From: Myrmaecium sp. VS I D KN 1
Taxonomy: Eukaryota > Ascomycota > Dothideomycetes > Valsariales > Valsariaceae
Assembly (NCBI GenBank): GCA_019775845.1
Contig: JADQAV010000018.1
Location: forward strand, 751,044 to 815,043
Length of the DNA stretch: 64,000 nucleotides
Direction: 5' to 3'
The translations under genes were made by a program, and so were the position numbers. The notes below the pieces were generated by a model, which did no database searches, was not told the origin of the DNA, and saw nothing but the letters and a program-made list of their open reading frames with translations. This document shows positions 1 to 64,000 of this stretch, piece after piece; the stretch's first letter is position 1; every line of letters starts with the position of its first letter.

Positions 1-1254
1 CCGTCCCCGAGGTTATACATCTTCATGTCGAGGGTGAAAGACTTGGTTGGCGCTGGCAGGAGAGGCTCCTTGTCGTATGGAACGAGGGAGAAGTCGTCGA
101 AGGGGTCGAAAGTGGAAAGGGGAGAGGCGGCAGGGAGGTCGGCTGAGGAAGAGTATTGTAGCCAACCGGTTACATTGGGGTTGAGGGAGGAAGGGACGGT
201 GTCGAAGAGATCCTAAGAGTAAGGGGTTAGCCGATGATCTACCCATTTCTCACGTTCCGTCCGAAAGGTCATAAAGATCGAGAGCAAGCTAGCAACATAC
301 CTCGTCCATGCTCCCAACGATGGCAAAGTTGGATGAGCTGTCATTCCTCATGGTGACCAGCACGCTGTATCGTTGGGCAACGGTCATATAGATCATCTCT
401 GCGTCCGCGGCCTCCGTATAAATTCCGTCTACTTCTACAATCCGCATCGTGTGACCTCCAAACCAGACATACTGGCCTGCAAACGCGCCCATATTGATCA
501 GCCGGAACATGTACGTCTTGCCTGGCTGCACCGGGATGGTGAGGTTCTGCGTCTCGTTCATGAGCGCGGAGTTAGGAACCGGCTCGGCGCCGGTAGGGTT
601 TGTGACGCTGATGAAGTCGGCGAGCAGGCCGTGCATGAGGTCGTGATACCAGTCGGAGAAGGTGAGGACAATCTCCTCATCGTAGGCGTCTTTGTAAGGG
701 CTGTCGAGATCATTGACAATGAATGGGCCACGCAAACCGTCGGGGTATTGTCCTAGACTCCATGTCAGACCGCTTTATGTCCCGAAAGGGACTGTGTACC
801 CTACCTCTCGTATGGGAATGGTACCAGTACGTCCCTGGCTGGTCTACAGTGAAATTGTAAGTGAAGGTCCCATCCGGAGGTATCTAGATATGTCATCAGG
901 AGCGTTGTAGACACTTTGCAGGAGGTGAAATCTCACATCACACTGCACAACTCCCGGCGGACCATCCATATACGTCGTCCCATTCATATAAAGGCCGTGA
1001 AAATGCAAGCTCGTCGATCCGTTTCCGAGATTGTTGTTGGCATTGATCACGACACGGTCTCCCTTCGTGACATTGATCGTAGGAACCGGCCATTGACCGT
1101 TGATTCCTATCACGGGCCTGACAGCGAGGCCATCTGGGTTTGCGTAGACCCAACCGATGTCGAAGTCATGGTTGATTGTTGCAGCACGGCCGACGCCCAG
1201 GAGAATGGTGAGCAGTAAGCAGGTCGCAAGGCTTATGGTAGATGGCGTGTACAT
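1..1254 (-). CDS. FET3: Fet3-type multicopper ferroxidase, 3' end beyond the window
   Basis: This is a cell-surface multicopper oxidase that oxidises Fe(II) to Fe(III) for the Ftr1 permease. Exons read 1254-937, 883-805, 752-301 and 212 to the window edge, with phases that match. The ATG at 1254 opens a signal peptide (about 20 residues, ending near GVGRA). Copper-binding motifs HFHGLY and WYHSHTRGQ are present, as is the DWYHD segment typical of Fet3 relatives. Many N-glycosylation sites fit a secreted protein. The C-terminal copper cluster and membrane anchor lie outside the window. The gene is head-to-head with FTR1, the usual fungal arrangement for the oxidase-permease complex. A laccase is the alternative, but the FTR1 neighbour and the Fet3-like segments make that unlikely. 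Confidence 0.9.
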
Positions 1255-2105
1255 ATCGAGCGCAGGCCGGTCGATCGATTCTAAGATACCCGAAAGATGT
1301 CGACAGCCGACATAGCAGGCCTGCAATACTTAACACCAGGTCAAGCAGGACGGTGGAAAGCTGAAGCCGAGGAGGGTCGAGAAGGCTGAGGACTGCACTG
1401 GACGGCGATTGATTAGATTCACGTCCCTGCTCTAGCCAAAGCCTGATAAGCCTCCAGGCTCAAGCCGCAACCCAAGGCAACAAGTAGGACCGGACTGCGG
1501 GCGGAAATGGATAGGACACCGGAGGTCCCGCCGATCCCAAGCCGGGAGATCGTCATACCCATGGATGAAGCATCGAGGCAGTCTTCTTCTTCTTCTTCCT
1601 CCTCCTCCTCCTCCTCCTCTCCATGCCTTCATTCCTTGAGACGACACTCCTCGATGCGGAACTGCCGCCATCCTCAACACAGGTCCGTATGTCTGAGACG
1701 AACGGCGTCCGTGAGTCTCAAGAAGTCATGGACCTTTTGTAAGTTGTTTGAACCGCACTCTCCACTCGGCAGAGCAACAAGCATCCGAGCTAAGGCGGAC
1801 CGGTCACCGCTTGGGGTTGAAGCTAAGTTTAGGGCCCCGGCTGTGGGGTGAAGGGGCACGGGGAAGAAGGGCTGGCGGGGAAAACCGAAGCGACAGCCTA
1901 GACCCAGACGTTCCCTTTCCGCATCACCACCGCCCTTCAGCCCGTGAACGCCATCCATGCGACATCTCGAATCGTCCGTCGCGGATCAAAGGGAAGGCTT
2001 AAGAACCTCTGGTGCCGTGGGAGCCCTGGCGTGATTTTTCTGTATTTTCTTCCATTCTGTTCCCGTGTCCCTCGGTTCCGATATCGATGGCAAGCGAGTT
2101 AATGC

Positions 2106-2114
2106 ATCTGATAA
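2106..2114 (+). promoter_or_regulatory. Putative iron-responsive GATA-factor site (ATCTGATAA)
   Basis: The nine bases match ATCWGATAA, the consensus known for SreA/Urbs1/SRE-type GATA repressors of iron uptake. It lies about 0.6 kb upstream of FTR1 and 0.85 kb upstream of FET3. Binding is inferred from the motif only. Confidence 0.6.
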
Positions 2115-2637
2115 CCGTCCACACTCCGAGTCCTTCATTAAGTCCGACGGCGTCGGACGCGGATAACAGTGGCGTTCAGAGCGGAGGCCCATGGCGGTCT
2201 TTTCTGATGGATATTGGATCATTGACGGCATGGTCTATGCCAAACACTGCAGTCACCGGCAGCTGAAAAGCGAGGAACTTCCAATGATGAAGTGAGCCTT
2301 CGATCAACATATCGTCAAGGGCTGACGATGGATGAGAAAGGTTCGAACCGAAGCCTTGCGGGGTTTCGATGCGACCTACCGCTTCCCTGCAGAGTGGCTC
2401 ACAAAAAGCGTTTCCAGATCGTGGAAACAGATCGCGCCTCCTCCTAGGTTACACACACCGCTGGTAACTTCTCGCCCGGCGTCATCTTAGGCTCGCATGT
2501 GCGTCCGATAAGTAAACTCACGGAAGAGAGAAGAGGGGGAGTGGTGCACCTCGGGTGGTGGTGATGTCGTCCATGATCCACTTGACTTTCCTAAGTACTA
2601 CTACCCACGGAGAGGAGAGTGTTGTTTAAATAAAGTT

Positions 2638-2646
2638 ATCTGATAA
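2638..2646 (+). promoter_or_regulatory. Putative iron-responsive GATA-factor site near FTR1
   Basis: This is a second perfect ATCTGATAA, 71 bp upstream of the FTR1 ATG. It sits inside TTATCTGATAA (2636-2646), which presents GATAA on both strands around a single central base. Its closeness to the start codon makes it the best candidate operator for iron repression of FTR1. Confidence 0.65.
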
Positions 2647-2716
2647 TCCTTTCTCTCCATCTGATCAGATTGCATCTTTCCGCTCCGCTCCGCACAAGGC
2701 TGAAAAAGTTACAGCT

Positions 2717-4073
2717 ATGGTGAACGTCTTTGCGATTCCCGGTATATATGGACAAATTCTCAACGTATTTACTCACTGACTTGGCCAATCAGTTTTTTTC
2801 ATCTGCTTCCGCGAATGCCTGGAAAGCAGTATCATCGTCTCCGTCCTCCTCGCTTTTCTGAAGCAAACGCTGGGGCCAAAGCACGATGCCGCTCTACATA
2901 AACGGCTCGTCAAACAGGTTAGACTACACCGCGAGAACATCTATCGCAAAAAAGTAGTAGCTGACAGGATGCGTCCTCAGGTCTGGCTAGGTGTCGCCCT
3001 CGGCCTCCTCATATGCATCGCCATCGGTGCCGGGTAAGATCAGATCAAATCATATCCGCCGCCGTCTTATCAGATGCGCAAGGCTGACACCTACACACAC
3101 ACAACGCTTCAGCATGATCGGCGCGTTCTACGGCGTCGGCCGGGACACCTTCTCGCACACCGAGGACATCTGGGAAGGCGTGTTCGGGCTGATTTCCTCC
3201 GTCATCATCTCGCTGATGGGCGCCGCGCTGCTGCGCGTCTCGAAGCTGCAGGACAAGTGGAAGGTCAAGCTGGCGAAGGCGCTCGAGGCGAAGGATGCGA
3301 AGAAGCGGGCGGGCGGGAACCGCTTTGTTAGGTGGTCGGAGAAGTACGCTATGTTCCTCTTGCCGTTCATCACGGTGCTGCGCGAGGGGCTGGAGGCCGT
3401 GGTGTTTGTTGGTGGCGTGGGCCTGGGGCTACCTGCCACTGCGTTTCCGCTGGCGGTCATCTGCGGCATCGCTGCTGGCTGCGTGGTGGGATACCTCATC
3501 TATCGGGGCGGGAACATGGCGACGCTGCAGATTTTCCTCGTCGTGTCAACGTGCTTTCTGTACCTGGTCGCCGCCGGCTTGTTCTCAAAAGGCGTGTGGT
3601 ACCTTGAGATGAACCGGTGGAACAAGCTCATCGGTGGGGATGCTGCGGAGACGGGAGCTGGGCCTGGCAGCTACGATATTCGCCAGAGCGTATGGCATGT
3701 CAATGTAAGTCGACCATGACTACCTGTCAGGAGCTCTCAGGTACTGATACCTATCGTCCAGTGCTGCAACCCGGAACTGAACGGCGGCGGCGGCTGGGGG
3801 ATCTTCAACTCCCTCTTCGGCTGGCAGAACTCAGCCACCTACGGCTCCATGATCTCGTACAATCTGTACTGGGCCGCCATCATCGTCGCCTTTCTGGCGA
3901 TGCGGTACAATGAGAAGCATGGTCATTGGCCGCTCTTGAAGGCCAAGGCACGCACCGGTCACGACGCGGAGAGCGAGCATAGCCGTGAGGAGGGGATGCT
4001 CGCCAATGAAGCCGTGCTGGCGAAGAAGGAGTCCGGCAGCCAGCCAACCGCGGTGCGAGAGCTCCGGCTCTGA
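2717..4073 (+). CDS. FTR1: High-affinity iron permease
   Basis: This plasma-membrane permease takes up Fe(III) passed on by the Fet3 ferroxidase. Five exons (2717-2741, 2793-2917, 2981-3033, 3113-3704, 3762-4073) give 368 residues. The N-terminus begins [14 protein letters not shown]. The first iron-exchange motif is RECLE (residues 15-19) and the second is the classical REGLE (158-162) in a hydrophobic helix. Six or seven membrane segments are evident, followed by a charged cytoplasmic tail, all typical of the family. Gene order with FET3 implies shared iron repression, supported by two upstream ATCTGATAA sites and one in intron 3. No abnormality is visible. Confidence 0.95.
3067..3075 (-). 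promoter_or_regulatory. ATCTGATAA motif inside FTR1 intron 3
   Basis: The minus strand reads ATCTGATAA within the intron spanning 3034-3112. It is the third perfect copy of this nonamer in about 1 kb. It may be an intronic binding site or chance; nothing else in the intron is unusual. Confidence 0.4.
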
Positions 4074-4633
4074 CCGTCTCGGACTGGGTGTGGGTGAATA
4101 GGAATGGCAGGGATGTATGACGATACAAGTTCATAGCTTCAGCGGGAATTAAGGTGGTAGAACCCAACATCGCTGGACATCCTGCCTACCAGTAGGGATA
4201 CATATGTATGCGAGGCTGAGATCTCCGGCGCTGGAAGCACCGGGTGAGGCCGTGAAATGCGAGCGGTTCCGCAGAAATGCAATACCGCCGAATGTGATGC
4301 TCCTTCCGCAGAAGTGCAATACCGCAGAATGCATCTGAATACCGAATGCCGCAGAAAAGGCGATACTGCGACCACTGCGACGAAGAAATTGGAACGCGAC
4401 GCGGGAAAAAGCGACGGTCCGGTGCCCCACCATCCATGCCCGCCCGGGCCGCAAGGGACGTGCGGAGATAAAAACCCCGCCGTCCGAGGGCGATGTTTCG
4501 CCGCCGAGAGGTGAATCTACCTCATAGTCCTCTACCTACCTCACATAAGTATACAGCTCAACCACCACTTCTCTTCGCCTTCGCCCCCGTCCTCCTGTAA
4601 ACGCATCAACACACCGATCACCCGCACGCCTCC
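4074..4633. other. Intergenic region with a short imperfect repeat
   Basis: No gene is seen. It holds the FTR1 3' flank, an imperfect direct repeat near 4267-4331 and the presumed promoter of the BTB gene. Confidence 0.6.
4267..4331. repeat. Imperfect direct repeat, 28-bp unit, 37-bp spacing
   Basis: Units at 4267-4294 and 4304-4331 both begin TTCCGCAGAA and end GAATG, with two differences in 28 bases. A shuffled partial copy (GAATGCCGCAGAA) follows around 4344-4356. No coding or transposon signature is attached. Confidence 0.6.
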
Positions 4634-6360
4634 ATGCGCCATGAACTGGCCCTACCCATGAGCCACCCTCCCGCCGCCATGAAAGCAACACCAGCCATGT
4701 CCTCCTCCACATCCTCTTCCTCCGCGGCGACTACGCCCGCGGCCTCCACCACCTCCACCACTTCCACAAACACCACCAACAGCTCGCACGCTGCCTCGCC
4801 CGCCACCGCTTCCACATCGGCGGTCATCCCCATCGACCCACGCGGGGACCTCATCCTCCTGATCCGCGCCCGCCCATCCTCCCCCACCGCCTTCCGGTAC
4901 CGGGTCGCGACCGAGGCGCTCCGGCGCCGGAGCCGCTACTTCGCCTCCCTCCTCTCCCCGCGCTTCGCCGAGGGGGCGCGGATCCAGCAGGCTCACGCGG
5001 CGCGGCGCGGCCGGCCCGCCGGCGACGACGACCACGGGCACGATCAGGATGACGGGCGCGCGGAGGAGAGGCTCCCCACCGTCGAGATCAGCGAGATCGG
5101 GGCCATCTCGAATAAGGTCCGGAGTATTGAGCATATCGCGGCGGACCTGCTGCGGGTGCTGCATGGGCAGGATCTGGCAGCGGCGGGGGCGGCGGCGAGT
5201 GGTGGTGGTGGTGGCGGTAGTGGTGCTGCTGCAACCGCGGCCCCGCCACCGCTGGCCAACCTGGCTAACCTGTGCGTGGTGGCGGATCGGTTCGACGCGG
5301 TGCCGGCGCTGCGGGAGCTGGTCCGGCGGAAGCGGTATCTGCCGGCGATTGAGGCGAAGGGTCGGTTGGGGGCCGGCGCGGGCAAGGGCGCCGGGGCGGC
5401 GGTGGGAGAGGAGCGGGTGCGGCAGATGGTGATGGTGGGGGTGATGATGGAGTATGCGCCCTGGGTGGCCCGGTGGACCAAGAGGCTCGTCGTGGGCGGG
5501 AGCGAGCGCTGGCGGAAGGAGGTGTTGATGTTGGCCGAGTCGGAGGCGAAGGAGGAGCTGCCGCTGTGGTGGGATCTCCCTGGTGGGGTCGAAGGTAGGT
5601 CGAGGTGATTTTTGTTTGGGCTGGACATTTGTGAGCTGACCAGGGGGCGGACCGTCGTCGTAGACGAGCTCATATTCCGACGCAAGTGTGTCCTGCAGAC
5701 GGTGCAGAGCTGTCAGACGTACTTCCTTAAGCTGTACGCGTCTGGTGACCGACAGTGCAAGCTGGGCTATGATTCCTCGCTGCAGTGCGATTCTTACCAG
5801 TATGTCGGATGCTTTCCCGCCCTAGTTCCTCCTCGCAACCTCTTCTCCACCTTCGAGAAAAAGGCTAACCCATTCCTCCTTCTTCCACCAGACTCGGCGA
5901 GATGATCCGCTTCTTCACCCGACTCCGCACGCTCCGGCTCCAACCAACGCTCTACGACGAGCCCGCGGCGCAACAGTACGACGGCGAGGTGGACAAGCTG
6001 CTCGACCTCCTCCGGCAGTGCCCGTCCTACCAGATCGACCGGAACCACGGCCACTGCGGGCTCCGGGACCGGCTGCTCCCGCTGCTGGACCTGCTGGCCG
6101 GCTTCGTCAGCCCGGAGGCCGGGGCCGGCGAGCTGGGCATCTGCGAGGCGTGCTGGCGCGAGCGCCGGCGGGATTACGCCTGGTCCGAGGCCCGGCCGCC
6201 GGTGCTGTGGGTGCGGGAACGGATGGGTGGGGGGTTGGCGGGCTTCCGGATTGCTGCTGCTACCGGTGGTGGTGGTGGTAGTACTGCACCGTGTGATCCG
6301 GAGAGGCATCGGCGGGTACGGGATATGTTTTTGGCGGCGGAGAGGGATTGGGCGGCGTAG
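4634..6360 (+). CDS. BTB/POZ-like fungal protein
   Basis: Three exons (4634-5594, 5664-5799, 5892-6360) give about 521 residues. A Ser/Thr/Ala-rich N-terminal stretch precedes a region beginning DPRGDLILLI that resembles fungal BTB domains (GDLxLxVG-type start, then helices), interrupted by Gly/Ala and acidic low-complexity inserts. The C-terminal half carries conserved-looking cysteines (for example HCGLRDRLLP, GICEACW) seen in fungal BTB proteins of this kind. The role is probably protein-protein interaction; no partner is evident. The start is uncertain: in-frame ATGs lie at 4634, 4658, 4679 and 4697, and 4679 (GCCGCCATG) has the best context. The first acceptor at 5663 is chosen because the nearer AG at 5643 breaks the frame. 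Confidence 0.7.
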
Positions 6361-7704
6361 GTCTAGGTCGGAGTGAATGCGGAGCTGGCTTCTGTATCTC
6401 CGCGGACGTCCTGCATATCAGAAGTGAACTGGCCGTTTGGAGAGTGAGCAAGCTATGTATGCACCTCGCCCCTCTTTCCCTTTCCTCCCTTCCTCTCTCT
6501 TCCGTGCCCGAAAGAAAAGGACACGAGCATTTTCGTTCCAGTGGAAGCCTTGCATCTCCCCCGCCTTTCTGCCTGCCTTATCGCCTGCCTGCCTGTCTGC
6601 CTTCCCCGTGAGCGGTCAAGTGGCGCATCGAGCGCGTGTATGGCGATTATAGGTTACGCCCTCTCACCTGGGTGAAGCGGCACAGCCCGCCTTGGGGGTA
6701 CAGATACCTTTTTCTTTTCATTTTCGTTTCCCTTTTTTCTTTTTTCTTTGGTCGGTCTTACAAGGCTGTGATGTCCAGATATCCTGCAGACAGGCCGAGG
6801 AGGGGGGGCTGTGCAGATAGAGAGAGAGAGAGAGGGCTGATTCCCCCATCCCACCCCACCCCCGCCTCACCTCTTACCTCTCCTTCGGAGAACCCGGGGT
6901 GGTGGGGCGAAGTCCTTCGGGTCGCAACGGCGTGATGTTACATACATACATGCTGGCTGGATTCGTTAGATGGGTGTCGATGGATGCATGTTTATATCAT
7001 CCATTCACCTCGCCGGATCGGGGATGACGGTGTACCACTCTTCCTTCGCTGAGACGTTTTCACTGCGTGCCGAGCGCCGCAAGGTTGACTTGATCGATGG
7101 GTTTTATGGAGAGGATGGGAAGAAGGGAAAGATGGAGATGGAGATGGAGATATAAAAGAAGCACATGGCGACGGGTTGTTTGATATCTGTTTTCGGAAGG
7201 TAGAGTACTCTTCACTCTTCACTCTTTCTACCGTTCGCCGCCGTTCATCTCTCATTGTCACGTCTGCCTCACGTCAACCAAAGTACGAGCCAACAACGGG
7301 AGATAAAGATAAAAAAGAGTTTGTTCACCGCAATCATCCCGCGTGCATGTGAACAAGACACTACCGAGCAAAGCACCGGCAGAAGCTTTTGTTGTCCGCG
7401 TGCCGGTTGGTGTGACTCCTGGTGTCCTCCTTTTGTTTGCTTTTTGGGTCTGTTACCTACGGTTCCTCACCGACTCTGGTACCTTCCACGACTGGATACA
7501 TTTAAAGAAGGAAAAAAAAAAAAAAAAAAAAAAAGGCCCTGTCCTTCCTTCCTTCCTTCCTTCCTTCCTTCCTCCTTTTTTTCCTTTTTCCTTCCGCCAT
7601 CACCAACCACTGCACCTCTCTTACACTCTTCCACCTCCCCTTCCTACCTCAGAACACCACAACCACACACCAGAGAAATCAGGCAAAAAGAAAGAAAGAC
7701 AGAC
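6361..7704. other. Intergenic region with simple repeats
   Basis: No gene is seen. It includes an AG run (6819-6834), 23 consecutive A (7512-7534) and a CCTT run (7543-7574). The pyrimidine-rich stretch before 7705 looks like the leader of the vWA gene. Confidence 0.6.
7151..7158 (+). promoter_or_regulatory. Possible TATA box of the vWA gene
   Basis: TATAAAAG lies about 550 bp upstream of the vWA start codon. The distance implies a long leader, so this is tentative. Confidence 0.35.
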
Positions 7705-8846
7705 ATGTTCCAACGCATCCAACGCAAGCTCTCCCGGCGCGGGTCCAAGAATCCCACCACCAACCCAAACCCATACCTAAACGCGAACGCGAACACGAAC
7801 CAGAAGGATTCGTCGTCCAGATCCCCCTTCGGCTCCTCGAGCAAACGTGCGTCCTCGATCGACAAGGCAGCCTTGGATCTCAACGACGACGTTGGAGTGG
7901 GTAGCAGCAGCAATGACTACAGCAACAACCCGTTCGCGGATCCGAGTCCGCCGACCAGACGGCCTGGTGAGCATGAAGAGCTCCATAAGCAGCTTCTAAT
8001 TGTAACAGCAGCACGCTGAAACAAATAAAAGCAGATCAGCCCTCCCAGCCCATCTACCCCGACGGTCCACCACCCGTCTACTCCGCCGAACCACCCGAGA
8101 AATCATCTTCCATCCCCCAGCCGCTCCCCTCCGTACAAGCCGACGCCGATGACGACGACAAATACGCCTTCCTCCACACCTTCGACACCGTCTTCCTCAT
8201 CGACGACAGCGGCAGCATGGCCGGCACCCGCTGGCGCGAGACCGCCGAGGCCCTCGCCGCCATCGCCCCCATCTGCACCGCCCACGACGCCGACGGGATC
8301 GACCTGCACTTCCTGAACCACACGACCGCCGCCGCCCACCGGCACGTCACCGACGCGGCCGCCGTCTCGCGCATCTTCGCCGCCGTGCAACCCCGAGGCG
8401 GCACGCCCACGGGCCAGCGGCTCGCCGCGCTGCTCCGCCCGTACCTCGCCCGCTACGCCGCCGCCCCCACGACCACCAAGCCGCTCAACCTCATCGTCCT
8501 GACGGGTGGCGACCCGACCGATGACGTCGAGAGCCCGCTCGTGCACGCCGCCCGCGCCCTCGACCGCCTCGACGCCCCCGCCTGGCAGGTCGGCGTCCAG
8601 TTCGTCCAGGTCGGCAACGATCCCGCCGCCACCGCCGCCCTGCGCGCCCTCGATGACGGGCTCGCCGCGGTTGCCGGTGCTGGGCACGGCGCGCCTCCGC
8701 TGCGCGATATGGTGGATACGGTTCCGTTTACCGCGCAGGCGGACGGCGCGCGTCTCTCGGCGGAGGGCATCTTGAAGGTGGTGCTTGGCGCGGTGAATCG
8801 TCGGCTGGATCGCAAGGCGGGGCCGGAGCTGTATCGGCGGGGGTAG
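7705..8846 (+). CDS. von Willebrand factor A-domain protein
   Basis: Two exons (7705-7966, 8035-8846) give 357 residues. The first 130 are low-complexity, Ser/Asn/Pro-rich and basic at the very start. A vWA domain follows, with the metal-site motif DDSGS at residues 144-148 (DxSxS) and the usual GGTPTG loop with Thr near 211. The expected third metal ligand, Asp in the TDG loop, is replaced: the sequence reads LTGGDP at 243-248. Metal binding may therefore be altered. No signal peptide is seen, so it is probably cytosolic. Related vWA proteins are common in filamentous fungi but their function is not established. Confidence 0.8.
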
Positions 8847-9749
8847 GAGGAGTAGGACGCAGATGGGTGAAAGATGGAAGGTGAAACCGGAAAGTAGCGA
8901 GAGCAGGACGTGGTCGATTTTGACCGACCAAATGAGCTAAGGAAAAACTGGAGAAGGAAAGGCGGACAGAGAGCGAGAGAAAGAGGTGATCCTCCAGGAA
9001 AGGGACAAAAGTTGCTTGCAGGCAGGCTTTCGATATACCCCACGATCTGAGTCGGCACGCAAGGACTCGGTAAAGATATCGCTGCGGTAGATGAATTAAC
9101 ACCTCCCAACAGCCCTCAAGCGATATGATAAAAAGCGGACAGATGAAACGCGACGTTGACTATGAGGACAGAAGTGATGGATACGCAGTCGGTAGAATTT
9201 AGTGGATGCCCATTCGACTCGCGCCCTCCCACTCACGCGCGGAACCTCGTTCCCGCCGCCGGCGGCGGCTGATCCTGCATGTCTGAAAGAACCCCTGCCT
9301 GAATCCCAGCATGTCGTATATTGCACGTAGATAACTCGGCCGAACAATCCTCGATACCAGCCCGGCTCTTCAACCCAAAAATAGGAAGAACAAAAATCAA
9401 AGAGTAAAGTAGAAAAAGGGTAAACGGGGGAAGAGCGTAGAGTCCCACTTCCTCCCAGTATAAAATAACCTTATATGATGTAAAAGAAAAGAACAAATTG
9501 GTCGAACATAAAAGAGGACAAGATCGCCACCACACATACCGGGGGTATCTCTGAAAAGGGAAGAAGATAGAAAAAAGAAAAGAAGCAAATACGCATCATC
9601 CCGTCGTCGGAAGTATAATAAAGTATAACAAAAGATAGAAAGCAAAGGAATCGAAGATAAAGACATCAGAAATCCCCAGACTTTCTCGTACAACATAGCG
9701 ACAATGGTGAGTTAAAGGAGGAAAAGAGGAAAAAAAACATATACTCACC
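8847..9749. other. Intergenic region between convergent genes
   Basis: This is AT-richer sequence between two convergent 3' ends. No gene or RNA is recognised. On the minus strand a perfect splice donor (GTGAGT, about 9748-9743) follows the glycosyltransferase stop codon by two bases, so a 3'-UTR intron is possible. Confidence 0.5.
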
Positions 9750-10983
9750 TCATCTTCTTGCCTCCACCTCCAGAACCCTCTCCCCTCTCCTCATCGCATC
9801 CTCCACCAGCTGGTCTCGCTCCGGCCAGTACTCAATCACCAATTTCAACCACTGCTCCGCCCCGGACATCTCCTCGCTGACCCGATCCTCTCCCAGCTCC
9901 TTCGCCCGATCCTGCACCCTCTTCAGCACCCGTCGCATCCCTCTGACGCCATCCCAGAAGTGGCGGACCTCCTCCGGATACCGACTCGACTCCAGCGGGA
10001 CCTCCCACCGGCTTCCCGCATCCTGACTGCTCCTCCTCTCCCCTTCCAGCCCATCCATCCAGTACTCCAGCTCCTTCCACTTCGCCCCTCCCAGTTCCGC
10101 TCCCGCAAAATGCACGGCCAAGTCACCACCTCCCTCCCGGGTGTCCGGGAGTCCCTGGCTCGTCGCCCTCGCCGCGTACCACCCTCGCGGCTGATAGAAC
10201 ACGTTCGATCGGTACTCGCTCATGTTCGCGACCACGCCGAGAGCCTGCGCATCGACGGCAGCCGTCGAGCTGCCGGCGGCGAACGCCAGATCCGCCTCGC
10301 TATCGATGAACGGGATGCTGAGGCAATGCAGCAGAAACTTGTGCGTCCACGGCGCGACGCGCAGGAAAAATGCGTTGCTGTTCACGAGGCCGGTGCTGAT
10401 GTCGCGCGAGGCCAGGAAGTTGGTGTGTGCGAACTGCGTGTCCGAAGGCGGCAAGAAGGTGTGGAGTGGGATGTGGGGGTTGAGGAGCAAGGTTGGGGTG
10501 TCGAAGTAGCTGGGGAAGTCGCAGTGATAGTCAGTGATAAGACATCTTTGACGGGGGGAAGGACAAAGAGACATACAAGATCCATTCCGCCCTAGTCTCC
10601 TTTGGCTTCGCCAGCTCTTCCATTACCAACAGCAATAACCAGGAGAGTTTATTCCAGTACCCGCTGCTGATACTCTCGCGCAAGACGCGCATCTCGTAGC
10701 CATGCAGCGTGTTATGCTGCTCATGCGACTGAAGCGCGCGCTCGTAGAGGCCGATGCTCTCGCCATACAGCATGGTAGCTTTCAAGACGCGCGGTTGGGC
10801 GCGAACGACGACAACATCCTCCTGTAGGGCCGGAACCGAGGAGGCCGGGGAGGCTGTGGTGGAGAGGTAGTTGGAGGACGGATGGTACACAATGGCGACG
10901 AAGAAGAGGAAGATCAGGAGAACAAGGACCAGCGGGCGGCGGAGGAAAAGGCTGCAGGCCGGCGAGAGGCGGAAGAGGGCCAT
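9750..10983 (-). CDS. GT34-type (GMA12/MNN10) glycosyltransferase, type II membrane
   Basis: Two exons (10983-10577, 10509-9750) give 388 residues. A single hydrophobic anchor at residues 16-32 after a short basic cytoplasmic tail predicts a type II Golgi protein. The catalytic-domain start aligns with the galactosyl/mannosyl transferase family by pattern: WIFYFDTPTLLLNP (134-147), where relatives have W-[FL]-DAD-T-x-x-x-NP. The second Asp of the DxD metal motif is Pro here (D139-T140-P141). Later family-like segments (TGLVNSNAFFLR, then an acidic/hydrophobic tail) are kept, and the frame is open throughout. The DxD change is created across the exon junction, but the splice is forced by frame and consensus. 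The enzyme may be divergent or inactive. Confidence 0.75.
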
Positions 10984-13501
10984 GGGTTGCGCGCGGAAAA
11001 AGTCGCGAGGTAACGATCACCGGTCCGCAGAGATTATCGAGTCGGAGAGAGATAGAGCAGCAGCGGCAGCGGTGCTGACGGCGGCGTGCATACGGGACGA
11101 AAGGGAAAAAAAAAGCAAGCAGAAAGGACAGCGACAGGAAATCGACGGTTGCTCGACAGGAATGGACGGTTGCACTTGGTTTTCGGTGCGGACAACCAAC
11201 CCCACAAGACGGCGCACAGCCGTGTGTGAAGCGCTTCACCCAGGAAATGTCCTTTCGGCGAGGATGGGAGAGCGCTCCGATCGATCGCGAGCCGGGTGTG
11301 CGCTGATCGCGGAGGAGAAAGGCCCCGGCGGTGCTTCGCGCAAACAGAACGCAAGCCGATCGGGTGCGGAGCAAGTTGCTGTGAAAGAGTGGATAGACGG
11401 ATGGATTGGCTCAGCTCAGTCCAGCATCCGCTCACCGTCTTCTTGCCTGCTCCGTTCGCAGTCCGCGCGCCGGGTCGAGGAGGCGGGGGGAGAGAGGAAA
11501 GATGGACCGATGGGGTGGTTGGCGAGGAAGGTGAGTGACGATCCTGTCCGGCTGTGGGTGGTGGTGGTGAATCGCGGGCCCACGACGAGCAATGCAAGGA
11601 CGCGGACACGGCGCGGACGGTGCGATGTGCTCGTGGTCGGTGGTGGTCGTTGCGCAGAACCCCAGAGGCGGAGCTCACAGAGACAAAGGAGGTAGAGTTG
11701 CCGATGTCGATCGGATGAGAGGTAGGAAGAGAGTGAGAGAGAGGAGGAAGAGGAAGAAAGAGAGAAAGAGAGGGAAGAAGAGAAGGAAAAAAGCATCGAC
11801 CGTCCTTCATCCATCCGTCCCATCGACGCACACATGGGATCCTTCCATTCTCTCTCTTCCTTGCCTCCTTCCTCTTTTTCCCTTTTCCCCCCTCCCTCCC
11901 CCTCCCCACGGGCAATTTCCATCGCCCCTCACTCACTGCACCTGCACGGCTGGATTCGGTCAGGTAAGGCATGTACATTGTAGGTAACCGATGGATGACG
12001 ACCCACCCACTCGGCACCCACGACCTTCCTCTTCCTGCTCCTCTTCCTCCTCATCCTCATCATCTTCCTCTTCTCCGCCTTCACATCCTGCCACCCACCC
12101 ACCTGATCGATCAATCACCCGGGAAAGCGGACCGAGGGGACAGCCAAGCCAAGCAAAAAACCCGTAATTGAACATGACAGGGTCGGTGGGTGCCACCACC
12201 AGCAAGCGCATCCACCTCTAATCTCCGGTCATCGTCATTTGCGAACTCCCCCTTCGTTCCCGTCCAACCAAAAACCCTGCACGCTGGCACCCGGGTCGGC
12301 TGTGGCGTCCGTCAAAAATTGGGGCCGAGGCTGGGCGGGCTGGGCGGGCTGTTGCCTAGGGCCGTACCGGTTCGTACCAGCCTCCCCTTTTATACATAAA
12401 ATCCGTTCAGCCTGGCAAGCCAAGCAACGGGAGACAAACTGTGTGGCGCCCATCAAAAACACGATGTGGCGCCCTTTCCCAACGCCGAGGAAGAAAAAGG
12501 GTTCTTGAATAATGGATACTCGGCTACCAAGTAGATAAAGGAGGCTGTACGGAGTTCTGTACATAGTACACCTGATAAGTAGTAGAATTCTATACCTACA
12601 TACATTAAGGGTCGCGAGCAATGCATTACGTGCTCAGACAGGTTGACGGTGCTGGTGGTGGTGGAGGATCGCAATCACCACACCAAATCCCATCACCGCA
12701 CTTGGCGTTCATCTTCCGTCCATAAGAGTGGTACTCCAAAGGTTCATGATCAAATGTCAACACCAGCAACACCATGTGCGGTACTCAGCAAAAGAGAGGG
12801 ATAGTTGAAGGAGTAGGAATAGAAGAAAGAAAGAAACTATTTACTACAGCTAGGTAGCTCATTAACACCTTCTTCCCACTCCGACTCATCAGAAACATCC
12901 ATATCCGCATCCACATCCACATGCGTTGCTTCCCCCCCACCCTCTCGCCCTCCCCTACTGCTATCAACACCGCTAATGAACAAGAACATCCTCAATTGAT
13001 CGACATGATCTAATAAAAAGCAAAGCCAAAAAAGAAGAAGATAAAAATCCATCATCCCATATATCCCAACTTCTCCTTGAGACCAGCTAATTCCCCGCAC
13101 GAACATCCTTCACCCTTCGTACACGACAACGCAAAACGACGACGAAAAGACGCCGGTGTCGGATCGATCTACGGTGGTGAGGTGTGCCAAATGGAAGAGT
13201 CAGAGGTAGAAAAAAAAAGTGAACAAGAAGCGGGGAAAGGGAAGGAGAAGAAAAGTCTCCGGTACTAGCCCTACAAAGAAGGACATCGCCCGAGGGAGTA
13301 CCTTCGCAAGAACGCCGTCAAGAGAGGGCGGAAGCATTGAACCTTAGCTTGCCCGAACGTGGATGAAGCCGATCAGAAGTCACGGGAAAATGCCCAGACC
13401 AAGCCTCCCATGCTGCCAGCCAAGCATCTTCAACAGTGCAGGTCTCATCGCCAAAGTGGAAAGCCAACCGGAGCAGAGCCCGAAGAACCCCCGGGGTTCT
13501 C
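10984..13501. other. 2.5-kb gene-free region
   Basis: Long open frames here (for example 327 residues, minus strand, 11034-12017) are strings of Ser/Pro/Leu or Arg/Lys from polypurine-polypyrimidine tracts at 11700-11910 and resemble no protein. The 10984-11700 part is probably the promoter of the glycosyltransferase gene. No RNA gene was recognised. Confidence 0.6.
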
Positions 13502-14551
13502 TTAGTTTGTCTTCTTTCTCGGCAAGCCCTGCTTCCTCCGCATCTCACGGTCGCCTTCCGCAAGCCACTTGCTCGCCTTCACCATCTGAACCACGTTGAT
13601 GAACTGCTTGCCGGCCATGACCGGGAAGGATATGGCAGCCAGGATCCACGGGATCGTGCTATCCATTTTGTTGGCGCTGCAAACCCGGATTAGTCACATT
13701 GTGACCCGTTGATGGGGTCGATATCGCAGTACTCACCGAGCCATCTCCATGGCGCCAGCGGACCAGGGGCTTGTGAACAGCACCGAGGGCTTGGGGGCAG
13801 CCGGGGTCCCGGGCTGCAGGCTCTGGGGCTCCGGTGTGAGAAGCGAAGGGGTCAAGAGCGGAGAGGAGAAGGACAGAAGGTAGAGCGCGATGAAGAAGAG
13901 CTCGTTCAGGGCGCAGAAGGCGAACAGCACTTTCTAGAATGGGAGTCAGCTCCTGCTCCTACCCCGTGGAAAAAATTACTCCGCCATGCGGTTGTGTAAG
14001 ACGTACGTTGTTGGAGTAGTACATGTTCAAGATCCAGCTGCGGCTCTCATCCACCTTCTTGTGGCTCTGGCTTGCGCCGCCCATGGATAGCGTGGCGTAC
14101 ATGTGCATGTAGTGGCTCGCTAGATCCAGACTGATCAGGCCCTGGAAGATGATGCTCCACCGGGGAAAAGCGGAGGCTAGGAAGACCAGCAAGCACGCGG
14201 TGGTGCAACGGTCCGTCACCATGTCCAGGACCGCGCCGAACTTGGTCGATTGCTCATATTTCCGCGCCGCGAAGCCGTCCAGGGCGTCCAGGAGGCAGGA
14301 TATGCTGTACAGACCGGAGCACGTGCGCGGGTGGAGGGGCATGTAGTAGAGTGATGCTACGGCGAGAACGACACGGGAGTAGCCTGTTCAGGGAGTGCTA
14401 AGTTAGCCGGTTGAACTCCCTTTACGCGTGATGCCGTCGTACCGATGAGGTTGGGGATGAAGAGGAAGATGTTCTCTTCCTCTTCCACCTCCTTGACCAC
14501 CCTCTGCACGTTGCCATTGGTGCTTTGCTTCTCTCCTGCCGGGCTAGCCAT
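13502..14551 (-). CDS. PIS1: CDP-diacylglycerol-inositol 3-phosphatidyltransferase
   Basis: This enzyme makes phosphatidylinositol from CDP-diacylglycerol and myo-inositol in the ER membrane. Four exons (14551-14443, 14383-14007, 13933-13737, 13676-13502) give 285 residues. The CDP-alcohol phosphotransferase signature is complete: D72-G73-x2-A76-R77-x8-G86-x3-D90-x3-D94. Membrane segments include those around FLFIPNLIG and VLFAFCALNELFFIALY. An insert rich in Ser/Pro in the lumenal or loop region (encoded about 13860-13760) lengthens it relative to the 220-residue yeast enzyme. The C-terminus is basic (RRKQGLPRKKTN). Start ATG 14551 is the first in frame. Confidence 0.93.
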
Positions 14552-15423
14552 TGTGTCTTTCAACCGAAATGTGATCTATGTAATATGCAAAGCGCGCGCC
14601 GTATTAGCGGGGTAGGCGTGTCGCTGGATCCCGTCGCTCCTGGATGCGTGCGTGGGAAGTGGGTGATGCTGAGAGCCCGTCTCGGCAGGGTACGGCTGCA
14701 GGCAGTTCTGAGCTCGCAGATGGTACTGTAGCTGCTCGTCTCAGCGTATCGAACCAGGCGGCCGTCGGTCGAGTGAGAACCTTCGAATCTTGAGTGGGAC
14801 AGCGTATGTAGCGGAAGGAAAAACCAGGAGTCGTGCAATCGGGGCGGTTGTGATAAGATCACCGATAACAGCGGTAGTACACCTATACGTGGTTGCGGCA
14901 CGGTCGGGTACTAGCTTGGAGCAGCTCGTCCAGACCTGCACTTGGAGAGCGAAGAGGAAGTAAGGTGCTGGAAGCAGAGAACAAGCAAACGAGGAGAATG
15001 AGCGTAACGTCGGAGGGATGATCGGCGAGATGCACGTTGGCCAGCTGAGGCTGTCAGTGGTGAAGGACGTCGAGAGATGGGGGAAGGGCTTGGTATACCC
15101 CGGGCGGGACAGCTGGAAATTATGGCGCACCTCACCCTTTTTTGCTGATCCGGGATCCGGGTGGACTGAGGTGCCGTCGGCACCGCTACACGAGCCACAT
15201 TCAGCCTCACTGCCCCTGCGCCTCACGCGAAGTACGGATGCATATACGCGGCTTTAATCTATCCGAGTGAAGATGAGCAGCAATCAGCAATAGGGAAATA
15301 CTCACTGCAAGACCATCAGGTCGAGCAGAGCATATGGCACACAGATGGGATCCTTTCCACGACCGAGATACTGAATTATAATACACCATAGGAAGAGTAC
15401 AGCACAGTGATCGAGCACACCCA
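14552..15423. other. Intergenic region upstream of PIS1 and downstream of cnxABC
   Basis: The part next to 14552 is the presumed PIS1 promoter. The far part is the 3' flank of cnxABC. No gene is seen. Confidence 0.6.
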
Positions 15424-18209
15424 TCACGGCAACCAATCGCTGCCCTCGAACGCCCTCTCTGACTGGCTCCAAGCATCACCGCTCTCCTCCGCCACGCTCG
15501 CCTTGCCCTTTCCCTCCAACTTCTTCTCTTCTCTTTCCTTGCCCTTTCCCTCTATCTTCTTCTCCTCTCTTTCATTCGCCCTCCTAAATCTTCTTCCATG
15601 ACTATTTTCCCCTTGATCACCCTGGCCTGGGCCCATCCCCCCCTCAGGCTTCACTCTTGCCCGCTTCTTATGCAAAGGCTCCCAACCTATCTCCACCCAG
15701 TCCCCTCTAGTCCCACCCTGCTTCACAACGACCCTCGACGCTTCGATTCTCATGTGCTGGTCTAGCGCCTTGCACATATCATACACAGTCAGGCTCGCCA
15801 CCGTCGCTGCCGTCAACGCCTCCATCTCCACGCCCGTCTGCCCCGTGCACGAGATCGTGGCGTTGATCTCCACAGCCCCGTGGGGGCACTGCTTGTCCTC
15901 GCCCGGTGCAAGAACCGATACGTCCATATACATAGCTGTGATTGCGATGGGGTGACACAGCGGGATCAGATCCGGTGTCCGCTTGGCAGCCATGTAGCCT
16001 GCAATTCGGGCCGCCCCCAAAGCATCACCCTTCTTAAGGTCGTTAACGGCGATCAGCCGAGCCACCTTTGGGCTCGAGAAGACCACTCGAGAAACTGCGA
16101 CAGCTCGACGTGCCGTGACCGGCTTGTCGCTGATGGGAACCATGCGTGCAGTGCCCTGTGTCCCAACGTGGGAGAGCCTAGGAGCCTCGTTGGCAAGGCT
16201 TGGTCGACTTCTCAGGCCTGTCGACTTATCTGACAAAACAAGGGATTTCTTTGTCAGGTATCGGCCCCGACCCAGTTCGTGATGTATTGTGAATCCAGGG
16301 GGAGCTGTAGAGGTGTCTGCAGTCTCTGCATCAGCCGAGGGACTAATAGCAGATCTGCTTTCTGCAGCTTCCGAGGCCGATTCCTCACTGGGTTCCGAGG
16401 CGGTAGAGTATGCGCGTGCAAACGAGGTCCCAGTTGTCGTGGGTAAGAGCTGTGTGGGAATGGAGGCCCAGAAAGGCGTCCCTCCGCCTGTGGCGAAAGG
16501 GGACGGGCCACGGCGCGGTGAGGACCATAGCGACGTCAAGCGTGGCTTGCAAGCATCACCTATAATGTTTATTAGTGGACATTTGGCTCGCTCCGATTTG
16601 TGATCAGTCTAGTTGAACGGTTGCTGTAGATTGACTAGAGGTATATGCGTCGTGTAATTTCGTGAACTTCGTAAATCATGGCCGAATGCAATCATCCCAA
16701 ACCTGGAACGCCGCAAGAACTGAAGCCCTGAAGAAAGCTCTTCCGGACCAAAAAGGAACTCACCCACCTATCAAAATCATCGGCCGGTTTTTCATATTCT
16801 CAAGCTCTCCCATCCCGGCATGCTTCGCCTTCTTCTTCTTCACCGCGGCCCCGATGACCTCGAGCAACTCCCGTTCCCTTTCGGTGCAGCTCACCATCTT
16901 GTCCTTGTCAATCGAACCATCCTCCTTCGCTCTTGCCATTCGCTCGAATGCCTGGTCGTCAATCGGTTTCCCTTCATTGGACTCCCTTAAAAGATCCCTC
17001 AAGCTGACCTCCGCATTTCCAAATAAACACACCTTCAGATTCCCGTCGCTGGTGATTCTCAGCCGATTGCACGTCCCGCAGAAATTGTTGGTCATAGACG
17101 TGATGAACCCAATTCTTCCCTTGAACCCGGGCACCTCCCAAGTTTTACTCGTATCGTTCTTCTGTCCCTGTACCTGGCGCAGTACCGGATACTTCATCCG
17201 GATCAAGTCCAACATTTCTCGATACCCCAACATCTTGCTCTTGCTCCATTTATTCCCATCAAACGGCATGTACTCGATGAACCGAACCTCGACATCCTGG
17301 TCCCTCCCCATTTCCACAAAGGGCAGGATCTCCCGCTCATTGACACCCCTCATTACCACGCAGTTGATTTTCAGCTTGATCCCTGCACCCATCCGGTTCA
17401 TCTCCAAGATCCTGTCGATACTCTTCATAACCGCATCGAAGCCCTTCCTTCGCGTCATAATCTGGAATTGAAACGGGTCGAGGGTGTCCAGGCTCAAGTT
17501 GACTCCCGTAAGACCCGCCTCGACCATTTCATCCAGCTTGCGATGCAGCGAGATGCCGTTCGTCGTGAGGCAGAGCTCGCGCAAGCCCTTGGAGCGTAGG
17601 GAGCCGATGGAGCGCATGAGGGGCACTATGTCGCGGCGCACGGTGGGCTCGCCGCCCGTGAGACGGATCTTGTTGACGCCTTGAGAGACAAAGAGAGATG
17701 AGAGGTAGAAGATTTCCGGAGACGTGAGGAGGTGCAACGGCGGGGAGAGCTGAACGCCCTCTATCAGATGAGGTCAGCACGCGATTGCGATACTTCAGCG
17801 GCCAATCAGTGGGGAAACGCGGGTATGTAAAAAGAGATGCCATACCTTCAGGCATGCAGTACAGACATCGCAGATTGCATCGTTCCGTTACGCTGATCCT
17901 GAGGTAGTCGTGCTCACGATTGAAGTTGTCGGTTAAGAACTCGGAGAACGGTTTGGCCTGCTTGATGGCTTCTCTTCGACTACGCGGAGACAGAATGCTT
18001 TGCTGCTCAGGGGAAAGTGTAACAGGCACCTGGTCAGCTACGGAGGATTGAGCATAATCAACAGAGTCGTGTTCAATTGCAGCGTTCGTGGTGGTAACAG
18101 TCCTAATGATATGACGCTGTCCCGCAAAGCTTCGTAGGGTGCGGTTGCCACCTGCGAGCCAGCGGCGTAGAGACCGCTGGTACAGAAGCAGTGGCATCAC
18201 GAAGCCCAT
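15424..18209 (-). CDS. cnxABC: Molybdopterin precursor Z (cPMP) synthesis protein, MoaA-MoaC fusion
   Basis: This gene encodes both enzymes of the first molybdenum-cofactor step, turning GTP into cyclic pyranopterin monophosphate. Three exons (18209-17846, 17760-16768, 16559-15424) give 830 residues. An arginine-rich mitochondrial-type leader opens the protein. The radical-SAM cluster motif is C111-x3-C115-x2-C118, and the second cluster motif CGTC...C is near residues 375-395. The MoaC part starts about residue 581 (LSHVG) and contains [13 protein letters not shown] and the [12 protein letters not shown] motif. A 125-residue linker with an ARAYSTA presequence-like stretch joins them. Two overlapping donors at the exon 2 end would switch between the fusion and a MoaA ending ILIGG. 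The extreme C-terminus has a Glu/Lys repeat. Confidence 0.93.
16560..16767 (-). promoter_or_regulatory. cnxABC intron 2 with tandem alternative 5' splice sites
   Basis: Read on the minus strand the junction is ATA G GTGGGTGAGT. Donor 1 (GTGGGT, 16767) joins to the acceptor ending at 16560 and gives ATA GGT GAT, the in-frame fusion. Donor 2 (GTGAGT, 16763) is four bases further in and closer to consensus. With the same acceptor it gives ATA GGT GGG TGA, a stop after Gly-Gly. Keeping the intron gives the same Gly-Gly end. Confidence 0.6.
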
Positions 18210-18831
18210 TGAAGGCGAAACGGTCCCTCAACGAGTTCGTGTCTGTAAGGTTGTTCGCTGTACCGTTTGACGGGGGTAAGTGGTGAGCGGCAAGTACATA
18301 CGTCAGATGCGGAGCTTCAAGTTGTGAAGCATGCTTGGCGCATCCAAATCAGTACCCGGCAGGTACTAACCAGGAGTACAACAGTACAAGGCAAACTACT
18401 GACAGAAGACTACCTATTGTTGCTTGGAAAGGGCGATACCAGCTTTGGGAGTCTGAACTAGAAAGGCATGGCTCAAGGCAGGGCAAGGCCATACTCTTGG
18501 AAATTGCAACAGAAACTCCAGGCTTGACAAGGTACTAGTTTCTTCAAGCTCCCAATGAAATCAGACCATGCCGATTTACGAAAGGGAGGCGTGGGCACCA
18601 CTAATCGTGCAAGAGGGAAAAGTGAAGTTGGACGAGATCAGATCAATTGCATACGCATTTACAGAGCCAAACCCAACGCTTCAATCCATGCCCCAGTGAG
18701 CCCTCCTTGGTCATTCACCCATCAGCCGTTCATGTCTGGTAATCCCGCAGAATCGTTTACGCCGATGAAAACTGTCCGGATGATGCGTTGCCAGTGTCCG
18801 ATTTACTCGTCCCGTTGAGACATCTTTCCGT
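18210..18831. other. Intergenic region, cnxABC promoter and eS25 3' flank
   Basis: No gene is seen. Open frames are short and without recognisable features. Confidence 0.55.
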
Positions 18832-19447
18832 TTACTCGGAAGCGTTGACAGCGCGGGCTAAGTGCGAGTTAGCGACTAGAATCAGGTAATTCTGGCGGTG
18901 CGCAAGCCGCGGGATATTCGTGATGCTGAGGCAAGACGACACTCCCGGTTGACCTACGTATCATCCCAGATCGATATGGATGGACACTTACTGTAGATGC
19001 TCAACTTGCTGTGGCCAACAACCTTCTTGATCTGGCCCTTCTCCTCAAGATCGGCAAGAGCCCTGCGAGCAAGGGAACCGTTGATCTTGAGCCTGTCGAC
19101 GAGGGTGGCAACGGTGACCAGACGGTAGGACTGAACCTCCTTCTGAAGACGGTCGTTGGTCTGCTTGTCGAGGACAACGGCGTGCTGAGCCTTGTCCTTG
19201 ACTGTAGGGAGACACTCAAGTTAGCGACCCTGATGCTTCTCGTGCGACCTTTGTCGTGCGGCGGAGAAAATCGAGACCCTTCGAGGATGGATTGTGTGCG
19301 GTAAGGAGATTCGGTGTCGTTCACGTACCCTTGCCCTTCGACCACTTCTTCTTTTGCTTCTTACCGCCGGTTGCTGCGGGTGCCTGTGACAGTGAATATT
19401 AGCACAATATGAATGCGATCTTGCTTGCGCGAGCGGGTTCTCACCAT
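18832..19447 (-). CDS. RPS25: 40S ribosomal protein eS25
   Basis: This small-subunit ribosomal protein is identified by its basic N-terminus (GGKKQKKKWSKGK), the central winged-helix part (RLVTVATLVDRLKINGSLAR) and the C-terminal IYTRAVNASE. Four exons (19447-19445, 19383-19329, 19201-18992, 18857-18832) give 97 residues, the normal length. The first coding exon is only the ATG, directly followed by a GTGAGA donor. The last exon encodes nine residues, the first of them split across the junction. Such extreme splitting is known in fungal ribosomal genes. Frame and family agreement are complete. Confidence 0.95.
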
Positions 19448-20454
19448 TTTGCTGTTGGGTGTGATGTGGAGTTGTCGAGGTCTCGTTCCCAAGAGCGATG
19501 GTGAGCATTTTGCAATGCCCGCTTCTTGGCGTTGTGGCCCTTATGTAAGCGAGACACTCTAAGCGACCACGCAAACTGCAGCCTTGAAGCCTGACGACTC
19601 CCCGCTGACTCTGTTATACTAAGAGGGCCGGCTTCACAACTACAACCTTACAGTACTGCATCACTAAGAATGTGATGGGAGTAATATCCAGCTCCCGCTG
19701 GATCTTGGTTGGCGTGCCTTCACTTAACGTCGCGAAAGGCGACTATATGACATTAGATCAGGCATATTCCTTAATTTCACGACGGGACGCATCGCCACTC
19801 TGCTCAAGGGTGGAAAGCGGAATTATCACGTTGTCATAGCGAGTCAAGGGATCCTTCCCTCATACCAATGTACGCTTCCGGGATCACTGCAGCCTCTCAA
19901 TCAGAGGAGATTTTGACGTGGGGTCTTCGACGGCCTAGTATTAGAGAGAAAGATCTCTTGACCTCCCCTAGAGGGCTTTGATACCAGCCCGTACCCTGGA
20001 CGTTCTTTTCTAAACGCTCACAGAAAGAAAGGAATGAAAGGAAACAAGGAAATCTGGACAGGGCTGTACTTGCTGTTACAAGGAAAATAGGAAAAGGACC
20101 ACCATACCGCTCGAGATTCTTGCAGAGAAAAAAGACACGTACAAAGCAGAGAGCTGAGAGAAAGAACAACCAGCCACATATGAACTCTCCCCTCACAATC
20201 CACGAGAAAGAAGTGAAAATCAAGATGCAAACGTTCTGAGCCTGACCCTGCGGACCCAAAGATCGGACAAGGTGTAGTTTGCGGAGAAGATAGGAGCCCA
20301 CTTGCAGACCCCTCGAAGAGAGGCAGACAAAACCAGTTCGTAACCAGAAGTGAAGAGAGGCTGAGAAGACTCGTTATATATGCTATGACAAGCCAGTTCC
20401 AATGATGTTGAGTTCGCCAAGACGCCGAGGTTTCCGTTTGGGGATGCGTAGTCG
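19448..20454. other. Intergenic region upstream of RPS25
   Basis: This holds the RPS25 promoter and the 3' flank of the Bni4-like gene. The 134-residue minus-strand frame at 19897-20301 is unconvincing. No RNA gene was recognised. Confidence 0.55.
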
Positions 20455-22944
20455 TTAGAAAAAATGTGTGTGGGGTTTGGAGAGCTCATGAACTTCCATC
20501 TCCTGCTGATATGGTTAGATGGACTCATGCTTAAACAAAAGGTTAGTGAGCTACTTACCATCTTGAAAGTGTTAAGCTCCTCCTTTATTTGCTGGGCAAG
20601 CATTGGAGTGAGACGGTTGCAGGTTGCAATATCGCCACGGCGATCATATTCCGAGGCCGAGAAAGCATCATGGAACTGAATCCGTGGACTGAAGGTGATA
20701 TTACGCGAATGGCCATTTGGAGTGGTCGGAAGGCTCTTGGTGCTGGAGTTAGGAAACTTTGGCGGTGCGAAGTAGCCTTCTCCGGCGTTTAATGAACCAG
20801 TTCGCCCATGATCAGGGGTACTCGGGGAATCCGACCGCGGCGAGTCACCAGAATGTCCAGCAGGTGACCCAGCAGGTGAATTCGTTCCAGGGCCTTGCAG
20901 ATATTAGACACTGTTTCAAGATCAACGACAGGATTACTCACGTTTCAAGATGCCCTTTCTCACAGCAGCTAGCACATCAGCACGCTCTTTCTCGCCGCCT
21001 ATAATGCTCTGTCTAGCTAGACCACCAGGAGTATTGCCAGTAGCTCCAGTAGCAACTCCAGTAGTAACCCCAGTCGTGACCCCAGTGGCGACTCCAGTAG
21101 CAGAATTGGGTCGGCCGTCACGAATTGCAGCTGTGGAGGCATCAATCGAATTCCGTTCTAGCCGAGGGAAGCCGGTGCCACCTCCAGGCTGCTCAACTGG
21201 ATTGGCATTGACATTGACCTTTCCCCTTTCCGCTTCAGCTGTGACCATGGACACCTGAGCGAGACTGGGTTGAATGATAGGCCCATCTGCGGCCGGCACA
21301 CCGATAACTGACTTGGGTCGGAAGAGGCCTTTCAGCGACCTTCCGCCCTTTTTCATTCCTTTGCCCATTTTTCTAAGCATGACCGAGGCTGAAGAAGCAG
21401 TTGAGGAAATAGACAAGTTATCGGTGGATCCGCCGAAGAAGCCTCCCTGTCCGGAGTAGATGCTCGCACCAATACCAGCTGCTTCTTGTTTAGCTGCAAT
21501 GGCGGCGTCTTCGCCTTCTAATTCATCGGGGTCCCGTTCTTTCTGAAGCTTCGCTCGACCGGCAGACATGTTGTTCTCAGCGGACGCCTTGCGAAGCTCC
21601 GCAGCACTTCCGAAGGAGAATGCACGCCTCAGCCTGGACTTCATACCCTTGTTGACCTCTTTGTCGTTCAAGGAGGCTAGGTGCTGTATTGCCGGACTGG
21701 AGTGATGCGCAGATGCGGCACCGGTAGTTTTCTTCGCCGGAGGCGTGTTTTCGATGTCATTATTCGAGACCGGCTTCGATAATGGTGAAGGTGTAGGACC
21801 GCGTTTGTTCATGTCTGAAGAGGACCCCCGAATGGGAACGTTTATAGATTTCGACTCGGGTCGTGGAGACGAAGCCTGTGAGGTTCCAGTCGATCGCAGG
21901 TTCTGGGTCTCCTGCATTGCCTGCAAACAGTCAACACAAGGTTGCAACGATATGCTCGTAGGAACTTACCGAAGGAACTCGATTGGATTGGTTGCTCGAG
22001 ATGCTCTCTCTGCTGTTAGTCCGCTCATGAGACGGTTTCTGCGTTGCTGGATTGGGCATTTTGGACTCCTGCTTGCAGGCCGGTGCCTGTGAAAGTGATG
22101 TGGGCGGATTAGACGCTGCAGCCCCATCAAACCCTCCGACGCTGCGGCGTCGGTATCGTTTGGCTTGCTCAGAAACACCTTGTCGCGGAAGCTGCGTATC
22201 ATCGGCACTACTTGCTCTGTAGTGTGATGGCCGCTGCGATGTCGGTGCCGTATTTCCGTTGTACAGATGTGCAACAGTGGCCATGCCGGAGCCGGATGGT
22301 GCCGCGGATCGCGCAGAGGTCACCTCCGACGGCTGTGTCGCTGATGAGAAGCCGTTGGCCTCGACTTTCCGCTGCCCTGAACGACGGTATCGATCCGGGG
22401 AGGATTTAGGCGGCATGTCAAAGGTTGACAAGGAAAGGTCCGGCACAGACGTAGAGAGATTGATCGCAGAAACCGGTCGTGAGTCCATGGTCGATTTTCG
22501 CAATGGGTCTTCAGGCTGCCTGTGTCCAGGTATCCTGCTGGTAGGCAGAAATGTGTCGTCTTTAGAGTGATGGGCAATGGAGCGAGAGGAAGAGGAGGAC
22601 GAGATCGTAGATTCGGAGGATGAGGAAGGGTGAGAGGGATGTCCGAGCTTGACCGCTTGGTTTTGCAACGAGTGTTGAGCGTAAGGGATCACGGGTGCCG
22701 ACGTGGATCGATTTTCGGCTTTGAGCTGAGGTGTTGCTTGGAACGCGTATGGTGCTATAGGTGTACCGCGGTATCCTATTGCTCCATTCTGCACATTATA
22801 GACGTGAGTCCGTGGTACCTGCGAGGATCGAGGAGACTGGTGATGGGCTTGTGTGGGAGAGCCTGGTGGGAAGGCGTCGTTGGCAGTGTGCAGCATGGTG
22901 ACAGGGGTAGTTTGCTGAACAATGGGCGCGAGTACTTCCGCCAT
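20455..22944 (-). CDS. Bni4-like fungal scaffold protein with PP1-docking motif
   Basis: Four exons (22944-21970, 21920-20942, 20893-20559, 20502-20455) give 778 residues, mostly disordered and rich in Ser, Pro, Thr and Asn. Ordered islands are SRLRRAFSFGSAAELRKA, IAAKQEAAGIGASIYSGQGG and MLRKMGKGMKKGGRSLKG. The last 60 residues are the most structured-looking, with RIQF at 722-725 fitting the [RK]-[VI]-x-F protein phosphatase 1 docking pattern, followed by CNRLTPMLAQQIKEELNTFK and the ending EMEVHELSKPHTHFF. I associate this tail with Bni4-type proteins that hold PP1 at bud-neck or septal sites, but only from memory of the pattern. A run of Thr-Gly-Val repeats is encoded near 21035-21100. 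The short final exon encodes 15 residues. Confidence 0.65.
21034..21100 (-). repeat. In-gene tandem repeat encoding (A/T)TGV units
   Basis: Imperfect 12-15 bp repeats such as CCAGTAGCAACT and CCAGTCGTGACC encode ATGVATGVTTGVTTGVATG. It is a length-variable low-complexity segment within the Bni4-like gene. Confidence 0.6.
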
Positions 22945-25900
22945 CGGATCTCGCAGGCACTTGGGATATCAGACCACGACACCCAGCCCGTTGCGAGCTC
23001 GCCTTGAAGTCGAGGTGGTGTAGAGAGGGCTTTGCAGTCGGATAGAGAGAGTGTTGACTATGAGGAAGATGGCAATGTTAGCAAGCACCGTCGATGAATG
23101 GCCGCATCGGGGCGATAGCGGAGCAGAAGTTCTGCGTGCGAAGAGGCGAGGAGGCGAGGAGTTGGTCGTGAGGTGGTGGTGAAGTGGAAAGAAAGGTCGT
23201 GTTGGGAAAGCAGGAGTGAAATGGCCAGAGCTTTGGGATAATGTGGCATATGTTACCTACCGTACGTACCCCCTTTCGCCAGGCGGCGCGATGACAACTC
23301 GGACGGATGCAGTGATTATGAGGAATGGTAAAGAAGGGAAAAACGAGCGGTCGCTATTAAGACAGACGAGGAAGGCAAAGACTACACCCACCAGCAGTGA
23401 GGGTGCAAGGCGGTGGCTGCGGGTGCGTTCAACGACCGAGAAGAGGCAGAGCGCGTGTAGGTGTGTGTGCGTGTGTTGGAGTACGGGGGCAGGCCAGAGG
23501 GCCTGAGCTGGGTCTGTCAGGTGTGCATTGGGCGAAAGCTCCGGATGAAGAGGTCGTGAAGCAAGCAGGAGCAGCAGCCGGAAGAAACGAGCAAACGGAC
23601 AGAAGCGAAGGGAAACGACGACTCCTCGGCGGGCGAAGGATAGGGATGTGTCGAGGAAGAAGGGGGGGGTGGAGGATGGGGGATTGTGAGGGGAGGGATG
23701 GGATCGTATCTGAACGGCGGCGGAAGGGTTTGGTCGGCTTGGTCGGTTTGGTCGCGGGACTGCTTTTGGGGGGGAAGGGAAGAGCTTAGAGAGGGGGGGC
23801 CCAAGGGGACGACCGCCTGCCACAGCCCGCTAAACCGCAAATGCGGAACGGCCAGTGCGTGGGCGAACAGGCACGTATTCCGTGGTTATTCATTCACATA
23901 ATTGCGTGGCGTCTGGAGATCTCCTGGCGCGACAGACAAAAATACTCTCGGACAGGAGAAGCTGGAGGAGGAACAGGCTGGAGACGGGCGGCCGTTCCTT
24001 TCCGCGGATGTTGACAGCGAAGAGCTAGCTGTTCATGACTTCCATCCCTCCGCCATACATAGCTGCTCCGTGGCCCATCCCCTCCGCTCACTCCTCGACC
24101 TCGTCCTCCTCCCACGACTCGTCCGTCTTTCTCCTCCTTTCCTGCGCCCCATTTGTCCAAGTAGCTTTTAGTACATACAAGCGTGTTGTTATTGACATAC
24201 ACACTCTCTCTCTCTCTCCCACGCCCACGCACACAAACACACACGCCCACATGGGCCTTTGGGAGGTGCTTCGCTCGCTGTCATCGCCTCCCCATTTTCC
24301 CCCCTTTCCTCTGTCCCCTTTCCCTAGACTCTTCTATTCGCTTCCTCGGAACCCGACCGCGATCTTCATCCCCATTTTCACCCCCTTCCACAGACCCCTC
24401 TTATTATTAGTCTGCCGTGGCATCATTCATTATCAGACGACGCTTCCGCACTATGGTGATCGAAGCCATGGATACTCATCAACGAAAGCTGTCCGTGACC
24501 CGCGTGAACGAGGCTTATGTATGCATAGACAGAGCACAACAGCCATGCATTTCGCATCCGCAGAACATGCTCGACTCTCGCTAGGGGACATTCACACACC
24601 GACAATGGTCGGCGTGCCGATGGTGAATCCGTCGTTGGCCCGGAGGCGTCCATGCCACAAGGTGCTCCCGAGCAACGCATCTCACATTCCCGCCCCAAAA
24701 CGAGGGGATTGCTCCATTTTCATGCCGACTACGCAATGGAGATCCCTCGCCCGGGGATCAATAACGGATCGTTGTCTGCCTCTCTTTCTCCGGCACGCCA
24801 GGGTGCGGGTGCTGGTGCGCTTATGGAGCTTGCTACTGTACCTCCTCTCGGTCAAACTTACTTCTCTGCTCGCATCAATGGCTCCTCGTGCTTCCGGTGC
24901 CGGTGCGAAATATGTGCCTTTTTTTCGCCAGACGCCCGCCCCGCTGTCAAGCGGCTTTAAGCCTTCCACTCGGAAACGATCTCGAATATTTGCGCTGGTT
25001 GGAGTCGCTGCAACCATTGCCCGGTTCGGATAGCTCAAGGGCCGGGGCCGGATAAATACGAGCCAATCGTCATGTCCTAGGTATGAGCCCATCCTCTCCT
25101 AATCCAAGGCAACGCCCGCACCTGTCAGCTCGAGCAGCGAGCCACTGCGGGTGAGCGCCGAACCCCTTCCGTTGATAGCGCACGAACGCTTTTATCGCAC
25201 TGATACGTTTAGAAATGAGGTGCAGTGATGATGGGGCCTCCGGCGAGATTGAGGAGCAAAGGCGTTACAAGGTCAAACGACGCCGATTTGAAGCTGTGCC
25301 CCGGGGTATGGGCCCATGGGGATTTCACCACGTCCAGGCTGTCCACCGCTCATGGGCTCATCTGTACCGCCCACGGTCAGCATGGTGGCCTTCTCTCACA
25401 GGAGCTGAGGCTGCAACGGGTAAGGCAAAGAAAGATGCCTTTCCCCTCGAACCCTCGAGCACCGCACGGGATGCGCTAGTCAGATATCTCAACTAGCACT
25501 CCGGCATGGAGCGGAAAGCCGCATGAAGTGCAAAATGCAATGAGCTCACCACCCTTCCGTCTATTCGTGCCCATCTCAATAACTGAATTGGTCACGGTGC
25601 GCGAACCAGTGTTCAAAGGCATGATGCATTGATATGTATATGTATACACACCGCACGCAAGCGGAGTTGGAGGCACCGACTCTGGGAAATAAAATACCAG
25701 GTAGTGCCTGCAGCTGCAGGACGAGCAGGGTCGGATTGCCTCAGGCAGACAGGTCGCTAGCCGCGGAAGATATCTGAACAGTCGATCTCCGCTCTACCTA
25801 GCAGGTGCAGGTGCTCCGTGAGATCCTTCAAACAATCCCCTGATTCTGAATTTCCTTCAGACGACGCGGCCAGGCCTCCGCCTATACATACATACTTATG

Positions 25901-28007
25901 ATTATTAGACCTCGGTCATGAAACGCCGTTGGGCGAAGACGCCAATCGCTCGTCGGTCCTGTTCTCACGCGTTATCTGAAACCCCTCCTGTCCTGGTAGG
26001 ACTAGCAGCGGCAACTCACGACAGGTGCCATTCCGCAGGCCGCCCACCAGCGCGCTAGCCATCTAGTCGAGGTCTGCCCTTTTGTCACCTACAGGTTATC
26101 CGGAGGATGGATGCGGGTTACCCACGGCGGAGACGACTGTCAACGGCATCATCGCCAAGACAGCGCGAATACATATGCCCACAAAATCCCATGCATTCAG
26201 GCGAGTTGCTCTTGCATCTCGCGTCTTTGCGGTGCGGTGACGGCCACGGCCTCTGGACGGTACCACCATGCCGAGATCTTGCGGTTCTTCCCCACTGCGC
26301 TCTCCATTGACCGGTACATTACCGCAGATGCCGCACTCTCCCTCCCGCACGTCCCACAATAGCACCGTCAAGGCTCCGGAGTTATGGCCCTTCCCAAGCT
26401 TATAAACATGCTAAAGAAGTCCAGTCAGGTGGATAGCGGTGGTACAACGGCAGCATTCTCTTGCGACTGCTGTGGAGTAGCGCGGTTGATCAGCTCGGCA
26501 TGCTTTGAGCTTTTGAGAGTCACAACATTCTTCGAGATGTGTTACGTCGAGCAAGGCTTACCTCGCCGGATGTACAGATACCTTTCGTTTGCCTGAACTC
26601 AAGGCCTCGGCTCCAATTTCTGCGGCTTCCCAGCCGAACCAAGATATCTTCCCGCTGCAATTGAGTAGTCATGTCATTGCTTGCCATTGAGCGCCGTCCT
26701 GCTCGACGGAAGATACTGGGTGCAGTTGAACGATCGGTGCAACATCCAAACGCACCTCGGAAGGCGATGCTTGCTTGGCAGACGCTGCTGTGCACCAACG
26801 ACACCGGCGCTCTCCACTCTCCACATACTAGGCTCCGCGCCGCCCTCCATGACGCAGGGATATCACACATATGTCTTGCAGTAGCTTGGCGCTGCCTGAA
26901 TCCATGGCTATGCGTCAAGTGTCGCTTCTGAACCGCATGCGAAAACATTGAATCAGTAATCCCTGCAACAGTGAACGCTCCTGGACCCCACTGCCATTGA
27001 GACTCCTATCCGATAGGAGGAGTACCAAAGGTGCATCTTGCTTAGATGTTGAATTTTGCTTAAGTTATCCGTACATACATCTTAGTTTCCACGCAGATTG
27101 AGGAACGCTGGCGCCCTGAACGTTGTCGGATCGACAGCCCTTAATACAGTGGCTGGGAGTTATCCACGGTCGTCAACGCTCTGCTCAATTGTCGTCAGCG
27201 TTTCGATGCCACGGCATTTTGCGGCACGCGAAGCATGACAGACGAAAATGGGACAGTTGATATCGTGGGTTGTCCCTTCCCCTTCCCCCTCTCCCTGAGA
27301 GCGGGAACGACTTTGTCACTTGTCGGACAACCGTTCTTTTAGCTGGAGGTTTAACAGCTTGAAGCCGGCAGCCACGGCAACGTTTCAGCGCTACACCCGC
27401 TGGGGATTTCCTCGCGTGGGAGGAGAAAACCACGTTGCTCCGGAACCTTGGCATGTTGTTGTAGCTTCCCGTCATCCCTCGGCAGCCCGGAGGTTAAACG
27501 TCGTACTCGGTGCGAGACGCTTGGGTTCCAGCCTTCATTCGGGCCGTCCGTTGTTCGGCACTGCCACCGTTGCAAATCGTGGCGTGAGTCTCAGCTGTTC
27601 ATTCTTGACAACCACTCCATAGTGAGAACGACGTTGAACTTCTTATATCCGAAATATATATGCGTTCCGTTCAAGCAGAGGCTAAAGGAAAGGCGATTGA
27701 AACCGAACATCCTCGTCCAAGTCTCATCCACCGCACACCTTCATAGCGTCAAGACAGCGTCGTACAACCAAGCAGATCCTGCTGCCTTTCTTTAAGTCGG
27801 CACCTTCCCTCTCCAGTACTGATCTCCAAACGAATGTTTCTCCCTTCTCCACTCTCCGCTCAAGGGGCGGGTTCCCGCTCAGCTCTCGCAGCATGTTTTG
27901 CTTGCCTATCTCCACGCTTCCCGTTCCGTCTTACGTAGCCAGTACCTGATCGTCGGATTCCTTCTGTGTGGAGGGAGAGTGGATCTCGCGCGCTCACAAG
28001 AAAGGTA
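22945..28007. other. Gene desert, left part
   Basis: Five kilobases show no credible gene on either strand. The first 1-1.5 kb is likely promoter and leader of the Bni4-like gene. A CT run lies at 24204-24218. Frames of up to 332 residues (24035-25033) are low-complexity. No tRNA, 5S rRNA or transposase was recognised. Confidence 0.55.
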
Positions 28008-28015
28008 CAATAATA

Positions 28016-28098
28016 GGAAATTGATAATCGTACAACCCCTACATTACTGCGCGTACAACCCCCAGATTACTAGACGTACAACCCCCCTTCCGATTGGC
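28016..28098 (+). repeat. Left terminal inverted repeat of the MITE
   Basis: This arm matches the reverse complement of about 28425-28509. CGTACAACCCC occurs at about 28029, 28051 and 28074. Confidence 0.85.
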
Positions 28099-28245
28099 CA
28101 GAAACACGCGGTATAGGCTGGCAGTATACTGATTTTCTTCAACGCCCGGCATTACGCCCGCGAGGGGCCCTTCGTAAGGCCTGCGAGGCGCCTATACGGT
28201 TCTACCGGAGCTTGCGAGGGGCCCTGCGTAAGGGCCCTACGTGAG

Positions 28246-28317
28246 GGCCTGCGAGGGAGCTTATGGGAGGGCCTGCGAGGGAGCTTATGGGAAGGCCTGC
28301 GAGGGAGCCTCTGTGTC
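28246..28317 (+). repeat. 24-bp minisatellite inside the MITE
   Basis: Three copies start at 28246, 28270 and 28294, each beginning GGCCTGCGAGGGAGC. The first two differ only in the last base and the third diverges at its end. Shorter GGCCTGCG pieces occur on both sides. Confidence 0.8.
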
Positions 28318-28424
28318 TGCCTGATGGCCTGCCTGAGGGCCTGATAGCCTACTAGTACCTGAGGGCGAGAAAAGGCTGCGAGGAAGCCCGCGGAAGGGCC
28401 TGCGTATAGGCTTCTAGCCAATCG

Positions 28425-28509
28425 GAAGCCAATAGGAAGGGGGTTGTACGTCTAGTAATCGAGGGGTTGTGCGCGCAGTAATGTAGGGGTTGTACGATTA
28501 TCAATTTCC
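28425..28509 (-). repeat. Right terminal inverted repeat of the MITE
   Basis: The reverse complement repeats the left arm. It has an A/G difference within the second CGTACAACCCC copy and a duplicated ATTGGC-TTCC segment at its inner end. Confidence 0.85.
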
Positions 28510-28517
28510 CAATAATA

Positions 28518-30086
28518 AGGGTCTCAACCCCTTTTTTTTCTCCCGTCTGGTCTCGCTAATCTAGGAACCACCTGAAAAACCGCGCACGCCAACCACGGAA
28601 GAGAGCCAGTGGTTCCCCACCACCGGTGACACAATCGTGGTAACCAACCTTTAAGTTCCATCTGCCGTTCTTCGTTTTCTCGTACTCTCTATCTTCTATC
28701 CGTCGAAACGTCCCGTCTCATCGGTGGGTCGGGAAGAGGACCACTCCTTCCTCGGATTTCCAAGAAAGACAGAAAAAATCTCGTCCCCGCATTTCTCCCC
28801 GGTTCACTTAACAGCCCACCCACCCCCCGCTTCTTACCCCATGGTGAAACGACGGTTCTCCGGGCTTGGTGGGGACGAGACCAGAGGGAAGAGAGACTTG
28901 AGACACACGCCAGCAGATTCTTTCTTCTTCTCCCAATTGGGCAATTCACAAGAATTTCCTCCGCCCGCTTTCGTTCCTCTTCCTTCCTTTTTCGGTGTTG
29001 TTTCATTCATGACGTCTTGTCCTCGACCTCAATCTCAGATGTCTCGGACGATCCTGACGACATCCGATCTTCGTTGCTCTCTCTCTCCCTCTCTCTTTCT
29101 CCGTGCCTTCTTTTCTTCTGTGGAGAGGGAGGGCGTTTACATTATCCCTTCCTACATCCATAGGCGCGCAGTCAGATCCTGGAACCACCCGCCAGGTACC
29201 GTCTTTGTGCCTGCGGGACGCTATACGGTAGGGTACCACGATCTTCCGGTCAGGTTTTCCGGGAGAAGAAGACGGCAGCTGCTTCTTCCACCCTTGTCAC
29301 GTCCCACCCTCCAGTAAATCTATAAACATCACATATCCATCACAAACCGCAGGCAGCGGCTAGGAGAACAGCGTATATCACTTCTACGGTCTTGCCTTTT
29401 TCTCATCAAGCTATGCTGCACACTTTTCGTCACCGTTGTAGAACGCGGATCACTGCTCGTCGCTCTTTTTATCCTTGTCGTTGATATTTTGCCGTGCTCC
29501 ACCTGCCTTTCTCGTCCCCCATCTACTGATCTCGATGGCCCTTTCTTCCGGTGTGTAAAAACTTCCTCGTTCGATGTGGTCTTGAGGTCGTACGGCTTGT
29601 CTCGGGGCAGGGAGGCAACGTTTCCTTCCTCGATCTCCCTCCTCCCCCTTTTTCCGTTGTTGTGGAGAGTCGTGACCGGGTGGGTGCCGTGCCCTTTTGC
29701 TCACGTTGACGGGCTAGAAGTCGTCCCAGAAGCATAGTGCGTGAACGAGAAAGGTTTCGTTTAGAATGGGGATCGTGAAGCTTCATACAGAAGAGGGCCA
29801 ATAAGGATTAGGGCGATTTGGTATGAAGAAGCACAGTTGACTTAATTTGAGTTTTTTTATATGGAGTATTCCGGTTAATTACACTTTCCGACCTCCGTTT
29901 CCTATTTTTCTTTCTTTTTTTTTTCCTCGATCACTTGAATGGTACACGGTCTTTGTTCTCCTCTTCTCGTCCGCCTGAAAGTGCAGAAAGGAACTGATCA
30001 AGTTCCCGACGCCAGGAATAGTCCAGGGCAACGAGCTCGATATGCCTATCTCAAGCGGCATAGCATTACGCCCCATTGCTGCGCCG
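28518..30086. other. Gene desert, right part
   Basis: Pyrimidine-rich sequence with a 197-residue low-complexity frame (28724-29317) that I do not accept. The right end is the 3' flank of the F-box gene. Confidence 0.55.
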
Positions 30087-32696
30087 CTAGATAGCGAATG
30101 GGACATTGGTAAGCAAGCTGACCCCTCGCTCCTCGCCCATCAGAGTCGTCTTCCATCCTGATAACTCGCCGTGCTCAACACCAGCACCTCGCTCCTCTTC
30201 CCCATGTGCCTTCACGTGTTTCAGCACGCCGGAGAACCGACCCGAGCCACCGAGCGGATGCGCATCGTAAAGCGGCGCCTGTGCCTCAAACTCATCCTCC
30301 CAACCGTGCTTCAGGCCCCATATCTCCCGCAGAAGCATGACCTCGTGCCATTCCAACTCCGTCCAGATCCGCGCCAGGTACGGGCTCCCGCTGGCCATCA
30401 TGGCGCTGCGCATCCTCCCGAGGCGTTGCGGCCACGCCGGATTCCGCATCAGGTGGCCGCGCACGCGGTAGATGAAGTCGAGGTGGGTGAAGGTTCCGTA
30501 GCCGCAGGAGACGAACTCCAGGTCGATGGTGCTGTGGAGCGGCTTCACGCTGCTGGATTTTGGATCCGACGCGAAAGCGCTGAGGTGCTTACGATCCGGA
30601 GTGATGTAGTCGAGGATGGAAACCCAGCTCCAAGCAGGACGGTGCTCCTCGAGGGCTTTTCGAAGGTCTGGATCCGTTACCCACAATGCGGCCTGGATAC
30701 CGTCCGTGGTCGCGGTCGCGGCGGGCATGTACTGGAGCGGCGCTTCAGGGCCATGCTGCACTATGGAGACCGAGTCTAGCGTGAGTCTGCAGAGCTGCGT
30801 CCCTTGATGGGTTCGTACAAGGATTTTCAGCGCGTCTGCCGTCATCCAGCAATTCGTCAGCGTCAGATGTTTCACGTGCTCCATACGAAGCACTTCATTC
30901 TGACTGTGCAAGCTGTCCGGCGGATTCGGACGCGCCTGCACTTCTAGCAGCGGCTTTCCAATAATGGGAGAAGCCATCAGGTGCTTATTACGGCCGAAGA
31001 TGCCTTCCGCGCGCTCACCGCCGGATTTCCACCCGACGGAAAGCGTCGTGATATTCTTGCGACCGATTACCTCGCTGATTAGGCGATAAAATGCAGCGTG
31101 GGCCTCTGAAGGCTGCGTTTCCCGATCCTCAATCCCGCCAATCCTGTTTTTGAACATGGTGCGCCAATCCAAGATCACCTGAACATCTACGATGCGGAGA
31201 TTCACTAGACAATCCCAGAAATCGGACCTGCATAGTTCCTGGAGAAAATGGCTTGATATGCCGGCCAAGGTGAAGGTATGGACATGTTTGAACACGGAAG
31301 CGTTGTCCATGACCGATACGATATATGATGTCAGGAAGCCCCGCTGGGCCCATTCAGCCTCCATCAGCCATTTCTTTTGCACTTTTGAGGGTAGTCCGGG
31401 GAGGAGAGGCCAACGACAATTCCGCGGAGGTTTGTCCGTGGCATAGAGGATCCCACAGGTTGGTGCAGCACCTTCAGAAAGACTGCCCTCAGTGTCCGTC
31501 GCCAGGCCAGACGGAACACTCGGGCCAGCGTCTTCCGAAGTGGGTATTGCATTGACTATGAGTCGGGGATCTAGAGACCTCAAGGCTTCATTCAGGCAAT
31601 CCGGTCCCTCTCGGAACCCGCCAGAGAATAATTCTGAAAGCAGCGCTCGTTCTTGCCGACACAAAACCGAGTACAGAGCCGCATCTTTGCTCTGAGCCAG
31701 GAAAAACCTCCAAAACTCGAGGTGTGCTTGGCTTCTCCGATCAGGGCAAGCAAATGCGGAGCCGAACACCTTGCCTGGCTTCCGCAAAATCTGGTCTCGG
31801 ATTGAGACGTCTGGGCCATTCAAGTAGCCAAGCCCGCTGTTTAACGAAAGAGCCAGCACCTTGATATTTATGAGCATGCTGAAAGCGGTCTTCATTTTTT
31901 GGGTTTCGTCGGCTGTTTCCTCTAGCCCCGCAGTATCCTGAAAGCGATCGTAGTCTGATGATGGCCATGTATAGTCCCCATAATAGCTGGTATGTAGCTG
32001 AGTACTCTCTATGCGGGGCAAGCGAACGAGGTGGTCCTCAGTTATGTCAAAACTCATACCGAATTTACGGACGTGATGGCCAAAACTTCTGAAACAGTCG
32101 ATGCTCTCCTGTTGACATGTTCCGGACGACAATCGAGCAGAGGACTTGTGCGCATCGAAGATTCCACTACTAAAAGGGACCACAACACTGCGGTACATCA
32201 TCGGTGACACATGGTGCTCAAACTCGCGACACACCAGCCTCATAGATTTGATGTCATCCAGAGACAAATGAGCTCCGATCATCTCGTAGATTTCCAGGGG
32301 TATCGTGCAAGATGGCCATGTGACCGGAGCGTCAGAAGGACCTTGACGCCCTTTGAATGCTTTCGCGCGGTTGTGTGGAGCCCATCTCTTATAAACCCTC
32401 TGCGTTTGCCTTCGCCCATGTTTCGAGGCCGGGGGAGCTTTATGAGGCGGGCGCCGTCGGGATCCTTTCGACTGAACCATTCCAACGTAGTGGACGGGGG
32501 TTTCTGCGGAATTTCGCTTGTCTGGCCACAAGCCGATCGAATCCGTTCCTGTTGGTGTCAGAGAGAACCTTACCACGGCACTCATCTCGTCGGGGACCGT
32601 TGGTACTTGTTGAGACAAGCTCGAACAAGCCAGTCGATCGGATTCGTGCATTTCGACTTCCCGCAATGCGTGCGCCAGCTCTAATAGGTTACTCAT
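30087..32696 (-). CDS. F-box domain protein
   Basis: A single uninterrupted exon encodes 869 residues. After a basic, low-complexity N-terminus the F-box lies at about residues 132-170 (IPLEIYEMIGAHLSLDDIKSM, then RLVCREFEHHVSPMMYRSV). It would recruit Skp1 and form an SCF ubiquitin ligase. The rest contains leucine-rich, LRR-like stretches (for example VKHLTLTNCWM, LCRLTLDSVSIV) that probably bind the substrate, as in large fungal F-box proteins. It has no intron, unlike almost all its neighbours. The substrate is unknown. Confidence 0.85.
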   Translation of the reverse strand: MSNLLELAHALREVEMHESDRLACSSLSQQVPTVPDEMSAVVRFSLTPTGTDSIGLWPDKRNSAETPVHYVGMVQSKGSRRRPPHKAPPASKHGRRQTQRVYKRWAPHNRAKAFKGRQGPSDAPVTWPSCTIPLEIYEMIGAHLSLDDIKSMRLVCREFEHHVSPMMYRSVVVPFSSGIFDAHKSSARLSSGTCQQESIDCFRSFGHHVRKFGMSFDITEDHLVRLPRIESTQLHTSYYGDYTWPSSDYDRFQDTAGLEETADETQKMKTAFSMLINIKVLALSLNSGLGYLNGPDVSIRDQILRKPGKVFGSAFACPDRRSQAHLEFWRFFLAQSKDAALYSVLCRQERALLSELFSGGFREGPDCLNEALRSLDPRLIVNAIPTSEDAGPSVPSGLATDTEGSLSEGAAPTCGILYATDKPPRNCRWPLLPGLPSKVQKKWLMEAEWAQRGFLTSYIVSVMDNASVFKHVHTFTLAGISSHFLQELCRSDFWDCLVNLRIVDVQVILDWRTMFKNRIGGIEDRETQPSEAHAAFYRLISEVIGRKNITTLSVGWKSGGERAEGIFGRNKHLMASPIIGKPLLEVQARPNPPDSLHSQNEVLRMEHVKHLTLTNCWMTADALKILVRTHQGTQLCRLTLDSVSIVQHGPEAPLQYMPAATATTDGIQAALWVTDPDLRKALEEHRPAWSWVSILDYITPDRKHLSAFASDPKSSSVKPLHSTIDLEFVSCGYGTFTHLDFIYRVRGHLMRNPAWPQRLGRMRSAMMASGSPYLARIWTELEWHEVMLLREIWGLKHGWEDEFEAQAPLYDAHPLGGSGRFSGVLKHVKAHGEEERGAGVEHGELSGWKTTLMGEERGVSLLTNVPFAI

Positions 32697-33714
32697 CTCT
32701 TGTCACTGGAAGGTATGACCGTACTGGAGTTGATATTCGGTAACTGCCCTCTAGATTCCTGCGTCGTGGTATCGAGGTGGGGGATGGTTGTAAAACGGCA
32801 AGCAGAAAGAGTATGCTGAGTATTTATTTGAGGAATATTGAGTACGGCGACCGGTGTAGAAGGCACCGTCCCTGGCTCCAGACGCGGCAGGAATTCCAGC
32901 GCTAACTGTGACAGCGAAGTGCATCATGCAACAGCTCTTCCAAGGCGAAGCAAGTCACATTCAGCAATGAAACGTTGCTTTACGGCGGGGGTCCGTGTCT
33001 TTGCGAAAAAACTACAAGCATAACCAATCGTGGGTGGTCTCCCTATCTGAGTCTCGCAGTCCGACCTGCGAACTTTCCCGGGAGCCACAACGGACGCAGG
33101 GAAACTCTTCCCAGAAAGCAAGTCAAGAAGCCTACAGTACAGACAGAAGCAAAGAAATGAACGCAAGTAACTGCTGGGGTTTTGTGGAACTTGACCAAAT
33201 ACCCAGGTATGTCCTGGCAATACTCACTCTAGCCGCCCAGTGGACCAAAGCCAGTACAGTAGAGTTATCCTTCAGGCAGATAGGTAGCACGAGGTGCGTA
33301 GTCTTCTCTCTCAGTCAGCGCATGCCACCCCGTAAGATCTGGTAAGGCAAGTTTCCGTCGCTTTCCGCAGGTTCCCGCGGAGGACGCTCTCATCACCAAA
33401 GTTACCGTGGTAAGCGGATTCGAAGGATGCCGATTTCGTCCGAGCAGAAGAAGAGCGTCTGGTAAGCGGTCGGGGGAAGTAGGGAGTGATAGGTATAAGT
33501 ATTAACTCTGGCCTTGCATGCATGCGCAGGACTTCCTAAGGTACTCCATAGTACTACTCCAGAGAGCTTCTTATATACGAAACTACTATACGTGGAATAC
33601 TGTCCGTACCCCTGGCGGAAGTCGACAAAGCGGGTAGTTATCAGCACGTGAGTGGAGCCGCCCTACGGAGTGATCTGCCGGCTATCGCATCGCGGAGCGC
33701 TGGTGGGGCACGGC

Positions 33715-33726
33715 TGACGAACGTCA
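33715..33726. promoter_or_regulatory. Inverted TGACG/CGTCA motif upstream of GST
   Basis: TGACG-AA-CGTCA is an arm-perfect inverted repeat 114 bp before the GST start. It resembles two half-sites for a bZIP regulator. Assignment to a stress factor is inference. Confidence 0.4.
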
Positions 33727-33765
33727 CTGCAGTCCTCGTATTCCTCGGTTCCTACAGAGAGAGCT

Positions 33766-33771
33766 TATAAA
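33766..33771 (+). promoter_or_regulatory. Probable TATA box of GST gene
   Basis: TATAAA lies 69-74 bp upstream of the ATG, a normal spacing for a fungal inducible gene. Confidence 0.5.
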
Positions 33772-33839
33772 GCCTCATCTTAATCAATCTAATTCAGTTC
33801 GACTCAACATATCTTTCTTCCATAGCAAGCCGGTCAATC

Positions 33840-34732
33840 ATGGCATCTAAGAACCCCCAAGAAGCGAAAATCACGGTGTATTGGTAGGCAGGCCTTTATA
33901 CATTATCTCGTGCGACGAAGCCTCACGGAATACTGATATCTGGGACATATAGGCTGAACAAGTCGCGGTCCCAACGCATTCTTTGGCTCCTCGAGGAGCT
34001 CGAATTAGAATATGAAGTTAAGGTATACCAAAGAGGCAGCGACATGCTGGCGCCTCCGGAACTGAAGGAGGTCCATCCCCTGGGCAAAAGCCCTGTCATC
34101 GGCATCCAGACGCCGCGAATGGAGAAACCACTCATCATCGCGGAGTCTGCGGCCATTGTCGAGTACTTGACCGATCACTTCGGGAAGCAGTTGATCCCCA
34201 AGCGGTTCCCCGAAGGCCAGGAGGACGTCGTCGGGGCCGAAACCGAAGAATGGATCCGCTACCGGTTTTTCATGCATTATGCGGAAGGAAGCTTGATGCC
34301 GTTACTGCTTCTCGCCCTCATCTCGCAGAGTGAGGCGTACCTACTATCCCTGCCTCTCTCAAACACTAATATCAAGTAGACATCGAAAATGCCCCTGTTC
34401 CCTTCTTCCTCAAGTTTATCACGCGCTCCATCGCCGGGAAGATCCGATCCAGCTTCCTTGATCGGAACTTCAAGACCCACTTTGGGTTCTTGGAGGAGCA
34501 GCTCGCTTCCTCTCCTGGCGGCGGAGAGTTTATGTGTGGCAAAGAGCTCACGGGCGCGGACATCATGCTGAGTTTCCCGCTCCAAGCAGCCAAGATCAGG
34601 TCCGGCTATTTGACTCAGGAGGCTTACCCGAAGTTGTTCGCGTACATTTCTCGGGTACAGGAGCGTGAGCCGTACGCGAGAGCGACGAAGAAGATTGAGG
34701 AGGTCACTGGAGAGAAATATTCGGTTGTCTAG
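33840..34732 (+). CDS. Glutathione S-transferase
   Basis: Three exons (33840-33883, 33953-34329, 34380-34732) give 257 residues. The N-terminal thioredoxin-like domain is clear (ITVYWLNKSRSQRILWLLEE, then GKSPVI with the cis-Pro loop and an ESAAIVEYL glutathione-binding motif). The C-terminal helical domain includes LTGADIMLSFPL, the conserved N-capping and hydrophobic staple region. The class resembles fungal Gtt1-type membrane-associated enzymes. The role is conjugation or peroxide detoxification. A hydrophobic stretch (SLMPLLLLALIS) precedes the second intron. No signal peptide is present. Confidence 0.9.
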
Positions 34733-35285
34733 ATCAGGCTCCTCTGCCGGTTTATTAGACCTCAGGGCGTTGCGGATTGTAGTTGTGATTGGGATGATGC
34801 CGTGATGACCATGAGTGCATGTCTTCTGGCATCATACTTGTATTCTAATGGGCACTTTCCCCTCTCTGGATAATATTAATGTTTCTCTTCTACCTTCTCC
34901 AATTCATGCGGATCTAGTAACGTCGTAGTTAGTGCATTCAATGCGTTCCTTTTGCTAACGGGATGTCTCGAATTCCTTTTTAAATTACTAGTAATCAAAA
35001 GCTGTTTCACTATATTTATATACTTGTATGGCTGTGCATCGGTAATGTTCTAACAAAGCACGGGCCTCCGACCCAACTAACCGCGGTTCGCAATGGAGCA
35101 ACGATCATCCATGAGCAGTACCATGAGCTGGAAGATGAAGAGGTAGTATAATACTATCATTCATACTATGTTGACCGTTTACATGTGGTTTGACCTGTTT
35201 CTGTGAATACACTCCGAATGGCGATATCGAACGACCTCAAATCAAAAGTAGATGCTCGATCAGATCTCTTCCACCAAAGAAAGAT
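34733..35285. other. Intergenic region, AT-rich
   Basis: AT-rich sequence between two tandem genes, with no gene seen. It holds the 3' end of the GST and the promoter of the BTB gene. Confidence 0.55.
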
Positions 35286-37331
35286 ATGGATCGCGATGGC
35301 CCGGAACCACTGAACTCCTATGAGCCCCAAGGCGAGCTCTCCGGAGAATCACACAGGCAAATGGATCCGGCGCTGAATTTTGAGATCCCAACGCCGACCC
35401 TGCACGCGGATCAGGCTTCAGGAGTTTCTGGATCAAGGGCATCGGCTGCCGCAGAAAGCTCAGCCAAGTCTGCGCCAGCTGAACGAAGCACGACGTTATC
35501 TGGGATGAAACGGAAGAGCAATGCTGAGGGGGCACATCTGACAGGCGCGGACAGCCATCTCTCGAAGCGTCTGCATGCGTCTCCCTCCCTATCCCCCACA
35601 AGAGACGAGCCCAACCGAACAGCTTCAACGAATATCGAAGGTACCCCTCCAATTTTTCAATACCGAGGCAACATTGTCATGACTATAGTCCGTCAGACAG
35701 TACCTACTTTCAATTATTCTAATTATGCGTTATGTAGGCCAGAGCAGGCGTGCTCCTACGGCTGCAGCGCAGACCGCGGAACCTCGTAAACTGGCTGGGT
35801 CGGGGTCAACTACGACTTCAATCCTTCCTCCAGGCATGGTGTTTCCGATCCAGATTGGTTCTGAGTTGTTCCGGTTGTCCGGAGTATCAATATCTTCTGA
35901 CGGTCGGTCATTCGTCCCAAAATCAATTGTAGTCTCGTGAACTGAAGGCTCCTGGAGCACCCTCATATTTCTCTCATTATTTTGCGGATCAATTACGCAG
36001 AAGTAATGGACGTAGTAGCGATGTCAAAACGCTCTACATCGACCGTGACCCGAATACGTTCCGGGATATCTCGTTGCATCTTCAAGGCAGGCTGGCTTTC
36101 CATATGTGAGCTTTTCGGCTGCTAATTGTGATTAGGTTACCATGTTGAACCAAGAGACGGCGAGCATTATGTTCGCCTTTTCGCCGACGCGCAATTCTAC
36201 AGCCGTGAGTCCACAGTCAGGTAGCAGCGGAATAATACTGATTCTATAGTTCCGCGACTGACACAACGACTCTTCAAATCCGACATTCACATCCAGATTG
36301 GACATCGCCACTTTCGGGTCCCACGGGATCTCTTCTCCGCACCTGGCGACTCCCCCAACTTCTTCACCCTCGGATTCGCCAACTTTCTCAGCACGCCGAC
36401 AGATGTGTTCCCCGGATTGGACCGGGCTTCCTTATTACGCCCACCTACGATCAGCCCGCCGGTGTTGCCGAACAAATCCGGAGATATTTTTGCCGACCTC
36501 ATCCACTTTCTCCAAGGTTATCCCGTCCACATCAGGGACGAAGGTCATCGGTCTGACCTACTGAACGATGCCCGATGGTTTCGTTTTAGAGGCCTTGAGC
36601 AGCGTTTGATTCCCTGTACCACCTCTTTCAATACCTTCCGCGGCGTCTCCGAGATTCTCGTCCGGCTCGAAGACATTCGCCCAGCTGGTGTGACCGTCCT
36701 TCTAGAGATAGGATCGCGCGGTGGAGCAACAGAAGCAACAGCACCATCGATAGATGAGATAGCCGGAGGACAGCCGGCCGTTGTCTGTTACAGCCGACCT
36801 TTCATAGATGAGCCGGCAAGCCAACTTATACTGGAGATCGGATCGTCAGAAACCACGCAGTTGTGCCCTCCCCCCGCGGGGTTACTCGAACAAGACATCA
36901 GGCTTCTATTTTCAAACCCGGATGTCTCGCAGATGGCAAGCTTGCTTACCGCCATCAGCCGTCAAGTCCGACAGCCGCCGAACCGTATGTTAAGTGCTCT
37001 CTATGAAGGGGGTTTGCGCGTGCGCTGGAATCGTGATGCATGGGTGGAATTTAATGGCGTCGCTGTCGAGTTGCGGAAGGCAGAGGATGAGAGCTTGCAT
37101 GTGAGCCATCGCAGACTGGATGGTGTCTACGGTCAAGGCGCGCCGTATGGCGCGCTGCTGGCTGGTGACATGATATTTGAACCAATGGAATGGGTCGTGA
37201 AGAGAGGCCACTGGCGGATTATTGTAGAACAGAACGCTGACGGACTGGAGGTTGTGCTGTGCATCGTCAGACTGGAAGCTTATAGCTCTGAAGCGTTGGG
37301 GAATAGGGCGAGAGGATTCCTGGGGAGTTGA
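35286..37331 (+). CDS. Tandem BTB (T1/KCTD-like) domain protein
   Basis: Five exons (35286-35640, 35738-35902, 35958-36086, 36136-36204, 36250-37331) give 599 residues. A disordered N-terminus carries a basic KRK patch. Two BTB-like units follow: 152-250 (MVFPIQIGSELFRLSG, SSDAPSYFSHYF, TLYIDRDPNTFRDI) and 251 to about 350 (DIHIQIGHRHFRVPRD, then a second GYPVHIRDEG segment). The paired YHVEPRDG/YPVHIRDEG segments show the internal duplication. The C-terminal third is a further fungal-specific domain ending RGFLGS. Intron 3 appears to use a GC donor. The function is unknown; such proteins may be transcriptional or ubiquitin-ligase adaptors. Confidence 0.8.
36087..36135 (+). other. Probable GC-AG intron
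   Basis: The boundary reads CAAG|GCAGGC and ends ATTAG|GT. Only this cut joins LHLQ to GYHVEPRDG in frame. The GTGAGC further in (36105) leads to the wrong phase. A strong AG before the donor is expected for GC-AG introns. Confidence 0.6.
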
Positions 37332-37852
37332 ATCGGGATTCCCGAAAGCGATGCAGCAGTTGATTTGATTTATATATCTACAATTAACTTGTATTACGGA
37401 TGTTGTATTATTCTAAATATATATTTTAGGTAACCGAACTCTCCTTCTCTCTCTCTCTCTCTATTTGTCGTTTCCCGGCAGGTGTCTGAGAATTCATACA
37501 GCAGAGATGACCATCTCTATTATCCATCGTTAGCTGAATATGTACTGGGATGTGTGACGGTGAGGCTCCAGTTTCCCCAGGCATCAAGGCTGTGGCGGTG
37601 CGGGCGGCGGGGCGCAAACGGCGAGCGGCGAGCGTCTGCCGGACTGACAGCTCCGCCCTTGCCATCGGTCGGGGGTCTTGGCCAACGAAATGTGTCTTCT
37701 TTGAACATCGAGCTGTACAACCATCCACGCTTCCGACAGTTCCCTTCTCCGCTCCGCCAGTGTCGCTCCTTACCTGGAAACAGTCCCATCCCTTTTGCAC
37801 AGATAGAGAGCCGCATCGTCGTCGCTTGCGCGGAGCGGCGCACTCGTTCAAT
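37332..37852. other. Intergenic region and SEC63 promoter
   Basis: A CT microsatellite lies at 37446-37462. No gene is seen. The 145-residue frames here are antisense noise. Confidence 0.55.
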
Positions 37853-40220
37853 ATGTCCACGGACTACAACTACGACGATGAGGTGAGGACCACCGAACCG
37901 CGGGCAGCTGTTCACTTCCGCGGCAGCAGCTAATCATATGCTAGGGACAATTCTTCCCCTACTTCGTCCTCACCATCGCCAGTCTGGTCACTGTGCCGAT
38001 TACATACTCGCTTCTCAAGCCGTCCAAAGGTTTGTCTGTCTACATATCTCCGGATTCTCTCTCTTCCTAACGCACGAAGCAGATCTTGAGAACACTGCGC
38101 CGAGGATACAGTCCGACTTCAAACCGGAGCATGAAGATCTCATCGAGGGACAGAAGAAGAAGCAGCGGAGGAAGGAGCGGAAGCTGAACCGCATGATCAT
38201 TGCAGCTTTGGGCTGGGCTCTGATCGCAGGAATGATGTATCTGATAGTGGTGACCTCGAGATCTGCGCCGAAAGTTTGGGATCCCTACGAGGTGCTGGGG
38301 GTATCCAGGGTACGTTCATGTCGTCGCAGTGCGTCGCAGAGGCCGAGCTAATCTTTCACCAGTCTGCCAGCGAGAAGCAGATTAAGTCGCATTACCGTCG
38401 GCTTTCACTTACTCTCCATCCTGACAAAGCCGAGATCGATCCCTCGAAAAACATTACCCTCGAAACGGTCAACGACCACTGGGTCGAAGTCACGAAAGCG
38501 TTCAAAGCCCTGACCGACGAGGAGATCCGTAACAACTACCTTCAGTACGGGCACCCTGATGGAAAGCAAAGCTTCAGCATCGGCATCGCGCTCCCCAAGT
38601 GGATAGTTACCGAGGGCCATGGGAAGTACGTCTTGCTTGTCTACGGAGCCCTTCTCGGCGTCCTCCTGCCTTTCCTGGTCGGTAAATGGTGGTATGGTAC
38701 CCAAAAGGTCACCAGGGATAAGATATTGGTCGCCTCTGCTGGGAAGCTTTTCCGTGAATATGACAACGAGCTTGGGCAGGGCGGCATCATTGCTGCGGTC
38801 AGCGGTGGTGAGGAATTCAAGGAGATGCTCAAAGGCAATAAGGCGGACTATGCTACATCGAAACTCGAGAGCAAAATCCTCGCCGATGGCGGCGATGCAA
38901 ACCCTGCAGGCATAACAATTGCAGGCCTTACCCCTAAAGATCGTGAAAGGCTAGTGGAAATGGACGATGGTGTGCGTCGCAAGGCTTTGGCTTTGATCTG
39001 GGCTTATCTCGGTCGCGTTGAGCTTGATGATCCCATCCTGAACGATGGTAAGTTAAATCTAGAATACCTCGATTTGGGCATTACTGATACGCAGTAAAGA
39101 AAAGTACGAGGTCGCACCAACCGCATATGCGCTGAACGAAGGCTTCAAGGCTATTGCTCTTGCCTATGGCAATACCCAGGCTATCCTGGACTCCTACCAC
39201 ACATCGCAAAACCTGATTCAAGCCATGCCGCCAAGCGCCTCGCCCCTGCTCCAGCTTCCTCATATTACTCCGAAGATCGCTAAGGCGATTGAAAACAACT
39301 CCAGGGATCACATCACTGTCCAAGAGTTCATGCGTGCCCCAGCCGATATCAGGAAGAAGCGCGCCACACAGCCTGGCCTTCTCAGTGAACAAGAGTACAA
39401 GAACGCCATCAAGGTAGCATCTCAGATCCCAGTCCTGAATGTGGAGAGGGCATTCTTCAAGGTCGTTGGCGAGAAATATATCACACCGGGCAGTCTTGTT
39501 CAATTTGTCGTTAAAGCCCGTATCATCCCTCCCGGCAGCCAAAATGTCCCTGAAGTCACGCCAGCCGACCTAGAGGATATCGATCCGGATGAGGGTGACC
39601 TGGACGCTCTTCACGGACGTAAAAAGGGTGACAAAGCCTCCGAAACACCCATCCAGGCTCCTTTGGCCAACGCCCCGTACTTCGCTCGCGATCACTCCCC
39701 CAGGTGGCACGTCTTCCTTACAGACAGCAAGCAAGGCAAGATTGTCGTGCCGCCCTTCACATTCCCTACCTTCGACAAGCCTCTCTTCGATGGGGAAGGT
39801 AAGCCGACGTACAACGTGCAGACGCTGAAGATGCAGTTCGGCGCGCCGCCGCAGTCGGGCAACTACACATTCACCATGCACCTCCTCTCCGACAGCTACG
39901 TCGGCACGGACACGAGCATGCAGGTCACGTTGGAGGTCGCCGACCCTTCCAAGGCGGAGGAAATGGAGGAGGAAGAGGAGATCAGCGAGCCGGATGAGGG
40001 TAAGTTGACAAGTTTCCGACCCCCTCAAAACGGCGTGATCCGTTCACTAACGCATCCGACAGACTCCCTGGCAGGCCAGATGAGTGCGCTCAAGGGCGGT
40101 GCGCCCACCAAGAAGCGCCGCGTGGCTACGCAGGACGACTCGGATGACGACAGTGCCACGGAGGAAGAGGAGGACGACGAAACCGACACGGACACTGATA
40201 CGGACACCGACGCGGAGTGA
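37853..40220 (+). CDS. SEC63: Sec63, ER translocon J-protein
   Basis: Sec63 is the ER membrane partner of the Sec61 channel and recruits the Hsp70 Kar2/BiP for post-translational import. Six exons (37853-37882, 37945-38029, 38083-38309, 38363-39047, 39100-39999, 40063-40220) give 694 residues. Transmembrane segments lie near residues 13-33, 75-95 and after the J domain (YVLLVYGALLGVLLPFLVG). The J domain has its HPD (LTLHPDKA) facing the lumen. The Sec63 (Brl) domain follows, and the tail is strongly acidic (DSDDDSATEEEEDDETDTD), as in yeast Sec63 where it binds Sec62. The last intron (63 bp) is stop-free and in frame, so its retention would add 21 residues. Confidence 0.95.
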
Positions 40221-41181
40221 GGAGGACCATTGGCAAGGGAGGAGAGAGGGGAGAGCATTCGGTAGTTGACATGCGCTCACTGGGGAAGGCCAATATGAGA
40301 GGAGGACAGCGAACGTCGAGACTGCGCGCTTGTGTTGTGTCCTTGTCTCTTCCGTTTTGCATGGATGATCGGCGTTTTCTGAAAAACTCGTGCGTTGTGT
40401 TTCCGTTCGTCTACCTTGTTCCTTATTTCCCTTACACGGCAAGGGGTGATATCACCGGTTTTTTTCCCCTCTTCTTTCTTCTTGAACGGAATCAAAGCAC
40501 CCAATACCACTGCTGGCGCCTTTATATTACCAGTCCGTACTCATAATCCTGTTTATCTAGGTTTAATATTATGGTATGACTGACCGTGCGGGAGCATGCG
40601 GTGTTGGGTATAAGTCACTCCTATAGGCTTAAACCGCTCTGTTTTAAATCACAAACACTCTCACGTCTGTGCTAGGGTTTCATTTTATATGGACTTCTGT
40701 ATTGAAAACTCATCATATCGAAGGCTATAACTCAGTCTCAATCGTCCCCAGTCTATATCCCCCTCCTCAGTTTGCGAAAGAAAGATTCCTCGGGGCACAG
40801 ATAATGAAAACGGATACGCCACGTCGATCCAGGTTCCTTTTCGCTCCTCGATAATAATGAAGGTGCACAGAGAGGTACCTTAATTATTTTATCGTCTCGA
40901 TTCATGATGAAAAGAGAAGAGGACGAAGGGGGGAAAGGGCAGTCTGCTGCTGTTAAAGGAAAGTAAAGGAATAGAAAAAAGAGCGGTGGAAGAGGACTGC
41001 ATCAATCTTCGATATTTACCGCGGTAAAGAGAGAGATAACCACTCTGTCATGAACTTGCTTCAATGAGGGAGTGTTTTAGGGAGTGGGTTTTATTCCACT
41101 CATCGATGGACCTAAACTCTGCTATTTTAACACAGCAAAGATAAAATGGCTATCCATTCACAAAGAGTCACGGAACTATGA
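40221..41181. other. Intergenic region between convergent genes
   Basis: AT-rich 3' flanks of SEC63 and the GNAT gene. No gene or RNA is recognised. Confidence 0.6.
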
Positions 41182-43917
41182 CTACTCGTCGAAGGTCGCC
41201 AAATCGGGTTGCCGAGGGTTAACTGAATGGAATGCCTTGCGTTGGAACAAGGCCAGGTTAACGAAGGATTCCTTGAATGGCGAGACGCCAATGTGCTCGA
41301 GATCACCAACTTGCTCGAACCCATACTGTGTCAGCCAGACCTTGATCCAGGCATTCATCCGTTCTTCCGGGAGGTAGTAGATGTTGCAAAGGACGCTGTT
41401 GATGCGACGACGGCCGCCAGGCTGGAACTGTTCGCGCCCTTTCTTTGAATCTTCCCATCGGAAATCATACCCACCCTGCTTGATGTAGCAGGAATCCAGC
41501 AGAAAGATCATCTGATCCAGAAGACACGATCCCACGCGCTTCTGGACGCAATCATGGCGAACGTATATTTCCAGTTCGCAGGTGTAACGGCACATGCCAC
41601 GAGCGTCATGAAAATCGTCAGCGTAAGCAAAACCGACGATTTTTTCCTCGCCATATTGCGTGCGATTACCTCGGCCCCTAGGCCGATTATTTGGCTTCTT
41701 AGCACAAGCAACGATGAAGGGAAGGTGACGACGGACAACAGCCTTCATTCGGTCGAATAACTGTTCTGGTCTAAGGGGCGTTGTCTCTGGACATCGAACG
41801 CTGTTTTCAATTTGCCAATTGTATATGTCTGTGATCTGGGCCAGATCCGACTCAAAGGCTGGACGAAGATAGATATTAAGTTGTGGTTCCAGCTTCTGCG
41901 GTATCTCGCACAGTGTTCTAAGACGGAATTTCGGACGGCTCTTGGCCTCCTCTCTCCGTTTTGTTCGATGTTCATTCCTGTCGTCTTTGTCATGTTTCTT
42001 TTTCTGAATGAAGATATTGATGCCGTGATCTCTCTCGTGCAAGCGGATACTCTCGGTGTCTTTCGGATTCAGCACCGCTACAACCTCAGGGTATGGTCGT
42101 AAATGCACCCCGGTCACAGTCTCATAGTTTTCCCACCAAGGCGTCTCGTTCATGTCGGATTCCACAACTGGCTGCGGTGGTCTGTCCCAGAGCATGGACC
42201 AGAAATCCTGAGGGTACTCCCTGTCAATGGTCTGAGGGATCCAGAAACGAGGAGCGATTGTCCGGATACCGTCCGTAAGCTGGGCGTGCGATATGGCCTT
42301 GCCGGGAGGTCGCTCAATCCAATGCATTATCCTCCCATAGAAATTAGGGTCCACAGAGCCAACACGACCTTCCCAGTCGATCGGCGGTGGCATCCAGTTA
42401 CCGTTCCAATCGGTAATTCTGTTCTCTTCGTTGCAGGTATAACTGTCGCCCATGCGGCGTTCGACCCACTCTTCACTCTTGGCGTAATAGTCATCATCGA
42501 TGACAGCCATGGGCGGTTTTGGCCAGCGCCTTAGCTGCTTAGATCCTCTAGCTCTTTCTTTCTCACCTTGTGGTATGAGTTGGACAGATCCAAGATTGGG
42601 GCTTGTGTGCGGGGTCTCAACTTTGACTCCTGCCGAAGAGCTGACGGTATTATGCTTGTCACTCGAAGGTGGACTGACATTTGTCCGAGGAGAACCACGT
42701 GGATGAAGGGAGCAGTCCTGGCCAGGAGAACAATCTTCGGGTTGCGGCACACTAGGGAGAGTCGGGAGTAAGGGTAGGCCGAAGGGGACAACCGCTACAC
42801 TGTGACCTGTTAGCGACGGAGAGCAACATGAACTGTGTTACTTACCTGGGCTGCGCGTCGGCAAGTGGTCCAGCTGCGATGAAACCTGTGTTCGGGGTAT
42901 ACGGCATGTCGATCTTACTATCACGCCTTTCACGTTAACGTTGAGGATATGTAAGGTAGTGCTGGCAAACAACTTACGTAGCGGCGTTATATCCATTTCG
43001 GAAAGGTACAGACGACTTATTAGCTGTCTCAGAACGTTTCTCTGCTGAGTCGATGTCAGCATGTTTTTCGGCATTCTGACCTTGCGCCTTGAACGGCACC
43101 CGCAGATGAGGGGGTATCCAAGGCATAATGAGGTAAAGGGGAACCTTCGTGTAGGAGAAGTCAATTGAAGGGGAAAGCAAATGAGGGAAGGATGCGAAAC
43201 GAGGCGATGACAGAGAGGACGTCGCTAAGCGAAGGGACAGGCAGGTGACATTGCTTCCAGAAGCAGACAAACAAGATGAATAGTATTATAAGAAAAGAGA
43301 CAAAGTGCCGCGATCACCTGCATACCTTTAGCGCGCCAATTACCTTTCAGCTTCTTATTCTTGTTGACCGCCTTAGGGTGCGGGTTGTCGGTGTCCATGC
43401 TTCGATGGGTCGACTGGCTCTCGTTATTCTGTCCGTCGTTATGCGAGGGGACCGTCATTCGGAGCTGGTTCGATTGACGATTGCTTGTAAAGCCGGGCTT
43501 GTATGGCTTTCGTGCTTGGGAAGATCGGTCTTCGTGGTCACCGCCAAGCTGGAATTGCTTCATTTTGCCTTGGCCCCGTGGTTCAGGACGTATAGTAGAG
43601 ACACCGAAAGGCACCCCAGTTCGGCCAGTATTGGCTGGAGTAGCGGTGTGCTGACCATCTCGCAGATGCGTGTCGTCCTGTTCGTTTCTAACATTGGGCC
43701 GATGATTCCGGACCAACAGACTTCGACCCTGGGGCGCAGAGACGTCATCTTTGCGGGACATGTCTTCGTTCACTGGAAGCTCAAGCTTATATTTCGCGCC
43801 GCCCTGCTGCTCTTCGTTAGGCTTGCCCTCTCGGTCTTTCCCAAGCAGGCGCTGGGTCTTGTCTTCAATCTCCATATCCTGACCAGGTGGTTCAGGTTCT
43901 GGCGGCTGAGAAGCCAT
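41182..43917 (-). CDS. Large GNAT-domain protein with disordered N-terminus
   Basis: Exons read 43917-43326, about 43224-42978, 42917-42846 and 42799-41182, giving about 842 residues. The N-terminal half is hydrophilic and disordered, and contains conserved-looking islands (PWIPPHLRVP, DMPYTPNTGFIAAGP, VVPFGLPLLP). A Trp-rich middle (WIPQTIDREYPQDFWSMLW) precedes a C-terminal GNAT fold: LRPAFESDLAQITDIYNW, VGFAYADDF, then ELEIYVRHDCVQKRVGSCL, an acetyl-CoA loop of the Q/R-x-x-G-x-G/A kind with Ser at the last position. It is probably an N-acetyltransferase of unknown substrate. The exon 1-2 junction is uncertain: donor 43317 with acceptor exon start 43144 also keeps the frame and gives about 818 residues. 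Confidence 0.72.
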
Positions 43918-44429
43918 GTTGGAATCCGGGTCGGACAGAGACAATCAAAGAGACAAGAGAAAAAGAGAATGGCAGGCAAATAAATCGGGACGACGACGAT
44001 GCAGTCCGTGGGAACGAGGTTGGATACTGTATGTAGGAGCGTATGTAGGACTGAGAGAGAATCGCGAAACGGATTAGGAAGGAAGATGGCTATATGGGGG
44101 AGAAGCGCGACGGTGGTTACTACCTAGGTAATGTATTGAGGGATGACAGGTGCCTGGAGCGCACCAAAAACGCCCAGTGAACCCACGCCAGCAGTGTCTA
44201 ATCCTACCTTAGAACCTAGAAGCAATTGGATCGTGATTGAATTTATCATGGACGGATTGGCTTGGGTGGCCGGCAGGTGAGTATAGGTGCGTGCATGTTG
44301 CGCATACTCCGCAGTCCGTGAGGGGACGTCCGAGCCTTGTTAGTCGCATGCTGTTTGCCGAGAACTCTGAAGATGGACACGGGACCCCAAGGTAACCTGA
44401 AACTCCAACCCATCTGCAAAGACGCGAAA
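43918..44429. other. Divergent promoter region, GNAT gene and ARL2
   Basis: Roughly 0.5 kb between diverging genes. No gene is seen. Confidence 0.6.
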
Positions 44430-45288
44430 ATGCTGTCGATTCTCAGAAAAGCAAGGCTGAAGGATAAGGAGATGAGAATATTAATGCTGTGAGTAAATGG
44501 AATCATGCTAGGAAAGTGACAGGAGGACTGAGGCAACTTCAGAGGCCTCGACAATGCTGGGAAAACGACCATTGTTAAGAAGATCATGAATGAAGACGTC
44601 AATACCGTCAGTCCTACGCTTGGTTTCATCATCAAAACGATAGATTTTGATGGGTAAGTTTGCTCCCTTCGGTGGTAGCTGGTCTATCTTCACATCTTAA
44701 CATCTTACAGATACAAACTCAATATCTGTATGTTTCCTGCTTCCGCTATCGCGCCAAGGTACAAACTTACTGACTCGGCCCGGCCAAGGGGACGTTGGTG
44801 GCCAGAAGACCTTGAGGACGTACTGGAAGAACTACTTCGAGAAAACAGATACTCTAATCTGGGTAGTCGATGCGACAGACCGTGATCGCATCGCGGATTG
44901 CCGCAAGGAGCTGGAGGGACTACTGCTGGAAGAGGTGCGGAGTCATCCCAAACATAAACAAGTAGCGGTGTCATCTGACCTAAGTCCACGATCAAGCGGT
45001 TGATGGGCGCAAGTCTTCTGGTGCTGAAGAATAAGAGCGACGTAGCCGGCGCCATGACAGAAGACGAGATTCGGAAGGTATTCCCACCCTCTCAAGGCCG
45101 GATGACTTCGGCGTAGTCAAGGCCCGGATACGTGCTGATATGTGCTTCATTGGCAGGCCTTGAATCTCGACGCCATCAAAACCCATCGGTGGCACATCAT
45201 GACCTGCAGTGCAATCACGGGAATGAATTTGCACGAGAGCCTGGAATGGGTTGTGCAAGATGCAAAGGATCGTCTGTTTTTGTTTTGA
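44430..45288 (+). CDS. ARL2: ARL2-type small GTPase (Cin4/Alp41)
   Basis: Arl2 regulates tubulin folding through tubulin cofactors and microtubule stability. Six exons (44430-44488, 44543-44653, 44711-44727, 44789-44934, 44997-45077, 45157-45288) give 181 residues. G1 is GLDNAGKT, switch 1 is SPTLGF, G3 is WDVGGQ, G4 is NKSD and G5 is CSA. The sequence RTYWKNYFE after WDVGGQ is characteristic of Arl2. It begins ML, so there is no Gly2 for myristoylation. The segment before G4 reads [13 protein letters not shown] where most Arl2 proteins have F-A-NKxDL, a modest divergence. Exon 3 is only 17 bp. Confidence 0.92.
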
Positions 45289-45840
45289 GAGAGCGACAGA
45301 GACGCTGTTTCAGCTGCGCAAGGGGGAATGGCAGCCATGGGGCATAGCGTGTTCCCTATATAGCGCAATCAGGGCGGGTCGAAGAACCGGGGTGCCGGGC
45401 AACCTGGTAAACAGGGATTTTGCCAGAAGATATACACACGCACCACGGTGCTAGAGAACTGGAAGGCACAGGGCAAGACAGGGTGAGCTGCGAGGGCGAT
45501 ATGAAGGGCAGCATCATTTTTCCTTCAAAGAGTATTCTCATGTAGTTCATTGATCCGCAGACCGTTTAACGGTCCCTCCAACTTTGCAACTCGTGAGGGA
45601 TAACCTGCGGTCGTGCGGAGGAGGCGCCGCGTTGGTGACCGTTGGGTGCTGTAGCTGGTATGCTAAACCTTATAGCCTGCGCGCCCAAAAACATACCTAG
45701 CCGATGGGAAAGGGCCAAAATGTAAAGATCACAATTCCGTTGCAAGCTGCAAGAACCTCCCAGGGACCTGCCCTGTCGTGAACAAACCGTGTGTGCTCGA
45801 GGGGTGGTACCGGGGCCAGATCATTTGCGCCATCTTCACC
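45289..45840. other. Intergenic region upstream of gelsolin gene
   Basis: No gene is seen. It holds the ARL2 3' flank and the presumed promoter of the gelsolin gene. Confidence 0.55.
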
Positions 45841-48800
45841 ATGTCCGCGGCGGAGGAGCTTGACCCCTCCGAGTTCGTCCAGCGGATCCGGCAGCTGGGC
45901 GAGCAGCGAGACCAGCAGGACGCCGAACGCGTGCGGAAACTCGAGGAGGAGATCCTGCAAGGCCGAAGCGAGAGGCTTGCACGACGGGCCGGTGAGTGCT
46001 AGCATCGGATGATGGATGACGGATGGTGACGGTGAAAGAGAGAGATAGAGAGGAGGAGGAGGGCGCTGTGCGTTGATGCGCGGATGTGCTGATGCGCTGC
46101 CGCACGAACTCGTTTGTTTTTGGCCGTTGTTGATGCCGCTGCGCTCAACGAGCCGTCTCGCTGATTTTCTTCCCCGTCACCAGAGCGCGCCCGGTCTCTC
46201 TCGCCAAATAAACCCAGCACGCCGCAGCAGGCCAGGCATACTGCACTCGGCAGTTCCGGTAGTCAGCCTACCGCCTCTTCTCCAGCAATCATGGACCCGC
46301 CCGCCCTCGCATCCCCGCGTCAGGAGGCCCTCCAGCGACTGACGGCCTCCCGCAACGACGACGACGAGCCCGCGGAGCCCGCGAAGCCCTCGAGGTCCTC
46401 GAAGCCCGCCTCCACGCCCACCACGCCCATCTCCCGCTCGACCACGCTCTCCTGGCAGCAGAGGCGGCCGCTGTCCTCCCGTCGCCCGCTGTCCGTCGTC
46501 GCTTCCGAAAACAATGCGGCACGGTCGCCGCGTGATACTCCCGAACCCCCGACGACGGACGAGAACACCACCACCGGCACATCGAGGGCTCGGATCTCCC
46601 AAACGCTCGGCTCGAAGGACCCGGCCTGGTTCAAGCAGACCCCCGACCGAGGTCTAGGATCTGCCGCCCTCAGAAAAACGGCGGAAGAAAGCACAGCGGA
46701 CACGGAGCTGCCGTCGAGCGGGAGGAAGTTGCCTGGCATGGCTCGCGAGTCACAGCCCGAAGGTGATCAGCCTGACAGCCCTTCCGCAGCCAGCGTACGG
46801 TCTAGCTCTCCATCTCGGACAAGCTCTGTGCTAGGAAGTACTGTCCGGAGCAACCGCTTCTCCTCCAGCACCTCCATCTCCGGCGGTGACACCCCCGAGG
46901 TCACTCCACGGCAGGAGGTGGACAACAGTACGCCTACAATGTCTCCGTCTCAAGGGCGGATCACGGCAGAGAGGCCGGTATCACCAACCAAGGGCATGGG
47001 CGGATTCGTGCAGAGCGCAATGCTCAGGCGCAACGACAGCGTCAGCAAGAGGTGGAGCGCACAGACACCAGTTGGACTCAGTCGTCAGAACTCAACAGCC
47101 AGCAACATCAGCGGCTTTGGCGGTTTGGGGGGTGCGACCACGCCGAAGCTTGATGCACGCCCCCTCAGTCTACATCGCGGAGCGTCGGTCGAGCCAACTT
47201 CACGACCGAGTTCGAGCCACAGTGACCTAACCGTCCTTCAGGGGAGCGCATCAAATAAGCCCGAAATTACGCCCGACGGATTCGTCAAACCCGCTCGGCC
47301 GCTGCAGGGTCACGGGCGTGCCAAATCCATCACAGGGGATGAAGCCAAACGATCCGAGACATCACCACCGCCCAGTCCTTCCAAGAGGTGGAGCCCTACC
47401 AAGTCCAGTTGGCTGGAGAGTGCATTACAAAAGCCAGACTCGCCGAAAATGAAGGCAGCGCCACCTCAACAGCCGAGCTGGATGGCGGAAATAAATAGGG
47501 TAAAGCAACAGCGGAACAGTGTCGATCTTTCCAAGAAAGCGATTCCTGGCAAGGCACCCGCTACCCCGGAACCTGTCAAGGCGTCGGCGCCGGTCACCCC
47601 CAAGATGAACGAATCTGCGGGAACCTCGCAAACTGAGGCATCTGCGACAAAACATGATAGCAAAGAACCGGAGATCACAACCCCAGCTGGCAAAGCGGAC
47701 CCTGCTGTTCCCTCCCCTAAACCCAAGGGTGACGCTCTGGGCATATCCACCCCAGAACCTGTAACTGGAGCCGCAGAGAACTCAGTATCGACACCTACTG
47801 ACACGCCTTCCCAAATCGGTAATGGAGCGCTCAAAACATCCTCTCCGTTCACTCCAAAGTCGAGACCAGAAAACCCGGTTAAGCACGACTTTCGGGCAAA
47901 CCTGAAGCATCGGGAGCTTCCTGCAGACAAATCTAAGCAGGAAGAACCAGAGTTCAAGAATGTCTTTGGAAAACTGAAACGTGCCCAGACTGAGAAATAT
48001 GTGGCACCTGACGAGTTGAAAGGCAACATTTTGCGTGGAAAGGCTGGTCTAACAGCTACTGCTGGGCCACAGAAGGGGCCCCGAAGGGATGAGCTCAGGG
48101 ATAGCTTGATCAAGCAAAAGGAGGCTATCAAGGCAAAGGCTGCTGAAGCTGGCGACGAAGAGCCTCACAAGCCCGCAGAGCGCACGTCGGCCCCCATACC
48201 GGAAGCCCTTGCAAAACGGAGGCATTTGAGCAAGACTGATAGCATCTCAAGCACGACATCACTGCCCAAGGAGAAAGAAGATGGAACCCCCGAGGCCCTT
48301 CTCCGTCAGAGGAGCTTGAAGGACCGGTCTAGGAGCGCGTCACCTGAAAAGAATGAGCCTGAACGTTCCCAGCCTAAGGCGCCGTTTGTGCGATCGAGCA
48401 AGCTTGCTGATCGATTTAACCCTGCGCTTGCGAATATGTTGGCAAGGGGTCCTCCGACAGCTGGTGGAGACGGGTCGAAGCCATCGAGTTCAGGATCGAA
48501 TGCTCCCCAGAAGAGTTCTTCGGACGAGGGTTCTGGTTCTGGTGCGCAGCTTACTCACATGACGAAGGGTCGCGCTCGTGGACCAAAACGGCGTGCTCCT
48601 GCGAGCAGGAAAGATGACAGCGCCACCGCTAAATTACCTCTCACCACCTCTTCACCGTCAGTCGAGCCGCAGGATGCGGACTCAAGCAGCACATCGGATC
48701 CAGCGCCAAAGCCTGTTCCCCAACAGTCTGCATTTGAGCCCAAGTTATCAACGACCGCAAACCGAGAATCCCTCAAGCCTAAACCGGAGACCCCGAAGAA

Positions 48801-51642
48801 ATCACCAAGACTCTCTGAAAAGATCGAGGCGTTGATCTCTCCGAGCGTAGAACAGACTTCCGGCTCTCCCACTGGGCAAGAGCCATCCACAGCAGCAGCC
48901 TCAAGCGAGGAGCTCGCGTCCTCTACAACAGAGGCAAAGCGTGAGGATTCTGCACCAAGCAAAATGGCTTCTTCGGTCTTCGAACGCAAATCCGCTTCCC
49001 CGGCGCCAGAGAAGAAGCCTGCCTTTTCACCAATAGAAAGGAAGGTTGCTTCGCCTGTGTCGGAGGAGAAGTCTCCTTCTCTGGTTACTGATAAGAAGCC
49101 GTCGTCAGCGGTGCTGGACAGGAAGCCTTCGTCTCCGGTGCTGGAAAGGAAGCCTTCATCTCCGGTACTAGAAAAGAAGCCTTCATCACCAGTAATAGAG
49201 AAGAAGCACCCTTCTCCGGTCGCTGAAAAGAAATCGTCTCCTCCTCCGGTCGCCGAGAAGAAACCCGCTTCGCCGGTCTTAGAAAGAAAGCCTTCGGCCC
49301 CAGTATTGGAAAGGAAACCTTCGCCACCAGTGTTCGAAAAGAAACCTTCGTCACCAGTACTCGAAAAGAAGCCCTCTTCGCCGGTCTTAGAGAAAAAGCC
49401 TACGTCTCCAGTTTTAGAAAAGAAGCCTGCGTCCCCAGTCTTAGAAAAGAAGCTTGTGTCTCCGGTCATGGACAGGAAAGCCGCATTCTCAGTCCCAGAG
49501 CGAAAGCCTTCTCCACCAATAGTCGAAAAGGACCCATCGTTCCCAGCGCCCCAAAGCAAGCCTACTCCCGCCCTTGAACCTACGCCTTCCTCGCTATCCC
49601 AAGAGAAACCAATATCTCCCCCTGTTGGCGGCAAACCGCTTCCTGCATTAGCAGACAAGAAAACCCCCTTTACCGACTTGTCTAATTCCAAGCCTCTCAG
49701 CGCCGCGACCTCTCGCCCGACATCATACAGCAGTCGACCCTTGCCGGCTACTCCCTCAAAGTCTGAAGACATCCGGCCTGTCGAAGCCTCGCCAAAGGTC
49801 GAGACCGCTCCCAAAACTCAGCCTCCAGCCCTTCAAACCAGCGGCGGCGTGTCGGTGAAGAACGCGGCATCTATGTGGGCCAAGAATGCAGGCTCCACGG
49901 CGTCTGCATCTCCACCTCCTCGCTCGCCGATCAAGCTACCGACCAAGGCTGATGAGCGAACAGCGATGGAGAATGCGGGTCTGACACAACCAACAATACC
50001 GAATACCGTTGGCTTGGGGATTGCCGAGTCGGTCAACGAGGCGCCCAGTCCGGTCTCCAAGAAGGAAATGGCAGGTTCCAAATCGACGCAATCCTCTCCT
50101 ACCAAATCCTCCTTCTCCACCCTGGCGAGAGCTGCCAACCCGCCAGTGCCTCCTAAACCATCGCCGCCCCCGCAAACATCTGAAGCCGAGAAGCTATTTG
50201 CGGAATATTTTGATGACATACCGGTGAACTTTGGAGAGCTTCCTAAGCATATCGATGCGCAGGGGATTCTAACGTCTTCGCCGCTTGACACCGGCAAGAT
50301 CAGAACTCTGCGGAAGCAGATCCAAGAAATCACCGGAGACGGCAAATTGGTCTCGGTCGCAGCGCATGAAGAAATTGTGCTGTACGAGGACCAGATGTTC
50401 CTGTGCACACACGTGTTTGGCGCGCCCAACGGTGCAAAGGTCACCGAGGTCTATCTATGGGCAGGCAGCGGTGTACCCGAGGGGACATTAGAAGATGCTC
50501 AATTATTTGCGCGCAAAGTCGCGAAGGATAACTCCGGCAAACTCATCATTCTTCGTCAGGGCAAGGAGACACCAAACTTCTTCGATGCCCTTGGTGGTAT
50601 TGTCATCGTACGTCGTGGCTCATCCCCCGCCTCTCAGCAGTATCTACTGTGCGGGCGTAGACATTTGGGTCGCATAGCGTTTGATGAAGTCGACCTGTCT
50701 CTCAGCAGCCTCTGCTCAGGCTTCCCGTACATCGTGTCCTCGTCCTCGGGCAAGGTCTTTCTCTGGAAAGGTTACGGTTGTCATGCGGACGAGCTCTCGG
50801 CTGCTCGGCTGATGGGCATGGACCTCAGCACCACTGGCGAGCTCATTGAGATCGACGAAGGTCAGGAGACTCCGGAATTCTTCGACTCCTTCCCTACGCC
50901 GGTTTCCGGCAAGAAAGCCGTTCCGCGGTCGGCCGACCACTGGCGGTATAAGGCGTCCAGCGACAAATACCGAGCCCGCTTGTACAGGTTTGAGCAGCAA
51001 CAGGCACCCTCGAGCAACGGTGGACTCCAGGTGAGCACCTCTTCCTGGCCGAACTTATTTCGTCGCCCGTCATGGCAAGGGTTCTCGTCGCCAACACGGG
51101 AGTCCGCCTCCCAGCAGCAGACCAACAACGATTCCAACTCGACCCGCAGCAGTGCGAGCAGCGTAAACAATGGTCCCAACAGTGCCACTGCTGGCCTTGA
51201 ACACACCACCGTGGTAGAGATTGCACCGTTTAACCAGGCGGATCTGGAGGCGGAACATGTTTACGTGCTTGATGCGTTTTTCGAGATCTACATGTAAGCT
51301 GATACCTGATTTCCATGACACGAGATAACATCGCTGACACTAAACCCCCCTACCAAAAGTATTGTCGGCGCCCTCTCGCGTACTCAACACCACGCCTTCT
51401 CCACCGCCATGCTGTTCGCGCAGGAGTATGGCATCCTAGCTGCAGGCTACGAGGACCGGCCCTTTGTCCCCGTAAGCACAGTCGTGCTGGAAGGCATTCC
51501 GAGAGATATGAAGGCGGTGTTTAGGAGGTGGGACGACCGCTTTTCCCCAACAGCGGCGCTGATGAGTGGACGCCCGCCCCGGAGGGGAAAGAGCTTGAGA
51601 ATAGTGGGACTGAGCCAGGCATTGAGGGCGACGAGGAAGTAA
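45841..51642 (+). CDS. DUF4045/gelsolin-repeat protein, actin-associated
   Basis: Three exons (45841-45991, 46184-51293, 51360-51642) give 1847 residues. The N-terminus starts MSAAEELDPSEFVQRIRQLG and is coiled-coil prone. A long Ser/Pro-rich disordered region follows with DUF4045-like islands (SKDPAWFKQTPDRGLGSAALR, GGFVQSAMLRR, SRQNSTASN). Residues about 978-1170 hold some twenty copies of a nine-residue repeat (KKPSSPVLE). The last 460 residues contain gelsolin-type repeats (VYLWAGSGVPEGTLEDAQLF; GKVFLWKGYGCHADELSAAR; DEGQETPEFFDSF) and end in a gelsolin-like third unit split by the last intron. It probably binds or caps actin at growing tips or septa. The first intron is long (192 bp). 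Confidence 0.85.
48963..49545 (+). repeat. 27-bp tandem repeat coding for KKPSSPVLE-type units
   Basis: About 20 imperfect copies encode [KR]KPSSPVLE-like nonapeptides. The repeat also leaves a long open frame on the opposite strand (419 residues, 48555-49814), which is a by-product. Copy number is likely to vary between strains. Confidence 0.9.
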
Positions 51643-51676
51643 GGAGGTGCGGAGTGGCTTCCGCAGAGAACCGATG

Positions 51677-51682
51677 AATAAA
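51677..51682 (+). terminator. Possible poly(A) signal of the gelsolin gene
   Basis: AATAAA occurs 35 bp after the gelsolin stop codon, a plausible cleavage-site position. Confidence 0.4.
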
Positions 51683-52059
51683 GTGCCAACAAGGCTTGCG
51701 TGCAGGTCTCGTCTTGTGGGAAGGCCGTGTAGGCGTGGTCGGTAGCGTACCGTGGCCGTACCACTGCCGGTACTGGATGGGGTTGTTGTACGAAAAGCGA
51801 TGTCTGAGACAAACGGGTGGCACGTGGAGGGGGTCACATCTGGGCGTCAGCCTTGTCACATTCTCCTCGCACGGGGGAGATGCACGGCATTAATTGCGCG
51901 ATTCTGCTTCCCACGTGGAGGGAAGCCAGCGTCCTGACTTCTTCCTTTTTACCGGAGTCTTCTTTTTTCCTCTCCTTTCCTTTTTCCTCTCTTTCGCTTT
52001 CCTCTCTGCTGTTGATAGAAAAAAGAAAGGCCTCCTTTGCTGCATCCATTAACCGGGGC

Positions 52060-52082
52060 GGGGGGGGGGGGGGGGGGGGGNN
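52060..52082. other. Poly-G run and N gap
   Basis: Twenty-one G are followed by two N, so true length here is unknown. Confidence 0.95.
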
Positions 52083-55000
52083 GAGCTATTACGGAGTTAT
52101 TTGGGAGGGGTCGGGGTTCTTTCTCCATGGGAGAGGTTTGGTGCATCGTGTTTTTCTTTTCGGGAGTACAGTAGGTTATGGTAGTCAGTCGGTCAGTCGT
52201 AGTGTATTTTGCATGTTGCATCTTTTAGCTGAAACGCACGCCTCTTCTTTTTTTTACTTCCTCTTCTGCTTTGCCATGCTCTGTTCGGATTCCTTTCGTG
52301 AGAGGTCGATGCGATTCAGCGAGTAAGGTCTTGCTGTTCTCTCTCCTTCTTCTTCCGTTCCTCCGCGGCGAGTGGCTGGTGAAGGTGAGAAGGTGAGAAT
52401 CTACCGCCCTTTTGCTGGTCCGCTAAGGACGACGTACATATAGATATACCTTGTGCGTACCACGTCCTCTCTTTCTATGATGCGTGCTCGAGGTACTTAC
52501 GGCGAGATGGAATACTATCCACTTGCATGCCTCCCCTCCTTACCTGCCTACCTTCTTCATATCGTACCATGGGTTTTCGAAGGGGAATGATCTCTTCCCT
52601 TTTGCTCTAAAGAAGCAGGTGACTTGTTGAACGCTCCGCGGAGGCAGGTTGATGCATATCCCATCCCGTCCCATTCCATTCCAGGACCTACCTTAGCGTA
52701 AGTAGTACTTCAAGAGTTGTCTTCATGTCTTCTGACATTCAGCGCGCGCTTTGCCTGCTTTCTCTACCAGATATCGACCGCTGGCTGGTACGAGAGATGC
52801 ATTTCTCCCCGCCTTCTCATCCCTCTTAGATAGCGTGCGCCTTGCGCGAGAGGAAGATGCGCCTTTCCTCCAGCCATGCGACGTTTCATCTGTAGAAAAA
52901 CCCATGATCGAATCGGATCTCTCCATGCATGTTTGGTCCCGCGATCGACCTCGCTCGCTTGGTCGTTCCGCGGACAGGGAGGCAGGTGGAGACGGGAGGA
53001 GCGAACGAAAGGAGCCTTGTCGTTCAGGCAGGCTTACAGGCATGCAGGCAGCCAGGCAGGGGAATGTTCGTTTCAACCTCCCGCTCTCCCCCGATGCCGA
53101 AATTATGACATCATCCGATCTCGTCCCTCAGGGCTGTCGCATCCCATCGCAAGTACGCGTGCGTCTGTTTGCTTACGCGTCTGACAACCACAGTTCTTCA
53201 CTTCCCCTTCCCCTTCCCCCCGATCGCAAAGCCTACCTAGGGAATGTGATATGCGCGCGTTCTCTGTTTCCCTCCCGCTGTCGAGGGTGTATGTATGGAC
53301 GACTACGACGACGGCGACGGGAACCCTGGAGATCATCCCGTCCCGTTCGATGGATGTAACCCCACAATCCCATCGAACCGGATAGTTGCTTCTTTCTCTA
53401 CGAGCAGGATCTGCGATGGAAGGGCGCATCACTTCGATGGTTCGATTCGACGCGCGTGGATTAGATGGATGGTTTGGTTGGATGGATGCAAACACCTTCT
53501 ACCTCCCTCCTCGGAATCGAAAGCCGATTCCATAGGTACAGTAGTAGCCACCGTTGGATGGCTTAAAGGTGAAGCGCGTACACAACGCGTCCTCGACCTT
53601 CCTTCTTTCCTTTCCCGCACCTTCTCTTACTCCCCCTCTCTCGCTCTATCAACATCCCATTCCCCTCTTCGCCAATTGGTTAGTGCCAATCCTGACGTCC
53701 CTGACACCTGCACGTAAGGTTCTCTCCAATCCTCTTCCCCTCTCCTGCTCCGTATGGACCAGCCTGGCGAAAAGCGCAGATCTATTTGGGCAACGAAGGA
53801 CGATTTACAGAATCGGTGGGTTTTTCGCGTTCTGTTCTCACGAAAATACGCATGACGAGTACCTACCTACCTCCTCCGTTGATGCCTCCCCTTGCCTTTG
53901 CATCTCTATGCTCTCCTACAACTCGGAGGAGGGGGAAATCATACGGAGCGGAGCTAAGCGGCTCTGGGATACCTACTGCACCCGACCTTCCTGAGAGTGG
54001 TAACGGTTGGAAGTTCCGGTACCTGATAAAAGCGAGTTCTTTTTTTAGCGGGCACACGACGCCAACCAACCAACCCACCACCGCCACAGCCGGGTACCGG
54101 AGCGTGATGGGTTCGCGTGTGGTTGTGGCGTTTTTTTTTCCCCCTTCCTTCTCGTTTTAGTTCCTGTTTTTGAGTGAAGGACGGAGAGAGAAGTGAGAAG
54201 TGAGAGGAGAGGTGAAAGGTGAACAGGAATCTATTTTATTTTCTCTCGGTCTACCGACCTGCCTTGCCGGCCGACGACGACCCGGGCCGAGCAAGAAAAG
54301 CGGAAGAAGACCGGTCGGGGGACTCCCGTTCCCGGCAACGACAACCGGGGCCACCTGACTCGGTTCGCAAGCGACGACTGCCAAGATGGGATAACTCGGG
54401 GATGAAGATTGCTCCCTCGTGCTCGAGTCAGTTGGATGGGAATTCTGTGTCCATGGCGTTCTTCTCCTTTTTTTTTCTTCCTTCCTCCGAGGAGGGACGG
54501 GGGAGTGAACGAAATCGGTTCGCTCTCGGGGCTGACCGGCACGGCTCGGACGGATGTTCCTTTTTTTGGGAGGGTGGTGATGGATGCATGGATGGATGCA
54601 TGGACAAGTGGTAATGATGATGCAGAAGGGGATGGAATGTATACCGTTTGTGTGTATGCGCGCGCACGCGAACAGAACAGAGACTTCAATCAGATCCCTG
54701 AGAGAAGAAACGCGAATAATGATGTGGTGAGTGAGGTTGGTTGAATGGGGACCTGCGAACACGCGCTGCTTCCCTGCATTGGGGTACCAGACTTTCGAAC
54801 TTTCCCTTCGTGCTGCTGATGCAACGGCAGCGCTCGCTGGGTGGTGGGAAGCGTGAAGCAGAAACGGGTTTTGCTGCGGTTATAGCTTATGTTGCCGTTG
54901 CGTATGTACCTACATATATTCAGGTCCTTGGATCGGTGGTAGGCTATCCTCCATGATCCTTGTTGGGGATCTCTTCCAAACCCCCTTGCCCCTGCTGCAG

Positions 55001-56215
55001 AAACAGGGACCGTCGAATCAGTAGCGGCCGTTTGGAGAAAAAAGAAAAAGGGGGAGGGGGGAAAAGGTCTGCACGCTGACGAAAGAGGTGTGAACGACAG
55101 GTTTTCTTGACTTTTTGACGGGCAGGTTCAGCGCCATTCCTACAAGACTGCCACTCACCTCACACTCATTTTCTCAGCATCATCATCGCGATTAGACGCC
55201 CAATGGTGAAACAGGCGGACCGGAGGCGTGGCTCAGTGGCGTCCATCCACACGCCAGGCCCGCCGCCGCCGGGGCAGAGACAAGCCTCCCCTTTCCCGCG
55301 AGTGTGTGCCTGACGAGCCTCTTCTTCTTCCAAGCCCTTCCACAAGCCGCATGACCCCATTGGTGCAGGGCATCAGGCTGGGCCGAGCTAGGAACATCGC
55401 AACTCACTCACACTCTCCACAACTCCCATCCTTCCATACATACATCACCGTAGTCCACAAGCAGAGCAAGGCAGAACCGTTGGAATGGTGTGGAGAGGAG
55501 TTCCACCCAACCGCATTGGCCGCCCAGCACCTAATCCACCACCACCCGCTTGCGCCTGACGCTTGCCGGTAAAGGGGATCCCACCTCCTCCTGTTCTCTG
55601 GACCGGAGCGTGGCGCTGAGAAAAAAGGCTTGTGTTGGTGGATGACACGAACGAGCGGACGGATGGACAGGCGCCCGTCGCGTGTGTTGTTGTTGGAGCC
55701 GCATCCATCCTCTTTTCCCCCCTCCGTTCCACGTTCCACGGTCTCTCTGGTCCACGGTTCACGGTCCACGGTTCACGGTCGGCAATGACGTTTTCCCATC
55801 CTGACCTGCGACGAACTCTCGGCGGAGATCCGCACGCAGATCGGGATGTGAGTGTGTCTGTGTGGTGTGGCTGCTAATGTTTCCTTTTCCCCTCCACCAC
55901 CACTACTCTTGTTCACGCGCGCCGCGCCGGGCCTGTTATCAACGTCCGCCCGGTCTGCTTTTAACGACTACTTTAAACAGTCGATCCTGCTGCCTCGACC
56001 TGCCAGAATCCATCAACCCGCCCCTCGTCACATCCCACATCCCTCCCCCCATCCCCGCATATATTCCTCTGCAGATCCCCGCGCAAATCAAGGACGAGAC
56101 TCGGTTTGCGAAACACTGTTTCTGCCTCCCTGCGACCTGATTCGTCCGTTGGCCTTCCCCCGCCATTCCCTACCCCTGCGCTTCTTTGCTGTCGCTCCCG
56201 TCACTTCCTTCCTTG

Positions 56216-57916
56216 ATGGGAAGATCGTCAAGCCGGTGGTGTCATCGGGCTGTCGTCAAGCCTACTACCTCCAATCCTTCTTCTCCTCATCCTCCCACGA
56301 CGTCGAGAACCAGTACACCGACCTCTTCCTCCTCTTCTTCTTTCCCTCCCTCTTCTCCTCCTTTCTCATCTTTTTCGTCTTCTTCTTCTTCGAGCCCGGA
56401 GCCACATTCACATCCAGTCTCTCCTCGCAGTCGACCACATCACCGCGCCGGCCCTGCCACGGTCCTTACCGCCATCTCCCAAACTCTCTCGTCATTGGCC
56501 AAACCGCGGTCTCGAGGATCGCCCTCTTCGCATTCCACATTCATTTCTCCTCCACGTCCGCTTCCAGGGAAGCATGACGTCAGCGCAATGAGCAGAGAAG
56601 CCGCATTTGCCAGACTGTCAGCCTTGCCAGGCCCGCACCGCCCGCAATTCCAGCGGCAGCGCAGCAATTCCCTCCCGACGCTCCCTACCATCCGACCGAC
56701 CAACGCTGAGGCGAGTATCATCCTCTCCGCCGGCGAAAATGCGGCCGCCCGTCGAAGGAGACCGCATTCCCAGGGGGACTCGACCGGCTTGAAGACGCAA
56801 AAATTCGCTGCCCCCATCGTTCCTACGCCGATCACGGAGGAGCCTGCAACCCGACCACAGTCGGAGTACGCGAAAGCGAGCCTTCCGCTCATCGACGAAA
56901 GCGTGCTGGATGTCGAACCTGACAATTCCATGGTGGATGACGTTCTCAATGCCGGGCAACGCGTTTTCGACGATAACCCGACTCCAAAGGCCTCTCCCTC
57001 CAAGCAATTCGGCGAGGAACACCAGTTCCAGACGCCACGGAAGAATTCTCTGAAAAGTTATGCGGCAGACCTCTCTAGTTTCATCAAGACGCGACTGGAG
57101 TCCCTGTCGCCCAACAAGCCACAGTCACCCGAAGACGCCCCTGTAATTGAGCAGGCATCCGTTGTTCGTCTCAACGGTCGCAAGCCGGCCAAGGAGCAGG
57201 ATCCTTTCCAAGGCGGCATGCTGCGGCCGCCTCAGCGGCCGCCTCTCATGAGCGCCTTTTCCGAATGGAGCACCACTACCGACGAGTCGGACACTGAGAG
57301 TAGAGAGGCCAATGTGCCGGACGTCCCTCTCATGCCTCCTAACCTTGTCAGTCGTTTCTCCCCTAGCACACCGTCAAGCGTTTACACCGCCTCTATCATC
57401 AATTGCTATGACCACGAGAGCGGCAGCCAAAACGACAGCCGTGCCTCCTCTCCCGATCTACCCGAACTCAGCCCTCACGGATCGCTCCGCACCAGCATGG
57501 ATAGCGATTACCTCGAAACCCGCAATAACTCTGTCTGCACTGCTAGACTGATCACCATCACCTCACCGAAGAGCTCTGCTCAAAATTCTCCTGTCAGGAT
57601 CACATTTTCTTCTCCACGCGCTTCACCTTCGAGGCCTTCGCGCAAGGCCACAACTCTCTCCCAATCTCCTCCTCTGTCGCCAACCGGCCACCGCGGCTCC
57701 CGGCGACCTCCTTCTGGTCGTTTGGCTAGCGATCCTAGCCATCTCTCCGAGGCCACCAAGAAGATGAGCATGCTGACTGCCATCTCCCCTTACGAGGGTG
57801 AGCCGTTGACGAAGGTATACGACATCTCTTTTCCGGAGCCAAATCGTATCGTCACGGAGGGCCTATCCTTCGATCTCGTAACCAACCCTACACGGAAGAT
57901 GGAGCTGTCGATCTAA
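56216..57916 (+). CDS. Conserved fungal protein of unknown function
   Basis: One exon. From the first in-frame ATG (56216) it encodes 566 residues; from the ATG at 56588, which has a better context (G at -3) and lies after a Ser/Pro-rich stretch, 442. The protein is hydrophilic and Ser/Pro-rich with many possible phosphosites (RQRSNSLP, KNSLKSYAAD, KSSAQNSPVR). The tail KVYDISFPEPNRIVTEGLSF looks ordered and conserved. There is no domain I recognise. A TGACGTCA palindrome (56575-56582) lies just before the second ATG. If 56588 is the true start, this is in the leader. Confidence 0.6.
   Translation: MGRSSSRWCHRAVVKPTTSNPSSPHPPTTSRTSTPTSSSSSSFPPSSPPFSSFSSSSSSSPEPHSHPVSPRSRPHHRAGPATVLTAISQTLSSLAKPRSRGSPSSHSTFISPPRPLPGKHDVSAMSREAAFARLSALPGPHRPQFQRQRSNSLPTLPTIRPTNAEASIILSAGENAAARRRRPHSQGDSTGLKTQKFAAPIVPTPITEEPATRPQSEYAKASLPLIDESVLDVEPDNSMVDDVLNAGQRVFDDNPTPKASPSKQFGEEHQFQTPRKNSLKSYAADLSSFIKTRLESLSPNKPQSPEDAPVIEQASVVRLNGRKPAKEQDPFQGGMLRPPQRPPLMSAFSEWSTTTDESDTESREANVPDVPLMPPNLVSRFSPSTPSSVYTASIINCYDHESGSQNDSRASSPDLPELSPHGSLRTSMDSDYLETRNNSVCTARLITITSPKSSAQNSPVRITFSSPRASPSRPSRKATTLSQSPPLSPTGHRGSRRPPSGRLASDPSHLSEATKKMSMLTAISPYEGEPLTKVYDISFPEPNRIVTEGLSFDLVTNPTRKMELSI
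56575..56582. promoter_or_regulatory. TGACGTCA palindrome (CRE-type bZIP site)
   Basis: This is a perfect eight-base CRE. It overlaps the longer reading frame and lies six bases before the alternative ATG at 56588. Confidence 0.45.
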
Positions 57917-59381
57917 ACAATCTTCACTACTGTCTCACAAATTTTTCTATGTCGCACATCATCACACGCCTTCTCGAATCTCAACACTACCTCTATCTCC
58001 TTACATCTTCATCATACAACATCTCCGATTGACGACATGACGGCTTTATATCTCAATGCACGGCGTAAACAACGGACGGGACGGAGAATTCGTGTTTCGG
58101 GGGGCCTACGGACTTTGATACCAACGGAGTTCTTCTCTTCCCATTCCTACATTCCATCTCACTCCCTTTCCTTTTTTTCTATCTACTACCCCGACTTTTC
58201 CCTCGCCGGGAGCGAGGGGACAGAGCATAGATTGTCACAACTCTCCCACAGCGCCCTTCTTGTTCATTTTTCCAAACCTTCGATTCTGTCTTCGCTTCGT
58301 GTCTTTTCTGATGATCTTGATGTATACTTTCGCGTTGTAATTGCTTTACTTTTCGTGTTTGTATTCAAAATGACCACGTCTGCTTTTTTTGTTCTTTCCG
58401 CTTTTGCAAACAGACTGGGAATATATATTTGCTTCTCCTATTTCGTGTTATGAAGCGTTTTCGTCTGATAGCTATCGATGACAAGCCAATCGAGAAAAGA
58501 ACGGTTTATTTTTGCTTCTCAAGCGGACTCCTCTCTTCTTTTTGCTTTCACTTGCTTCCTTTTTCCGTTACTTCGACCTGGATTGGGTAGATGTGGATGT
58601 TTCTTTGGTAGTTTTCTGGCTCGGTTGATGTTGGGCAGAAATAAATAGTATAGGAAAAGCGAGATTTGTGACGGATCGTGTAGGACAAATATGTCGGAGG
58701 ACGTTCGGGGACATGAACGAAATCAAGCTGAAGAACCTCGTTTTGATTAAATCCGATCTATGTGTGGCTTTTTTCCTCTCCCTCTTCTGTATGACTTGCC
58801 TCCCGCTTCTTACTCTTCACCCCGCCACACCATTGCCAGTTTTGGTGCCTTCCTTCCGCAGCACTTCCTCAGCGCTCCCGTCGCTCCCCTGCATCGACCA
58901 GAGACGACATCCTGTCCCGTTACGTTAATCGCCACCTCCCCGGGTCTCACGTTCCTCTCCCCTCTTCTCTTCGCCTCTCTACCCCACCCGCGGGAAGCCG
59001 TTCGCTTCTCGCTTCCCCTCCTCCTGCTGCTACTCCTACTGTTGCGAATGACACAGAATGGGGAATGAGAGCATGCATTTTTCACATCGACAACTCAACC
59101 CATCAGGAGGGAGAGAAAAGACGGAGAACAGAACAAAAACCTAGAATAAAATGAAATTATTGGCCCTTTTTGTCGTGCTAGAAAGATTCCCATCGAATTC
59201 CCCTTCCTGGGGTGTCCCACCCACCCTGCTATTATCTCGATCCTTCCTTCCTTCCATATTCCTATGCCTATCCCTATCCCCACCCGCCCTTCCCCTTCAT
59301 TCTCGCCCCCGTTCGACACAATTTCCCGCCCCTCTTCCCTTTTTCCTCCCTCAACACAACCGTCATCCCTCCCACCCTCGC
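57917..59381. other. Intergenic region between convergent genes
   Basis: T-rich and C-rich 3' flanks of the unknown gene and of the decarboxylase gene. No gene is seen. Confidence 0.6.
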
Positions 59382-60688
59382 TCACTTCCTCCCAATACGC
59401 TCCTCGTACGCGCGCCAGGCCTCAGTGCGGTAACGCTCAGCCTCCGCAGCGCGATCAGCCGCGCGAACGATGCCGCGGCCCACGATGACGACGTCGCAGC
59501 CGGCGTCGCGGACGATGGCGGTGGGGGTGTTGTACTGCTGGCCGAGACCGTCGCCGGCGGCGGCGGCCTGGTCATCACCACCGGCGCCGGCGGGGGGCAG
59601 CTGGCAGCCGGGGGTCATGGTGAGGAAGTTGTCGGCGGGGAGGGCGTTGAGGGCGCGCTGGGCGATGAAGCCGAGGACGAAGTCCGGGTGGCGGCGGGCG
59701 ATGTCGACGGCGGCCTGGCGGTAGGCGGGCGTGAGCAGGTGGCCCTCGCTGCTCATCTCCGCGAGCAGGAGGAGGCCGCGGAGGTACGGGGCGGGCCCGA
59801 GGTGGTCGAGGGCGGCCTCGACGCCGCCGCCGCCGCTGCTGCTGCTGCCGGGGTCGGCGGCCCGCTCGCCCACCCGGACCGTCTCCTCCGTCCGGGTGGA
59901 GATGGTGGTGCTGATGCTGACGACGCTGAACTTGCGGTCCTGCTCCGCCTGCAGGCGCTCCTCGTCGGTGGCGTCGGCGGGCGGGCTGGGGGCGGGGGAG
60001 ATGTCGGCGCTGGAGAGGGCGTCCGGCGGCGGGGTGGCGGAGATCTCGGTGTGGACGGTCCGGTTGTAGGCGGCGATGGTGTGGGAGGCGGCTTCGGCGA
60101 GGGCGCGCACGATCGCGGGACCGGAGATGATGTGGGCGTTGGTGATCTCGGCCCAGCGGGCGATCTTGAGAGGGCCGTTGGTGTACTGCTTTTGGACGGT
60201 GCCTGGATTCAGGGGGAGGGGAGAGTTAGGTGGAGCTTCTGATTTCCATGGTGGAGGGAGTGATAGAGGGGAGGGGGGTGGTTTGGAAGGGGAAGGTGGG
60301 GTGGATATGTGTGGCGGTGCTCGGGGTGGATTCTCTCTTTTTTGCGTGGTTTGCTTTGAGTTTATGTACCTCCAATGTCGGCGAACTTCCGATCCTCAAA
60401 GATCAAGAAGTGCTTTCGCCGGGCGATCTCAGTGAGGCCCTTGATCGTGCGATCGCTCCAGTCGTCGATGATGTCGGCGTGGGTCTTGAGCAGGCAGATG
60501 GAGTCGCCGACCTCCTCGGCGATCTCGAGCAGCTCGTTGGTGGTGGAGACGTCCGCGGAGAGGCAGAGGTTGGTCTTCTTGATGTCGATCAGGCGGAGGA
60601 GGTAGGAGGCGAGCGGGGAGGTGTTGGGGAGCGAGGCGCGCTCGCCGTAGGACTGCGTCCAGGTGGGATGTTTGTCGGCGGAAGACAT
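59382..60688 (-). CDS. pyr4: Orotidine 5'-phosphate decarboxylase
   Basis: This enzyme makes UMP from OMP, the last step of de novo pyrimidine synthesis. Two exons (60688-60370, 60202-59382) give 379 residues. The catalytic array is FEDRKFADIGG with D99, K101 and D104. The phosphate-binding and closing parts (TPGCQLPPAGAGGD; DVVIVGRGI) are present. Between TIAAYNRTVHTEI and LRGLLLLAEMSSEGHL there is an insertion of about 85 residues rich in Ser, Pro and Gly, absent from the 267-residue yeast Ura3 and the 277-residue Aspergillus enzyme but known from Neurospora-type pyr4. The gene is very GC-rich, which opens long antisense frames. Confidence 0.96.
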
Positions 60689-61204
60689 GGCGCAGGCTGG
60701 ATGATGGGAGGATGAACGGTGTGGACTGGATTGAGGGAGGAGGAATCGATCGATGAGAGAGAAAGAGAGAATGAGAATGAGGGTGGAAGGGGAGGGAGGC
60801 GCGGCGGTCGGTCGTGGAAACGGCCAGGAGAGAGATGGGCGGTGGAGGAGGGTTTAGGGGAAAAAAAGTGAGGACGTGGGGGAAGCTTGGATGAACTAGG
60901 GAAGGGGGAGAAAAGGCGGGGAGGAGCAGCTGGCCGTTGTTGCAGTTTGGCCGTATCGAGTTGCACGGCGGAAACGTCAGCGGGCGACGTGCGAAAAAAA
61001 AGGGTCCAAGGTGGAGGGGGGGGAGAGAAAGTGGGAAGGAAGCGGCAGGCAAGGCAGGCAAGAAGACGCTGGTGCGATTTTTATATTGGGGAGGGAGGGG
61101 AGAAGCAGTGGTATGGCAGGGCAATGCATCAGGCAGGCAGGCAGACAGGCAGGCAGAGCAATTGGTCAGGCATACAGGCATGTGAAAGCGTTCCATTCCA
61201 AGGG

Positions 61205-61240
61205 AGAAGAAGAAAAAGAAGAAGAAGAAGAAGAAGAAGA
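61205..61240. repeat. GAA/TTC microsatellite
   Basis: Interrupted GAA run of about 36 bp upstream of the decarboxylase gene. Confidence 0.9.
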
Positions 61241-61987
61241 CGGTGAGGGAGGAGGAAGAGGGGACCAGCCAGAAAAAGCAATCACCGTCCGGATTTTGAT
61301 GAGAAACTGGGAAGACGGACGAGTCATGCAGGCGGCACCTCACAACTACCTATAATACGAAGGTGCTAAGGCCTAATCAATTTGAGCGCTCCGAATGGCA
61401 TTTGATTGCTCTTGGATGATGGTGCCTGTATTGTGTGCAGCCTCACTTCCCAGGGGAACTGGACCTGCTCCTACATACTCCTGCTCCTACTCCTACGGTC
61501 CTGCTGCCCCCGACAGCCTGCACTATTCACGACCTCCAGCACGCAAATGCGGAACCGGTAAAAGTAGTAAACAGCCAGCTCGCCGCCACTCGTCCCGGAC
61601 GCGGCACAATGAAATGGCCTGATCGAGCCCGACCACGACCACTCCAGCCTCAGCGCGCGCCGTGGGAAAGGTGGAGGACGGAGAGTGGAGAGAGAGAGAA
61701 GGCACCTGCAGTTTGCGCTGGCCGCCGCCGCCGCCGCCGCCGTCGGTGGTGCATCTCCACCTCAGTCACCACCATGGCATCATCTCCCCTCCGCCGCTTT
61801 GTTGCTCCGAGCCGCGGCGCAGCAGGCAGAGCAGGAGAGGGAGACGTGGAGTGGAGTGGAGTGGAGGGGGGTGTGAGGCTGGAACGGGAGGGCATCGTGC
61901 AGCGGGTGAGCCTTGCATCTGCTTGCTGCTGCTGCTGCCACCGCCTTGTTGCCGGTTGGTCGCTTGTGTCGCTTGACAGACAAGACG

Positions 61988-61990
<3 letters not shown>

Positions 61991-62038
<48 letters not shown>
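61991..62038. repeat. (TGGC)12 microsatellite
   Basis: Twelve perfect tandem copies of TGGC; likely polymorphic. Confidence 0.95.
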
Positions 62039-62233
62039 GCGCGGGCGGATAGGCGGACGGGTTGGCCGGCAAGGCACCGCACCGCGCAGGAACAGGAACA
62101 GGAATAGGAACAGGGACAGGCCGCTCCCAATCCAGAGCTTTCCCTCTTGACATTCCACTCAATCGATCAATCCATCATACATCCCCACCAATACTATCTT
62201 TCAACCCCCCAAAGAATGCCTGCCTTCTGTGCC

Positions 62234-63072
62234 TCATCCACCACCATGTTTATGCTTTCCCACTAACACTGCTGTTCCCCTCGGCTCCCACAACATCGCC
62301 ACTCCCTCCAGCCCCGGGCCGACCGTCACCTCGTCCACCACGACGAAACCTAACCGGTCATACAGACCGCGTCCCGGACCACGCTTGGTGGTCTTCACCG
62401 TGACGGGCGTGGACTCCTTGGCCGCCGCCGCCATCCCCCATCCCACCAGCCGGGCCTCGATGCCCTGCCGACCGAAGCGGGGATGCACCGCCAGCAATGC
62501 CAGGTGGAAGTGCCCTGTTTTCCGCAGCGTGTCGAAGAAGGGGTATGCGGTTTGGGAGCTGAACGCGGCGAGGCGCTTGCGATCCACCGGATCGAAGAAG
62601 CGGCTGTAGTAGGCGTCCTCGCACGCCAGCAGCATCCGTTCGATTCCTGCCGCAGACAGAAGCGGGGTTGGGTGTGAGCATCCCGATGTTAAGTACGTAG
62701 GCAGGAAGGTACCGTATGTAAATCATTTCATCATCATCACCATCGTCGTAACTCACTTTTTCCCACGGAGTCGGCACCATACCACTTGGCCGCCTCCTCG
62801 TCCTCCCCGCGCCGCTTCCACACCGCCACGCCGACCACCTCGGGACGTCCGGCCCAGGCCCCATCGCCGTCTTCCGTCTCCGCGACCAGGCACGCCGTCC
62901 CGCGGTCCGCCAGCGCCCGCCGCACCAGTAGCAGCTCCCGGTGCCGGAGAACGTCCGGGTGTCGGTTGAGGTCCGGGTACAGCCAGTTCATCAGCTCGTC
63001 TTTCCGGAAGCTTGCGAAGGCGACGTCCGCCGCGGCGGGGATGTCGTCTTGTGTCATGGTGCGGATGCGCAT
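62234..63072 (-). CDS. GNAT-family N-acetyltransferase
   Basis: Two exons (63072-62757, 62646-62234) give 242 residues. The fold is clear: MRIRTMTQDDIPAAADVAF at the start, strand HFHLALLAVHPRFGRQGIEA with the acetyl-CoA loop R-x-G-R-Q-G-I, then GLYDRLGFVVVDEV. The layout matches fungal single-domain GNAT enzymes acting on small molecules. The loop has G-x-x-x-x-A in place of a second glycine close by. The substrate is unknown. The ATG at 63072 is the first of two close in-frame ATGs (the other at 63057). Confidence 0.85.
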
Positions 63073-63846
63073 GGTTGGGCGGATGCGTTGGTGGTGAGGT
63101 GAGCTTGCTTTTCTGCCTGTGAAGGGTGAGGTATCTCGCCTTTTACGTCCATGTCCGTCTCTCGAGTGGTCTTAGGCAACAGCGCCTCGTGACGTCTGGT
63201 GTGGCTCGATTGAGCATCCCGGGAGGGGGCTGTAAGGTGCGAAGATGACAAGGTATATGTGTGCCTAAGGTAGGTGACTTGAGGGTTACGACGATATCAA
63301 TACCACATCTACCTGCTCTCGCATCTCCGTTGCCCAGTAAGTACAAACGACCGACGTCTATGTAAAACTATGTGTTTTCCTTCATCATGCGTTGGCGACG
63401 AGCTTCCATCTTTTCTTCTCTGAACCCATCGTTCTATCAGTTCTGTCGAATACACTTCATTTCCTCAACCTGCATCTTGAGTGCCTTTGCATTTTGTCCT
63501 TACGTTTTCACATGCTCACACTGATCTGCTTGACCCGCATGCGTGCCATACCATCTCTTTTCTGTGACGAGGTTCCGGATTGTGACAGATACTGCTACTA
63601 TGCTTTGTTTGCCGCAGGCACATGCACATGCACATTATCTTCTCCCACAACAACACACCTAACTTCTCCCTTCCCTTCATTTCTTTCCTTCCATCAACAG
63701 TGTCACTGCGTTTCCACAGGAATTATCTCTGCAGTTACCTTCTCTACATCCCACAGTCATTGTTGACATTCAACCTGCATAATCAACTCACCACCAACAA
63801 TCCTTTCGTCACAGCTTGTCTCAGTCAAGATCGTCCGTCTGAAACC
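63073..63846. other. Intergenic region
   Basis: Between diverging genes. A 124-residue frame at 63392-63766 is Leu/Ser-rich and ends before the next gene, with no support. Otherwise nothing is seen. Confidence 0.5.
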
Positions 63847-64000
63847 ATGTCCGACGAAGGCACCCTCACACCCACTCCCGGTGCTCCAGCCGCGCAAGTC
63901 CACTTCAGCGAGCGCGACGTCAAGCTCATGGCCGCCGCTTTTCAGTGCCAGAAAGCTGCGACCGATGTAAGTCGCATCCATCTTTCGTCCTCATAGTCAT
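63847..64000 (+). CDS. First exon of an unknown gene, truncated by the window
   Basis: The ATG at 63847 opens 40 codons (MSDEGTLTPTPGAPAAQVHF and on) to a clean GTAAGT donor at 63967. The segment FSERDVKLMAAAFQCQKAATD resembles the start of small fungal proteins with a helix of SANT-like look, but the exon is too short for a call. The rest lies past the window end. Confidence 0.5.

Follow-up and report, generated by a model that had tools for sequence, protein, structure and literature searches.

Retention or splicing of a single intron in a fungal cnxABC gene is predicted to choose between MoaA and a MoaA–MoaC fusion

Can one fungal gene, through the fate of a single intron, supply both MoaA and MoaC activities as separate products? 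This question is raised by the minus strand at positions 18209–15424 of the window, i.e. the whole stretch of 64,000 nucleotides that we analysed, which holds a cnxABC/nit-7-like gene. MoaA and MoaC domains follow one another within one locus, in the order seen in nit-7/cnxABC (MOCS1-type) genes, and the gene is the fungal cnxABC (nit-7 in Neurospora crassa). All its features lie on the minus strand. The first coding exon (17846–18209, 364 coding bases) encodes an Arg-rich N-terminus, with a helical moment of 0.79 that is reached by only 7 of 2,000 shuffles, and the start of the radical-SAM domain (CNLRCLYC). Removal of the 85-nt intron 1 (17761–17845, GTATGG...TAG) joins MPE in-frame to EGVQLSP, while keeping it leaves a mere 226 aa; all three product predictions below were computed with this intron (17845–17761) removed. 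The second coding exon (16768–17760) encodes the remaining MoaA, with Pfam matches to Radical_SAM and Mob_synth_C in a 337-aa frame (16760–17773), and the third (15424–16559) encodes a linker, the MoaC domain (E 1.6e-46, with TIGR00581 above cut-off) and a charged low-complexity tail. This tail (15424–15660), which lies past the MoaC domain and closes the exon, contains near-repeats. Across the assembly that we searched (25.66 Mb in 66 contigs, of which the completeness is not established), there is a single locus each for Mob_synth_C, MoaC and MoaE. Since Mob_synth_C and MoaC each have one locus, a Gly-Gly MoaA has no source in this assembly but this gene.

The MoaA and MoaC parts are separated by intron 2 (16560–16767), which is 208 nt long when spliced from a first donor and 204 nt from a second. 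Its G+C content of 0.452 is lower than that of the exons on either side (0.541 and 0.586), and a branch-point-like ACTAAT (16571–16576) lies 17 nt before its end; it ends at 16560, with the MoaC exon following from 16559. Its 5' end falls within ATA GGT GGG TGA (16771–16760), where GGT GGG TGA (16760–16768) encodes the C-terminal Gly-Gly and stop of MoaA that are read if donor 1 is unused. Two GT donors, at 16767 and 16763, overlap here within ATAGGTGGGTGAGT (16771–16758); a third GT, at 16759, pairs weakly with U1. Donor 1 (GTGGGT, 16762–16767) splits the first Gly codon after its first base, and splicing from it turns ILIGG into ILIG-DACK, which removes the terminal Gly-Gly and opens an 830-aa MoaA–MoaC fusion. 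Splicing from donor 2 (GTGAGT, 16758–16763) keeps the Gly-Gly-stop and, just as retention of intron 2, yields a 454-aa MoaA ending in PMILIGG-stop. These two routes give an identical protein because the MoaC exon likewise begins with GTGA; the donor-2 junction falls in the second Gly codon and leaves the protein unchanged. Our recomputed translations therefore agree with the sequence-only reading that preceded this work in its coordinates and frames (donors 16767/16763 and acceptor 16560), in an open fusion from donor 1, and in a MoaA ending in ILIGG from donor 2 or from unspliced message. A structured RNA switch was considered and rejected, since Rfam gave no hit at gathering score within 15300–18400 and intron 2 folds no better than its shuffles (z 0.30, with 125 of 200 equally good).

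The removable Gly-Gly-stop, a property shared with nit-7/cnxABC (MOCS1-type) genes, could in principle be a chance feature of the intron. A scan of genome_contigs returned 311 pattern matches, including 286 relatives, and we analysed the best 80 of these 286, bacterial loci that are mostly from Bacteroidota and were selected by similarity to the query. Among these best 80, the MoaA frame is closed in 80/80 and ends in IGG-stop in 80/80, with MITIGG in 57; the closest relative ends in NRPMIQIGG versus NRPMILIGG here, and the other 79 loci listed show 35–44% identity to the fungal MoaA. Chance is thus not the explanation for the Gly-Gly-stop: all of the best 80 relatives share this homologous terminus, and it is the ancestral MoaA end. 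The same stop codon is the homologous end of MoaA, yet intronic for the fusion. In MOCS1A, the double Gly is termed functionally important (PMC3602415). Two scans of viral_contigs (1 and 17 pattern matches) gave zero relatives by tblastn. The contig of the closest relative is filed as a Bacteroidota metagenome-assembled genome, and its MoaA (locus L002, 3001–3882) is 47% identical to residues 5–337 of the fungal protein; it may be misbinned or a genuine close relative. Conservation across fungi rests on one published gene, N. crassa nit-7.

In the account of nit-7 given in PMC7232280, the unspliced transcript yields NIT-7A, with its double glycine encoded by the intron, and splicing out of 1460–1696 yields NIT-7AB; a further variant without 1469–1696 was found by 5' RACE. 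From the strain table of that paper, in which NIT-7A corresponds to 1–1467 and its GFP fusion to 1–1464, we infer that the stop is at 1465–1467 and the two Gly codons at 1459–1464. The nit-7 intron starts after 1459 coding bases, in phase 1 (PMC7232280, Table 1 coordinates), and, as judged on these published coordinates, intron 2 matches it in position and phase. Growth of N. crassa on nitrate required NIT-7A plus NIT-7AB. Without the first donor (1461T>C), the fungus no longer grew significantly on nitrate; without the second (1470T>C), its nitrate growth stayed wild-type-like, with a smaller hyphal diameter. Nitrate induction raised the unspliced nit-7 RNA. NIT-7AB lost its A part following mitochondrial import, a fusion without the N-terminal signal remained cytosolic, and NIT-7B alone was not mitochondrial and did not complement (all PMC7232280).

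What the two fungi have in common, on the published description, is one gene for MoaA and MoaC, a Gly-Gly-stop within an intron and a second donor directly 3' of the first. They differ in that the second donor lies at +9 (1469) and just past the stop in nit-7, whereas here it lies at +4 and overlaps the stop. In addition, the switch intron is 237 nt in nit-7 versus 208 nt here, nit-7 has one intron versus two, and nitrate reductase, a main user in N. crassa, was not seen in the present assembly. In human MOCS1, alternative splicing of exon 9 produces MOCS1A or MOCS1AB, the latter being cut to free MOCS1B (PMC9607355). This bears out the likeness already pointed out from the sequence, in that a splicing choice gives either a separate A protein or an AB fusion in human and is predicted to do so here, although MOCS1 has ten exons and other 5'-end variants, unlike the present gene. 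The cnxABC gene of Aspergillus nidulans is likewise a single gene with two catalytic domains, according to the title of Unkles et al. 1997. The proposal that both activities come as separate products from one fungal gene keeps its core, a choice between MoaA and fusion that homology to nit-7 supports, while losing its novelty: the MoaA/fusion switch is already published for N. crassa nit-7. Among the listed papers that we read, the fungal switch is described in PMC7232280 alone.

The sequence-only reading had placed the switch in the four-base tandem itself, with GTGAGT as the stronger donor. For pairing with U1, we calculated −9.3 kcal/mol for donor 1 and −8.8 in register or −9.9 as best duplex for donor 2, with a full consensus at −11.6 and intron 1 of the same gene at −6.2 kcal/mol for reference. 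By this modelled pairing the two donors are about equal in strength, and a superiority of donor 2 is not secured because the energies are so near each other. The donor consensus itself includes a GT at +5/+6, and a four-base tandem alone is unremarkable. Such a GT occurs in 8/20 strict intron candidates and in 15/59 of a broader set, and GTGGGTGA is found 17 times in 528,000 strand-bases of the genome, 3 times followed by GT, the present site among them. These candidate sets, from a self-trained intron finder run on 264 kb, are noisy, and one run ended in 58 clusters that lacked a clear consensus. With the 59 candidates, donor 1 scores 3.05 and donor 2 3.37, for a set median of 3.42. Ahead of a CTRAY branch pattern and acceptor, GTGGGT was seen 12 times versus 7.3 expected and GTGAGT 14 versus 8.8, while a looser branch pattern gave 24 versus 28.2 and 31 versus 25.8, respectively; enrichment of the donor hexamers is weak and dependent on the branch pattern. 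The 20 strict candidates include GTGAGT 3 times and GTGGGT 0 times, in what is a poor sample since it misses the plausible 85-nt intron 1 of the same gene. We therefore based the donor comparison on U1 pairing.

In the 25.66-Mb assembly, profiles for Oxidored_molyb and Mo-co_dimer revealed no nitrate reductase. The one Oxidored_molyb locus, which is also the sole Mo-co_dimer locus (L103, 1459–2514; G000:C32:70458–71441), has a 351-aa frame in which the dimer match extends to residue 342, the stop coming nine residues past it. Its closest models are those of sulfite dehydrogenase, all under cut-off, and among the frames listed for this locus no further nitrate reductase domains were seen by eye; the locus is sulfite-oxidase-like. 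Searches for a nirB-type nitrite reductase hit four places, none above cut-off and all within profile positions 25–281 of 794, and there are two loci of the xanthine-dehydrogenase type. Nitrate assimilation thus looks absent from this assembly, an assembly gap being another possible cause, so that N. crassa's nitrate cue is probably inapplicable to this fungus.

The reading that we prefer, to which we give a probability of roughly 80%, is that of nit-7 as a whole: RNA that retains intron 2 would provide MoaA, and donor-1 splicing would provide a fusion that supplies MoaC. With intron 2 beginning inside the first Gly codon of the Gly-Gly-stop, an RNA that keeps it would encode the complete 454-aa MoaA with its ILIGG end, and the donor-1 RNA, rid of Gly-Gly and stop, would encode the 830-aa fusion, with an A part predicted to be inactive and a role as MoaC source. 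Since the frames allow both, the Gly-Gly-stop is ancestral and there is one MoaA and one MoaC locus, MoaA and fusion are probably both made. By analogy with N. crassa, both RNAs would be present, retention would be the main source of MoaA, and the fusion would be cut after import to free MoaC. Splicing from donor 2, if it occurs, would provide additional MoaA. A point against retention is that the long 3' part left behind could make such an RNA a target for decay. As for the release of MoaC, the linker contains a single RAYS, followed by T (16402–16416), which matches the mitochondrial presequence cleavage motif RX(Y/L/F)|(S/A)(S/T) as quoted in PMC4986872. The composition changes at this position, from 5 K/R and 1 D/E over 51 aa to 8 K/R and 11 D/E over 75 aa. 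RAYST is a lead, a candidate site for MoaC release. We rejected the idea that the linker carries an internal mitochondrial signal, its helical moment being ordinary (474 of 2,000 shuffles are equal or higher) and the N. crassa fusion minus its N-terminal signal being cytosolic.

An unlikely but distinct arrangement is a switch made by the overlapping donors themselves, with U1 occupying one or the other, nearly all RNA being spliced and donor choice setting the MoaA:fusion ratio. Their near-equal U1 pairing would suit such competition, the donor-2 junction within the second Gly codon produces the identical protein, and tandem GYNNGY sites that are regulated are those having two similar donors (PMC4267661). 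GYNNGY sites resemble the present one in having two GT donors spaced by four bases; here, however, the four-base shift leads to the ancestral protein end and no new tail. Most GYNNGY sites show no alternative splicing, which concerns 796/122,198 of them in human (0.65%) and 1027/124,066 in mouse (0.83%), and is mostly termed noise (PMC4267661). In addition, the +9 donor of N. crassa is dispensable for nitrate growth and its A protein comes from unspliced RNA, which leaves the four-base tandem unsupported as the toggle it was proposed to be. We likewise regard as doubtful the fuller version in which a stop set within equally strong donors lets U1 competition fix the ratio without any retention, for the sake of enzyme balance in a fungus that has seemingly lost nitrate assimilation.

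Far less plausible still, the fusion might be the sole product, the Gly-Gly-stop being a relic that survived because GTGGGT was required as a donor. Gene finders would indeed merge the exons into a single 830-aa frame, and intron 2 has an acceptor and the ACTAAT branch-like site. Against this, the G at +4 is demanded by the second Gly codon and not by the donor (GTGGGT 0 and GTGAGT 3 among the 20 strict candidates), a second MoaA locus was not found in the assembly, and a separate A protein is required in N. crassa. We give just as little credence to a bicistronic message, discussed for A. nidulans cnxABC according to PMC7232280, in which ribosomes would restart after the MoaA stop at a Met ahead of the MoaC domain. 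There is an in-frame ATG at 16143, where the MoaC domain starts (offset 416 in the exon), but restart at this ATG is unlikely since three out-of-frame ATGs precede it (offsets 3, 31 and 228) and NIT-7B alone is non-mitochondrial and non-complementing in N. crassa.

The nit-7-type reading, with intron 2 retained for MoaA and removed for the fusion, has consequences beyond this locus. A gene finder that reports the 830-aa fusion alone would overlook the active MoaA. Two features may be new here: a second donor that overlaps the stop, and the lack of nitrate reductase. Since the second donor has moved from +9 to +4, a comparison of fungi could directly probe selection on it: GTGGGTGAGT kept at synonymous positions across fungal cnxABC genes would favour donor 2, and a Gly-Gly-stop kept with a variable second donor would favour the nit-7 model. 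Our findings place the nit-7 arrangement, by sequence, in a second fungus, one with no nitrate reductase visible in its assembly. This suggests a switch that serves the supply of two separate enzymes and not nitrate alone.
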